From positions 1 to 45,216 of the forward strand of contig NZ_AWWI01000116.1 in assembly GCF_002760615.1 (NCBI RefSeq): DNA of 45,216 nt, in the 5' to 3' direction. Below are positions 1 to 45,216 of the stretch, piece by piece. Within the stretch, counting starts at the first letter, position 1, and the number at the start of each line of letters is the position of its first letter. Under the pieces are notes generated by a model, which saw only the letters and a list, made by a program, of their open reading frames with translations, had not been told where the DNA came from and did no database searches. The position numbers were made by a program, and so were the translations under genes. The stretch comes from Puniceibacterium antarcticum (GTDB lineage: Bacteria; Pseudomonadota; Alphaproteobacteria; Rhodobacterales; Rhodobacteraceae).

Positions 1-177
1 CCCGCCCAAATCGGCAAAACTCAAACCCGGAGTCTCGCTCACGCTGGATAAAAGTTGGGGGTAACGTCAGGCAACGTCAGGCTCATCAAACGTTGAGGTG
101 GCGTTGATGTAGAACACAAACCAAATAGCCGTCCTTTTGGAAGGCTCATAAGATAATGATAGTGTTTTGTGATTTTT

Positions 178-223
178 TGGTTGCGGGAGTTGGATTTGAA
201 CCAACGACCTTCAGGTTATGAGC
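178..223 (-). tRNA. Displaced 3' half of an initiator tRNA-Met gene (attachment-site remnant)
   Basis: Read on the minus strand, this stretch holds the anticodon-loop CAT (218-220), the 3' side of the anticodon stem, a perfect T-arm (GTTGG TTCAAAT CCAAC) and an acceptor end finishing in an encoded CCA (178-180). The 5' half (acceptor 5' strand, D-arm) is absent upstream, so it cannot be a working tRNA. The pattern matches the 3' part of bacterial initiator tRNA-Met. Displaced tRNA 3' ends are the usual trace of a tyrosine-recombinase element that integrated into a tRNA gene. The orientation implies chromosome to the left and element to the right. Confidence 0.85.
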
Positions 224-226
224 CCC

Positions 227-622
227 ATCCCCTAGAAGAACGGACGTCCTTTGATTTCAATTAGTTACGAAATACCCCTTTGAACTGGCGAAGTTTTCTA
301 ACCGCATCGTGCCGCAGCCAACTGCACAAGGCTGGGCCACACGGGGAAACAAGTAGCTAAACAGGTTGACCTATTGTTGACCCATATACGTTGGCCTACA
401 GGTGAACTTACGGTTAACACTAGTCGATGGCCGACAATACGGACATTGCGATGAAGCTTTTCCATTGCTGCTATTCAAGGACCATGCAGTATCGTTCGAC
501 AACAGAGTCGACTAGCAGAAGAAGATGCCATCAACCCAATGGCCCATGAAACGATTTCGAGTTCCCTGCGCTATCCTCAACTCGGAAGGTAGCCAAAATA
601 GATCAATTGCGAGAAAGCCTAC
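227..622. other. Non-coding stretch between tRNA remnant and patatin gene
   Basis: I see no convincing gene here. The only ORF entering the stretch (from 525) overlaps the C-terminus of the patatin gene on the other strand and has no recognisable product. The stretch contains the 18-bp repeat at 365-382 that recurs at the right end of the window. It is probably attachment-site flanking DNA plus the 3' flank of the patatin gene. Confidence 0.5.
365..382 (+). repeat. 18-bp end repeat, left copy
   Basis: The sequence GTTGACCTATTGTTGACC is repeated with one mismatch at 45137-45154. It contains two GTTGACC-like units in direct orientation. Its place about 140 bases inside the tRNA remnant suggests an integrase arm-type site, but this is inference. 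Confidence 0.5.
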
Positions 623-2869
623 TCAGTCGGAAGTGTCTGTTGGCCTAAGGGCAGATATAATTGCTGCCACAGATGAAGGATTTCCCGCGACAGTCTCGAA
701 GACATCCGCCTGCCAAGCCATTATATCGATCATGTTGGAAAATTCATCGTAGTTTTGCTCAATAACGGTAGTTGGTTCCGGTGCAACAATATTGCTCATC
801 TCGCGAAGTCCATTCAGAGGTAGCTTCCACCCTAGAGGCAGCGCAAAGTCCTGAGGTCGGATTACGCTATCAAAAAAGCCAATTTGAATACCGGTTTCCA
901 CATGTCTCGGACAGATGGCTCCTGCGGCACACTGAAAGTCGAAAAGCCTGAGACGCGCAAGCTCCGCACGTCTTGATCGGCCATTTAGAAGCGCGGAAAT
1001 TGGATCAGTAAAAAAGTTTTGCCCATCCAAATATCGATCATGAGATGGTTCCGCTCGAATTGTTATCGTATAAAATATGATACTAACTTCACAATCATCA
1101 TCGTCTTCATTGGGGTGAACTTCCCCGTCCTTATCTTGTCGCAAATTTCCATATGGGCGCGGGCTCACTAGTATGTTCAGACCATCATATAAATTGCCAT
1201 AGCAGACCCGAGTATCTGATATACCTAACGTGCTGGTTGGAAAATCTAGAGCTGCTGGCGAAGCGCCGTCAAAAAAGCGGCTTGGGGAGTACAATGCTTT
1301 TGCGATTTCTAACAACACCTCAGTACCAGAGTTATCCAAATAACCCCCATCAACTAAACCAATCCGACTTCCGCCAAAAGCTCCAAGCCCCAAACTTGGT
1401 GTTATATATGGAAAGCTGGCACTTGCGACAGCGGCATCAAAAAATCCTATGTCGTAAGTTCTCATACCAACTTCATCCGGTTCGGTTCTTGATAGATCAC
1501 ATGTTCCACAGGAGGTCTGCTCAAAGCCATTCCGAAGATCATCAACCTCAAAGGGCGCAATGATATATGGCTTTCCCGACACCAAGTTTGTTGCCACCGG
1601 TATTACGGCTGGGCCACCACGCAAGCGTTTGCTTCCATCGTCACCCTGCTCCCAATAATGCTCTGCGAAAAGTGGATTTTCATTCACCCCAAGCATATTC
1701 GTTCCCGAAAGGGCAAATATAAGTGCTTCAGATCTGTTCGGCCCGGGCAACAGGTCGAAAAATAACTTGTTGGGGAGGTCACGAAAGAACATCGCTCCCA
1801 AAACTGGCGCGAGATTATCTTGCGCCAGAATGTTTACCTCTTCAGATACATCGATGGCTCCTGTGCATCCCATAAATTCCGCGGGGTTTGACCTTTTGTC
1901 TAACGAAGACCAGAAAAGCGCATTTCCGACAGCCCCACCGGAAACGCCAGTAATGGCAAAAATATGTTGAGAAAAATTTGGGCAACGGTCCTGCATCTTG
2001 GAAAGAAATAAATTGGCGTGAGCAGCAGCATAACCGCCGCCACCTTCAGAAGAGATCAAGAATACCGGATACTCTTTTCCAGCTCCCTCATAAAGTTCAA
2101 GATCATTTCTGCTTGCAAGCCATTTGTCAAATGCATCTTGTATCGAAACTGGTGCGCGAAATGGATTCTCATTATTCTGAAACTCATCATAGTCAGTAAA
2201 CTCTGTCAATCTGAGATTATGATCTCGTTCGTTCATAAAAAACATGATCGTTACGATAAATATTATCGGTATGCCTAAAACTGGATGCGCACACGCAAGC
2301 AGAAGCAATATAAGCAATAAGGCAAAGAATACTAGCGTTAAAAAAACCGACCCAACTGTTCGCGCAAAATCTACCGGGCTGGCATATAGTAGAAATGACA
2401 GCAAGAGCCACACAGTTACGACGAAAAGAAGCGCCAAAAAATGGGCCTTCCATTTATTAGCATTGTGCTTCGGGTATTTTACTAAAATCGCTGTGATTAG
2501 GAAAAAATATGTAAAACAAAGTAAATAATCTATTACGCCAAACGGCCCGATCGCCGTTGAAATAATTGCTAATGGCGAAATGCCTATGATTAAATCCAGA
2601 TAGTAAATGCCATCCCTCGTGTAGTCTCTTTCACATCGGGCCAAAAACGTCAACAGAAAGCCAGTCAAAGTTGCGCACAAGAGGATTAAATGTATTTGAA
2701 TTTCAGTATGAACCTCATTCAACAGGGAAATAATTTGTTCATAATTTGTATGCGCTATAAACAGATAAGTTAATACAGCGAGAAACGCCGGAAAACGGAA
2801 TAATATCCGCAACCAAATTGACCAAATTCTCTCCCTGGTATGCTCATTCATCTTTTCGCAAAACCCCAT
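623..2869 (-). CDS. Membrane-anchored patatin-like phospholipase
   Basis: A 748-residue protein with two parts. Residues 15-212 hold about seven hydrophobic segments (roughly 20-40, 58-77, 90-108, 112-130, 143-163, 171-193, 196-212). A patatin domain follows from about residue 265. Patatin landmarks are visible: the glycine-rich oxyanion loop (GGGG, 276-279), the nucleophile motif GVSGG with Ser310, and the catalytic Asp507 in a VDGG motif. Patatins hydrolyse acyl chains of phospholipids, so this one probably acts on the membrane that anchors it. It follows the M15-GH108 gene on the same strand after 176 bases and may be co-transcribed. A second start seven codons in (MNEH) is possible, and neither start has a strong ribosome-binding site. 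The gene is AT-richer than the phage genes, as expected for transferred cargo. Bacterial patatins include secreted toxins and anti-phage effectors; the sequence does not tell which applies. Confidence 0.85.
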   Translation of the reverse strand: MGFCEKMNEHTRERIWSIWLRILFRFPAFLAVLTYLFIAHTNYEQIISLLNEVHTEIQIHLILLCATLTGFLLTFLARCERDYTRDGIYYLDLIIGISPLAIISTAIGPFGVIDYLLCFTYFFLITAILVKYPKHNANKWKAHFLALLFVVTVWLLLSFLLYASPVDFARTVGSVFLTLVFFALLLILLLLACAHPVLGIPIIFIVTIMFFMNERDHNLRLTEFTDYDEFQNNENPFRAPVSIQDAFDKWLASRNDLELYEGAGKEYPVFLISSEGGGGYAAAHANLFLSKMQDRCPNFSQHIFAITGVSGGAVGNALFWSSLDKRSNPAEFMGCTGAIDVSEEVNILAQDNLAPVLGAMFFRDLPNKLFFDLLPGPNRSEALIFALSGTNMLGVNENPLFAEHYWEQGDDGSKRLRGGPAVIPVATNLVSGKPYIIAPFEVDDLRNGFEQTSCGTCDLSRTEPDEVGMRTYDIGFFDAAVASASFPYITPSLGLGAFGGSRIGLVDGGYLDNSGTEVLLEIAKALYSPSRFFDGASPAALDFPTSTLGISDTRVCYGNLYDGLNILVSPRPYGNLRQDKDGEVHPNEDDDDCEVSIIFYTITIRAEPSHDRYLDGQNFFTDPISALLNGRSRRAELARLRLFDFQCAAGAICPRHVETGIQIGFFDSVIRPQDFALPLGWKLPLNGLREMSNIVAPEPTTVIEQNYDEFSNMIDIMAWQADVFETVAGNPSSVAAIISALRPTDTSD

Positions 2870-3045
2870 TCAAACATCAGGAGCAAACTCTTTGACCTTG
2901 TCATAGACTAGTTTGCCATTTCGATGTGACTCGGTTGGAGCAAAGTCCCATAAACCGGCCCATTCGATACCGACTAACCACCTCCTTCAGTAAGCGCATC
3001 GTTGGTTATTCTGGGTACCCTGAGGCTGATGCCATGCGCCTAAAA

Positions 3046-4767
3046 CTACCGCTCCAGCGACCAGATGGCCTTGTCGATCTTGCCCAAAAATCCCCAACCG
3101 GTGAAGGTCGCCAAAATTGTCGTTAATTCGGTCCCGTGCCGTTCCACGAAGTCGACAATAGGACCTGAAAGCCCGATCTCGGGCAAGAGTACGGTCGCAA
3201 GAAGGCCTACGATGCCAATAATCGATTTTTTGCCGTTCAGAAGTTTCCCGATTCCCTCTCCCAGCGCGGCATTCACTGGGGTGAGTGGCGGACGTTTTGT
3301 AACATCGAGAGGTCGGCCGACCGCCACTACGCTGTCTGAGTTTGATGACTCAGGCGCGGCTGGAACGACTTTGACACTAGACGCCGTACTACTTGCCAGC
3401 TGCGCCGCTAGGGCTTTAAGCTCGTCCATTAGTTGGAGGTACTGCGCATCTCCTCCGAGCTCGACAGAGCGGTCTCGTAGGATATCGTTCAGCACCCGCT
3501 CGATCTCAGCACGGTCGGTAGAGGTACCTTTTGAAGGCTCGACCTCTGCGGAAGCCACTCCGACGGTCGCAGTTCTTTTCGGCCGCTCGCCCTCTCCAGC
3601 TGGAAGACCGGTCACGAACTCGCGCAATGAAGCTAACCGGTTCAACCAGCCGTTGCCAAAGGCCGCAAAGTCCTCGTGCCCGCGATGATGCGCCTCTTGA
3701 ACATCCATGAAGGCAGCGGCGAGTATTGCGGGATCGGTCTGCCGCGCCGCAGCCATGGTGTTCTTGCCGATGTCGCCATCCACGACCAGTGGCGCGCCAT
3801 CGACCTGTAGCCCCAATCCGTTGAACGCCCTTTGGAGGAACCTAGTCGCGGCTTTTGGCCCGTGCAGAACTGCACCGTTATAGAGTACCATAGCGACACG
3901 GTCGGGCAGCTCTGCGCAACGGCAGCGGCTATAGTAATTGGTGCGGAGGATTGCATCAGCCTCATCGCGGCCGAGGGCGCTAACTTCCTCGACGCTGACT
4001 GGGCGGCCGCGCCAGTCAGCGAGGGTCGCTTGGGTGATGCCCATGTTCGTGGCTCCGCCATTGTCGCGCGGATCGTTGACGAAGCCTCCCTCCCACCGCT
4101 TGATGAAGGCGTGGAGTTGCTGGAAACGAGGGTCTTTTCGCACCGCCTCTATGGCTGCGGTAGTAGAATTAGCGACATCGCTGCCATGCGATTGCTCGAA
4201 TTCGGCGATGTCTTCCTCGGCGATGGCTGGGCGTTGCGTCGTCTGGTTTGGTCGCGGAGGCGGTGCCTGCGTGCCCTTCCAGTTGGCGATTAGCGTGGTC
4301 AAATGATCGGCCCAAACCGCATCGCCACCCGCCGGATAGTCGCCTGCCTGCATTCTCGCCGAAGACAGGCCCACCAGTTGGATATGTGGCTTTTCGATCA
4401 GCTTGCCCTTGCTGTTAAACAATGGCGTCATTCCATGCGCGCGAGCCAGTTCGTGTAGTCGGGTCCAGTAAGCCGCCTCGGGACCACTGTCATCCCAACT
4501 CCACTTGTCGCCGATACGAAGAACGAAATCGACGGCAAGCCCATATTGGTGCATCGACTGCCAGGGCAATGCCCAAGTAACCTTGTCGCCGGGGCGAGTG
4601 CGGCCTTGAGCGTATAGATCAGACTGCCTTTCAGGTGTACGGAACGCCTCGAAGACCTCAAAGGGTATTTTTTCACTCTGAAGCTGTTTTCGGACTGTTG
4701 CCACTGCGTCGCGAATCGCAGGATGGAGGCGGGAAACATCGGAGTCTATCGCAATGGAATTGCTCAT
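3046..4767 (-). CDS. Chimeric peptidoglycan hydrolase: M15 peptidase + GH108 muramidase
   Basis: A 573-residue protein from the ATG at 4767. A longer reading frame opens at 4821 but carries an unlikely 18-residue extension. Residues 10-135 look like an M15 D-Ala-D-Ala / L-Ala-D-Glu peptidase, with Zn ligands His73 and Asp80 in a HQYGLAVDF motif and His128 in KPHIQL. Residues 215-385 look like a GH108 muramidase, with catalytic Glu226 in WEGGF followed by NDPRDNGGATNMGIT, and then the predicted peptidoglycan-binding part. A low-complexity linker and a charged helix follow. The C-terminus (about 515-560) is hydrophobic and could cross or insert into a membrane. There is no signal peptide. Phage endolysins usually have one catalytic domain, so two plus a membrane-active tail is odd. 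It shares its strand with two lipase-like genes, which suggests a common envelope target. Confidence 0.85.
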   Translation of the reverse strand: MSNSIAIDSDVSRLHPAIRDAVATVRKQLQSEKIPFEVFEAFRTPERQSDLYAQGRTRPGDKVTWALPWQSMHQYGLAVDFVLRIGDKWSWDDSGPEAAYWTRLHELARAHGMTPLFNSKGKLIEKPHIQLVGLSSARMQAGDYPAGGDAVWADHLTTLIANWKGTQAPPPRPNQTTQRPAIAEEDIAEFEQSHGSDVANSTTAAIEAVRKDPRFQQLHAFIKRWEGGFVNDPRDNGGATNMGITQATLADWRGRPVSVEEVSALGRDEADAILRTNYYSRCRCAELPDRVAMVLYNGAVLHGPKAATRFLQRAFNGLGLQVDGAPLVVDGDIGKNTMAAARQTDPAILAAAFMDVQEAHHRGHEDFAAFGNGWLNRLASLREFVTGLPAGEGERPKRTATVGVASAEVEPSKGTSTDRAEIERVLNDILRDRSVELGGDAQYLQLMDELKALAAQLASSTASSVKVVPAAPESSNSDSVVAVGRPLDVTKRPPLTPVNAALGEGIGKLLNGKKSIIGIVGLLATVLLPEIGLSGPIVDFVERHGTELTTILATFTGWGFLGKIDKAIWSLER

Positions 4768-5108
4768 GAAAAATAGCCCTCGACGTGGGTATAAGACGGT
4801 TAAAACATTGCACAAATCCACTTTCAGTTCAAGTGCAACGTCGAATTCCCGAAGTGGCCTATGGCCGAGCGTGACTAAAACAGTTCTCTGATTCCGGCTG
4901 TGTCAATCGGGATAGCGATCTGTCCGTCCGGGGTCATGGTTCTCTTCGAGGTCGCGCGTTGCGCCTCATGATGGTGTTCGGTGGTGGACCGTCTCCAATA
5001 TCGTTTGCGGGGTCAGCAGCATCGGCCACATCCCAACTGTTTTTGCGAGATCGATCAACCTCCGTCCCGTCGGGACTTCGCTTCCCGCCCTTCTGGCGGA
5101 AATTCAGG
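4768..5108. other. Lysin-gene upstream region and IS110 flank, no gene seen
   Basis: About 110 bases next to the M15-GH108 gene presumably hold its promoter on the minus strand. The rest (from roughly 4880) appears to be the non-coding end of the IS110 element that lies downstream of its transposase. IS110 elements lack clear terminal inverted repeats, so I cannot fix the boundary. Confidence 0.35.
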
Positions 5109-6149
5109 TCAGACTGTGGCCTCCTTCGTCCATTGATAATCGGTTCCAGTCTTCCAGACCGTTAGCATCAGCACCGCGATCTTAGGTGCGGTTGCAACAG
5201 CGGCCCTTCGAAAGCCCCGGCGACCTGCCAGCCGAACCGCCCATGACTTCAAAGCCGAGAAGTGCTTCAACTGGCGGATCACGCAAGACGCGGCTTCGAA
5301 AAGCTACCCGCGCATGGCTGCATCGACGCATTTCGGCACGCGACCGGACCAATCCATTTCGCCGGATTGGTGCCGCCGAGGCGTCAGCCCCAGGAAGGCC
5401 CCAATATCCGAGGTTCTACTGAACCTGCCTGGGTCATCGACCAGGGCCACAAAACTCAACGAGACGATAGGCCCGCCCCCCGGCATCGTCATCAGGCGGC
5501 GGGCAACAGGGTGGCTTTTGGCCCTCGCCTTCAATGCCCGTTCAAGATCGGCAGCCGCCAGGCAAAGTGTGCTGTCGGCGGCAATGAATCCGTCCGCGAT
5601 GGTCCGCAATACGGGATCAGTCTCTCCTGCGGCGGCCAGCTGGTCATGGAAAGCCTGTCTTTGCTGGCCCTGACCGACGCCGGTCATGCGAATGCCAAAT
5701 GTCTTCAGGACACTGCGTATGTGCCCCTCAAGGTCTCTGCGCAACCGGATCAGGCGCTCGCGTGCTCCCACCAGGACGCGCAGGCGATCGGACTCTTGGC
5801 TTCGGATGTGGACCGGAGTGAACCATCCCGTCCGCGCGAGCCGAGCCAGACCTTCCGCGTCGGCGGCGTCGGACTTGTTGTGCCGGGCAGACAGGCTCGT
5901 GTGGGCCTTGCGTGCGTCGATACAGATTGCGGGCAATCCAAGATCGGCGAGCCCGCGCTGCAACCAGATCGACAGCTGGCCACTTTCATGTACGATCCGC
6001 TCGGGCGTCAGAGATCTGCTCTTCAGCCAGCCTGCAACCCCGTCCGGATCCGCCGGTGACACGCCACGCGCCACCATCTTCCCGTCTTCATCGACAACGC
6101 AGATCGAAACCTATTTGAGAGATATGTCGAGTCCGGCATCCTTCTTCAT
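5109..6149 (-). pseudogene. IS110-family transposase, inactivated by two in-frame TAG stops
   Basis: The frame from the ATG at 6149 to the TGA at 5109 (346 residues) reads as an IS110-family DEDD recombinase. It starts MKKDAGLDISLK, has the ARHNKSDAADAEGLARL acidic motif, and continues through the MPGGGPIVSLSF and GLTPRRHQSGE motifs of the C-terminal Tnp20 domain. It is broken by TAG at 6111-6113 (codon 13, probably once CAG) and by TAG at 5304-5306 (between MRG and LFEAAS, a place where relatives usually have Tyr). The reading frame is otherwise intact on both sides of each stop, so inactivation looks recent. IS110 transposases act with an RNA guide from the non-coding end of the element. 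Element ends are not resolvable by eye and are estimated near 4880 and 6330. Confidence 0.85.
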
Positions 6150-6330
6150 GGTCGTTCTCCTCACGGCTTATATCCATGAGGCCAATATACCGGACCTCGT
6201 TCACCACTGGAGAGCGACCGCCGCAATCAAACCATGTCGTTTTCGCCAGTGACAGAAACGTATGGGTTTTGTCACGTCCTACGCAGTGGAGGAGGTGAAC
6301 TGCGATAGCGCATAACGTGACTGACAACGT
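6150..6330 (-). ncRNA. Possible IS110 bridge-RNA region
   Basis: The 180 bases upstream of the IS110 transposase contain no gene but hold two simple stem-loops. GTGACA (6249-6254) pairs with TGTCAC (6270-6275), and CGCAGT (6282-6287) pairs with ACTGCG (6299-6304). In the IS110 group a structured bridge RNA with two guide loops is encoded in this non-coding end. The assignment is by position and foldability only, and the stems are short. Confidence 0.25.
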
Positions 6331-7386
6331 TAAAGCGTTCCGCCAAAAACCTGACTCGTTGGGATTCCGTTGAAGCCCGATCTGTGATTCACCCAGATTG
6401 GGAGGATGGATCAGGTCAGCACCTTTGCCAAACGCACTTCGGATGCGGTTTCAGAAGTTGATTGAAGAAGGGTTAAGCGGGCGCGCGGCGGCGTTGCGGT
6501 TGAAGGTTTCACCGGCCACCGGAGCGCGCTTGGGTCTTTCAATTCGGCGCACAGGACGGGCGAGAGCCGCGCCCCAGGCTCGCCCCCGAGGCAAAGGCAA
6601 ACGTGATCCGTACCGATCCGTCTTCGCGGAAATCATCGCCCAGGACGGCGACATCACGATGCCGGAACTGGCGTCCGCCCGACATGACGCGACCGGCTTG
6701 CACGCGCACCCCAACGCGATTGGCAAGGTCCTTCGCAAGCTCGGTTATACGCATAAAAAAAGTCGCTGGTCGCCACCGAGCGCCGTCGAACCAAGGTAAG
6801 GCAACAGCGCGAGCACTGGTTCAGGCATCGTATCCTGGCGGTGTCAGCGCAGCCCGAGCGCGTTGTCTTTATTGACGAAACCTTGGTGAAAACAAACCTG
6901 ACCCGACTGCGCGGATGGGCACCGCGTGGGGATCGTCTCGTAATGGATGAACCGTTCGGTTCATGGGGGGCACAGACGTTCATCGCGGGGCTCACCGCCG
7001 ATGCCATGATCGCGCCCTGGGTGATCAAGGGGGCGATGGACGGCCCTGCCTTCGCGGCTTATGTCGAGAAGGTGCTGGTCCCAGAGTTGGCTCCCGGTAC
7101 CGTGGTCATTCTGGACAGCCTCGCCACCCACAAGAACGCCACCGCGGCCAAGGCGATGCGGGACGCATGGTGCTGGTTCCTCTTCCTGCCACCCTACAGC
7201 CCCGATCTCAACCCCATAGAAATGGCATTCTCGAAGCTCAAGGCTCATCTCCGGCGGATCGGCGCGCGCGCATTCACCGACATGTTCACCGCCATCGCTG
7301 AAGTCTGCGATCTCTTCTCGCCTCAAGAATGCTGGAACTACTTCAGCGCTGCAGGATATGTCTCAGGTTAATGGCGGGTTGCTTTA
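6331..7386 (+). mobile_element. IS630-family insertion sequence
   Basis: Imperfect terminal inverted repeats bound this unit. The left end begins TAAAGC (6331-6336) and carries CCGCCA and ACCTGA blocks; the reverse complement of the right end (7363-7386) has the same three blocks at the same spacing, about 19 of 24 positions in all. TA at each outer edge fits the TA target duplication of IS630 elements. The element carries one transposase in two overlapping frames. It sits only 13 bases from the stop codon of the SH3-hydrolase gene, so it separates that gene from the other envelope genes without visibly damaging it. Confidence 0.8.
6398..7371 (+). CDS. IS630-family transposase made by -1 frameshift
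   Basis: The first frame (TTG at 6398, ending 6799) encodes an N-terminal helix-turn-helix region (LSGRAAALRLKVSPATGARL) that binds the element ends. The second frame (to 7371) encodes the DDE catalytic domain: VVFIDET with the first Asp, VVILDSLATHK with the second, and YSPDLNPIEMAFSKLK with the Glu. The frames join by a -1 shift at a run of seven A (6755-6761), which gives HKK followed by SLVATERRRTKVRQQ and leads into the second frame with no gap. Slippery A-runs controlling transposase yield are known in this family. The DDE triad is present, so the element may be active. The start codon is uncertain. Confidence 0.75.
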
Positions 7387-7399
7387 GTGAGTCGCTGCT

Positions 7400-8806
7400 T
7401 TACGGAAGAGTTAGACTGCATACCGCGGCCGCGTTCTCGATTGTGGTGCGCAAATCCTGAAGCTTGTGGCTCATCTCGTTCGAGACGAACATGTTGTAGT
7501 TATTGTCTCCACCATTGGCAGATGCCCCCATGACGATTGTGCGCAACTCAGCGACCATCGCGGAGAAGACTTCATCACCGTCGGCGTTGAGGCCATCAAG
7601 TAGGGCTAGCCATTGCTCGCGATTGCCAGCCGAATACCCTGCGGAACTGCCCATCCCAATCAGCGGCCTTTCGAGCTGGACGATGTTTTGCCGAATTCTT
7701 GCGGTCTTGTTTGCTCCGCAAGCCAGATCGAACGGCAAAGGTACAATGAGTAGAATGACTGCAAAAACGAGCAGAGAAATGGCATATTTCATCTTGAATA
7801 TGTGTAGCAAGTTTAACCAGATAGGTGTGCTTTCCGGCTGGTCGTCGCCTTTGACTATCTCTCCGGTTCTTAGAAATGGAATCCAAAATTCAGTGCAAAA
7901 TCGACGATCAAGAAAGTATCCGTGCTTTGCGCCGTTGTGCCAACGGTCGCGAACGAGCGGGCGTCGAAATCCGTAAGTGCCAGACGAGCCGTAACCAGTA
8001 GTTACGCTCTCGGCCAGGGCAGGCCAAATGTCCCGGGTCCCAACCTCATTGATTATGGGACGCGCAAATCGGTCCTGAACCTGCTCGAAGTCGAAATCGA
8101 ATGGAACGACGCTGCCACAGAAGATGACACGATGAAATCGCAGATTGAACCTTTCACGCATCAGAAGCGACACGACATAGGTGCCGAAGCTATGCGCTAT
8201 GACGTGGATGGGCGCGTCTGGATTGTTCTGGATTACGATTTCGACCTGCTTTTCAATCGCCTTTATTGCTTGCCGCCGGAAAATCGAAATGGGAGCAAGG
8301 AACTTGAGGAGATTGAATCTCCCATAGTTGAGGGGCTCGACTACAAAGCCATTCTCTTCAAGCGTGTGTCGGATCGAGTTCTGCCACAGCGCAAAGTCGC
8401 GGATTCCATGCAACAGCAGGACGACAGGTATTGTCGCAGCCTCGGTCTGATCGTCTGATACTTTTGATCTCGGTTTCCCCGACTTACCGATGGAATATGC
8501 TCTTGCACCGGTCACCGAGCGCTTCTCAGTGGCTCTTGATCCTAGGTCGGCGATCGGAAGCTTGCCTGTGGTCGTATGGGCTGTCGGAAATGTGGTCCCA
8601 ATTAGCCCGAGGTGGGCGCTATTTAGGTGACCGCGAACCTTCGTGCCGGCGACGACGGCATCGACCTCAAACCAGCCAATCCGGCTACTGTTGGCAATCT
8701 TGTCGACGCCGGTGCCCTGCGGCAAGACGACGATGACATTCTTTTGGGTCGGATCGGGGGCGGATCTCAGATTGAGATGAAGCGCCGTGACGACATGTGA
8801 TGGCAT
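7400..8806 (-). CDS. SH3-like domain + alpha/beta hydrolase with membrane segment
   Basis: A 468-residue protein with a good GGAG ribosome-binding site before the ATG at 8806. Residues 5-70 resemble a bacterial SH3 domain (LNLRSAP at the start, GWFEVD, then RGHLNSAHLGLI), a fold that often binds cell wall. Residues 125-310 are an alpha/beta hydrolase: LLHGIRD for the oxyanion turn, the nucleophile elbow AHSFGT with Ser206, a candidate acid at Asp259 and a candidate His295 in KHGYF. A single hydrophobic segment lies at 341-357, followed by about 110 residues without a recognised fold. The substrate is unknown; the elbow fits esterase or lipase activity. It is on the same strand as the M15-GH108 and patatin genes, separated from them only by two insertion sequences, so the three may once have been neighbours. 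Confidence 0.8.
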   Translation of the reverse strand: MPSHVVTALHLNLRSAPDPTQKNVIVVLPQGTGVDKIANSSRIGWFEVDAVVAGTKVRGHLNSAHLGLIGTTFPTAHTTTGKLPIADLGSRATEKRSVTGARAYSIGKSGKPRSKVSDDQTEAATIPVVLLLHGIRDFALWQNSIRHTLEENGFVVEPLNYGRFNLLKFLAPISIFRRQAIKAIEKQVEIVIQNNPDAPIHVIAHSFGTYVVSLLMRERFNLRFHRVIFCGSVVPFDFDFEQVQDRFARPIINEVGTRDIWPALAESVTTGYGSSGTYGFRRPLVRDRWHNGAKHGYFLDRRFCTEFWIPFLRTGEIVKGDDQPESTPIWLNLLHIFKMKYAISLLVFAVILLIVPLPFDLACGANKTARIRQNIVQLERPLIGMGSSAGYSAGNREQWLALLDGLNADGDEVFSAMVAELRTIVMGASANGGDNNYNMFVSNEMSHKLQDLRTTIENAAAVCSLTLP

Positions 8807-8823
8807 AATTCTCTCCTAAAAGC

Positions 8824-9354
8824 TCAAAGTATTGAAGAAAAATCAAACTTGGACTTGTGGACGAAGCCAACCTTGAACGCTGGCGTGCCCTTATACTTCA
8901 GCCCATTGCAGTCATGAAACCGGTCAATACACTGACCGTTCAGATCGGCGAGGGCCTCCCGGTTTTTGGGCAGCGCCAGCATCCCGGTCTCGAAGCGCCC
9001 CTTCTGCGAGGCCGAGGCCGCCTGCGCGTCGACATCACGACCACCTACAACCTGTCGCATGACGGGATCGAGGACCAGACGGTCGGCATCATTGACATCC
9101 TCATAGCCTGCCAGCCGACCCTAGACCGATTGCCGGAACAGCCCGTCGAGCCGATGGATGGCGTTCTTGCCCTGGCGGCTGTCGCACAGCGCTGCTGATG
9201 CCAGATCGGACAGCCCGAGCGCGTCATCCAACTCGCGCATCACCAAGAGACCAATGTCTGTGCTGAGCTGCGTGCCGCGAGTTTTCAGCTGCACACGAGG
9301 GTCCAAATCCACCCGATCGCCCCGATGCAAGCCCGCACTCTCTGGGTGAACCAT
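8824..9354 (-). pseudogene. IS1380-family transposase, truncated and stopped
   Basis: The frame from 9354 reads like the N-terminal third of an IS1380-type DDE transposase (LKTRGTQLSTDIGLLVMRE, then LGLSDLASAALCDSRQGKN, HRLDGLFRQSV, GRLAGYEDVNDADRL, DPVMRQVVGG). It carries an in-frame TAG at 9121-9123 right after FRQSV, with homologous-looking sequence continuing in the same frame. After NGLKY the transposase-like sequence is lost and an unrelated tail runs to a stop at 8824. The C-terminal two thirds, including most of the catalytic core, are missing. It is a dead remnant. Confidence 0.75.
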
Positions 9355-9465
9355 GATAACAAGCCCTTCGCATCCGTCAACACCATGTTATATATAGATA
9401 ATAACACCTTCAGGACAGCGAAATCAGCGGATTACTTGGGGAATGTCGGTCGTCAGCAGAAATTC

Positions 9466-9498
9466 TAGCTTGGCAACAGCTCGTTACTTGCCAAGCTA
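9466..9498. other. Perfect 11-bp inverted repeat
   Basis: TAGCTTGGCAA (9466-9476) is matched by TTGCCAAGCTA (9488-9498) around an 11-base loop. There is no T-run on either side, so a simple intrinsic terminator is unlikely. It lies between the IS1380 remnant and the integrase stop, where a prophage end would be expected. The role is unknown; it could be a protein-binding site, an end of a lost element or an RNA hairpin. Confidence 0.5.
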
Positions 9499-9607
9499 AG
9501 AAAGTCGCATCACCGGAACGCGCCCCCCGCATAATCCGAGTTTTTAACCGGAATTCAGAGGGCTGACGTGGGCAGTCGGAAACCTTCTAATGAGTTTCCA
9601 ACCTCAT

Positions 9608-10873
9608 TCATTCGCCCACCAACCTCAACCTCGGTTTCAGCATCTCGCCCACCGCGTTCACCCCAGCGCGCAGCGGTGAGTCGATCAGGTGGGCGTAGCG
9701 CTGGGTGGTTCCGATCTGGGTGTGCCCCAGCAGCCGTCCGATCATTTCCAGCGAGGCCCCGCCGGACACCAGCAGGGATGCGAAGGTGTGGCGGAGGTCG
9801 TGGATGCGGACGTCCGGGATGTCGGCCTGCACGCGCATCCGTTCCCAGAACCGCTTGAGATCGACGACCGGCTGGCCCGGAACATCGCCTGGGAACATGA
9901 ACGGGCAGCCATTCGGCACCGCACCCCTGCGCAGGCGGATCAGCGCGACAGCCTCGTGCGAGATCGGCACGCGGTGGACACGCCGCTGCTTGGTATAGGC
10001 CGCCTGCTTGGTCCAGATCGCCAGATCGAGGTTGAACTGATCGAAGGTCGCGGTGCGGGCCTCGCCGCAGCGGGCACCGGTCAGCATGCAAAGGCGAATG
10101 ATCCCGGCGGCACGCTGATCGGGGTCGGCGCAGAGGGCGTCTGCGAGGCGCTGGATTTCTTCGAACGACAGGAACCGCTCCCGGGCCGTTTCGGGTCGCT
10201 TGCGGAAGCTGGTGGCGGGATTGTCGGTCCGCATTTTCCATATGACGGAAAGACTAAACATCTTACGCAGCACCTCGCCGACACGGTTGGCCCGGACGGG
10301 TGTCGGTTTGAAAGCCTTGGGCGGGGGATTGGGTTTGGTCTGCTTCGATTTGAATGCACGCGGCGCCTTGGTCGGCTTAACGGATTTCTTCCAGACCCGT
10401 GGCCGCCCCGCCGCGATCTTCGTCAGCAGCCTATCGACATCGGTCGGCGTGATGTCGGTCACCTTACGCGATCGCCAATCGGGCAAGACCAATGTCTTGA
10501 GCATGCTGGCCTGATCCTTACTGCTGGATGCGGACAGCTTGGGCAGATGTTCGTCGATGTACCGATCGACCAGTTCGTCAACGGTGGGCGCATGCCGTGC
10601 ACTCGTGCGGACATCCATCGGGTCTTCGCCGCGATCGATGTCGCGCTTCAGTCGCTTGGCCTCGTCCCGGGCGGCGGTCACCGACCAGCTGGGCCATGTG
10701 CCGATCGTCATCCGCCGCTGCCGCCCCGCGGCACGGTAGATCAGGATGAAGCCCTTGCGGCCCGACAGGAACACGCAAAGGCCGAAACCTGCGCAGTCCT
10801 CGTCGAAGATTACATATTTGCGCGTGCCTATTTCGGCAGCCTTTACAACCCGTTCGGTCAGATGCGTTCCCAT
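9608..10873 (-). CDS. int: Tyrosine-recombinase integrase (P4-type)
   Basis: A 421-residue integrase that integrates and excises the prophage. The ATG at 10873 is chosen because GGAGG lies eight bases upstream and the MGTHLTE start fits the family; the longer frame to 10981 would run into the 46-bp repeat. An N-terminal DUF4102-like arm-binding domain spans about 1-85, a core-binding domain about 95-240, and the catalytic domain from about 240. Active-site residues are Arg268 (LTGARCGEA), His358 and Arg361 (HDLRHTF), His384 (LLGHT) and nucleophile Tyr393 (QRYAHL). An unusual lysine- and proline-rich insertion at about 163-192 splits the core-binding domain. The gene points left, toward the presumed prophage end. 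Confidence 0.95.
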   Translation of the reverse strand: MGTHLTERVVKAAEIGTRKYVIFDEDCAGFGLCVFLSGRKGFILIYRAAGRQRRMTIGTWPSWSVTAARDEAKRLKRDIDRGEDPMDVRTSARHAPTVDELVDRYIDEHLPKLSASSSKDQASMLKTLVLPDWRSRKVTDITPTDVDRLLTKIAAGRPRVWKKSVKPTKAPRAFKSKQTKPNPPPKAFKPTPVRANRVGEVLRKMFSLSVIWKMRTDNPATSFRKRPETARERFLSFEEIQRLADALCADPDQRAAGIIRLCMLTGARCGEARTATFDQFNLDLAIWTKQAAYTKQRRVHRVPISHEAVALIRLRRGAVPNGCPFMFPGDVPGQPVVDLKRFWERMRVQADIPDVRIHDLRHTFASLLVSGGASLEMIGRLLGHTQIGTTQRYAHLIDSPLRAGVNAVGEMLKPRLRLVGE

Positions 10874-10945
10874 TTCAGTCCTCCAGTTCAGGCCGACTGA
10901 GCAAAGAGAATCGGCAAAGAGCAACCTGCTCCTTGATGGGGTCCG

Positions 10946-10991
10946 GCAGAGAGGCGGAAACCGGCAGAAACAAACCGGCAATTCTGCCGGT
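10946..10991 (+). repeat. 46-bp inverted repeat, left copy
   Basis: This copy lies just upstream of the integrase start and is the reverse complement of 11803-11848 with 44 of 46 positions identical. It contains CCGGCA-type units repeated about every 16-20 bases and one palindromic pair, CCGGCA-N4-TGCCGG (10976-10991). It is placed to control the integrase promoter or to serve as an integrase or excisionase arm site. Confidence 0.85.
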
Positions 10992-11018
10992 GGTTTTGCG
11001 GCCTCGGCAGAATCGGAT

Positions 11019-11612
11019 TTAGACCGGGTTCAACTCCTGCCAGATGGCCTTGATCCGGCGACGGATCGTGCTCTCGTCCGGGGCTTCGCCATCGGCGGAA
11101 TTGGCGATGAACCATTCCTGCATCTCAAAGACTAAGTCACGCTGCTGCGCTGGAAATCCGCCCGTGTAGATGCGTTTGAACAGGGCCATGTGAAAGCCCT
11201 CCCAATCGTATTTTCCGGGCGCGCCGGGCCCGGCGCTGCGGTTGCGGCCGATGCTGTTGGCCTCTTCGAAACGGTCGATTTCGCGGGCGGTGATCATGAT
11301 GTCCGCCGCAGTCAGCCGCACGCCACAGACGGGATCGGTGATCAGCTTGAACGTATCTGACCCGTTTGGGCGCGCCTGCCGCAGGTAGACCCTCCTCTCG
11401 GCTTTTCCGAACGGGCGAAACAGCGGACGCACGTCTGAAGCCGACACAACCAGCAGCCCGGCAGCCGGTTCATCACCAAACAGGATCGGCGAAAACCCCG
11501 CCACGAGATCAAGCTCACCTGAGATTGCCCAATTGATAACCTCGGTCTGGGTGCACCCCCACCGCCCTGCAACATCAAGAATCGAATAGAAATACTGGGC
11601 CGGAAACGCCAT
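11019..11612 (-). CDS. Putative DNA-binding phage protein
   Basis: A 197-residue protein with GGGAGG before the ATG at 11612. Residues 8-32 (SILDVAGRWGCTQTEVINW, then a GELDLV wing) resemble the winged helix of MerR/excisionase-type proteins. The remainder has no fold I recognise; the C-terminus (DESTIRRRIKAIWQEL) could be a second helix-turn-helix. The gene runs leftward behind the integrase promoter and is bracketed by the two 46-bp inverted repeats. No CI-like repressor was found in the prophage, so this is a reasonable candidate for the lysogeny regulator; that is inference. Confidence 0.65.
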   Translation of the reverse strand: MAFPAQYFYSILDVAGRWGCTQTEVINWAISGELDLVAGFSPILFGDEPAAGLLVVSASDVRPLFRPFGKAERRVYLRQARPNGSDTFKLITDPVCGVRLTAADIMITAREIDRFEEANSIGRNRSAGPGAPGKYDWEGFHMALFKRIYTGGFPAQQRDLVFEMQEWFIANSADGEAPDESTIRRRIKAIWQELNPV

Positions 11613-11733
11613 GCCTGCCTCCCTGTTTGAACGCCGGTGAGGTCATGGCTTTGTGACACACGAAACCTCTCCCCAGCCTCTCGGTGAGGGGTGACCATCT
11701 GGCGAATCTGGTTGTGAACTGCTCCCGCTCAAG

Positions 11734-11762
11734 TTGTCAGAGTTCATTGTTTGTTCATATCG
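11734..11762 (+). promoter_or_regulatory. Possible early rightward promoter
   Basis: TTGTCA (11734-11739), a 17-base spacer, and ATATCG (11757-11762) resemble a sigma70 promoter. It points toward the early operon and lies about 40 bases before the second 46-bp repeat, which could then act as an operator over the transcript start. The -10 box is weak. Confidence 0.3.
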
Positions 11763-11802
11763 AAATCCGAGGTCGCGCTTCCGATAACGGTGGATAAATC
11801 GA

Positions 11803-11848
11803 CCGGCAGAATTGCCGGTTTGTTTCTGCCGGTTTCTGCCTCTTTGCC
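11803..11848 (-). repeat. 46-bp inverted repeat, right copy
   Basis: This is the partner of 10946-10991 in opposite orientation, between the leftward gene at 11019-11612 and the rightward early operon. Like its partner it holds CCGGCA/TGCCGG half-sites, including the palindromic pair at 11803-11818. One copy thus lies before each of the two divergent transcription units. Confidence 0.85.
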
Positions 11849-11924
11849 GCTGCCTTGCCTGTGCTTGTCTTGCCTCACTGATTTTAGCGCTTCGATCTTG
11901 GCGCGCTGGGCATGGAGAAAAGAC

Positions 11925-12194
11925 ATGAAGAACATTGGCTTGAAGGAAATCGACGACGTGGTGCCAGAAGTGGACACCGGCCTGCTAACCGGCTGGCTGA
12001 ACCGCACCGACCTTGCCCGGGAACTGACCCTGTCGGTGGACACCCTGCAGCGCTGGGAGACCCGCCGCATGGGCCCACCCTGCGTCCGGGTGGGGCGCAA
12101 GGTGCTTTACCGGATGGAGGCTGTCCGGGACTGGCTGCGCGATCAGGAGGCCCGCAAGGTGGGCGCCAGCCGCGCTGTCGCCGGTCGGCGCTAA
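11925..12194 (+). CDS. Excisionase-like helix-turn-helix protein
   Basis: An 89-residue protein with GGAG seven bases before the ATG. Residues 23-75 (WLNRTDLARELTLSVDTLQ, then RWETRRMGPPCVRVGRKVLYR and a final helix AVRDWLRDQE) match the MerR/AlpA-type helix-turn-helix used by excisionases and early regulators. It is the first gene of the rightward early operon and lies directly after the second 46-bp repeat, a natural target for it. It could be an excisionase (with the integrase) or a transcriptional activator. Confidence 0.75.
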   Translation: MKNIGLKEIDDVVPEVDTGLLTGWLNRTDLARELTLSVDTLQRWETRRMGPPCVRVGRKVLYRMEAVRDWLRDQEARKVGASRAVAGRR

Positions 12195-12204
12195 GGGGGT
12201 GGCA

Positions 12205-12399
12205 ATGGCACCTATAACACCCAGCGGCACCATCCCGGTCACCGCGCTGATCGCCGAGGCGCAGCGCGAGTTGGATCTGCGGCGGCAATTCTACTGGTCG
12301 CGCGTGCGGGCAGGCAAAATGCGCCAGGACGAGGCCGACCAGCGCATCGCCCTGATGCAGGCCATCGTCAAACGCCTGACCGTGACGGCGGCGCTATGA
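12205..12399 (+). CDS. Small phage early protein, function unknown
   Basis: A 64-residue protein preceded by a GGGGGTGG ribosome-binding site; a GTG at 12199 would add two residues. It is helical and charged (EAQRELDLRRQFYWSRVRAG, then QDEADQRIALMQAIVKRL). The stop overlaps the start of the next gene as ATGA, so it is translationally coupled to the replication gene. I do not recognise a family. Confidence 0.7.
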   Translation: MAPITPSGTIPVTALIAEAQRELDLRRQFYWSRVRAGKMRQDEADQRIALMQAIVKRLTVTAAL

Positions 12400-13265
12400 G
12401 CCACAAGGCCACCAACTGGGCGATCCAGCAGCGCGGGCTGATGCCCGCGACCAAGCTGGTGCTCTGGCATCTTTGCGACCGGCACAACCCGGATTTCGGG
12501 TGCTTTCCGTCGCAAGACCAGTTGGCGGCTGATGTTGAAATCTCGCGCTCATCGCTCAACACCCATCTCGAAAAGCTGGAAGCGGCGGGACTGATCCGCA
12601 GGCATCGGCGCCATTCCGAGGGCACGCATAGACGGAAATCGACCCGCTACATTCTCGGCTTCGAGGACGATTTCGGGCGCGAGCCGTGTCCAGAATCTGG
12701 ACATGGAAAACCGCAAAAGCCATGTCCAGATTTTGGCAAAAGCCATGTCCAGAATCTGGACAGTAACCTTGTAAGAGAACCTGTAACTACTACCGCGCGT
12801 GAGGCGGAGGAAAACTCCGAGGCCGAAGCGGCCTGTCTCGCAGCCTGCGGCGAGGGCTTGAGCCCAGCGGCAAGGGCCGCGATTACTGCCACCCGGTCAG
12901 TGATCGATAGCTGGCGGGCCACGGGCTTCGACCTGACCTCGGATATCTTGCCCACCTTGGGCGAGCGGACCAAGCGCAAGCGGACCGACCCGATCCGGAC
13001 ATGGGCGTATTTCACGGCGGCGATCGCAAAGCGCCATTCCCATAGGATCGCGCTGGCGGCGAAAGCAGCAAGGCCTGGGGAAACGGGAACGGTGGCCACG
13101 GCCAGCCCCTCAATCAACGCACAGGACGCGCTGCGGCGCACCGCCTTGTGGATCAACTCGGGCCGCTACGTCCCGCCCAGCGCCGTATCGAACGTGATGC
13201 GCGATGCGCTGCTACAGGCGGGGTTGGTGACCGAGGCCACCCTGCGCGCCCACCAGATTTATTGA
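12396..13265 (+). CDS. HTH replication-initiator-like protein
   Basis: A 289-residue protein. Residues 15-90 form a winged helix of the HTH_36 type (MPATKLVLWHLCDRHNPDFG, FPSQDQLAADVEISRSSLN, LEKLEAAGLIRRHRR), as in many phage replication initiators. The middle (about 92-130) is a repetitive, probably unstructured linker encoded by three palindromic repeats (12687-12762). The C-terminal part is helical. A DNA-binding protein whose gene contains iterons is the lambda O arrangement, so it probably opens a replication origin inside its own gene. It is co-transcribed with the genes on both sides. No helicase or primase was seen, so host helicase loading would be expected. Confidence 0.75.
   Translation: MSHKATNWAIQQRGLMPATKLVLWHLCDRHNPDFGCFPSQDQLAADVEISRSSLNTHLEKLEAAGLIRRHRRHSEGTHRRKSTRYILGFEDDFGREPCPESGHGKPQKPCPDFGKSHVQNLDSNLVREPVTTTAREAEENSEAEAACLAACGEGLSPAARAAITATRSVIDSWRATGFDLTSDILPTLGERTKRKRTDPIRTWAYFTAAIAKRHSHRIALAAKAARPGETGTVATASPSINAQDALRRTALWINSGRYVPPSAVSNVMRDALLQAGLVTEATLRAHQIY
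12687..12762 (+). repeat. Palindromic iterons inside the replication gene (putative phage origin)
   Basis: TGTCCAGAATCTGGACA, a perfect 17-bp palindrome, occurs at 12687-12703 and 12746-12762. A degenerate copy, TGTCCAGATTTTGGCA, lies at 12723-12738. Start-to-start spacings are 36 and 23 bases. The last two copies also share the upstream block GCAAAAGCCA. Repeats of this kind within the initiator gene are the hallmark of lambda-type origins. They could also be an operator. Confidence 0.7.
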
Positions 13266-13282
13266 CCCCACGGAGGACTACC

Positions 13283-13804
13283 ATGACCCTAACACCCCGC
13301 GACATCGAGGATCGTTTCGAGGAGGCCGCCTACACCCTGCGCCGCCTGCCCGAGAAGGACCGTCCCCGTGGCTATGGCTCGTCCTGGCCGCCGTTTGTGC
13401 AGGAGGCCAAGCATGCCTATGGCTACACGCCCGAGGCCCCGATGCGGGTGATCCCCAGCGCTGCTGCGATCACCCGGATGGAGGAATGCTTTGACTGGCT
13501 GATGCTGATTGATCCGCAAGACGCTCGGATCGTCTGGCTGCGGGCCGATCGCATGCGCTGGCGGCAGGTCTGCATCCGTGCAGGATATGTGCGATCGACC
13601 GCCTGGCGGCGCTGGGCAGCGGCACTTTTGACGATTGCGAAGAAGCTGAATTCCAAAGCAAAAACAAAGCGCAAGCTCAAGGCGCCCGAGAGCCCGTCTG
13701 CAACACCCGGCGCAATCCCGCGCGAAAGCGTGGTCAACACGCAGGACAACCCGCAAAACACGTTGAACTTCAGGCGCGACATTTCTTCGGGTTCTGAGGC
13801 ATAA
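13283..13804 (+). CDS. DUF6362-like phage protein
   Basis: A 173-residue protein with GGAGG before the ATG at 13283; the longer frame from 13148 overlaps the replication gene and is unlikely. The core (about 1-125) carries MTLTPRDIEDRFEEAAYTLR, then VWLRADRMRWRQVCIRAGYV, a helix-rich pattern with a likely helix-turn-helix (VRSTAWRRWAAALLTIA). This resembles DUF6362 proteins of Rhodobacteraceae prophages. The C-terminal 45 residues are lysine-rich and disordered. The function is unknown; its place after the replication gene suggests an early or middle role. Confidence 0.65.
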   Translation: MTLTPRDIEDRFEEAAYTLRRLPEKDRPRGYGSSWPPFVQEAKHAYGYTPEAPMRVIPSAAAITRMEECFDWLMLIDPQDARIVWLRADRMRWRQVCIRAGYVRSTAWRRWAAALLTIAKKLNSKAKTKRKLKAPESPSATPGAIPRESVVNTQDNPQNTLNFRRDISSGSEA

Positions 13805-14077
13805 AAGCGATAGGATGAGGGACCACATGGGCGACAGATCGCTTGGCTCCCCATTCTGTTCTGGACGCTGTTCCCCGACCGGCGCGCCTCGCCCCTCGCA
13901 GCCCCCCGGGCCCCCGGTTCCACCCGGGCCTGTTGTGTATGCGGGGGGCAGAGGCGCGATAAGTCTCTAGCGTCAAACATTTTTTCTGGGTTCGCGCCTT
14001 GGGTACGCACTCTTGGGTTCGCAGGTACGCACCCAGCCTTTCGACCGCCGTTTCAGCCTCCCTGTCCCGCCTTAACT
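13805..14077. other. GC-rich non-coding stretch with short repeats
   Basis: No gene is evident. A very GC-rich block around 13895-13930 contains CCCGGG palindromes, and 13988-14033 holds TGGGTTCGC and GTACGCA each twice. These may be regulatory sites for the downstream modification operon, or the leader of its transcript. Confidence 0.4.
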
Positions 14078-14106
14078 GGCCCGGTGTCCTTCACCGGGCC
14101 TTTTCC
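14078..14106 (+). terminator. Intrinsic terminator before the ParB gene
   Basis: GGCCCGGTG (14078-14086) pairs with CACCGGGCC (14092-14100) around a 5-base loop, followed by TTTTCC. It ends the early operon, or attenuates entry into the modification operon that starts 20 bases later. Confidence 0.8.
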
Positions 14107-14123
14107 TTTCAGGAGATCACGCC

Positions 14124-14915
14124 TTGCAGATCGACATGATGCCTACCGCCCGGCTGGTGCCCTACATCCGCAACGCCCGCACCCATTCCGCCGATCAGGT
14201 TGCCCAGATAGCGGCCTCGATGGCCGAGTTTGGTTTCACCAACCCGATCCTGATTGGCGAGGACGATGTGATCATCGCCGGGCACGGACGACTGATGGCG
14301 GCGCAGAGCCTCGGACTGACCGACGTGCCGGTGATCGTGCTCGACCATCTCTCCGAGGCCCAACGCCGGGCGCTCATCCTCGCCGACAACCGCATCGCGG
14401 AAAACGCCGGATGGGACAACGCTATGCTGGGCTCGGAACTAGCCGCGCTGCGCGACGAGAACTTCGATCTGGACATGATTGGCTTTGACGAGGCTGAACT
14501 GGATGAATTGCTGGCGGGGTTTGAATTTGGCGATGCAGGTGCGCTGGGTGGCGAGGGCCAGGACGGCAATGTCGGCGGGAACGACGCCCCATCGGCCGCA
14601 TCGTCGTCCGGCAGCCTCGCTGTCCGCTTTGGAATCCCGCCTTTCTCAATCCTTGATGCTCGCAAGGGCTGGTGGCAGGACCGCAAACGCGCCTGGTTGG
14701 ATCTCGGTATCCGCTCTGAATTGGGCCGTGGCGAAGGCGATCGCGCCTGCCCCGGCGGCAGTCCGATGCCGGGTAACGGGTCGCGCAAGAACTACAAGCC
14801 CGGCGCGGCCAAGGCGTTCGCCGACGGCGCGATCCTTGGCGGTGGCGGTCTTGCCGATAAGGTCGCCATGGCTGCCACCGCCCGCCGCCAGAAAACGGAG
14901 GCCGCACATGGCTAA
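14124..14915 (+). CDS. ParB/sulfiredoxin-like domain protein
   Basis: A 263-residue protein. Residues 5-100 match the ParB N-terminal domain (VPYIRNARTHSADQVAQIA, FGFTNPILIG, IIAGHGRLMAA with the GHGR signature, VPVIVLDHLSEAQRRALILA, DNRIAE). The rest is a glycine-rich, probably flexible region with basic patches. In phages this domain usually stands before a DNA methyltransferase, fused or adjacent; here the methyltransferase begins inside its last codons (overlap 14908-14915). It may recruit the methyltransferase to DNA or act as a CTP- or nucleotide-dependent switch. It is not a plasmid partition protein, as no ParA or centromere-binding half is present. Confidence 0.85.
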   Translation: MQIDMMPTARLVPYIRNARTHSADQVAQIAASMAEFGFTNPILIGEDDVIIAGHGRLMAAQSLGLTDVPVIVLDHLSEAQRRALILADNRIAENAGWDNAMLGSELAALRDENFDLDMIGFDEAELDELLAGFEFGDAGALGGEGQDGNVGGNDAPSAASSSGSLAVRFGIPPFSILDARKGWWQDRKRAWLDLGIRSELGRGEGDRACPGGSPMPGNGSRKNYKPGAAKAFADGAILGGGGLADKVAMAATARRQKTEAAHG

Positions 14916-15861
14916 ATCCCCGGCTCGCACCTTCGGCCAAGACCTGATGCGCGGCGAGCATGTGGTCGGCGGCGATAAGACCAACGGTGGCGTACTGATG
15001 CCGTCCCACACTTCTGGCGATCCCAGCTTCTATGCCAAAAAGCGCGCGAAGGAAGCCGAACTAGGCCACGAGCTGACCACCGAAGCCTTCCTTGCCGATC
15101 ACTATCAGGCCTCTGATGCGCCCGCAGCCTCTGGCACCTCGATCTTCGATCCTGTCCTCTGCGAAATCGCTTACCGCTGGTTCTGTCCACAGGGCGGCAC
15201 GGTCCTCGATCCCTTTGCAGGTGGTTCCGTCCGCGGCGTCGTCGCCTCGCAGCTTGGCCGGGCCTACGTCGGTATAGAACTCCGGGCCGAACAGGTCGCC
15301 GCCAATCAGGCACAGGCGGCGCTGGGCGCAGGCCCGGCCCCACAATGGATCACCGGTGACAGCCGCGACATCGCGACGTTGGCAAAGGACGTCGATGCCG
15401 ATCTGATATTCAGCTGCCCGCCGTATTGGAACCTTGAGGTCTATTCCGACGATCCGGCCGATCTGTCCACCCTCGGCAAAGATGCCTTCTTCGAGGCTTA
15501 CGCTCGGATCATCGCCGGGGCGGTGTCCCGCCTGCGCGACGATCGTTTCGCAGTTTGGGTGATCGGTGATGTGCGCGATGCGGGTGGGTTCTTCGTCAAC
15601 TTGCCGGGTCGGACAGTCGAAGCCATCGAGGCAGCCGGTGCCCGGTTCTACAACGATGCAATCCTCGTCACTGCCGTCGGATCGCTCCCCATCCGCGCCG
15701 GACGGCAATTCGAGGCCTCCCGCAAGCTGGGTCGGACTCATCAAAACGTGCTGGTGTTCTGTAAGGGCGACCCCAAGCGCGCCACCGAGGCGATCGGACA
15801 AGTGGAATTCGGCGAAATCGACGAGGCCAATGGCACCAGCGAAGAGGCCCCCCAAGAATGA
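14908..15861 (+). CDS. Phage DNA methyltransferase (amino-group type)
   Basis: A 317-residue protein from the ATG at 14908, which has GGAGG eight bases upstream; the longer frame from 14479 overlaps the ParB gene. The S-adenosylmethionine motif is DPFAGGSVRG (about residue 93) and the catalytic motif is SCPPYWN (about 168), so motif I precedes motif IV. That architecture fits N6-adenine or N4-cytosine methyltransferases; the CPPY core is slightly off the usual (N/D/S)PPY. No restriction endonuclease is nearby, so it is an orphan enzyme that probably protects phage DNA. It is translationally coupled to the ParB gene before it and to the PLP-fold gene after it (ATGA overlap at 15858-15861). Confidence 0.9.
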   Translation: MAKSPARTFGQDLMRGEHVVGGDKTNGGVLMPSHTSGDPSFYAKKRAKEAELGHELTTEAFLADHYQASDAPAASGTSIFDPVLCEIAYRWFCPQGGTVLDPFAGGSVRGVVASQLGRAYVGIELRAEQVAANQAQAALGAGPAPQWITGDSRDIATLAKDVDADLIFSCPPYWNLEVYSDDPADLSTLGKDAFFEAYARIIAGAVSRLRDDRFAVWVIGDVRDAGGFFVNLPGRTVEAIEAAGARFYNDAILVTAVGSLPIRAGRQFEASRKLGRTHQNVLVFCKGDPKRATEAIGQVEFGEIDEANGTSEEAPQE

Positions 15862-16562
15862 CCGCCCCGATTGTGCGAACCCATTCGGGGATCTGGGTGG
15901 TCCGGGACGATCTGCACCCCGGCGGCACCAAAGCCCGGTTCATCGGCAAAGTGTTCGATGGCGTGCGAGAAGCCGTCTATGCCAGCCCGCCCGAAGGCGG
16001 CGCACAAACCGCCTTGGCGCATGTCGCCCGGGCGCTGGGCAAGAAAGCGACGATCTTTGTCGCCCAGCGTGCAAAACCACACGCCCGGACGCTGGAAGCC
16101 GCCCGCTTTGGGGCGAAGGTGGTGCCAGTGTCGCCGGGATATCTCACCGTCGTGCAAAGCCGGGCCCGCCAGTATTGCCGTGATACCGGGGCCTCGCTAA
16201 TCCCATTCGGAGCGGATATCCCGGGCGGCATCGAGGCAATCGCCACAGCAGCGCTGGCAACCGGGCTTGAACCGGAGGAGGTTTGGTGCGCCGCAGGATC
16301 GGGCGTCCTGGCGCGCGGTTTGGCGTTGGCATGGCCGAAAGCCCGGCGGCATGTGGTGCAGATCGGGCGGGAGTTGGCGCCGAAGGACGTCGCTGGAGCC
16401 CGTATTCACGTCTATCCGCGGGCCTTTGGACAGGTGGCGCTTATCGGCGCACCCTTTCCGGCGGACCCGCATTATGATGCGAAGGCTTGGGAGTTATGTG
16501 TGGCAATGAGTGGGCCCGGGCGGATACTGTTTTGGAACGTTGCACCGTTGCCGCGAGGGTGA
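15858..16562 (+). CDS. Compact PLP-dependent fold-type II enzyme
   Basis: A 234-residue protein resembling the tryptophan synthase beta / cysteine synthase / ACC deaminase family. The Schiff-base lysine is Lys25 in HPGGTKARFI. Residues 43-70 (PPEGGAQTALAHVARALG, then KKATIFV) match the Ser/Asn-loop helix of the family, and AAGSG (145-149) matches the phosphate-binding glycine loop. It is about 100 residues shorter than typical members, so it is compact or reduced. Overlap with the methyltransferase gene shows it belongs to the same operon. PLP enzymes occur in phage thymidine hypermodification pathways, so it may supply or attach an amino-acid-derived group to DNA. The substrate and the link to the methyltransferase are inference. 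Confidence 0.75.
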   Translation: MTAPIVRTHSGIWVVRDDLHPGGTKARFIGKVFDGVREAVYASPPEGGAQTALAHVARALGKKATIFVAQRAKPHARTLEAARFGAKVVPVSPGYLTVVQSRARQYCRDTGASLIPFGADIPGGIEAIATAALATGLEPEEVWCAAGSGVLARGLALAWPKARRHVVQIGRELAPKDVAGARIHVYPRAFGQVALIGAPFPADPHYDAKAWELCVAMSGPGRILFWNVAPLPRG

Positions 16563-16790
16563 ACTTGTTCTTTTCTTCATCGCTGGCGGTGAAACCCGAC
16601 CATGTCGTAAGCAACTTCCGTCGCATCCCCTTCACATCTGATTGAAATACGAAAAGTTTGATGGACGGTGAAACGGCAGAACACGAAGTTGGGTACCAGT
16701 CGTTTTCCCAAGGAATCATGTTGTTGACAGGATCAATGCGAGAAAAGTAGCCTCAACTAGAACTGGACTGGGGCAAAGAGGTGATAAAAG

Positions 16791-17843
16791 TTGGAACGAC
16801 GAGGTGTAATACTTGTTGAGAGTACCCATGATCTCCACCCGAGCAATCGTTGTGAGGCGGTAAAGTCTCGGGCCCTAGAGGTAATAAATTCTATACGTAA
16901 TGACCTTAAGCTAGCGGAAAAAGAGCTATCGTTCCAAATCCGTTCGCATGCTCGCTCTCAGAGGTCAGGTGTAAAGGTGTTGCGTAGTATTTACGACGGA
17001 AGCTCAGATGCCGATCAGGTCAGAGTCGTATTTTGTGACGAGCCACTTCACGATGCATTCGTACGGTCCTTTTTTCCCGGCAATAAGCTAATAATTGCGA
17101 TTGAGGAGTCCACTCATTCTCAGGGTATCTATAGTAGTGGTTCAAGTAATGGCTGCAAGATCCGAGTTGGACCGCGAAAAGCATCGAGAATAATTGAAGA
17201 TGTGTTTATTGACATTTTCATTGGGCGATGGATGGCAAATACTCCTGTACTCGAAGGATTGATCAAACAACATGGCCATGATGCTCTTTACAAAGCGAAG
17301 GCCAGATACTTCCAATCCAATGCACGAAAATCCTGGATGTCGTTGATCAACAAGGAAGCTGGATACGCCCCACTTTCCGCTTTAAATGATGTCGATGACG
17401 ATGACATAAAAGGCAGGGCCCAACAAACAATATTTCAATGGGCCACCTTCGTCGACAGCTTGACGGCCAAATCTTTAGGATCAGGTGCTGGCGTATCAAT
17501 TAAGCCTACCAATAGCAGCATTGAGAAACTTCCAAAGCTTGGCGGCCAGCTTCCCGCACGCTCAATAAGACGTACCGCCAGCAAACTGCCTGATGGGTTA
17601 TACTTGATTGCTATCCTGAGAAAGTCGAGCACCGCTCGAAAGAACCCAAAGACTAAAAATAGAATACTCTCAATTTTTGGAAAAAATGCGCGAGTTAATA
17701 GTTTTAGAATTTTGTCAGCAACAGATTTCTCATCACAAAAGAATGTGGTTGAAGATTTAATCAGGTCACGATTTGCAGTGGGGCTCAATATCGAAATTAT
17801 GAACGGCATTCCCACTATTAGCGGTATTTTAGAAGGAGATTAA
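16791..17843 (+). CDS. Unknown cargo protein upstream of cyclase-like gene
   Basis: A 350-residue protein starting at TTG (16791) behind a GAGGTG ribosome-binding site. I recognise no domain. The N-terminal third is mixed alpha/beta, an acidic stretch NDVDDDDIKG lies near residue 200, and the C-terminal third is strongly basic (LRKSSTARKNPKTKNRI). There is no signal peptide or membrane segment. It is AT-richer than the phage genes around it and is separated by two bases from the cyclase-like gene, with which it must form an operon. A 230-base non-coding stretch (16563-16790) precedes it, where I see only a likely promoter region. As the partner of a signalling-like enzyme it could be an effector or sensor; this is a guess from context. 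Confidence 0.7.
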   Translation: MERRGVILVESTHDLHPSNRCEAVKSRALEVINSIRNDLKLAEKELSFQIRSHARSQRSGVKVLRSIYDGSSDADQVRVVFCDEPLHDAFVRSFFPGNKLIIAIEESTHSQGIYSSGSSNGCKIRVGPRKASRIIEDVFIDIFIGRWMANTPVLEGLIKQHGHDALYKAKARYFQSNARKSWMSLINKEAGYAPLSALNDVDDDDIKGRAQQTIFQWATFVDSLTAKSLGSGAGVSIKPTNSSIEKLPKLGGQLPARSIRRTASKLPDGLYLIAILRKSSTARKNPKTKNRILSIFGKNARVNSFRILSATDFSSQKNVVEDLIRSRFAVGLNIEIMNGIPTISGILEGD

Positions 17844-17845
17844 GG

Positions 17846-18850
17846 ATGAGCTGGTGTGGCTACATAGACATCTTGGGGACCCGGGAGGCAGCCGCCTCTG
17901 GGCTCAGCGATGTAAGAGCACACCTTGATGATTTTCACTCCGCACTTTTTGATCACTTCGACTCTTTCCAGAACGGCCAATGCATTGCTGCTAGTGATGG
18001 TGCATTTTTTGAAGCGGAGGGAATCGACGACTTTTACGATTTCTATCGCAGAGTCCGAAATACTCTATTCGAAAGAGGAATATTTTTTAAATGCTCCTTT
18101 GTTCCGGGAAGGATAAGGTTCGAAGAGAGACAGAAAACAAAACCAGACGGAAGCGTCGCTTTTAAGTCACTTGAGTTTTCTGATCAAGCAACTGCTGCAT
18201 TCCAAGTGGAAAGCGCACTCAAAGGAATAGGGTGCTGGGTAAAAGTCAAGGACAACCTGCCCAAAAATACCATCACCAACTTCATGGTTGTCAAAGCATC
18301 TGGAAAATTTAGCGTGGAGAAATTCGAAGACTTTGCATTTTCGAAGTTTGAGGTTGGATCAGATGACGATATTTTTGCACCTGCTTGGCCCCATGAAGCG
18401 AGATTGATAGATTCAATCTTTTATCACTGCCATTACTCGATAATAAATTCTGACAATTTTTCGATGAAGTACCTGCCTCTTTTTGTAAATGCAGTCCGGT
18501 CATCAGATCTCCGTGACATTAGATTCACCTCCGGGAAATGGGAGCGTGCGCCATACATTGTGCATCGCCTCGTCGGCTCCAAGGCATCTCTTGCTGCAAT
18601 TTCCAAGGTTCCAGGCTTAAGATACTTATTACTTGCTCTTTACGATGAGTATTTCTCACAAAACAAAGGTGAATTTGAAGAGGGCGCGGAAGGTCAAATA
18701 GTACGACTACTGACATCAAGAAATGATTGCACAACAAATTTAAACTCTGTACCTGATTTCGTCCTAAAGCCGCGTGCTCGCGCCCATCTTATGGAAGAAA
18801 TCTCGAAGTCCAGAGGGATTCGAAAGACCAGGCCCAGGAGTGGGGCCTAG
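17846..18850 (+). CDS. Divergent class III nucleotide-cyclase-like protein
   Basis: A 334-residue protein. Residues 4-95 follow the beta-alpha-alpha-beta-beta layout of class III cyclases: strand CGYIDILGTR with Asp8 where the first metal ligand lies, the hairpin CIAASDGAFFEAE with Asp51 as second metal ligand, a helix (DDFYDFYRRVRNTLF), and a strand RGIFFKCSFVPGR like the RIGIxxG strand. The remaining 230 residues are unrecognised. Cyclase domains of this sort define the Pycsar anti-phage systems (cCMP/cUMP), but here no TIR or membrane effector accompanies it, only the unknown gene upstream. Its AT-rich composition and position between early and packaging genes mark it as cargo. The assignment rests on motif layout and could be wrong. 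Confidence 0.5.
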   Translation: MSWCGYIDILGTREAAASGLSDVRAHLDDFHSALFDHFDSFQNGQCIAASDGAFFEAEGIDDFYDFYRRVRNTLFERGIFFKCSFVPGRIRFEERQKTKPDGSVAFKSLEFSDQATAAFQVESALKGIGCWVKVKDNLPKNTITNFMVVKASGKFSVEKFEDFAFSKFEVGSDDDIFAPAWPHEARLIDSIFYHCHYSIINSDNFSMKYLPLFVNAVRSSDLRDIRFTSGKWERAPYIVHRLVGSKASLAAISKVPGLRYLLLALYDEYFSQNKGEFEEGAEGQIVRLLTSRNDCTTNLNSVPDFVLKPRARAHLMEEISKSRGIRKTRPRSGA

Positions 18851-18853
18851 CAG

Positions 18854-19393
18854 TCAAGAATTCGAACTCATAAGCGCAATAACACAAAGGTCGCGATACC
18901 GAGCCATGGCCTTGGGACTCGACGAAACCGGATTGATCTCGAAGGCCTGCAGCGCGGCGATGTCGCCCGCCTCGGCCAAGGCCACAATCTGGGCCAGCTT
19001 GGTGCGGAACCGCGCGTGGGTCGGTTTGGAGAAATCCGGTGCTTGCGGTAGCACTCCGCTCCGCGCCTGATCGAGGATGGCCTGCCGCTTGCCTATCACC
19101 AGGACGTTTGCGGCCTTCGGCTCTTCCGCCTCAGTCGGAACCGGCTCACCCGCCGGTTCCGTGTTGCTGTAGTCGAGCACCAAGGTCAGCCGGGCCTCCG
19201 CCTGCTCGGCAGTGGCGGTAGTCATGATTGAGGTGAAGGCAAGCGCCGCGCGGTCATTGCCGATCTGCGCCGCTAGCAAGCGAGCGAAGTTATCACCCGC
19301 CTTCTTGGCGCTTGTGCTCGCCTCGATCGGGGTTTCGGAAAGGCGCTGGGCGAGCGTGTCAATCTGCGCGGCGGTGAGGGATTTGGTTTTCAT
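18854..19393 (-). CDS. Small phage-associated protein, unknown
   Basis: A 179-residue protein from the ATG at 19393 (AAGGA upstream); the frame open to 19672 includes the next gene's region. It is alanine-rich and helical (ARLLAAQIGNDRAALAFTSI, EAEARLTLVLDY-like segments, QAILDQARSGVLPQAP). I recognise no domain. It is convergent with the cyclase-like gene, with only three bases between the stops, and co-directional with the 69-residue gene upstream. Paired minus-strand genes just before the terminase suggest a regulatory pair expressed in lysogeny; this is inference. Confidence 0.6.
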   Translation of the reverse strand: MKTKSLTAAQIDTLAQRLSETPIEASTSAKKAGDNFARLLAAQIGNDRAALAFTSIMTTATAEQAEARLTLVLDYSNTEPAGEPVPTEAEEPKAANVLVIGKRQAILDQARSGVLPQAPDFSKPTHARFRTKLAQIVALAEAGDIAALQAFEINPVSSSPKAMARYRDLCVIALMSSNS

Positions 19394-19404
19394 ATCCGGT
19401 TCCT

Positions 19405-19614
19405 TCAGGCGTTGGTGATGTGGGCGGAATGCCCAAGGTCTGTGACGGCGTAGATCATCGTCCGGCCGTCGCCGATCGCGGTCCCAAAGGCCTGCGCCTC
19501 GGTCAGCGTCGCGAATTGTTTGCGCGTGCGGGTGGCAGGCGTGCGGCCGCGGGCCGCGACAAAATGGGCGGCGTTCTTGAGGCAAAATTCTTCGTGGGTT
19601 GTCAGGGGTTTCAT
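19405..19614 (-). CDS. Small protein, unknown
   Basis: A 69-residue protein from the ATG at 19614 with GGAG upstream (MKPLTTHEEFCLKNAAHFVA, then RKQFATLTEAQAFGTAIGDG, RTMIYAVTDLGHSAHI). The pattern of an N-terminal helix and a short sheet is compact and plausible as a folded domain. It lies 11 bases upstream of the 179-residue gene and divergent from the terminase small subunit, so a divergent promoter should lie in 19615-19708. Confidence 0.6.
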   Translation of the reverse strand: MKPLTTHEEFCLKNAAHFVAARGRTPATRTRKQFATLTEAQAFGTAIGDGRTMIYAVTDLGHSAHITNA

Positions 19615-19708
19615 GGCGGTCTCCGTTGGGTTGCGATGGCTGCAGACAGCGCACGGAACCAAAAGAGAGCAACTCCTAAGTCACTGAATAAATGAGGTTT
19701 CGATTAGA

Positions 19709-20317
19709 ATGGGAGTATCCCGGAGAAGCTATGCGGCGCAGCGCGGCGTCTCCGAGGCGGCGGTGCGCAAAGCCATTGCCACAGGGCGGATCACGACCCT
19801 CCCGGACGGGACGATTGACCCCGATCGCGCCAATGCCGAATGGGGCGCCCAGACCGATCCGGCGAAACAGCGCGGCCAACATGCCCGGCAGATGGGCGCG
19901 GAAACGGCGGCAGGCACCGCGCGGGCGGCAGCGACCAAGCCTGTGCCGCAGGCGGCCCTCAAGGCGGTAGCAGATACGTTGCGCGATGCGGGCACTGATC
20001 CGGGAGGCACAGAAGCGACCGGTGGCGAGGTATCCTTCCTGCGCGCCCGAATGGCGAACGAGGTTTTGAAGGCCCAGACCGCCAAGGTGCGGCTGGAAAA
20101 AATGAAGGCGGAGGTGATCGACCGGGCCCGGGCCACGGCGATGGTGTTCGATCTCGCCCGCCGGGAACGCGATGCCTGGCTGAACTGGCCACCCCGCGTC
20201 GCTGCAAACATGGCGGCGGAACTGGGTGTGGACGCACACCGGATGGAGCAGGTTTTGGACACATATCTGCGCGCCCATCTGGCCGAGATGGCGGAGGTCA
20301 AAATTGAGCTCCGCTGA
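19709..20317 (+). CDS. Terminase small subunit (Nu1-like)
   Basis: A 202-residue protein. The N-terminus (VSRRSYAAQRGVSEAAVRKA, then IATGRITTLPDG) is the Nu1-type winged helix that recognises the packaging site. The middle is a long alanine-rich region, and the C-terminal half (FLRARMANEVLKAQTAKVRL, EVIDRARATAMVFDLARRER) is the helical part that contacts the large subunit. It is followed directly by the large subunit, whose start lies within its last codons. Confidence 0.9.
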   Translation: MGVSRRSYAAQRGVSEAAVRKAIATGRITTLPDGTIDPDRANAEWGAQTDPAKQRGQHARQMGAETAAGTARAAATKPVPQAALKAVADTLRDAGTDPGGTEATGGEVSFLRARMANEVLKAQTAKVRLEKMKAEVIDRARATAMVFDLARRERDAWLNWPPRVAANMAAELGVDAHRMEQVLDTYLRAHLAEMAEVKIELR

Positions 20318-22286
20318 AGCTTTTGGAGGCGCTGAAGAGGTCCGGCGGGCATGGATGGCCGGTCTGGCGCCTGATCCATCGCTGACTGTCTCGCAATGGG
20401 CCGATCGGCATCGGGTCTTGTCGTCGCGCGCCGCGTCGGAAGCCGGACCGTATCGCACGGCGCGCACGCCCTACATGAAGGCGGTGATGGACGCGCTGTC
20501 ACCACGCCATCCGGCACAGCGGGTCGTGTTCATGAAGGCTGCGCAAGTTGGGGCGACGGAAGCAGGGAACAACTGGATCGGCTTCTGCATGCACCGCGCG
20601 CCAGGGCCGTTCCTCGCGGTGCAACCAACCGTGGATCTGGCCAAGCGCCTGTCGCAGCAACGGATCGACCCGCTGATTGAGGAAAGCCCGGATTTGCGGG
20701 CGCTCGTGCTGCCATCACGGTCGCGGGATGCCGGAAATACTATTCTGGGCAAGCGGTTTCCGGGCGGGCAGTTGATCCTCACTGGCGCGAATTCTGCCGT
20801 GGGCCTGCGGTCGATGCCTGCGCGCTGGGTGTTTCTGGACGAGGTCGACGCCTATCCGGGCGACGTTGATGGCGAGGGCGATCCGATCGCTTTGGCCGAA
20901 GCGCGGACCATCAGTTTCGGCCATCGCAGCAAGGTGTTTCTGGCCTCGACACCGACGCTGAGGGGCCTGAGCCGGATCGAACGGGAGTGGGAATTGTCGG
21001 ACCAGCAGCGCTATCACGTGCCCTGTCCCCATTGCGGTGGGCTTCAATGGCTGCAATTCGAGCGGCTGCGCTGGGAGCAAGGCAAAGCCGAGACGGTGCA
21101 ATATCTCTGCGAACATTGCGACGCCCCGATCGCCGAGCGGCATAAGACGTGGATGATGGCCGAGGAAAATGGCGCGGGCTGGCAAGCCACCGCCGCGCCC
21201 GAGGTGCAGGCAGCGGCAAAGGCGGCTGGCGTGGTCGGCTACCATATCTCAGGCCTCTATTCGCCACTGGGGTGGTTGTCATGGGAAGAGATCGCCCGCG
21301 GCTGGGAGAGCGCGCTGGGCAATGATGCGGCCCTAAAAACCCTGAAAAACACCATCCTTGGAGAGAGTTGGCAGGAGCGTGGCGAGGCGCCGGATTGGCA
21401 GCGGCTTTATGAACGGCGTGCGGACTGGCAGCTTGGGATGGCGCCTGACGGCGTGTTGCTTTTGACCGCCGGGGCGGATGTGCAGCGCGACCGGATCGAG
21501 GTCGATGTCTGGGGTTGGGGGCGCAATCTGCGCTCTTGGCTCGTCGACCACGTTGTCCTGGAAGGCGACACCGCGAGGCCGGAAGTCTGGGCGCAGCTGT
21601 CGGAGTTTCTGGGGCAAACATGGGAGCACGTATCGGGATGCCGGATAGCGCTGGCGCGGATGGCGATCGACTCGGGCGACGGCGTCACCACCGATGCGGT
21701 GTATTCGTGGGTGCGGGCTGCCGGGCGTGGACAGGTGATCGCGATCAAGGGTGTGGCGGGCTTTGATCGCACGACGCCGGTCGATGGCCCCACCTACGTC
21801 GAGGTGACCGAGGCCGGGCGCAAACTGCGGCGCGGTGTCCAGCTTTGGAAGGTCGCGGGCGCGGTGTTCAAGTCCGAGACCTATCGGTTCCTGCGCCTTG
21901 TCGCCCCGACCGACGAAGAACTGGCCGAGGGCGGGGAATGGCCGCACGGGTTTGTGCACATCCCGAAAGGCACCACCGCCGAATGGATGAAGCAGCTGAC
22001 GGCCGAACAACTGATGACAATCAAAACCCGGCAAGGCTTCCAGCGGCTGGAATGGCAGCAGACCCGCGAACGCAACGAGGCGCTGGATTGCAGGGTCTAT
22101 GCCCGCGCAGCCGCCTGGCTGATGGGGATCGATCGTTGGGACAATCTGCGTTGGGAGCAGTTGGAAGCCCAAATGACCACCGGAACGGGCGAGGCACTGC
22201 CAGCCGGTCAGCCTAACCGGCAACCGCCCGCAACACAGGCAAAACGCCCCACCCCCTGGATGGGCCCAAGAAAGAAATGGTTCTGA
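20304..22286 (+). CDS. Terminase large subunit (GpA family)
   Basis: A 660-residue packaging ATPase-nuclease. The start is the TTG at 20304, chosen because GGAGG sits six bases upstream; the frame from 20226 would overlap the small subunit more deeply. Motifs in order: an adenine/Walker A-type KAAQVGATEAGNN (78-90), Walker B VFLDEVD (176-182), a zinc-finger pair CPHC and CEHC (about 245-275), and nuclease acidic strand TAGADVQRDRIEVDVWGWG (about 397-415). It cuts concatemeric DNA and drives it into the prohead. The reading frame is complete. Confidence 0.95.
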   Translation: MSSAEAFGGAEEVRRAWMAGLAPDPSLTVSQWADRHRVLSSRAASEAGPYRTARTPYMKAVMDALSPRHPAQRVVFMKAAQVGATEAGNNWIGFCMHRAPGPFLAVQPTVDLAKRLSQQRIDPLIEESPDLRALVLPSRSRDAGNTILGKRFPGGQLILTGANSAVGLRSMPARWVFLDEVDAYPGDVDGEGDPIALAEARTISFGHRSKVFLASTPTLRGLSRIEREWELSDQQRYHVPCPHCGGLQWLQFERLRWEQGKAETVQYLCEHCDAPIAERHKTWMMAEENGAGWQATAAPEVQAAAKAAGVVGYHISGLYSPLGWLSWEEIARGWESALGNDAALKTLKNTILGESWQERGEAPDWQRLYERRADWQLGMAPDGVLLLTAGADVQRDRIEVDVWGWGRNLRSWLVDHVVLEGDTARPEVWAQLSEFLGQTWEHVSGCRIALARMAIDSGDGVTTDAVYSWVRAAGRGQVIAIKGVAGFDRTTPVDGPTYVEVTEAGRKLRRGVQLWKVAGAVFKSETYRFLRLVAPTDEELAEGGEWPHGFVHIPKGTTAEWMKQLTAEQLMTIKTRQGFQRLEWQQTRERNEALDCRVYARAAAWLMGIDRWDNLRWEQLEAQMTTGTGEALPAGQPNRQPPATQAKRPTPWMGPRKKWF

Positions 22287-22287
22287 A

Positions 22288-22497
22288 ATGGCATGGACGC
22301 AAAGTGAACTCGACGCGCTCAAGCGGGCCTACGCGGCGGGAACGCTGCGCGTGACGTCGGACGGCCGGACTGTGGAATATGGCAATGCTGCCGATCTGTT
22401 ATCCCGGATGCGCATCATCGAGTCAGAGATGGCGCAGGCTGGTGGGTCGCCTTTGCCGGTTGCGGGCTTTGCCAGCTTTCGCCGGGGTGAGCGGTGA
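22288..22497 (+). CDS. gpW-like head-tail joining protein
   Basis: A 69-residue protein, the length of lambda gpW. It shows the gpW layout of a helix (WTQSELDALKRAYAAGTLRV), a beta hairpin (DGRTVEYGNAADLL) and a second helix (RMRIIESEM). It lies between terminase and portal as in lambda-like phages. It closes the head vertex before tail attachment. Confidence 0.85.
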   Translation: MAWTQSELDALKRAYAAGTLRVTSDGRTVEYGNAADLLSRMRIIESEMAQAGGSPLPVAGFASFRRGER

Positions 22498-24038
22498 CCA
22501 AAACCCCACCCACGATCCGTTGGGGCCTGATTGATCGGGCCGTGGCGCTGATCTCGCCGCAGGCGGCCTCGCAACGCTATGCGGCCCGGATCGCACTGGG
22601 CAATCTGCGGCGTGCCTATGACGGGTCTGCCAAAGGTCGCGGAACGGACGGTTGGACGACCAGTGGCAAAGCCGCCGATGCTGAAATCGGTATGGCTGCA
22701 CCCGTCCTGCGCGACCGGATGCGGGATCTGGTGCGCAACAATCCAATGGCGGCCAAGGCTGTCTCGGTACTGGTCAACAGCTTGGTCGGCACCGGCATCC
22801 GCCCCCGCGCGGCGGGCGCAGACAAATCGCTGAACAAACTGGTCGACGATCTCTGGGCGCGCTGGGCGGATCAGTGTGACGCCGATGGGCACACCGATTT
22901 CCACGGGCTGCTGTCGCTGGCCATGCGCGAGACCATCGAAGGCGGCGACGTCTTCGCCCTACGGGTGCGCCGTCCCAGATCCGCCGGACTGGTCGTGCCG
23001 TTGCAGATTGAACTGAAGGAAGCCGACCACCTTGATGGCGCCAAGTTCGCAGATCAGCCCGGTGGGGCCCGCATCCGCTACGGCATCGAACACGACAGCG
23101 CTGGGCGGCGCTCGGCCTACTGGATGTATCCTGATCATCCAGGCGATGCGGCCCCGGTGTTTACGCGTCGATTTGAATCGGTGCGCATCCCCGCCGACCG
23201 GGTGGCACACCTCTTTGAACGCCAGCGAGTCCAGTCGCGCGGCGTGCCCTGGGGCACCCCGGCGATGGCGGCGCTGCGCGATGTCGACGACTGGCAACGT
23301 GCCGAACTGGTGCGCAAGAAAACTGAAGCCTGCCTTGTTGGCATCGTGTTCGGTGACGACGAGACCCAGCAATCGATCGCACCGGTGGTGCAGGATGCCG
23401 ACGGCAACCGGATTGAGCAGTTTGAACCGGGGCTGATCGCCTATGCCCGCGGCGGCAAGGACATCAAGTTCAATCAGCCCGCAGCGACTGCGGGCGTTTA
23501 TGAATGGCACCGGGTGCAGTTGCACATCATCGCCGCAGGCTGGCGTGTGCCCTACGAGTTGATGACCGGCGATCTCAGTCAGGTGAACTTTTCATCAAGC
23601 CGGGTCGGCCTGAACGAATTCCGCCGGATGATTGAGGCCATGCAATGGCAGATGATCATCCCGATGTTCTGCCAGCCGATCTGGCAATGGTTCTGCGAGG
23701 CGGCGTTTGCGGCCGGGCTAATCCCGACCGCTGATATCCCCGTCGAGTGGGCCCCGCCAAAATTTGACTCTGTCAACCCGCTGCAAGATGCCACGACCGA
23801 CCTGTTGGAAACCCGCGCTGGGTTCTCCACCATCGCCCAGCAGATCGCCAAACGCGGCTATGATCCGCGCAAGGTGCTGGAAGAATGGCAGGAGTTTGCC
23901 CTCCTGGCCGATACGATGAACCTGATCTTCGATTCTGATCCCCGAAAGGTCAGCCGCGGCGGGCAGGTTCAAAGCCAAGACCCCGGATCGCTCGACGGCG
24001 AGCCCGGCAAACCACCGCAAGACCCCAGCCAAAGCTGA
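22494..24038 (+). CDS. Portal protein (lambda gpB family)
   Basis: A 514-residue protein starting at GTG (22494), overlapping the gpW stop. It has the lambda-type portal pattern, with DRMRDLVRNNPMAAKAVSVL, GTGIRP, MRETIEGGDVFALR and VPYELMTGDLSQVNFSSSR. It forms the dodecameric ring through which DNA enters and leaves the head. The C-terminus is proline-rich and disordered. Confidence 0.95.
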   Translation: MTKTPPTIRWGLIDRAVALISPQAASQRYAARIALGNLRRAYDGSAKGRGTDGWTTSGKAADAEIGMAAPVLRDRMRDLVRNNPMAAKAVSVLVNSLVGTGIRPRAAGADKSLNKLVDDLWARWADQCDADGHTDFHGLLSLAMRETIEGGDVFALRVRRPRSAGLVVPLQIELKEADHLDGAKFADQPGGARIRYGIEHDSAGRRSAYWMYPDHPGDAAPVFTRRFESVRIPADRVAHLFERQRVQSRGVPWGTPAMAALRDVDDWQRAELVRKKTEACLVGIVFGDDETQQSIAPVVQDADGNRIEQFEPGLIAYARGGKDIKFNQPAATAGVYEWHRVQLHIIAAGWRVPYELMTGDLSQVNFSSSRVGLNEFRRMIEAMQWQMIIPMFCQPIWQWFCEAAFAAGLIPTADIPVEWAPPKFDSVNPLQDATTDLLETRAGFSTIAQQIAKRGYDPRKVLEEWQEFALLADTMNLIFDSDPRKVSRGGQVQSQDPGSLDGEPGKPPQDPSQS

Positions 24039-24050
24039 ACGGAGCCCCAC

Positions 24051-26057
24051 ATGCCGAAAGAAATCATCGATCTGCCCCTTCAGGGGCGGATGGCCTCTGT
24101 GCGTGCGGGCAGCATCGATGAAGCCGCCCGCACGGTCGAGATCATCTGGACCACGGGTGCCACAGTCCGCCGCGCCCGGTTCTGGGACGAGGCGGTTGAC
24201 GAGGAACTCTCGCTCGATCCCGGCATGATCCGCCTGGACCGCCTCAATGCCGGTGCGCCGTTCCTGAATGCACATGACGCGGGATCGCTGGCCTCCGTGC
24301 TTGGCGTTGTCGTCGACGGATCGGCACGGATTGCCAATGGCCAGGGCACCGCCACGATCCGCTTCAGCGAGCGGGCCGATGTCGAGCCGATTTTCCGCGA
24401 CATCGCGGGCGGCATCATCCGCAACGTGTCGGTCGGCTACCGCGTCCACCGCTATGAAATAACCAAACGCGACGGTGCGCCCGAGTTGTGGCGCGCCGTC
24501 GATTGGGAACCCTTGGAAATCTCAGCCGTCGCCATCGGCGCCGATCCCGGTGCCCGGGTTCGTTCTGACACAGGCGCAACCCGCGCGCTCAACATTTGCA
24601 CTCTCATCCGCACCTCAAACCCAGACACGGAGGCTCCTATGCCCGACGATATCGAACCCACGGCCCCGAGCGCGGCACCCGCCCCCGCAACGCGGGCGAT
24701 TGATCCAACACCGGCCGCCCCGGCGCCTGCGCCTGCACCGGCGACACCCAACGCCGACGCAATCCGCGCCGAAGCCCAGCGCGCAGCGGCCGACATTCTG
24801 ACGCTCTGCCAGCGCCACGGCCTCGACAACATCTTCGCTGCCGATCTGATTGGCCGCGGTGTCACGCTCGATGCGGCCCGTGGCGCCGTGCTGGATCGGC
24901 TGGCAGAGGGTGACACGCTCGGCACCCGCACCGGTGCGACCGTTCCTGCCGCCGCCCGTGACACCGGCGCCACCGAGATCGCTTATCGTGACGCTGTGAC
25001 AGACGCACTGATGCACCGCCATGCCCCCGGGTTGCACCAACTGACCGACGCTGGGCGGGAGTTTCGCGGGCTGAACCTGCTCGATATGGCGCGCCACGCA
25101 CTTGAGCGCCGCGGCATCAGCACGCGCGGCATGTCGCGGATGGAATTGGCAACCGAGGCTCTGCAAAAGCGCGCCGGGCCCGGCTATCATTCCAGCGCCG
25201 ATTTCCCATTCATCCTGGCAAACGTCGCCAACAAGACCCTGCGCTCAGCCTATGACAGCACGCCCCGGACCTTCACCGCTTGGGCCCGGCAGGCGACGAT
25301 CACCGATTTCCGCCCGGTCCAGCGCACTCAGCTCGCCGGAGCGCCAGACCTGCTGCGCGTGCCCGAAAGCGGTGAGTTTACTTATGGAACGATGGGCGAA
25401 GGCCGCGAAGTCTATGCCCTGCTGACCTATGGCCGGATCATCGGGATCACCCGCCAGACCCTGATCAATGACGACCTCGACGCCTTCACCCGCATCCCGT
25501 CCGCCTTCGGTGCCTCGGCTGCCGACCTTGAATCTGATCTGGTCTATTCGATCCTGACTTCGAACCCGCTGATGAACGACGGCGTGGCGCTGTTCAATTC
25601 CGGCCACGGCAACCTCGGCACGGCGGGGGCGATTTCCGAAACCACACTCGCAGAAGCGTATCGCCTGTTCGGCAACCAGCGCGGGTTGGAAGCACGGCAA
25701 ATCTCGGTCCAGCCGCGCTATCTGATCACCCCTCCGGGCACCCGATCGGTCGAAGCGCGCAAGAACGTCACGGCAACCACGCCCAACGCCGTCGCGGGCG
25801 TCAATGCCTTCGCTGGGCGTCTGGAGCCGATCGAAGAGCCCCGCCTGATCCCCGCGGCCGGAGCTGACCCGTGGTTTCTGGCGGCCGATCCGAACCGAAT
25901 CGACACCGTGGAATATGCCTATCTCGATGGCAGCAACGGCGTTTACACCGAAACCCGCATGGGCTTCGAGGTCGACGGTATGGAAATCAAAGCCCGCCAC
26001 GACTTCGCCTCCAAGGCCATCGACTGGCGCGGCCTCTTCCGCAACGCGGGCGTCTGA
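24051..26057 (+). CDS. Prohead protease-major capsid protein fusion
   Basis: A 668-residue two-part protein. Residues 1-185 are an HK97-type prohead protease with likely catalytic His75 (FLNAHD) and Ser127 (NVSVGY). Residues 200-240 form an Ala/Pro-rich linker with repeated PAPAPA, and the delta/scaffold-like helical segment lies at about 240-330. The capsid domain follows from about 340 (TFTAWARQATITDFRPVQRT, LLTYGRIIGITRQTLINDD, ending RHDFASKAIDWRG), of the Mu gpT-like type. A fusion in one chain gives a built-in protease:shell ratio of 1:1 unless cleavage or internal initiation changes it. The ATG at 24639 within the linker could give capsid without protease. Confidence 0.9.
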   Translation: MPKEIIDLPLQGRMASVRAGSIDEAARTVEIIWTTGATVRRARFWDEAVDEELSLDPGMIRLDRLNAGAPFLNAHDAGSLASVLGVVVDGSARIANGQGTATIRFSERADVEPIFRDIAGGIIRNVSVGYRVHRYEITKRDGAPELWRAVDWEPLEISAVAIGADPGARVRSDTGATRALNICTLIRTSNPDTEAPMPDDIEPTAPSAAPAPATRAIDPTPAAPAPAPAPATPNADAIRAEAQRAAADILTLCQRHGLDNIFAADLIGRGVTLDAARGAVLDRLAEGDTLGTRTGATVPAAARDTGATEIAYRDAVTDALMHRHAPGLHQLTDAGREFRGLNLLDMARHALERRGISTRGMSRMELATEALQKRAGPGYHSSADFPFILANVANKTLRSAYDSTPRTFTAWARQATITDFRPVQRTQLAGAPDLLRVPESGEFTYGTMGEGREVYALLTYGRIIGITRQTLINDDLDAFTRIPSAFGASAADLESDLVYSILTSNPLMNDGVALFNSGHGNLGTAGAISETTLAEAYRLFGNQRGLEARQISVQPRYLITPPGTRSVEARKNVTATTPNAVAGVNAFAGRLEPIEEPRLIPAAGADPWFLAADPNRIDTVEYAYLDGSNGVYTETRMGFEVDGMEIKARHDFASKAIDWRGLFRNAGV

Positions 26058-26092
26058 TCGCACTCAACCCCTCAAAACTCTGGAGAAACCTG

Positions 26093-26434
26093 ATGAAAAA
26101 CTTCATCGGCGTGGGCAACCGCGTCACCCTCACGGCCACATCTGCCGTCACCTCCGGCCAACCAGTTCTCTTCGCCTCGCTGTTCGGCATCGCCGAGAAC
26201 GCGGCGGCGATCGGCGATCCGCTTGTCCTCGTGCTCAACGGCATTTTCGATCTGACCAAGACTGCTTCGCAAGCCTGGACTGTCGGCCAGTTGATCTATT
26301 GGGATGTCGCCACCTCCCGCGTGACCAGCACCGTTGCCACCAACAAGCTGATCGGCGTGGCGGTTCTGGCCGTTGGTGGCGGCGCGGGTGAAACTACTGG
26401 CCGCGTCCGCCTCACCGCAGCGAGTGCAAATTGA
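26093..26434 (+). CDS. DUF2190-type capsid decoration-like protein
   Basis: A 113-residue protein, all beta in appearance (VGNRVTLTATSAVTSGQPVL, LIGVAVLAVGGG, TGRVRLTAAS). It resembles DUF2190 proteins, which lie right after the capsid gene and are thought to decorate or cement the shell. The stop overlaps the TTG start of the next gene. Confidence 0.8.
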   Translation: MKNFIGVGNRVTLTATSAVTSGQPVLFASLFGIAENAAAIGDPLVLVLNGIFDLTKTASQAWTVGQLIYWDVATSRVTSTVATNKLIGVAVLAVGGGAGETTGRVRLTAASAN

Positions 26435-26745
26435 CCGCCTTCGATCTGGCGACAGACACGCTGTTCAACGATCCAAACCTTGCCGTCGATGCGCTGCTGC
26501 GCCTCGGCGGCATCGGTCCTGCGCAGGCTATCCGCGTCATCCGCGCGATGCCGGACCGCTTTGCCAATTTCGGCGACGGGCGGTTCGTTGTCGATACCGT
26601 GCTGCTAAACATCCGACTGTTGGATGCGGCAGAGCTTTCTGCGGGTGACACCGTGGAGATTGCAGGCCAGCTCCACGAAATCAGCGGCACCCCAACCCGG
26701 GACACCAATCGGCTGTTTTGGCTGGCAGAGGCGCGGGCGCTGTGA
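26431..26745 (+). CDS. Head-tail joining protein (FII-like)
   Basis: A 104-residue protein starting at TTG (26431), coupled to the preceding stop. Position and pattern (FVVDTVLLNIRLLDAAELSA, GDTVEIAGQLHEI, LFWLAEAR) fit the lambda FII-like joining proteins between capsid and tail genes. It would attach the finished tail to the portal vertex. Confidence 0.7.
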   Translation: MTAFDLATDTLFNDPNLAVDALLRLGGIGPAQAIRVIRAMPDRFANFGDGRFVVDTVLLNIRLLDAAELSAGDTVEIAGQLHEISGTPTRDTNRLFWLAEARAL

Positions 26746-27377
26746 AACTCCTCGCCGATATTCAGGGCGATCTCCGCGCAATGATGCAGGCGGAGGTGGA
26801 AGCCGCAGAACGCGCGGTCGCGGCGGGCGTTTCTGAGGCGGCAAGCGGCTTGCAGCAGGACTGGCGCGGCCAGATCACCGGAGCCGCTCTGGGCCGGGGG
26901 CTCACAAATTCGATCCGCAAGAAGATGTATCCAAACACCGGAGCTTCGATCCGGGCGGCCGCGGTAGTCTATTCCAATGCCTCGAACGTGGTCGATGCCT
27001 TTGACCGGGGCGCCCTGATCCGGTCAAAAACTGGGTTCTGGCTGGCAATCCCGACGGCCGCCGCGGGCAAGAAAGGTATCGGCAAAAAGCGGATCACCCC
27101 CGGCGGCTGGGAGCAGCGCACCGGCCAACGCCTGCGCTTCGTCTTTCGGCGCGGCCAACCAAGCTTGCTGGTGGCCGAAACACGGTTGAACTCGAAAGGT
27201 CGCGCTGTCGTCTCAAGGTCAAAGACCGGGCGCGGGCTGGCCACTGTGCCGATTTTTATCCTCGTGCCGCAGGTGAAACTGCCCAAACGGCTGAGCCTAG
27301 AAGGCCCGGCGCGCGTGGCAGAGGCGAAGTTGCCGGGGTTGATTTTGGCATACTGGAGGGAGGGAGCACTGGGCTGA
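26742..27377 (+). CDS. DUF6441-like neck/tail protein
   Basis: A 211-residue protein; the GTG at 26742 overlaps the preceding stop. It begins with a helix (KLLADIQGDLRAMMQAEVEA) and continues with a basic beta-rich part (GKKGIGKKRITPGGWEQRTG, RLRFVFRRGQPSLLVAETRL). The pattern resembles DUF6441 phage proteins, which take the place of lambda gpZ/gpU-type tail completion proteins. It is the last head-neck gene before the RES insertion. Confidence 0.7.
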   Translation: MKLLADIQGDLRAMMQAEVEAAERAVAAGVSEAASGLQQDWRGQITGAALGRGLTNSIRKKMYPNTGASIRAAAVVYSNASNVVDAFDRGALIRSKTGFWLAIPTAAAGKKGIGKKRITPGGWEQRTGQRLRFVFRRGQPSLLVAETRLNSKGRAVVSRSKTGRGLATVPIFILVPQVKLPKRLSLEGPARVAEAKLPGLILAYWREGALG

Positions 27378-27396
27378 TGTCTGCAAGGAGGGCAAT

Positions 27397-27492
27397 ATGA
27401 ACAGTCGCAGCGGTAGCACGCGCGTTATCCGCGACTACCGCAAGCCGTTTACATCAAACAAAACTGCCGTGCCTAAACTTCAATCGCTTTAG
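27397..27492 (+). pseudogene. 31-residue ORF cut off at the cargo junction
   Basis: A strong ribosome-binding site (AAGGAGGG, 27385-27392) precedes an ATG at 27397. The frame starts MNSRSGSTRVIRDYRKPF and then runs into the 3' end of the RES gene, stopping at 27492. The good start signal with a nonsense-like tail suggests the 5' end of a late phage gene that was truncated when the RES cargo came in. It could also be a genuine mini-gene. Confidence 0.5.
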
Positions 27493-28474
27493 ACTGTTCG
27501 CCGTCGAAAATACACAGGCTAAGCAGGCGCGAACGCCTTCCAATCGAGAATTCCGCATTTAGTACAACAAGGTTGTACGCTTGCGCTGATGTTCGTGTTG
27601 AAGGGTATTGGATGGCGTCGAATCCAGCCGATCGGGCGCAGTCCGCAACAAATCTTGAAAACACATATGCTGGCTTTTGATACCCCGTTCCTTCCTGAGG
27701 CGTGCTGAGGAGCGCAGAAAACGCCAATGCGTTCAACAAGTCTGATTGATCTTTATGGCTATCGTACGGGTTTGTGAGGTCTAAAACCTTTAGTTCACCA
27801 TCCAAAGCTATTTCAGCAATTGCGCAATGAGCTCCTCTCAGCTCATGAAAGCAGGTTCCCTTACTATCCCCAAGGTAAAGGACCGGCTGCCCTGCGTGGT
27901 TGTATCGGCCTTCGCCGACGAACCTGGGATCTGCAAAGTCGAACTGATTTGCAGATATTTCTTTCAGGCCTTGCAGGCCACGTGCTCGGAACAAGTTCAA
28001 TGGTACTGTCGTAGCGTTGGTCGTTTGAGAAAGCCCTTCTAAGGTCTTGAGGACTGTTTGAGCAAACTCGTTCTTCAACAATAAAAATGGCGTCTCATTT
28101 GCGATAGTGCTGATAGCCACGATGTGTTCCTCGAAACCCTTTGGAACATCAAATGGCAGCTCATAAGGGTAGAGCGTATGGCCCAACTTTTCACCACATC
28201 TTGGACAGTCCATATTTGTCAATAAGCGCTCGAACTGCTCCCTCGAGTAAAAGGCGTTGATCCGGGAGCCATCGTAGAAAGTATCAAGCTGAATCTGGTT
28301 GCGCTGAAATTCTTCAGATTCGGCCGAATATGCTGTCGGCCAAATCTGTAGGAATTTCTTATAACACCGGTCGCAACACGCGATGTCCGCCGAATACCAA
28401 GAATCGAGCTCTTGAAGAAAAACGTCTTCGAAGGCGGCCTCGTCATGCGGGTGAGTTGGGAGAGATGAGTTCAA
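27473..28474 (-). CDS. RES-domain protein with N-terminal zinc-binding-like region
   Basis: A 333-residue protein starting at TTG (28474) behind AGGTGG. The N-terminal region has two cysteine pairs (Cys34-Cys37 in CCDRC, and Cys90-Cys93 in CPRC) that could bind zinc. Residues 160-305 match the RES domain: LFRAR (Arg163/Arg165), EGRYNHAGQPVLYLGDS, CFHELRG with Glu211, and a late serine in YPSTR (Ser292). RES toxins break down NAD+. Here no Xre-type antitoxin gene is adjacent, and the gene lies antisense to the late operon between neck and tail genes. Its AT-rich composition marks it as cargo. It may be a superinfection-exclusion or abortive-infection protein; activity and trigger are unknown. 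Confidence 0.8.
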   Translation of the reverse strand: MNSSLPTHPHDEAAFEDVFLQELDSWYSADIACCDRCYKKFLQIWPTAYSAESEEFQRNQIQLDTFYDGSRINAFYSREQFERLLTNMDCPRCGEKLGHTLYPYELPFDVPKGFEEHIVAISTIANETPFLLLKNEFAQTVLKTLEGLSQTTNATTVPLNLFRARGLQGLKEISANQFDFADPRFVGEGRYNHAGQPVLYLGDSKGTCFHELRGAHCAIAEIALDGELKVLDLTNPYDSHKDQSDLLNALAFSALLSTPQEGTGYQKPAYVFSRFVADCARSAGFDAIQYPSTRTSAQAYNLVVLNAEFSIGRRSRLLSLCIFDGEQSKAIEV

Positions 28475-28670
28475 TTTTCCACCTAATATTTTGTATGTCT
28501 CACAAGAGTGTAACCGCTGTACATGATCGGCGGCGGTCGAGACGCTGAAAACAATACTCTAGTGAAAATACTGCGTTTTGCACCGAAGAAATGAGTTGCT
28601 GTACACCACCTGAATGTCGCGAGAGGGCTCTTTGCCACCGTTGCCTTTGACCATACCTTTGGAGCAGAGA
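28475..28670. other. Junction region between RES cargo and late operon
   Basis: These 196 bases hold the presumed RES promoter (minus strand) and the right-hand cargo junction before the next tail gene at 28671. I see no gene. The composition shifts to the GC-rich phage type at about 28610. Confidence 0.4.
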
Positions 28671-29093
28671 ATGCCAACCACCCGCGAAACCATCCTCGCC
28701 GCGCTGCACGCACGGCTGCAAACCCTTGCCGCCACCGTCCTGCGCGACGAGGTCTTGCCCGAACGCATTCCGCCAGCCGGGCTGATCATCCTGCGCGACG
28801 GCCAGCCCGGCGAACCGGAGGTCACGCTGTCACCGCTGCACTACCATTATCAGCACGGCGCCGAGTTAGAGGTGGTCGTCCAGGCGGCAAAGGAGCGGGC
28901 GACCGCGTTTGACACCTTGATCGCTGCCATCGGCACCACGCTTGAAAGCGACCGCACGCTTGGCGGCCTCTGCGACTGGGTTGAGGCGGAAGCCCCGGCC
29001 TCGGTCGATATGCCCGTCGAGGGCGCCGCGAGCCTGAAGGCGGCGGTGATCACACTCAACCTGCACTACACCACCACGGGCCCGCTGGCCTGA
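28671..29093 (+). CDS. Tail terminator-like protein
   Basis: A 140-residue protein from the ATG at 28671 (GGAG upstream). It begins with a helix (TRETILAALHARLQTLAATV), has a strand pattern around LIILRDGQPGEPEVTLSP, and an ELEVVVQAAKERATAFDTLI helix. This fits the gpU-like tail terminator/minor tail fold placed just before the tail tube gene. It caps the tail at its head-proximal end. Confidence 0.7.
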   Translation: MPTTRETILAALHARLQTLAATVLRDEVLPERIPPAGLIILRDGQPGEPEVTLSPLHYHYQHGAELEVVVQAAKERATAFDTLIAAIGTTLESDRTLGGLCDWVEAEAPASVDMPVEGAASLKAAVITLNLHYTTTGPLA

Positions 29094-29117
29094 AATCCCG
29101 ACAATGAGGAGAAAGAC

Positions 29118-30056
29118 ATGGCACGAGCGCAAGGCGCCCGGGCGCAGATGGCGCTTGGCTTTGAGACAGTTTACGGCTCCCCCCCGGTCAGTGGGTTCCG
29201 ATTGATGCCTTTTGCCCGGACGACGCTGGGTTCGGAACAGCCGCTGCTGGAATCGGAACTCTTGGGTTACGGCCGCGATCCGCTGGCCCCGATCAAGGAT
29301 GCGGTCACGGCCGATGGAGACGTCGTCGTGCCAATCGATGTCGAGGCATTTGGGTATTGGTTGAAGGCTGCCTTCGGCCAACCGACAACCACCGGCACCA
29401 CGCCCAAGACCCATACGTTCCAGTCGGGAAACTGGACCCTGCCCAGCATGTCGATCGAAACAGCGATGCCAGAAGTGCCGCGCTTCGCCATGTATTCCGG
29501 CTGCGTGCTGGATCAGCTTTCCTGGCAGATGCAGCGCTCTGGCCTTTTGACGGCCTCGGCCAAGCTGATCGCTCAAGGCGAGACAATCGCCGCCGCAACG
29601 GCCGCCGGAACGCCTACCGCGTTGGGCTTGCAACGCTTCGGCCATTTTAACGGCACGGTGAAACGCAATGGCAGCAGCCTGGGCAACGTCGTCTCAGCCG
29701 ATATCACCTATTCCAACAACCTCGATCGGATCGAGACCATTCGCGGTGATGGCCGTATCGATGGGGCCGACCCGACCATGGCCGCGCTGACCGGCCGGAT
29801 CGAAGTGCGGTTCTCCGACAGCACGCTCGTCACCCAAGCCATCGACGGCACACCCTGCGAGTTGGAGTTCAACTACAGCCTTGGGGCAAACGCGAGTTTC
29901 ACCTTCACGGCCCATGCCGTCTATCTGCCGATCCCCCGCATCGAAATCGCCGGGCCGCAGGGCGTGCAGGCCAGCTTCGACTGGCAGGCCGCGAAAGCCG
30001 CCAGTCCCGCCCGGATGTGTACCGCCACCCTCATCAACAGCATCGCGAGTTATTGA
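29118..30056 (+). CDS. Major tail (tube) protein
   Basis: A 312-residue protein. The start ARAQGARAQMALGFETVYGS and the beta-rich body with a DVEAFGYWLKAAFG segment and repeated immunoglobulin-like strands (TGRIEVRFSDSTLVTQAIDG) fit the tube protein family of Rhodobacteraceae siphophages. It polymerises round the tape measure. It lies immediately before the tail assembly chaperone pair, as expected. Confidence 0.85.
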   Translation: MARAQGARAQMALGFETVYGSPPVSGFRLMPFARTTLGSEQPLLESELLGYGRDPLAPIKDAVTADGDVVVPIDVEAFGYWLKAAFGQPTTTGTTPKTHTFQSGNWTLPSMSIETAMPEVPRFAMYSGCVLDQLSWQMQRSGLLTASAKLIAQGETIAAATAAGTPTALGLQRFGHFNGTVKRNGSSLGNVVSADITYSNNLDRIETIRGDGRIDGADPTMAALTGRIEVRFSDSTLVTQAIDGTPCELEFNYSLGANASFTFTAHAVYLPIPRIEIAGPQGVQASFDWQAAKAASPARMCTATLINSIASY

Positions 30057-30058
30057 CC

Positions 30059-30496
30059 ATGATCCGACTGAACCTGACCGCCACCCCGCAATGGCTCGAT
30101 CTTGCCCCCGGCCTGCGCCTGCTGGTGGGCCCGCTCACCACCGCGCTGATGGTCTCTGCGCGGGCCGATGCCGCCATCGAGGCGATGCCGGACACGGCCA
30201 CGACCGAAGAACTGGCGCTTGCTATGGCGAAAGCCGTCGCGCGCCGCGCAGTGCTGGATTGGGAGGGTGTTGGCGATGCCGAGGGCGAGCCCGTTGCCGT
30301 GACGCCCGACCGCATCGACGCCCTGCTGGAAATCTGGCCGGTCTTTGAGGCGTTCCAGACTCAATATGTCGCACGGGGCTTGATCCTGGACGCGGAAAAA
30401 AACGCCTCTGCGCTCTCGCCGACTGGTCCTTCGGCGGGGGCGATCGCTACTGCGCCGCCTGCGCAGACCTCTGTGAAGACTGCCCGGCAAGACTAA
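30059..30496 (+). CDS. Tail assembly chaperone, short form
   Basis: A 145-residue protein from the ATG at 30059, equivalent to lambda gpG. The core (LTATPQWLDLAPGLRLLVGP, ALAMAKAVARRAVLDWEGVG, RIDALLEIWPVFEAFQTQYV) is helical. It coats the tape measure during tail assembly. A slippery sequence at 30397-30403 diverts a fraction of ribosomes into the longer form. The short form ends with a low-complexity tail. Confidence 0.85.
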   Translation: MIRLNLTATPQWLDLAPGLRLLVGPLTTALMVSARADAAIEAMPDTATTEELALAMAKAVARRAVLDWEGVGDAEGEPVAVTPDRIDALLEIWPVFEAFQTQYVARGLILDAEKNASALSPTGPSAGAIATAPPAQTSVKTARQD

Positions 30497-30723
30497 ACCG
30501 CCCGCAGACACAGGACGGCTGGCAGGTCTGGGATCTGGTCGGCCGCCTGGGCGGGCAGTTGCGTGTGATCCCCGGCGCGGTCTTGGGCTGGGACATGGGT
30601 GCTGTCCTCGCTTTGGCGCAGGCGCTGGGCGTCAGTACCCTGATCGCTGCTGAACTGCTGCCCGAGATCGAGGCGGTGATGGTGCGCAAGCTGAACGAAC
30701 AAATCGGAGAAAACCATGGCTGA
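30059..30723 (+). CDS. Tail assembly chaperone, -1 frameshift long form (GT-like)
   Basis: At A AAA AAC (30397-30403) a -1 shift moves from ...DAEKN to RLCALADWSFGGGDRY, and the new frame stays open for 106 codons to the TGA at 30721-30723. The extension has four cysteines in CAACADLCEDC, a likely metal site, and then the conserved-looking DGWQVWDLVGRLGGQLRVIP and ELLPEIEAVMVRKLNEQIGE. It fills all of the otherwise empty interval between the short form and the tape measure gene, whose ATG at 30716 overlaps its end. This is the gpG-gpGT strategy of long-tailed phages. Confidence 0.85.
30397..30403 (+). promoter_or_regulatory. Programmed -1 ribosomal frameshift site A AAA AAC
   Basis: The heptamer is in the correct phase (…GAA AAA AAC in frame 0), a canonical X XXY YYZ slippery sequence. 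It joins the short chaperone to the downstream frame. GC-rich sequence follows, which could form a stimulatory structure. Confidence 0.85.
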
Positions 30724-33136
30724 AAAGAAAGTCAGCGTCCGCCTTTCGGCGGTCGGCGGACGACAGGTGCGCGCCGAGTTGGAAGGGGTGGGTGAAGCCG
30801 GAGCCCGTGGCTTTGGACGCCTCTCTTCTGAGATGGAAATGGCGAACGCGCGCTTGGTGGGCTTTGCGCGCCGGGTAGGTTTGGCGCTGGCGGCAGTAAC
30901 CGCGGCAGCGGCGGCCACTGGCGTGGCGATGATCCGCTCGGGGCTGGAAACCGTGGATGCCCAGGCAAAACTGGCCCAGTCGCTCGACACGACCGTCGCC
31001 AGTATTCAGGTGCTGGAACGCGCAGGCGGTTTGGCAGGGGTTGCCATGACCGGCATCGAACAGGCGACGAAGGACCTGACGCGGCGCTTGTCGCAGGCGG
31101 CTACTGGCACCGGTCCGGCGGCCGATGCGCTGGATCGCCTGGGCCTTTCCGCAACTGGCCTGATGGCCTTGCCGCTCGACGCGCGTATCGGCCAGATCAA
31201 CCAAGCGATCGCGGATTTCGTACCGGCGGCCGAGCGTGCAGCAGTGGCGGGGCAGCTTTTCGGCGAAGAAGGCAGCATTGCGATGTCCCGGATCGACAGC
31301 GCGACCTTGCGGCAGGCCACGCAGGATGTGCGCGATTTCGGGTTGGTGGTCTCGGAACAAGATGCCGATCAGATCGAACGCACCAATGACGCGCTCTCTC
31401 GTCTGGGGCTGATCTGGCGCGGGGTATCGAACCAACTGACGGTCGCCGCTGCCCCTGCGCTGGAAGCGATCGCCAACGCCCTCGCGGCAATGGCACGCAC
31501 GACGGGACCGATCGGCATCGCCATCACAACCCTTTTTGAGAACATCGGGCGGCTGACCACCTATGCCGCGACGTTTGCGGCCCTGATGGCGGGGCGCTGG
31601 GTGGCGGGCATGGCAGCGGCGGCTTTGTCCGTCAGCAGCCTGGCCACCGGCCTTGTGATCTTGCGCGGAGCGCTGATCCGGACCGGCATCGGCGCGCTGA
31701 TCGTCGGCGCGGGCGAGTTGGTGTTTCAGTTTACGCGGCTGGTGTCCGGTGCCGGTGGCTTTGGCGCTGCTATGGGGTTGCTGAAAGACGTCGTCATTGA
31801 GGTCTGGGATCGTATTAAACTGGGCGCCACCGCCGCCGGGGCTGCGGCGACGGCCATGTTTTTCGACATCAAGGCAGATGCGGCCAGCGGGATGCAGAGT
31901 GCCATCGAAAGCGTGGTCGGTTTCGGCAACGCTGCCGCCAATACCTTTGAGGGTGCATTCGAGGCGATCAAAGCCATTTGGGGCCTCTTACCCGCCGCCA
32001 TCGGCGATCTGGTGTTCCAAGCGGCGAACAGTCTGATCGAAGGCGTTGAGAGTATGCTGAACGGCGTGGTCGCACGGATCAACGGCTTCATCGAGGGGAT
32101 CAATACCGGGCTGGAAGCGCTGGGCTCTGATCGCCGGATTACCATCCTGGGCGATCTGGACCTTGGAAAGATCGAAAACCGCTTCGCCGGAGCCGCGACC
32201 CGGGCTGGCACGGCCGCAAGTGACGCGTTCGACCGGGCCTTTGAAGACAACCCGCTGGCAGTCCCGGATTTTGGTCTGACCGACATTTCCCGCGAAGCGC
32301 TCGGCGCGGCGAATACCTACCGCACGGCGGCCAACGATCTGGCCGCGGGAGCGCTGGCGCCACTCGCCAGCTGGCAGGCGTTACAGGATGCGGTCGCGGG
32401 CGCGGGCAATGATGGCGAAACTGCACTTGCTGGCGCAACCGATGCCGCAGGCCAATTTGACGATGCCATCACGGCAGCCGGGCGCGCGGCGTCAGGGGCG
32501 GCGAATAGCGCGGGCGCGGCCGCCGTGGAAGGTGCCGAAGCCGCAAAAACCGGCTGGGCCGCAGCTGTGGCGACCCTCGCCGACTATGCCGCCAAGGCTC
32601 GCGACATCGGCGGCGATATTGGCAACACCTTAGTTGGGGCGTTCACCTCGGCCGAGAATGCCGTGGGCGAGTTCGTCAAATCCGGCAAGCTCGACTTCCG
32701 CGACCTGGTTTCCTCGATGATTGCCGATCTGGCCAAGCTGGCCGCCCGGCGTTTCATTCTCGGCCCGATCGCAAATGCGCTCTTTGGCGCGCTGGGCGGT
32801 GCGGGTGGGTTGTTCGCGGACATCCTGCATTCCGGTGGCACGGTCGGCATGGCGGGCAGCCGCCGGATGGTGCCAGCCATGGCATTTGCCAACGCACCCC
32901 GCATGCATTCCGGCGGCTGGGCCGGGTTGAAGCCTGACGAGGTGCCCGCGATCCTGCAGCGCGGGGAACGGGTTTTGTCCCGGCGTGAGGCGGCTGGCTA
33001 TGGGCAAGGACAAACCGCCGCGCAGACCGTCAACGTCACGATCATGTCCCGCGACGCCGAAAGCTTTCGGCAATCGCGCACGCAGGTCGCATCCGACATT
33101 GCCCGCGCTGTCTCGATGGGCCGGAGGGGCATGTGA
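30716..33136 (+). CDS. Tail tape measure protein
   Basis: An 806-residue protein, the longest in the tail module except the tip. The N-terminus (VSVRLSAVGGRQVRAELEGV) and the long helical body fit tape measures. Hydrophobic stretches lie at about 50-70, 265-285 and 330-350. The C-terminal part (GEFVKSGKLDFRDLVSSMI, ADLAKLAARRFILGPIANAL) matches the lambda gpH-type C-terminal domain. It sets tail length and helps DNA cross the host envelope. Its start overlaps the frameshifted chaperone and its stop overlaps the next gene. Confidence 0.9.
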   Translation: MAEKKVSVRLSAVGGRQVRAELEGVGEAGARGFGRLSSEMEMANARLVGFARRVGLALAAVTAAAAATGVAMIRSGLETVDAQAKLAQSLDTTVASIQVLERAGGLAGVAMTGIEQATKDLTRRLSQAATGTGPAADALDRLGLSATGLMALPLDARIGQINQAIADFVPAAERAAVAGQLFGEEGSIAMSRIDSATLRQATQDVRDFGLVVSEQDADQIERTNDALSRLGLIWRGVSNQLTVAAAPALEAIANALAAMARTTGPIGIAITTLFENIGRLTTYAATFAALMAGRWVAGMAAAALSVSSLATGLVILRGALIRTGIGALIVGAGELVFQFTRLVSGAGGFGAAMGLLKDVVIEVWDRIKLGATAAGAAATAMFFDIKADAASGMQSAIESVVGFGNAAANTFEGAFEAIKAIWGLLPAAIGDLVFQAANSLIEGVESMLNGVVARINGFIEGINTGLEALGSDRRITILGDLDLGKIENRFAGAATRAGTAASDAFDRAFEDNPLAVPDFGLTDISREALGAANTYRTAANDLAAGALAPLASWQALQDAVAGAGNDGETALAGATDAAGQFDDAITAAGRAASGAANSAGAAAVEGAEAAKTGWAAAVATLADYAAKARDIGGDIGNTLVGAFTSAENAVGEFVKSGKLDFRDLVSSMIADLAKLAARRFILGPIANALFGALGGAGGLFADILHSGGTVGMAGSRRMVPAMAFANAPRMHSGGWAGLKPDEVPAILQRGERVLSRREAAGYGQGQTAAQTVNVTIMSRDAESFRQSRTQVASDIARAVSMGRRGM

Positions 33137-33762
33137 TGGCATTTCACGAGGTGCGCTTCCCCGACAATATCAGCCGCGGTGCGCGGGGCGGGCCGGAACG
33201 GCGCACGCAGATTGTCGAAATGGCCAGCGGTGACGAAGAGCGCAACGGCTCCTGGGCGGATTCGCGGCGGCGCTATGATGCCTCCTACGGCATCCGCAAG
33301 GCCGACGATCTGGCCGCGGTGACCGCATTTTTCGAGGCACGGCGCGGGCGGCTTTACGGGTTTCGCTGGAAGGACTGGGCCGACTACAAATCCTGCCTGC
33401 CATCGGTCGTAACTGCCGCAACCGACCAACCGATTGGTGTCGGCACCGGTGCTGCGACCGCCTTCCAGCTGGTGAAACTCTACACCAGCGGCGCGCAGTC
33501 CTGGACGCGCGCGATCACCAAGCCCGTCGCCGGGACCGTGGCGGCGGCCTTGAACGGCGTGACGCAGATCACCGGCTGGACGATCAACACGACCACCGGC
33601 GTGGTCACCTTCGCTGCGGCTCCGGCCCCCGGCGCCGTGATCACCGCGGGCTTTGAATTCGACGTGCCCGTGCGGTTCGACACCGACACGCTGGACGTCA
33701 CCCTCGATTTCGAGCGGCTGGGCTCGATCACATCCATTCCCCTGATTGAGGTCCGCAGATGA
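33136..33762 (+). CDS. DUF2460 tail protein (GTA gp12-like, distal tail)
   Basis: A 208-residue protein from the ATG at 33136 (GGAGG eight bases upstream). The start FHEVRFPDNISRGARGGPER, the motif RRRYDASYGIRKADDLAAV, and FFEARRGRLYGFRWKDWADY are characteristic of DUF2460. In the gene transfer agent and related phages this is the distal tail protein that forms a hexamer under the tube. It begins a four-gene block in gene transfer agent order. Confidence 0.9.
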   Translation: MAFHEVRFPDNISRGARGGPERRTQIVEMASGDEERNGSWADSRRRYDASYGIRKADDLAAVTAFFEARRGRLYGFRWKDWADYKSCLPSVVTAATDQPIGVGTGAATAFQLVKLYTSGAQSWTRAITKPVAGTVAAALNGVTQITGWTINTTTGVVTFAAAPAPGAVITAGFEFDVPVRFDTDTLDVTLDFERLGSITSIPLIEVRR

Positions 33763-34643
33763 AAACCCTTCCCTCTGGTATGCAGGCGCATCTCGACGAC
33801 GGTACTACCACGCTGGCGTGGTGCTGGCGGATTGAGCGGGCCGATGGCGTGATCTTTGGTTTCACCGATCATGATCGATCGCTGCTGATTGCAGGAACCG
33901 TCTTTGAGCCCGACACCGGATTTGCCGCCTCGGAAATCCGCGCCAGTGCCGATTTCTCGGTTGACGGGCAGGATGCCGAAGGGGCGCTGCGCTCCGACCG
34001 GATCACCGAGACCGACATTCTGGACGGGCGCTGGGACAATGCGGCCATCGAGGTCTGGCGGGTGAATTGGGAGAATGTCGCACAGCGGGTGCTGATGCGG
34101 CGCGGCAATCTCGGCCAGATCAGGCGCGGCAAGCAGGTGTTCGTCGCCGAGGTGCGCTCACTCACGCATTTTCTCAATCAACCTGTGGGGCGGACCTATC
34201 AGTATTACTGCGATGCGGAACTCGGCGACGCCCGCTGCGGGGTCAATCTGGCGGCCCCCAGCTATTCGGCCAGCGGGTCGGTCGCTGCGGTCTCAGGCGA
34301 TCGCAGTTTTGCGACGGCCGGGCTCGGTGGGTTTGCTGCGAACTGGTTCGCGTTGAGCCGGGTGGAATGGACCAGCGGCGAAAATGCCGGGCGGCGGGCG
34401 GAGGTGTCGATCCACACACTCTCGGCCGGGACCGCTCAAATCACCCTGATCGAAGCCCCCGTTCGCAAAATTGCACTGGGTGATGGATTCTTCATGCAGG
34501 CAGGCTGCGACAAACAGTTTGCGACCTGCCGGGCCAAGTTCGGCAATGGCGTGAACTTTCGGGGATTTCCGTCGATCCCTGGCGACGACACCATCGTGCG
34601 CTATCCCACACAGGGCGATGGCAGCACCGGGCAACCGCTATGA
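33759..34643 (+). CDS. DUF2163 tail protein (GTA gp13-like, hub)
   Basis: A 294-residue protein. Motifs WCWRIERADGVIFGFTDHDR, QVFVAEVRSLTHFLNQPVGR and cysteines in YYCDAELGDARCGV and AGCDKQFATCRAKFGN fit DUF2163. In gene transfer agents this protein forms the baseplate hub and can carry an Fe-S cluster held by these cysteines; whether that holds here is inferred. Start and stop overlap the neighbours (ATGA). Confidence 0.9.
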   Translation: MKTLPSGMQAHLDDGTTTLAWCWRIERADGVIFGFTDHDRSLLIAGTVFEPDTGFAASEIRASADFSVDGQDAEGALRSDRITETDILDGRWDNAAIEVWRVNWENVAQRVLMRRGNLGQIRRGKQVFVAEVRSLTHFLNQPVGRTYQYYCDAELGDARCGVNLAAPSYSASGSVAAVSGDRSFATAGLGGFAANWFALSRVEWTSGENAGRRAEVSIHTLSAGTAQITLIEAPVRKIALGDGFFMQAGCDKQFATCRAKFGNGVNFRGFPSIPGDDTIVRYPTQGDGSTGQPL

Positions 34644-35065
34644 ACGCTGCCCCTGATGTTGTGATCGCCGCAGCGCGGGTCTGGCTCGGCACGCCTTACG
34701 TGCATCAAGCCAGCGTTCTGGACGCGGGCTGCGATTGCCTTGGCCTTGCCCGCGGCATCTGGCGCGACCTGCATGGGCCCGAGCCCGTGATGCCGCCGCC
34801 CTATACCCGAGATTGGGGCGAAGCCGGTGTGGCCGAAGTGCTGGCCGAGGCCGCGCGGCGCTTTCTGCTGGAGATCCCAATCGCAGACGCCGGGCCCGGC
34901 GCGCTGATCCTGTTTCGCATGGCGCGCGGTGCCCCAGCCAAGCACTGCGGCATCCGCAGCGAGACCGGTCTGATCCACGCCTATGAGGGCGCGGGCGTCA
35001 TTGAGGAGCCCTGGCGCCCGCATTGGGCGCGCAAGGCGGCCTTCGCATTTCTCTATCCGAGGTAG
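34640..35065 (+). CDS. NlpC/P60 tail peptidase (GTA gp14-like)
   Basis: A 141-residue cell-wall cysteine peptidase. The catalytic Cys33 lies in DAGCDCLGLARGIW and the likely catalytic His102 in PAKHCGIRSETG. It matches the gene transfer agent peptidase, which cuts peptidoglycan locally during DNA entry. It stands seven bases before the tip protein gene. Confidence 0.9.
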   Translation: MNAAPDVVIAAARVWLGTPYVHQASVLDAGCDCLGLARGIWRDLHGPEPVMPPPYTRDWGEAGVAEVLAEAARRFLLEIPIADAGPGALILFRMARGAPAKHCGIRSETGLIHAYEGAGVIEEPWRPHWARKAAFAFLYPR

Positions 35066-35071
35066 CACAGC

Positions 35072-38000
35072 ATGGCAGCAATTGTTCTGGGCGGCATTGG
35101 CTCCGCAATCGGCGGAAGCATTGGCGGCACTATCCTTGGCCTGTCGGCGGCCGCGATCGGCGGTGGCATCGGCTCGATGATCGGCAGCGCGATCGATTCC
35201 CGCATCATCGCCTCCTTCGCCCCAGACCAGCGGCAGGAAGGCGCGCGGCTGGACGAATTGCGCGTCACCAGTGCGACTGAGGGCGCCGTGATCCCGCGCA
35301 TTTACGGCCGGATGCGGGTCGGCGGGAACATCATCTGGGCCACGGATTTCCGCGAGGAATATTCCGAAACCCGCCAGGGCGGTGGCGGCAAAGGCGGCGG
35401 TGGCGGCGTGGTCGTCGAGGAGTACAGCTATTTCGCGAGCATCGCCGTGGCGATCGCCACCGGGCCAATCGGCGGCGTGGGCCGCATCTGGGCCGATGGC
35501 AGCGCATTTGACGTGCCGGGTGCCATCTGGCGGCTGCACCGCGGCACCGAGACCCAGATGCCTGATCCGTTCATCGAGAGCATGATAGGTGCGGGCCAGA
35601 CACCGGCCTATCGTGGCACCGCCTACATCGTCTTTGAAAACCTGCCCCTCGCCAGTTTCGGCAACCGACTGCCGCAGCTGTCCTTTGAGGTTTACCGGCC
35701 CTCTGAAGAGCCCGACAGCGCCGAGCAGCTTATGACCGCGGTAAACATGATCCCCTCTTCAGGCGAGTTTATCTATGCGACCGATCCGATCACCCGCAAC
35801 ATCGCCAATGGGGCGGTCCTGCCCGAAAACGTCAATTCCAGCGGCGGGCAATGCGATTTTCTGACCTCGCTGGATCAGTTGGAGGCGACCGCACCGAACT
35901 GCAGATCGGTCTCGCTGGTGGTCGCTTGGTTTGGCACCGACCTGCGCGCGGGCAATTGCCAGATCAGGCCAGGCGTGGAAACGGCCACCAAGGTGACGGC
36001 GCCCAAGCTTTGGCTAGCGAATGGCGTGAACCGCTCGGCCGCCTATGTGGTCTCGCAAATCGATGGCAGCCCGGCCTATGGCGGCACCCCAAGCGATTTC
36101 TCAGTGGTCCAAGCCATACAGGAACTGAAGGCGCGCGGGTTTCGGGTGACCTTCTACCCGTTCGTTCTAATGGATGTGCCCGGCGGCAACGCGCTGCCGA
36201 CCCCGTATTCTGACAATGCCGCGGCACTTGGCCAGCCGAAATATCCCTGGCGCGGGCGGATCACTTGTTCGCCCGCCGCGGGTTTTGCAAGCACTGTCGA
36301 TAAGACGGCAGCGGCTTCGACGCAGGTGTCAGCATTCTTTGGGGCGGCGGCGCCAGCCAATTACGCGGTCTCCGGCACGACGGTGTCATGGACCGGATCA
36401 CCGACCGACTGGGGCCTGCGCCGCATGATGCTGCATTACGCCCATCTCTGCGTCGCCGCCGGTGGCGTTGATGCTTTCCTGATCGGCAGCGAGTTGCGTG
36501 GGCTCACGCAAATCCGCTCCGGCGCCAGCACCTATCCGGCGGTCAACGCCCTGCAAAGCCTTGCGACAGCCTGCCGGTCGATCTTGGGCGCGGGCACCAA
36601 GATCAGCTATGCGGCCGACTGGTCGGAATACTTCGGCCACCAGCCGCAGGATGGCTCCAGCGATCTGTTCTTCCACCTCGATCCGCTCTGGGCCGATGCC
36701 AACATCGATTTCGTCGGCATCGACAATTATATGCCGCTGTCGGATTGGCGCGATGGTGATCAGCACCTCGACGCCCTGGCGGGATGGCCCGCGATCTATG
36801 ATCTGCCCTATCTGCAATCCAATATCGAAGGCGGTGAAGGGTTTGATTGGTTCTATGCCTCAGAAGGCAATCGCACCGCCCAAATCCGCACGCCGATCAC
36901 CGATGGCGCCTATGGCAAAAATTGGGTGTTTCGGACCAAGGACATCCGCAGCTGGTGGACGAACCAGCACAACAACCGTCCCGGCGGCGTTGAGAGCGGA
37001 TCACCCACTCCTTGGGCGCCGCAATCCAAACCGATCCGCTTCACCGAGGCCGGGGCACCTGCCGTCGATCGCGGCACCAACCAGCCGAACGTGTTTTATG
37101 ATCCGAAATCCTCAGAATCCTTCCTGCCCTATAATTCGCGGGGCTATCAGGATGATCTGGTGCAGCGACGCTACATCGAGGCGCTCTATCCATATTGGAG
37201 CGATCCCGCGAACAACCCGGCCTCCGGGCTCTACGCAGGCCGGATGATCGACACCGCAGAGATCGCGATCTGGACATGGGACGCACGGCCATACCCGGCC
37301 TTTCCGGTCCGCTCAGACGTCTGGTCCGATATCGAAAACTACCGCCTTGGTCACTGGTTGACGGGTCGGATCGGTGGTTGTGGTCTCGCCGAATTGGTCC
37401 GCGAGCTTTGCCGCACCGGTGGCGTGCCTGACGCGCTGATCGATGTGACGCAACTGGCCGCGACCGTGCCGGGCTATGCGATCACGGCGATTGAAAGCGC
37501 TCGCGCGTCTATCGCAACGCTGGCGCAGTTTTACGGATTTGACGTGGTTGAGACCGGCGGGCAATTGCGCTTCGTGCCCCGCGGGCAGCCTGCCGTGGCC
37601 CAGATCGCTGCTGAGACACTGGTGATCACCGAGCGCAATGCCGAGGACATCAGCTTCACCCGCGCGCAGGAAACCGAGCTGCCCCGCGCGTTGAAATGGC
37701 GCCTGATGATGCCTGACGAAGATTATGGCGCGTTGTCAGTTGAAGCGCGGCGGATCACCGTCGATACGGCCCGGGTCCGCACTGAACAGTTCCCGATCGT
37801 CTACCCAGCCGCACTCGCCGATCGCGCTGCCCGCCGGGCGTTGCACGAGGAATGGGTGGGCCGTGAGGATGCGGCGTTCGCCCTGCCACCCTCGCGGCTG
37901 GCGCTCGACCCGACCGATGTGATCCGTCTGGAACATGACGGTCGCACCCCGGATTATGTGCTGGCCCGGATCACCGACGGCGGTGCGCGGCGGATCGAGG

Positions 38001-39016
38001 CCCGGCGCACGGACCAGACCCTCTATGATCTGCCGCCCGGACCCGAACGCACGCCTGCGTTCATTGCCCCGACCGTCTTTGGCCCACCGGCAGTCATTCT
38101 GATGAACCTGCCGCAACTTGCCGACGAGATTCCGGCGCACCGGCCCTATGCGGCGGTCTTCGCGACGCCATGGTATGGCTCAGCCCTGATCTGGCGCAGC
38201 CCGTCGACTGATGGCTTCACCGCGCTGGGCACGGTCGGCCAGCCTTCGCGGCTCGGGACGCTGGCATTTGATTTTTATGCGGGCCCGGTTTGGCGCTTCG
38301 ATGATGGTAACGAGCTCTGGATCGATATGGCCTCCGGCACATTCAGTAGTCTCGACAATGAGGCGCTCTTGGCCGGGGGCAATGCGCTTGCGATCGAGAC
38401 TGCCCCCGATGCCTGGGAAATTGTCCAGTTCGGCACGGCATTGCTACAAAGCCCGGGGCGTTGGAGATTGATCCACCTGTTGCGCGGGCAGTTTGGAACT
38501 GAGGGCGCGATCGGCAATCCTGCCCCGGCCGGGGCACGGGTCGTAATACTGAACACCGCCGTCACGCCGATCGCCATCACTGAAAGCGAAATCGGACTGC
38601 CTGCCAACTGGCGGATCGGGCCATCAACAGCAGCGGCGGCAGACCCGCTGAACCTGCAACTGGCATTCACGCCATCCGGCCGCGGGCTGCGGCCCCTGAG
38701 CCCGGCGCAGTTGCGCGGGGTGCCGCAGCCCGGCGGCGATCTGCTGCTGACGTGGTTGCGGCGCACCCGGGCCAGCAGTGGCGACAGTTGGGTTTTGGTC
38801 GAGGTGCCTCTGGGCGAAACTACCGAGGCCTATGATCTGGAAATCCTGAACGGCATGTCGGTGGCGCGGACGGTGTCCGGCATCGCGACCCCTTCGTTCC
38901 TCTACACAACCGCGATGATGGTCGCGGATTTCGGCGGGCCGGTCACCACCCTGCGTTTCCGCGTCTATCAGATCGGCGCGCTGGGCCGTGGTGCCGCCGC
39001 CGAAGCCCTCGTCTGA
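35072..39016 (+). CDS. Tail-tip/host-specificity megatron protein (GTA gp15-like)
   Basis: A 1314-residue protein, the largest in the window. The N-terminus is glycine-rich and hydrophobic (GGIGSAIGGSIGGTILGLSA). The centre (about 350-720) resembles the gene transfer agent TIM-barrel glycosidase-like domain (VDAFLIGSELRGLTQIRSG, FVGIDNYMPLSDWRDG, ETGAP-like FTEAGAPAVDRGTNQPNVFY). The C-terminal third resembles the phage tail hub and tip fold (ALKWRLMMPDEDY onward). It forms the cell-contacting tip and probably binds or cuts the capsule or outer-membrane sugar. A fibre gene follows. Confidence 0.9.
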   Translation: MAAIVLGGIGSAIGGSIGGTILGLSAAAIGGGIGSMIGSAIDSRIIASFAPDQRQEGARLDELRVTSATEGAVIPRIYGRMRVGGNIIWATDFREEYSETRQGGGGKGGGGGVVVEEYSYFASIAVAIATGPIGGVGRIWADGSAFDVPGAIWRLHRGTETQMPDPFIESMIGAGQTPAYRGTAYIVFENLPLASFGNRLPQLSFEVYRPSEEPDSAEQLMTAVNMIPSSGEFIYATDPITRNIANGAVLPENVNSSGGQCDFLTSLDQLEATAPNCRSVSLVVAWFGTDLRAGNCQIRPGVETATKVTAPKLWLANGVNRSAAYVVSQIDGSPAYGGTPSDFSVVQAIQELKARGFRVTFYPFVLMDVPGGNALPTPYSDNAAALGQPKYPWRGRITCSPAAGFASTVDKTAAASTQVSAFFGAAAPANYAVSGTTVSWTGSPTDWGLRRMMLHYAHLCVAAGGVDAFLIGSELRGLTQIRSGASTYPAVNALQSLATACRSILGAGTKISYAADWSEYFGHQPQDGSSDLFFHLDPLWADANIDFVGIDNYMPLSDWRDGDQHLDALAGWPAIYDLPYLQSNIEGGEGFDWFYASEGNRTAQIRTPITDGAYGKNWVFRTKDIRSWWTNQHNNRPGGVESGSPTPWAPQSKPIRFTEAGAPAVDRGTNQPNVFYDPKSSESFLPYNSRGYQDDLVQRRYIEALYPYWSDPANNPASGLYAGRMIDTAEIAIWTWDARPYPAFPVRSDVWSDIENYRLGHWLTGRIGGCGLAELVRELCRTGGVPDALIDVTQLAATVPGYAITAIESARASIATLAQFYGFDVVETGGQLRFVPRGQPAVAQIAAETLVITERNAEDISFTRAQETELPRALKWRLMMPDEDYGALSVEARRITVDTARVRTEQFPIVYPAALADRAARRALHEEWVGREDAAFALPPSRLALDPTDVIRLEHDGRTPDYVLARITDGGARRIEARRTDQTLYDLPPGPERTPAFIAPTVFGPPAVILMNLPQLADEIPAHRPYAAVFATPWYGSALIWRSPSTDGFTALGTVGQPSRLGTLAFDFYAGPVWRFDDGNELWIDMASGTFSSLDNEALLAGGNALAIETAPDAWEIVQFGTALLQSPGRWRLIHLLRGQFGTEGAIGNPAPAGARVVILNTAVTPIAITESEIGLPANWRIGPSTAAAADPLNLQLAFTPSGRGLRPLSPAQLRGVPQPGGDLLLTWLRRTRASSGDSWVLVEVPLGETTEAYDLEILNGMSVARTVSGIATPSFLYTTAMMVADFGGPVTTLRFRVYQIGALGRGAAAEALV

Positions 39017-39054
39017 TCCATTCCCTATAGACCACAAACCTTGGAGGCATTGGC

Positions 39055-40986
39055 ATGAGCCAATCCACGAACCTTGCGCTGCCCTATCTCGCGGCGAGCC
39101 AATCGCAAAAGCATGTCACCGTAAACGAGGGGCTGCGCTTTCTCGATGTGCTGGTGCAGATTTCGGTAAAGAGCGCCGCCCTATCTGCGCCGCCAGGGTC
39201 GCCCGGCGATGGCCAGCGCTGGATTATTGGACCTGCCCCCACGGGTCTTTGGGCAGGCCGGGCAACCCAGATCGCTGCCTGGCAGGATGGGGCATGGGTA
39301 TTCTATGCCCCGAAAGATGGCTGGCTCGCCTGGAATGAAGCGACACTGACGTCGCTGATTTTCAGCGCAGGGGTTTGGGTCTCGCTGATTGGCGCGCTGC
39401 TGGCGGCTGGCGTGACCGATACCGCCTTCATGCTGACCGATGATGCAGATCCGACCAAGAAGGCCACGTTTGAGCTCGCGGGGATCAGCACAGGCACAAC
39501 CCGGACCTTTACGCTGCCTAACTCCTCCAGCGAATTGGCGATCCTTGCGGGCACGCAGACTTTTACGGGCAACAAGACGTTTGCGGGAACGCTAACTGCA
39601 TCGGGAACCGTGACGGTGTCGGCCGCCGCTGCAACGATCGGCACTGCGACAGGCACGGCCACCTATGGGATGGGCACTGGCGGAACGACAACCGGCGTCA
39701 CCAAAACCCTGAACATCGGCACTGGCGGCGCGTCGGGATCGAACACGGTGGTCAACATCGGATCGGCCACCGCGGGCGCTGGCGGCACCACAGTGGTGAA
39801 TACGCCGACGGTGACCTTTGCCAATACCGTGACGGCGGTGGCGATGCCTCAGGCTAACTTGACCGCGCAACTGCTTGGCCTCGGCGGGGCCACCGCAGAC
39901 AGCTACAACCGCTTGTCAATCAACGCCCCGGCCATGCTGTTCAACAACGCAGGCGCCGGGATCGAGGCAACGGTAAACAAGGCCGCCCCCGCCAATGACG
40001 CGGCCGTCGCTTTCAAGACCGGGTTTTCGACACGAGCGTTGATCGGGCTCCTGGGCAGCGATGATTTCAGCTTCAAGGTCAGTCCGGATGGGTCGGCTTT
40101 CTTTGAGGCAATCAAAGTCGACCGCACATCTGGCCGGGTCGATCTTGCCGAACCACTTCTGATGCAGGGTCAAAGCGAGGTGCCAGCCCCGCCACCGGCT
40201 GGCAAACTGGCGATCTATGCCCGCGACCGCGCTGGGGCTGGTTGGCTGGATGTGCAGCGTCCCTCCGGCCGGTTTTTCCCCCTGCAACCGCATTTCGGGG
40301 TGAACCGGATCGCGACATGGGCCCCGTCATCCGGCACGACCGTCAACACCAACGGGATGCCGCGCACCGCGGTCGGCACCGTGGCTACGCCAACGCTGGC
40401 GACCACCAACCTATCGACCAGCATGCGCCGTTGGCGCGTGACGAGTGCCGCGACGGCCGATGCCGTAGCCGAGGAGCGATCAGCAGGCTGGGTCTGCTGG
40501 CGCGGCAATGCGGAGGGTCTCGGCGGCTGGAGCTACGTCAACCGCCTCTCGATGACGACCTTGCAGGCAACGGGCATGGGGTTCTTCGGGCTTTACGGGT
40601 CGACAGCAGCACTGGCGACGACCCTGACACTGGCCGCCGCGGTGAATTGTATCGGCATCGGCTTCCAGCGCGGCACCCACACCAATTGGCAGCTGGTGCA
40701 CAATGATAGCAGCGGTGCGCCAACGCTGACCGATCTGGGCAGTAGCTTCCCGGTGGCCAGCACCACCAACGTCTTGTCGCTCTATATCGCTGCCGCCCCG
40801 AATGGCTCAGATATCGGCGTCCGCATCGTTGAGGAGGTCAGCGGCGTAGCTGTCGAGTTCACCATCACCGCCGACATGCCCGCGGCCACCCAGCTGCTCA
40901 GCCCGCGCAATTACATGAACACCGGCGCGACCGCTGCGGCCGTCGCCTACGACTGCTCCGGCGTCTACGTCGAAACTGACTTCTAG
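39055..40986 (+). CDS. DUF2793 tail fibre / receptor-binding protein
   Basis: A 643-residue protein. Residues 1-105 match DUF2793 (LALPYLAASQSQKHVTVNE, LRFLDVLVQ, GDGQRWIIGPAPTGLWAG). A Thr/Ser/Gly-rich beta-helical region follows at about 140-270 (TFTGNKTFAGTLTASGTVT, GTATGTATYGMGTGG), typical of trimeric fibres. The C-terminal half is a beta-rich region (about 430-643) that could be the receptor-binding head. It presumably decides host range together with the megatron tip. GGAGG precedes the start. Confidence 0.85.
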   Translation: MSQSTNLALPYLAASQSQKHVTVNEGLRFLDVLVQISVKSAALSAPPGSPGDGQRWIIGPAPTGLWAGRATQIAAWQDGAWVFYAPKDGWLAWNEATLTSLIFSAGVWVSLIGALLAAGVTDTAFMLTDDADPTKKATFELAGISTGTTRTFTLPNSSSELAILAGTQTFTGNKTFAGTLTASGTVTVSAAAATIGTATGTATYGMGTGGTTTGVTKTLNIGTGGASGSNTVVNIGSATAGAGGTTVVNTPTVTFANTVTAVAMPQANLTAQLLGLGGATADSYNRLSINAPAMLFNNAGAGIEATVNKAAPANDAAVAFKTGFSTRALIGLLGSDDFSFKVSPDGSAFFEAIKVDRTSGRVDLAEPLLMQGQSEVPAPPPAGKLAIYARDRAGAGWLDVQRPSGRFFPLQPHFGVNRIATWAPSSGTTVNTNGMPRTAVGTVATPTLATTNLSTSMRRWRVTSAATADAVAEERSAGWVCWRGNAEGLGGWSYVNRLSMTTLQATGMGFFGLYGSTAALATTLTLAAAVNCIGIGFQRGTHTNWQLVHNDSSGAPTLTDLGSSFPVASTTNVLSLYIAAAPNGSDIGVRIVEEVSGVAVEFTITADMPAATQLLSPRNYMNTGATAAAVAYDCSGVYVETDF

Positions 40987-40996
40987 GAGACTCTCC

Positions 40997-41305
40997 ATGA
41001 CTGAGAAAACCAGCTTTCTGCAGGAGGTTGCCGAGGCCCTGCGCGACAACGGAATCGCCGCCGCCATCACTGCATTGATCGGCGGCACCATCGCACTTCT
41101 GGCATCAGTCACGCGCAAGGCGTTCACCAACGACGCCATGCTCGCACGCCTTGATCGCGAACTGGCCGCCGAACGTGACCGCGTCGATCGCCAGCGTGGC
41201 GAAGATCGCGACGACGATGCGGACCGGCTCGAACGCATCGAAACCGATATCCGAGCCATGCGCGATCTGATGTTTGAAGCCTTCCAGCGCGGCCGTACCG
41301 ACTGA
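40997..41305 (+). CDS. Holin-like small membrane protein
   Basis: A 102-residue protein with one hydrophobic segment (about 19-40, IAAAITALIGGTIALLASVT) followed by a highly charged coiled-coil-like tail (LDRELAAERDRVDRQRGEDR, then DRLERIETDIRAM). A single segment with a charged C-terminus is seen in class III holins and spanin-like proteins. Place before the endolysin supports a lysis role. Confidence 0.65.
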   Translation: MTEKTSFLQEVAEALRDNGIAAAITALIGGTIALLASVTRKAFTNDAMLARLDRELAAERDRVDRQRGEDRDDDADRLERIETDIRAMRDLMFEAFQRGRTD

Positions 41306-41340
41306 CCACCCCACCAACAATCCCGATCTACCCGCACTCG

Positions 41341-41360
41341 CCCGCAAGGCGGGTTTTTTC
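41341..41360 (+). terminator. Intrinsic terminator
   Basis: CCCGC (41341-41345) pairs with GCGGG (41349-41353) and is followed by TTTTTT. It lies between the holin-like gene and the endolysin, so it may reduce late read-through into the lysis gene. Confidence 0.75.
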
Positions 41361-41391
41361 ATGCCCGGCGACGGGCGAAAGGAGCCTCCCC

Positions 41392-42045
41392 ATGCCAACC
41401 GATACCCGTGAACCCATCCGCCTGATCCAAAGCGGGCTCGACAAACTCGGACATTCCCCCGGTGCCATCGACGGCCTCTGGGGCCTGCGCACCGCGCGCG
41501 CCATAAAAGCACTGCTGGCCGCGAACGGCCGCACAGCATCTGTTGCGCCGCCGGGCGCTTTGCCCTGGATCACCGAGGCCAAATCAGCACTCGGGCGTCA
41601 CGAAGCCCGTGACCGGTCCTGGCTGATGGATTGGCTGAAAAGGGATGGCCGCTCATTGGGCGATCCGTCGAAGAACCCTTGGTGTGGGGATTTCGTGGAA
41701 ACGAGCATTCGCATGGGGCTGCCCGACGAACCGCTGCTCGGCGCGCTGGGCACCAATCCCTACTGGGCGCGCAACTGGCTGCTGTTTGGGCGCGAGGTGC
41801 AGCCGATCACCGGCGCCGTGCTGATCTTCGAACGCGGGTCCGGCGGCCATGTCGGTTTTGCGATCGGTCAGGATGACACGCATTTCTACGTGCTGGGCGG
41901 AAACCAATCCGACGCCGTCACCATCGCCCGGATCGCCAAGTCCCGGCTCCTCGGTGCGCGATGGCCCGCAACTTACCCACCCCTTCTACGGCGCCTACCG
42001 ACCATGAAGCCCGGCGAATTCCTCTCAACCACCAATGAAGTCTGA
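41392..42045 (+). CDS. Endolysin: peptidoglycan-binding + CHAP-like amidase/peptidase
   Basis: A 217-residue protein. Residues 8-45 are a peptidoglycan-binding repeat (IRLIQSGLDKLGHSPGAIDG, LWGLRTARAIKALLA). Residues 60-200 resemble the TIGR02594/CHAP group of cysteine peptidases with Cys98 (NPWCGDFVE) and His153 (GGHVGFAIGQD). There is no signal peptide, so release depends on a holin. It degrades peptidoglycan at the end of the lytic cycle. A small holin gene follows at 42057. Confidence 0.85.
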   Translation: MPTDTREPIRLIQSGLDKLGHSPGAIDGLWGLRTARAIKALLAANGRTASVAPPGALPWITEAKSALGRHEARDRSWLMDWLKRDGRSLGDPSKNPWCGDFVETSIRMGLPDEPLLGALGTNPYWARNWLLFGREVQPITGAVLIFERGSGGHVGFAIGQDDTHFYVLGGNQSDAVTIARIAKSRLLGARWPATYPPLLRRLPTMKPGEFLSTTNEV

Positions 42046-42056
42046 AGGAGATCAGT

Positions 42057-42224
42057 ATGCTGAGACCTGCAATTTATGCGTTGATCCGCCAAACACTGAC
42101 TGTGTTGGGCGCCACGCTGGTTACCAAAGGTTACATTCAGGCAAGCGATGTTGAACCGGTGATCGGAGGGCTTTTAACTCTTGGATCAGTGATTTGGTCG
42201 GTTGCTGAAAAGCGCTGGCGCTAG
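42057..42224 (+). CDS. Small holin (Pam3 gp28-like), 55 residues
   Basis: An ORF of 55 codons with AAGGAG eight bases before the ATG: MLRPAIYALIRQTLTVLGAT, then VTKGYIQASDVEPVIGG and LLTLGSVIWSVAEKRWR. It has two short hydrophobic segments, a turn, and a basic end. The pattern resembles the Pam3 gp28 family of putative holins found next to endolysins in Rhodobacterales phages. It is the last phage gene recognised on the plus strand. Confidence 0.8.
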   Translation: MLRPAIYALIRQTLTVLGATLVTKGYIQASDVEPVIGGLLTLGSVIWSVAEKRWR

Positions 42225-42293
42225 TAGGCATCACCCTGAAAATTGTGTGCCGATTGTGTGATTAATTTTTGGGTCAATTAGCACGCTAAAGCA

Positions 42294-42322
42294 GCATGGG
42301 GGAGAATAGTCCTCCCCCATGC
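42294..42322. terminator. Strong hairpin between convergent genes
   Basis: GCATGGGGGAG (42294-42304) pairs perfectly with CTCCCCCATGC (42312-42322) around seven bases. It lies between the plus-strand lysis genes and the minus-strand dioxygenase, and it probably terminates both. Just before it, ATTGTGTG occurs twice (42242-42260), a pattern also seen in attachment regions. Confidence 0.7.
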
Positions 42323-42333
42323 AAATTCTTTGA

Positions 42334-43269
42334 TCAGGCAATACCCGACATGTCGATCATCGGGCGAGACGGCGTGAAGTCCACAAGCAAGATGGTCCGT
42401 TCCGAGTGAAGATGCGGATCTGCAGATGCAACCGGCGAAACATAGTGTGCAACCCGACTGTCAGCGACGATGTACCCCTCAAGTGGCGTTTCCAAGGTGA
42501 AAATGTCGTAAACGTCCTTGTTGGCGACATCATCAAAACGATGATCGTGCCAGCGCGTGTGAGTGATAGCGTTGAACCCCCCTTTTGCATTTATCCGTTC
42601 GATCAATATTCCGGCCGTGAAGGGCTCCCCATCTCGATGCACTAGGTCTGGCGATGCAACAGCATTGCAGGCACCGGTCGGTGACAACTTGATGAGGTGA
42701 ACACCCACAACAAAGATACCTGCCTTCACATCGGGATCAAACGGAACGGATCGAAAGAGGTTCCGAATCAGATCTCGAAGCAAGATATTGTCGTAGAGCT
42801 GCTCGTCGAACGTTTTGAACACGCGGCGCTTTCCCCCGGCCACAGAATTAACGGCTGCGGGTTGGGTGTATTCCAAGCCGAACTGTCCGTTGAACTCGTG
42901 ATGTCTGGCCGGTTCAGGATGCAAGTCCGATCCAATCTCTGCCCACGGGTGCAGATGGAACCGGCCATAAAGGCGTGCGCGCCCCGCACCGCCGTCTGTA
43001 CGGTCGATCGGCATTTCGGAGGCGGCTTGTCGTAGCTTTGTTAGCGCTCCGGCATAGTCCGACTTGAGGTTGCGAAGGTTGAACCGAGCATACCCTTGTT
43101 TTTCCAAGTCGCTTCTGACTGCCGAATATGGTGCTGAAGTAGGGTCGGGCCAGCACGGAGGCGCATCATTTGGCGTGCCCGTTTTGCAGTGCTTTCCACA
43201 GCGGTGCGTTGCTTGTTCGCACTTGCTGAAGCCGGGGCATCGCCCGGCGTTATTCTCCAAGTTTCTCAT
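42334..43269 (-). CDS. 2-oxoglutarate/Fe(II) dioxygenase (PF10014-like)
   Basis: A 311-residue protein from the ATG at 43269 (GGAG upstream); an open frame extends to 43320. The iron triad is His211 and Asp213 (LVHRDGEPFTAGILI) and His275 (DSRVAHYVSPV), with Arg291 (ERTILLVDF) placed to bind 2-oxoglutarate. The pattern, with FTLETPLEGYIVADSRVAH, resembles the PF10014 family, which includes amino-acid hydroxylases. The N-terminus adds a cysteine-rich segment (Cys11, 17, 24, 28, 39), a possible metal site not expected in the basic family. It hydroxylates an unknown substrate. It lies at the prophage end and could be lysogenic-conversion cargo or act on modified DNA bases or amino acids; neither is shown. 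Confidence 0.85.
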   Translation of the reverse strand: MRNLENNAGRCPGFSKCEQATHRCGKHCKTGTPNDAPPCWPDPTSAPYSAVRSDLEKQGYARFNLRNLKSDYAGALTKLRQAASEMPIDRTDGGAGRARLYGRFHLHPWAEIGSDLHPEPARHHEFNGQFGLEYTQPAAVNSVAGGKRRVFKTFDEQLYDNILLRDLIRNLFRSVPFDPDVKAGIFVVGVHLIKLSPTGACNAVASPDLVHRDGEPFTAGILIERINAKGGFNAITHTRWHDHRFDDVANKDVYDIFTLETPLEGYIVADSRVAHYVSPVASADPHLHSERTILLVDFTPSRPMIDMSGIA

Positions 43270-43299
43270 CGTTTCGCTCCATTTTGGAGCCGATCGACC

Positions 43300-43432
43300 T
43301 GCTTGCCAGACACAGCGCAAATGCGCTAAGCTGGATCGTCCGGATTACAAGCAGGCCGTTCGGCTGGCTGTTCTCACAAGATCGGGTCCGGGCCCGGCCT
43401 GTGGTGTGCAACCACCACAGGCCTTCTTATTT
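43300..43432 (+). ncRNA. Structured non-coding stretch ending in a terminator hairpin
   Basis: Upstream of the dioxygenase gene, the plus strand holds small stems (AGCGC and GCGCT around 43315-43326) and a strong final hairpin: GGCCTGTGGT (43396-43405) pairs with ACCACAGGCC (43414-43423), followed by TTCTTATTT. No plus-strand protein gene lies before this terminator, so it may end a small RNA transcribed from inside the dioxygenase's 5' region, or it may be a leader structure of the dioxygenase read the other way. Confidence 0.35.
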
Positions 43433-43471
43433 ACCAGACCTTCACATTCCTGGGAATGCCACGGGCGAGAC

Positions 43472-43495
43472 ATGGCGCGAGGGTTCACGCGCCAT
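43472..43495. other. Inverted repeat ATGGCGCG / CGCGCCAT
   Basis: ATGGCGCG (43472-43479) is mirrored by CGCGCCAT (43488-43495) around eight bases in the intergenic space between divergent genes. It could be a regulator site or a short hairpin in the leader of the downstream gene. Confidence 0.4.
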
Positions 43496-43583
43496 CGACT
43501 GAGTCAAATTCGCCAGAAAAGACTCGGTGAAACGTCGGTCAAGTCGCCTAAATGTTAACCTTAGCTTGCCTTTTCGTCCTGCG

Positions 43584-43620
43584 GACACGAAAGTGACACA
43601 CAGGTGACACGAAAGTGACA
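43584..43620 (+). promoter_or_regulatory. Tandem 15-bp operator-like repeats
   Basis: GACACGAAAGTGACA occurs at 43584-43598 and 43606-43620, a 22-base period (two helical turns). It lies directly before the start of the 431-residue gene, a typical place for an operator bound by a dimeric repressor, perhaps the gene's own product. Confidence 0.55.
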
Positions 43621-43624
43621 AGTT

Positions 43625-44920
43625 TTGTCCAAAGGGGGGATGTTGCAGGGCACGTTTTGGACAGAATCAAGGCGCGAATCATTTCGCGCCATATTGGGCG
43701 AAGTCAAGCAGGCATTTGGGTTATCAAATCCGGACATAATTGCAGCGGTTTTCGACAACGTGGTAAGCAGCCCGAGATCGGTGAGGATCATCGATGCGGA
43801 TGGCACGGTTGTGAATGAACCTGTGCCCAAACAACACGATGTCGACAAAGACGTTGATCCTTGGCAACAACCTGACGTGAGAACAATAAGTAGGTTTCTT
43901 GCTGGACGCCATAAGACCGAAAACGACACTCTCTCTGCACTACTGATCGGAGTCGGCGAGAACATTTTGCTTCGAAAGGATCTGACCACATCAGATTGCA
44001 TCAAGTGCGGTGGTCTGGTCGCGTTGTATCGCGTTTTCCAACAAGCGAAATTTGGCGAGGTGGATGATCGAGTCGAATTTTTCTTGACGTCTATAAAGCC
44101 TGATCGGCGCGTTGAGGGCGATCAAGAAAACCCCGATGAAGATGTTGTCGCAAGTGACTTGCGGAAACCTTTTCCACTCAAGCCCAGGACAGATGTCGAC
44201 CGGCGTCGCGATGCCGAGTCGTTTCTTTCCTACTTCAAGCGGCCAGCAACTGCTTCGGCTGATCTTGAAAAGAAGCTGTTTTTCGAAAGAGATTCCGACA
44301 AAATATTCTTTATCACATATCGCTTCTCAGCCAATCGAGGGATCGTGCAACGGTCATTTACTGTGGTGCATAGACCAAGCCAAGAAGTTCCTGTGGTTCG
44401 TTTTGCAAACTTCATCGACGCAGGAGGAGCACCTCGGAGATCAGATGGGATCGCAATATCATTCGAACAGGAGGTAGTGTTTCTTGGACACTCCGACCAT
44501 GGAGCGTCGATCAAGGTCATGAGCTTTGCAAACGCCTCACGTCCCCTCAAAGGGTACTACGGCATTTTAATGACCAATGATCCTGAAGATGGTTCCCTGG
44601 CATCCAGATTTGTAATGATACGAACCGAGATATCCAAACACCAAGATGTTGATACCGGTCCAATCGAGATTGGCGATTTGAAGAAGGTTCTCGAACCGAA
44701 GTGGGTTGATCGGCTTAGGAACAAGGTCGATTTCAGCATGGAAGACCCTGTTTTTGATCATAATGGTGAGAAGGTGTCGCAAGAAGGTATGGTTTCAATC
44801 GTAGAAAAGCGTCTTTACGATGGAGACAAAGTCCTTTTGGCGGATTCAGAGGGGACTCTTTTCAATCCGGCGAGGACAATGCATTACACTTTCAACAGCG
44901 CTTTGAAGCGGGGCGGCTAG
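43625..44920 (+). CDS. Unknown 431-residue protein behind operator-like repeats
   Basis: I recognise no family with confidence. The N-terminus (SFRAILGEVKQAFGLSNPDI) and VRTISRFLAGRHKTENDTL look helical, like a DNA-binding, Xre-type regulator (a short helix pair before RFLAGR). The C-terminal two thirds are beta-rich (KIFFITYRFSANRGIVQRSF, VVFLGHSDHGASIKVMSFAN). This pattern of a regulator-like head and a larger sensor-like body occurs in prophage-encoded transcription regulators. The start is uncertain: TTG at 43625, ATG at 43640 or TTG at 43643 behind AAAGGGGGG. It may be the lysogeny repressor missing from the rest of the prophage; this is inference. Confidence 0.6.
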   Translation: MSKGGMLQGTFWTESRRESFRAILGEVKQAFGLSNPDIIAAVFDNVVSSPRSVRIIDADGTVVNEPVPKQHDVDKDVDPWQQPDVRTISRFLAGRHKTENDTLSALLIGVGENILLRKDLTTSDCIKCGGLVALYRVFQQAKFGEVDDRVEFFLTSIKPDRRVEGDQENPDEDVVASDLRKPFPLKPRTDVDRRRDAESFLSYFKRPATASADLEKKLFFERDSDKIFFITYRFSANRGIVQRSFTVVHRPSQEVPVVRFANFIDAGGAPRRSDGIAISFEQEVVFLGHSDHGASIKVMSFANASRPLKGYYGILMTNDPEDGSLASRFVMIRTEISKHQDVDTGPIEIGDLKKVLEPKWVDRLRNKVDFSMEDPVFDHNGEKVSQEGMVSIVEKRLYDGDKVLLADSEGTLFNPARTMHYTFNSALKRGG

Positions 44921-45136
44921 TTGGTTTGATACTTTAGCGCTGGCTGCCCCGACCTGGTGCGTGATCGGATACACTTTACGCCCGTGCAAGCAGGAATGAG
45001 AAGTTTTCCGCGCAAGTTAGGGTCTAAGTGTGAGCTCGACAGAACGCCTCCAGCCAGGCGATACAAGGCCAATCGTATGAGTGGATGGTGATGGTCGCCG
45101 GACGTTACGGTTTTGGCCCCCAGTTTGGGTTGTTTT
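44921..45136. other. Non-coding stretch before the end repeat
   Basis: No gene with a plausible start and product is visible between the 431-residue gene and the end repeat; the minus-strand ORF at 44917-45171 has no recognisable content. It is probably element-end DNA. Confidence 0.4.
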
Positions 45137-45154
45137 GTTGACTTATTGTTGACC
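45137..45154 (+). repeat. 18-bp end repeat, right copy
   Basis: GTTGACTTATTGTTGACC differs from the copy at 365-382 at one position and lies in the same orientation. Having it near both window ends supports a single integrated element spanning the window. Confidence 0.5.
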
Positions 45155-45170
45155 TGGATTTTGGACAGCA

Positions 45171-45193
45171 AAAAGCCCCGCGGAAGGCGGGGC
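45171..45193 (-). terminator. Intrinsic terminator, probably of a tRNA beyond the window
   Basis: On the minus strand, GCCCCGC (45193-45187) pairs with GCGGGGC (45181-45175) and is followed by TTTTTGCT. No minus-strand gene upstream of it lies in the window, so its gene must start to the right of 45216, as expected for an intact tRNA-Met. Confidence 0.75.
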
Positions 45194-45216
45194 GTAATGC
45201 ATTGTAGTTACTGGTA

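What the first reader, a model, noticed from the sequence alone, without database searches (positions are those of the whole stretch)
14124..16562. Overlapping ParB / DNA methyltransferase / PLP-fold operon as a possible DNA hypermodification module
Three genes overlap by start and stop codons, so they are coupled: a ParB-domain protein, an amino-type DNA methyltransferase with CPPY, and a compact fold-type II PLP enzyme with Lys25 in GGTKAR and a GSG loop. A PLP enzyme is not needed for simple methylation. PLP enzymes do take part in known phage thymidine hypermodifications, and ParB-like domains accompany phage methyltransferases. The unit could attach or make an amino-acid-derived group on phage DNA. 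This is the best candidate for an undescribed biochemical system in the window.
Basis: partly seen in the sequence, partly recalled or inferred. Interest (0 to 1): 0.75.

Follow-up and report, generated by a model that had tools for sequence, protein, structure and literature searches.

The report
Phage DNA-modifying ParB–methyltransferase–PLP module
A bacterial virus carries a DNA-modifying enzyme joined to a vitamin-B6 enzyme, and some of its relatives carry in that place an enzyme that decarboxylates the methyl donor SAM, which suggests that these viruses may decorate their DNA with a SAM-derived amine rather than a methyl group.

Summary
The three overlapping genes are real: ParB-like 14124-14915, amino-type methyltransferase (MTase, CPPY) 14908-15861, fold-type II PLP enzyme 15858-16562, in an otherwise ordinary tailed prophage. 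So is their coupling: 78 of 80 PLP-query loci hold this MTase, and in four phage or viral sequences the PLP domain is inserted between MTase motifs I and IV (in a fifth it follows the MTase in one ORF). The PLP enzyme is homologous along its length to that of Pseudomonas phage M6, a thymidine-hypermodifying phage. New here: in another MTase clade S-adenosylmethionine decarboxylase (SpeD) takes the partner slot; one of these SpeDs, of Croceibacter phage P2559S, is in print as a true AdoMet decarboxylase (PMC9992855). MTase motif I follows the partner: GGSVRG with PLP, GD[TS]VFG with SpeD, no crossing (34 and 44 loci, non-redundant). I propose that the MTase moves the amino-acid arm of SAM (or aminopropyl from decarboxylated SAM) to a DNA base and that PLP decarboxylates it after transfer. 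No product is known; motif and SpeD changed in one clade; 73 of 107 PLP-class MTases have no partner, so plain methylation is not excluded.

The parts
14124..14915 (+). ParB-like protein (263 aa); its C-terminal part carries the RFGIPPFSILDARKGWWQDRKRAWLDLGIRSELGR stretch, which in fused relatives lies between the ParB and MTase parts of one ORF
   Evidence: phrog_15396 5.8e-94; fused relatives P0001, P0006, P0008, P0010, P0012
14625..14729 (+). conserved linker stretch RFGIPPFS..GR (ParB residues 168-202)
   Evidence: read; like stretch in the fused relatives
14908..15861 (+). SAM-dependent amino-type transferase (317 aa), motif I before motif IV (circularly permuted relative to CcrM and the N4-cytosine MTases in the PDB)
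   Evidence: searches (phrog_12517 6.6e-130; best PDB 2zie, 6.2e-15), model m80f30f728345 (mean pLDDT 76.7, N-terminal part unsure)
15208..15237 (+). motif I DPFAGGSVRG (residues 101-110): the 'R-type' signature
15415..15426 (+). motif IV CPPY (residues 170-173)
15858..16562 (+). fold-type II PLP enzyme (234 aa), phrog_7093; proposed decarboxylase of the group that the MTase attaches
   Evidence: mean pLDDT 93.9; D-cysteine desulfhydrase fold, TMq 0.75, 20% identity; M6 homologue
15930..15932 (+). Lys25, proposed Schiff-base lysine, invariant in 36 of 36 rows
16296..16304 (+). GSG loop (residues 147-149), proposed phosphate-binding loop, invariant in 36 of 36 rows
16455..16538 (+). C-terminal FP..PHYDAKAW...FWN motif (residues 200-227), shared with the M6 PLP enzyme

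Best explanation
A phage DNA base-hypermodification module. The ParB-like part is proposed to guide or load the enzyme on DNA (inferred). The 'methyltransferase' is proposed to transfer the 3-amino-3-carboxypropyl (acp) arm of SAM, not its methyl, to an exocyclic amino group of a DNA base (adenine N6 or cytosine N4; inferred). The PLP enzyme then decarboxylates this base-linked amino acid, leaving 3-aminopropyl-modified DNA, much as the M6 PLP enzyme is reported to decarboxylate an amino acid built on thymidine (Lee et al. 2021, recalled, not held). Relatives with SpeD reach the same product by decarboxylating SAM first and transferring aminopropyl from dcSAM. Shown here: gene order, fusion, purifying selection, PLP homology, the PLP/SpeD exchange and its link to motif I. 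Shown in print: the P2559S SpeD is a true AdoMet decarboxylase. Inferred: the transferred group, the base, the order of steps.
For: Coupling: PLP and MTase together in 78 of 80 PLP-query loci; PLP domain inserted between MTase motifs I and IV in Erythrobacter phages ZS04 and R6L, contig L087 and Pseudanabaena phage Pam4, and joined behind the MTase in L137. PLP/SpeD exchange: the SpeD gene overlaps the end of the ParB-MTase gene in Croceibacter P2559S and Pseudomonas ZRG1; SpeD is in 73 of 80 loci, and in the 75 cases always downstream on the same strand. The P2559S SpeD restored spermidine to a speD-deleted E. coli (PMC9992855, section 6 part 1 read). Ser, His, the Pro that marks true AdoMetDC, and a downstream Cys are kept in 77 of 77 SpeDs, two of them not beside this MTase (diagnostic from PMC10407285, section 7). 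Motif I, MTase-query loci at 90%: R+PLP 34, R alone 73, D+SpeD 44, D alone 3, no crossing. From the partner side, which does not select motif I: SpeD query, MTase in 72 of 80, 70 with readable motif I, all with Asp at 106 (69 Phe and one Ile at 109), none R-type; PLP query, MTase in 78 of 80, 70 readable, all GSVR. No column separates R+PLP from R alone (best 0.53 of 0.91 bits) while several are fixed between R and D: SpeD but not PLP goes with changed residues in motif I, as expected if SpeD acts on the donor and PLP on the product. The host genome has no AdoMet_dc match.
Against: No product, base or activity has been measured. The D/SpeD change is one clade, so the Fisher values do not count independent events. 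Most R-type MTases sampled have no partner (73 of 107 at 90%; 72 of 80), and L088, whose ParB-MTase is close to the fused Erythrobacter protein, lacks PLP; this fits ordinary methylation just as well. Partners were looked for only within the fetched flanks (mostly 3-6 kb). Fold-type II enzymes mostly eliminate or deaminate (recalled); decarboxylation rests on the M6 analogy, recalled. That Arg109 meets the SAM carboxylate and Asp106 the dcSAM amine is inference: spermidine synthases did not come up in the PDB profile search with D-type MTases, so the parallel with their GGGDGG loop is recalled and unsupported here. CPPY is unusual and the target base is unknown. Two candidate-phyla genomes carry the PLP gene without the MTase in the locus.
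Confidence: 0.45

Rival explanations
1. The MTase makes ordinary m6A or m4C. PLP and SpeD are metabolic add-ons that ride with it (for example polyamine or amino-acid metabolism) and do not touch the DNA.
For: Most R-type MTases sampled stand alone (73 of 107 at 90%); nearest solved relatives by sequence are DNA amino-MTases; phage SpeDs are known as polyamine genes (PMC9992855).
Against: PLP is inserted into the MTase itself and PLP or SpeD sits directly at the MTase gene; no other enzyme recurs beside unpartnered MTases at a like frequency; motif I follows the partner; the M6 relative of PLP belongs to a DNA-hypermodification cassette (PMC9476957).
Confidence: 0.2
2. The PLP enzyme is itself a SAM decarboxylase that makes dcSAM, and the MTase then transfers aminopropyl, exactly as in the SpeD branch.
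For: PLP occupies the SpeD slot; the host genome has no AdoMet_dc match.
Against: PLP-linked MTases keep the R-type motif of unpartnered MTases and share no fixed difference from them; none with the D-type motif.
Confidence: 0.1
3. The MTase attaches the acp arm, but PLP removes or replaces part of it by elimination, deamination or substitution rather than decarboxylation, giving a different final group.
For: Fold is nearest to D-cysteine desulfhydrase, ACC deaminase and threonine deaminase.
Against: The SNH stretch of ACC deaminase and D-cysteine desulfhydrase is not kept (eggaqt in the profile consensus, alignments); the SpeD exchange points to loss of the carboxylate.
Confidence: 0.15
4. 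SpeD and PLP lower the cell's SAM to starve host restriction or methylation systems, as phage SAM lyases do, while the MTase marks phage DNA.
For: SAM-degrading phage enzymes exist (PMC7877911, search listing with start of abstract only).
Against: SAM depletion would also starve an R-type MTase; does not explain domain insertion into the MTase or the motif change.
Confidence: 0.07
5. The module works on 5-hydroxymethyluracil-derived thymidine as in M6.
For: PLP homology to M6.
Against: No hydroxymethylase, kinase, aGPT-PPlase or radical SAM family named in the window ORFs scanned; M6 is not among the 23 phage records that match this MTase.
Confidence: 0.03

Closest known systems
Thymidine hypermodification cassette of Pseudomonas phage M6 / SN1 (5-NedU)
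   Same: Homologous PLP enzyme with the same C-terminal FP...YD.KAW...FWN motif; DNA as presumed target
   Different: The cassette has hydroxymethylase, kinase, aGPT-PPlases and rSAM (PMC9476957, passages); here a SAM-dependent amino-MTase and a ParB-like protein instead, and no such genes named in the scanned window ORFs
Phage CmoX carboxymethylcytosine system (PMC12783734; passages)
   Same: DNA MTase relative that uses an altered SAM (Cx-SAM), with CmoA or a ParBc protein in many contigs
   Different: C5-cytosine enzyme with SPPC; here an amino-type MTase with CPPY and PLP or SpeD as partner
Phage AdoMet decarboxylases (Li et al. 2023, PMC9992855)
   Same: The P2559S SpeD tested there is the gene that overlaps the D-type ParB-MTase
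   Different: Reported as polyamine metabolism; ParB, methyltransferase, methylase, DNA modification and hypermodif have no occurrence in its main text (find)
Phage ParB-DNA methyltransferase fusions (phrog_498)
   Same: Matches both the ParB and the MTase part
   Different: Its 633-position profile leaves no room for a PLP domain in the stretch that matches the MTase (299 positions for 272 residues)
D-cysteine desulfhydrase / ACC deaminase
   Same: Fold
   Different: About 90 residues shorter than the 324-residue D-cysteine desulfhydrase chain, SNH stretch not kept, no NCBIfam cut-off reached

Membership tests
M6-type thymidine hypermodification | PLP enzyme of the M6 type | tested here: met
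   probability 98.2, E 5.7e-14, 218 columns
M6-type thymidine hypermodification | hydroxymethylase, 5hmdU kinase, aGPT-PPlase, rSAM | tested here: not met
   none named in the window ORFs given to Pfam or PHROGs; several ORFs had no match and many small ORFs were not scanned
DNA amino-methyltransferase (N6-A/N4-C) | SAM motif I and (D/N/S)PP(Y/F) motif IV (motif convention recalled) | tested here: inconclusive
   motif I GGSVRG and motif IV CPPY are both atypical; N6_N4_Mtase matches only the motif I part; best PDB 2zie
DNA amino-methyltransferase (N6-A/N4-C) | transfers methyl to DNA | not testable with these tools
   needs LC-MS
ACC deaminase / D-cysteine desulfhydrase | fold-type II with Schiff-base Lys | tested here: met
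   (fold and conserved Lys; PLP binding not tested)
ACC deaminase / D-cysteine desulfhydrase | SNH stretch after the lysine (role recalled) | tested here: not met
   HSNHAF (1j0a) and QSNHVR (4d8t) opposite eggaqt of the profile
Serine/threonine dehydratase (PHROG label 'threonine dehydratase') | score above NCBIfam cut-off | tested here: not met
   NF006094, 29 bits against 331
AdoMet decarboxylase (partner in the D-type branch) | Ser, His, Cys and the Pro of true AdoMetDC | tested here: met
   77 of 77
Aminopropyl/acp transferase | transfer of the amino-acid arm of SAM | not testable with these tools
   no coordinates or assays; indirect only

The most novel reading that the evidence does not exclude
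A widespread phage family in which a DNA-methyltransferase-like enzyme transfers the other arm of SAM to DNA, with two routes to aminopropylated DNA: transfer then PLP decarboxylation (window), or SpeD decarboxylation then transfer. It would be, as far as I know, the first DNA acp/aminopropyl transferase.
Probability: 0.42. Interest if true: 0.92.

Novelty: new variant of a known kind. Interest (0 to 1): 0.8.

Why it matters
If right, phage DNA carries a positively charged amine taken from SAM's side chain, made by enzymes that databases call methyltransferases. It would explain why a phage in a host without AdoMet_dc carries a PLP enzyme there, give some phage SpeD genes a new reading, and offer a clear LC-MS test in reported phages (P2559S, ZRG1, Vincenzo, Mae-JY30). 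In the held library no paper joins ParB, adenosylmethionine decarboxylase, methyltransferase and phage (0 papers), and none of the titles listed for acp or aminopropyl with phage DNA concerned this (20 of 21 listed; 111: 15 of 207 listed; 112: 2 of 2 listed). Preprints and most subscription papers, and Lee 2021 and Iyer 2013 in particular, were not held.

Tried and rejected
M6-like thymidine pathway in the window: looked for in the scanned ORFs, not found. PLP as an ordinary serine/threonine dehydratase: far below the curated cut-off. PLP as SAM decarboxylase: disfavoured by the R-type motif. Search for spermidine synthases with the D-type profile: none among the 16 PDB sequences up to E 1. 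Other partners beside the 80 unpartnered MTases (non-redundant at 90%): the clusters found in three or more loci look, by eye, like terminase genes, ParB, antisense frames and small unknown ORFs, plus a P-loop kinase-like ORF in 3 of 80 (clusters not scanned against a library); a second small SAM-MTase-like gene was seen in three loci. The small GSG protein beside two EQTK-type MTases: only a 45-column match to the PLP profile at probability 23.5, unresolved. Independent origins of SpeD: one clade, so no independent pairs. A citable source for the M6 PLP enzyme as decarboxylase: not found.
Full report
Observation. The window holds three overlapping genes on the + strand, ParB-like 14124-14915, MTase 14908-15861 and PLP enzyme 15858-16562. 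Pfam and PHROGs match them to ParB_N, N6_N4_Mtase and PALP / phrog_7093 'threonine dehydratase'. Upstream are a replication-initiation-like gene and a DUF6362 gene; downstream, after two unmatched ORFs and a minus-strand ORF, the terminase genes of a tailed prophage with integrase, portal and capsid-protease, tape-measure and tail genes. A second contig of the same genome (C59) carries a 92% identical PLP copy next to the same MTase and ParB. dN/dS between the window and five relatives is 0.02-0.27 for the three genes.

Is the coupling real? With the PLP protein as query, IMG/VR gave 148 relatives, of which the best 80 were kept, the window's own contig among them. The MTase is present in 78 of these 80; in the other two the PLP gene lies at the end of the contig. 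In the genome collection the PLP alignment found 38 loci, many from Rhodobacterales and Rhizobiales; 28 of 38 show an MTase match. Of the ten others, eight have a partial or contig-end PLP match, and two candidate-phyla genomes (L295, L296) carry a PLP gene with no MTase in the locus. The arrangement varies: among MTase-query loci and opened phage records 71 PLP matches lie downstream, 4 upstream, 2 on the opposite strand and 4 in the same ORF. In Erythrobacter phages R6L and ZS04, contig L087 and Pseudanabaena phage Pam4 the PLP domain is inserted between MTase motif I and motif IV of one long protein that also has the ParB part; in L137 it follows the MTase in one ORF. A further same-frame match, L290, has only partial domains and is not counted. 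Fusion in different layouts is hard to explain without a joint function. The PLP gene is nonetheless dispensable: L088, close to the fused Erythrobacter protein, lacks it.

The PLP enzyme. K25 and the GSG loop are invariant in 36 rows. The model is confident (mean pLDDT 93.9); its nearest solved folds are D-cysteine desulfhydrase, threonine deaminase and an ACC deaminase homologue. The SNH stretch of ACC deaminase and D-cysteine desulfhydrase is replaced, and no NCBIfam cut-off is reached. It is homologous to the PLP enzyme of phage M6 over 218 columns, including the C-terminal FP...YD.KAW...FWN motif. M6 has a hypermodified thymidine, and the M6-like cassette includes a PLP enzyme (PMC9476957, passages; PMC6449724, passages). 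That this enzyme is a decarboxylase is my recollection of Lee et al. 2021, which was not held; two searches found no held source for it.

The exchange with SpeD. In Croceibacter phage P2559S and Pseudomonas phage ZRG1 the gene that overlaps the end of the ParB-MTase gene is not PLP but S-adenosylmethionine decarboxylase. The P2559S enzyme is in print as a true AdoMet decarboxylase: it restored spermidine in a speD-deleted E. coli (PMC9992855, section 6 part 1 read). The main text of that paper has no occurrence of ParB, methyltransferase, methylase, DNA modification or hypermodif. A scan with these two ParB-MTases gave 264 relatives, the best 80 kept: 73 of 80 have SpeD and 0 have PLP. The 75 SpeDs in hand lie downstream on the same strand, 73 of them with the domain match starting between 64 bp before and 27 bp after the end of the MTase ORF. 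Ser, His, Pro and a downstream Cys of the active site are kept in 77 of 77 SpeDs, two of them not beside this MTase. By comparison, the ZRG1 SpeD matches 146 of 50,697 phage records, mostly cyanophages, and the window PLP 43.

How often is there a partner? With MTase queries: window-like MTases, PLP in 67 of 80 and none in 13; Vincenzo-like, PLP 1 of 5; mid-tree MTases, PLP 8 of 80 and none in 72; SpeD-type, SpeD 73 of 80; opened phage records, PLP 5, SpeD 2, none 8 of 15 (all). Not all matching phage records were opened. Partners were looked for only within the fetched flanks.

Motif I follows the partner. Among these loci (258 with enough domain) R-type (GG..R) MTases have PLP in 78 and no partner in 93; D-type (GD..F) have SpeD in 75 and no partner in 7; EQTK-type 2 without either; motif unresolved 3 (one PLP, two none). 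At 90% identity, of 158: 34, 73, 44, 3, 2 and 2. There is no crossing (Fisher 7e-23 at 90%). But one search used patterns that include FD[TC]FAGD, so that set was partly chosen by motif, and the tree shows the D/SpeD rows in one clade (SH-aLRT 98; quick tree of 73 rows, motif I columns left out), so these are not independent events. Two checks do not select motif I: relatives of the P2559S SpeD (80 kept of 87) have the MTase in 72, and the 70 with a readable motif all have Asp at 106 (69 Phe, one Ile at 109), none R-type (several contigs recur); PLP-query loci have 70 readable motifs, all GSVR. Within R-types no column separates MTases with PLP from those without (best 0.53 of 0.91 bits), whereas R and D differ by several fixed residues, of which 106 and 109 define the classes and 120 lies just after motif I. 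On the tree the PLP label needs 11 changes among the rows.

Reading. A PLP enzyme of this fold needs an amino-acid-like substrate, and SpeD makes decarboxylated SAM, whose known use is as an aminopropyl donor (established knowledge). The two partners fit together if the 'methyltransferase' transfers the amino-acid arm of SAM: acp from SAM in the R-type, aminopropyl from dcSAM in the D-type. SpeD must act before transfer, so the donor site changes; PLP can act after transfer, so the MTase need not change. The window's host genome has no AdoMet_dc match (the control rings in 8 of 14 known genomes), so this phage could not count on dcSAM made by that enzyme. The steps 'which group', 'which base' and 'in which order' are inferred.

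Against. No activity or product is known. Most R-type MTases sampled have no partner. If those make plain m6A or m4C, the PLP enzyme would need another substrate. By sequence the MTase is nearest to DNA amino-MTases of the PDB (2zie best), and the model brings only generic SAM-MTases. The parallel of Asp106 with the GGGDGG loop of spermidine synthases is recalled; the profile search did not find those enzymes.

Known and new. PLP enzymes in phage DNA hypermodification, ParB-MTase fusions, altered-SAM MTases in phages (CmoX, PMC12783734, passages) and phage SpeD are each known. Their combination here, PLP or SpeD at the same kind of ParB-MTase with the SAM-binding motif following the partner, was not seen in the paper searches, of which only the listed part of the longer ones was seen, and with the limit that preprints and many journals were not held.

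Noticed in passing
window 16791-17843 and 17846-18850 (+): Two adjacent ORFs (350 and 334 aa) between the module and the terminase genes, without any Pfam, PHROGs or PADLOC match: possible moron or defence pair.
   Followed up: no
window 27476-28474 (-): RES-domain protein (PF08808), a domain known from toxin-antitoxin pairs (recalled), on the minus strand among head and tail genes.
   Followed up: no
window 5307-6077 (-): IS110-type transposase gene or fragment (257 aa) upstream of the integrase.
   Followed up: no
L259:4085-4606 and L171:850-1404: A third motif I class (DPFGGEQTKG) whose MTase is overlapped by a small protein with a PTGSGET loop, only weakly like the PLP profile.
   Followed up: partly
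L088:5628-6392, L090:2022-2696, L165:4826-5467: ParB-MTases without PLP followed by a second small SAM-MTase-like protein, perhaps another tailoring step.
   Followed up: no
L295:3839-4678 and L296:3956-4678: Relatives of the PLP enzyme (about 30% identical) in Taylorbacteria and Nomurabacteria genomes, beside what looks like a cupin protein, with no MTase in the locus.
   Followed up: no
L401, L407, L425: SpeD preceded by another ORF that by eye looks like a decarboxylase of the same kind, and no MTase; perhaps a polyamine pathway.
   Followed up: no
L082 (G000:C59): A second contig of the same genome, also an IMG/VR viral contig (L002), carries the same three-gene module (92% identical PLP).
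   Followed up: partly
L169:2452-3204 and 2 other loci: A P-loop kinase-like ORF beside unpartnered MTases in 3 of 80 loci; annotated as polynucleotide kinase in prophiGD43A-5.
   Followed up: no
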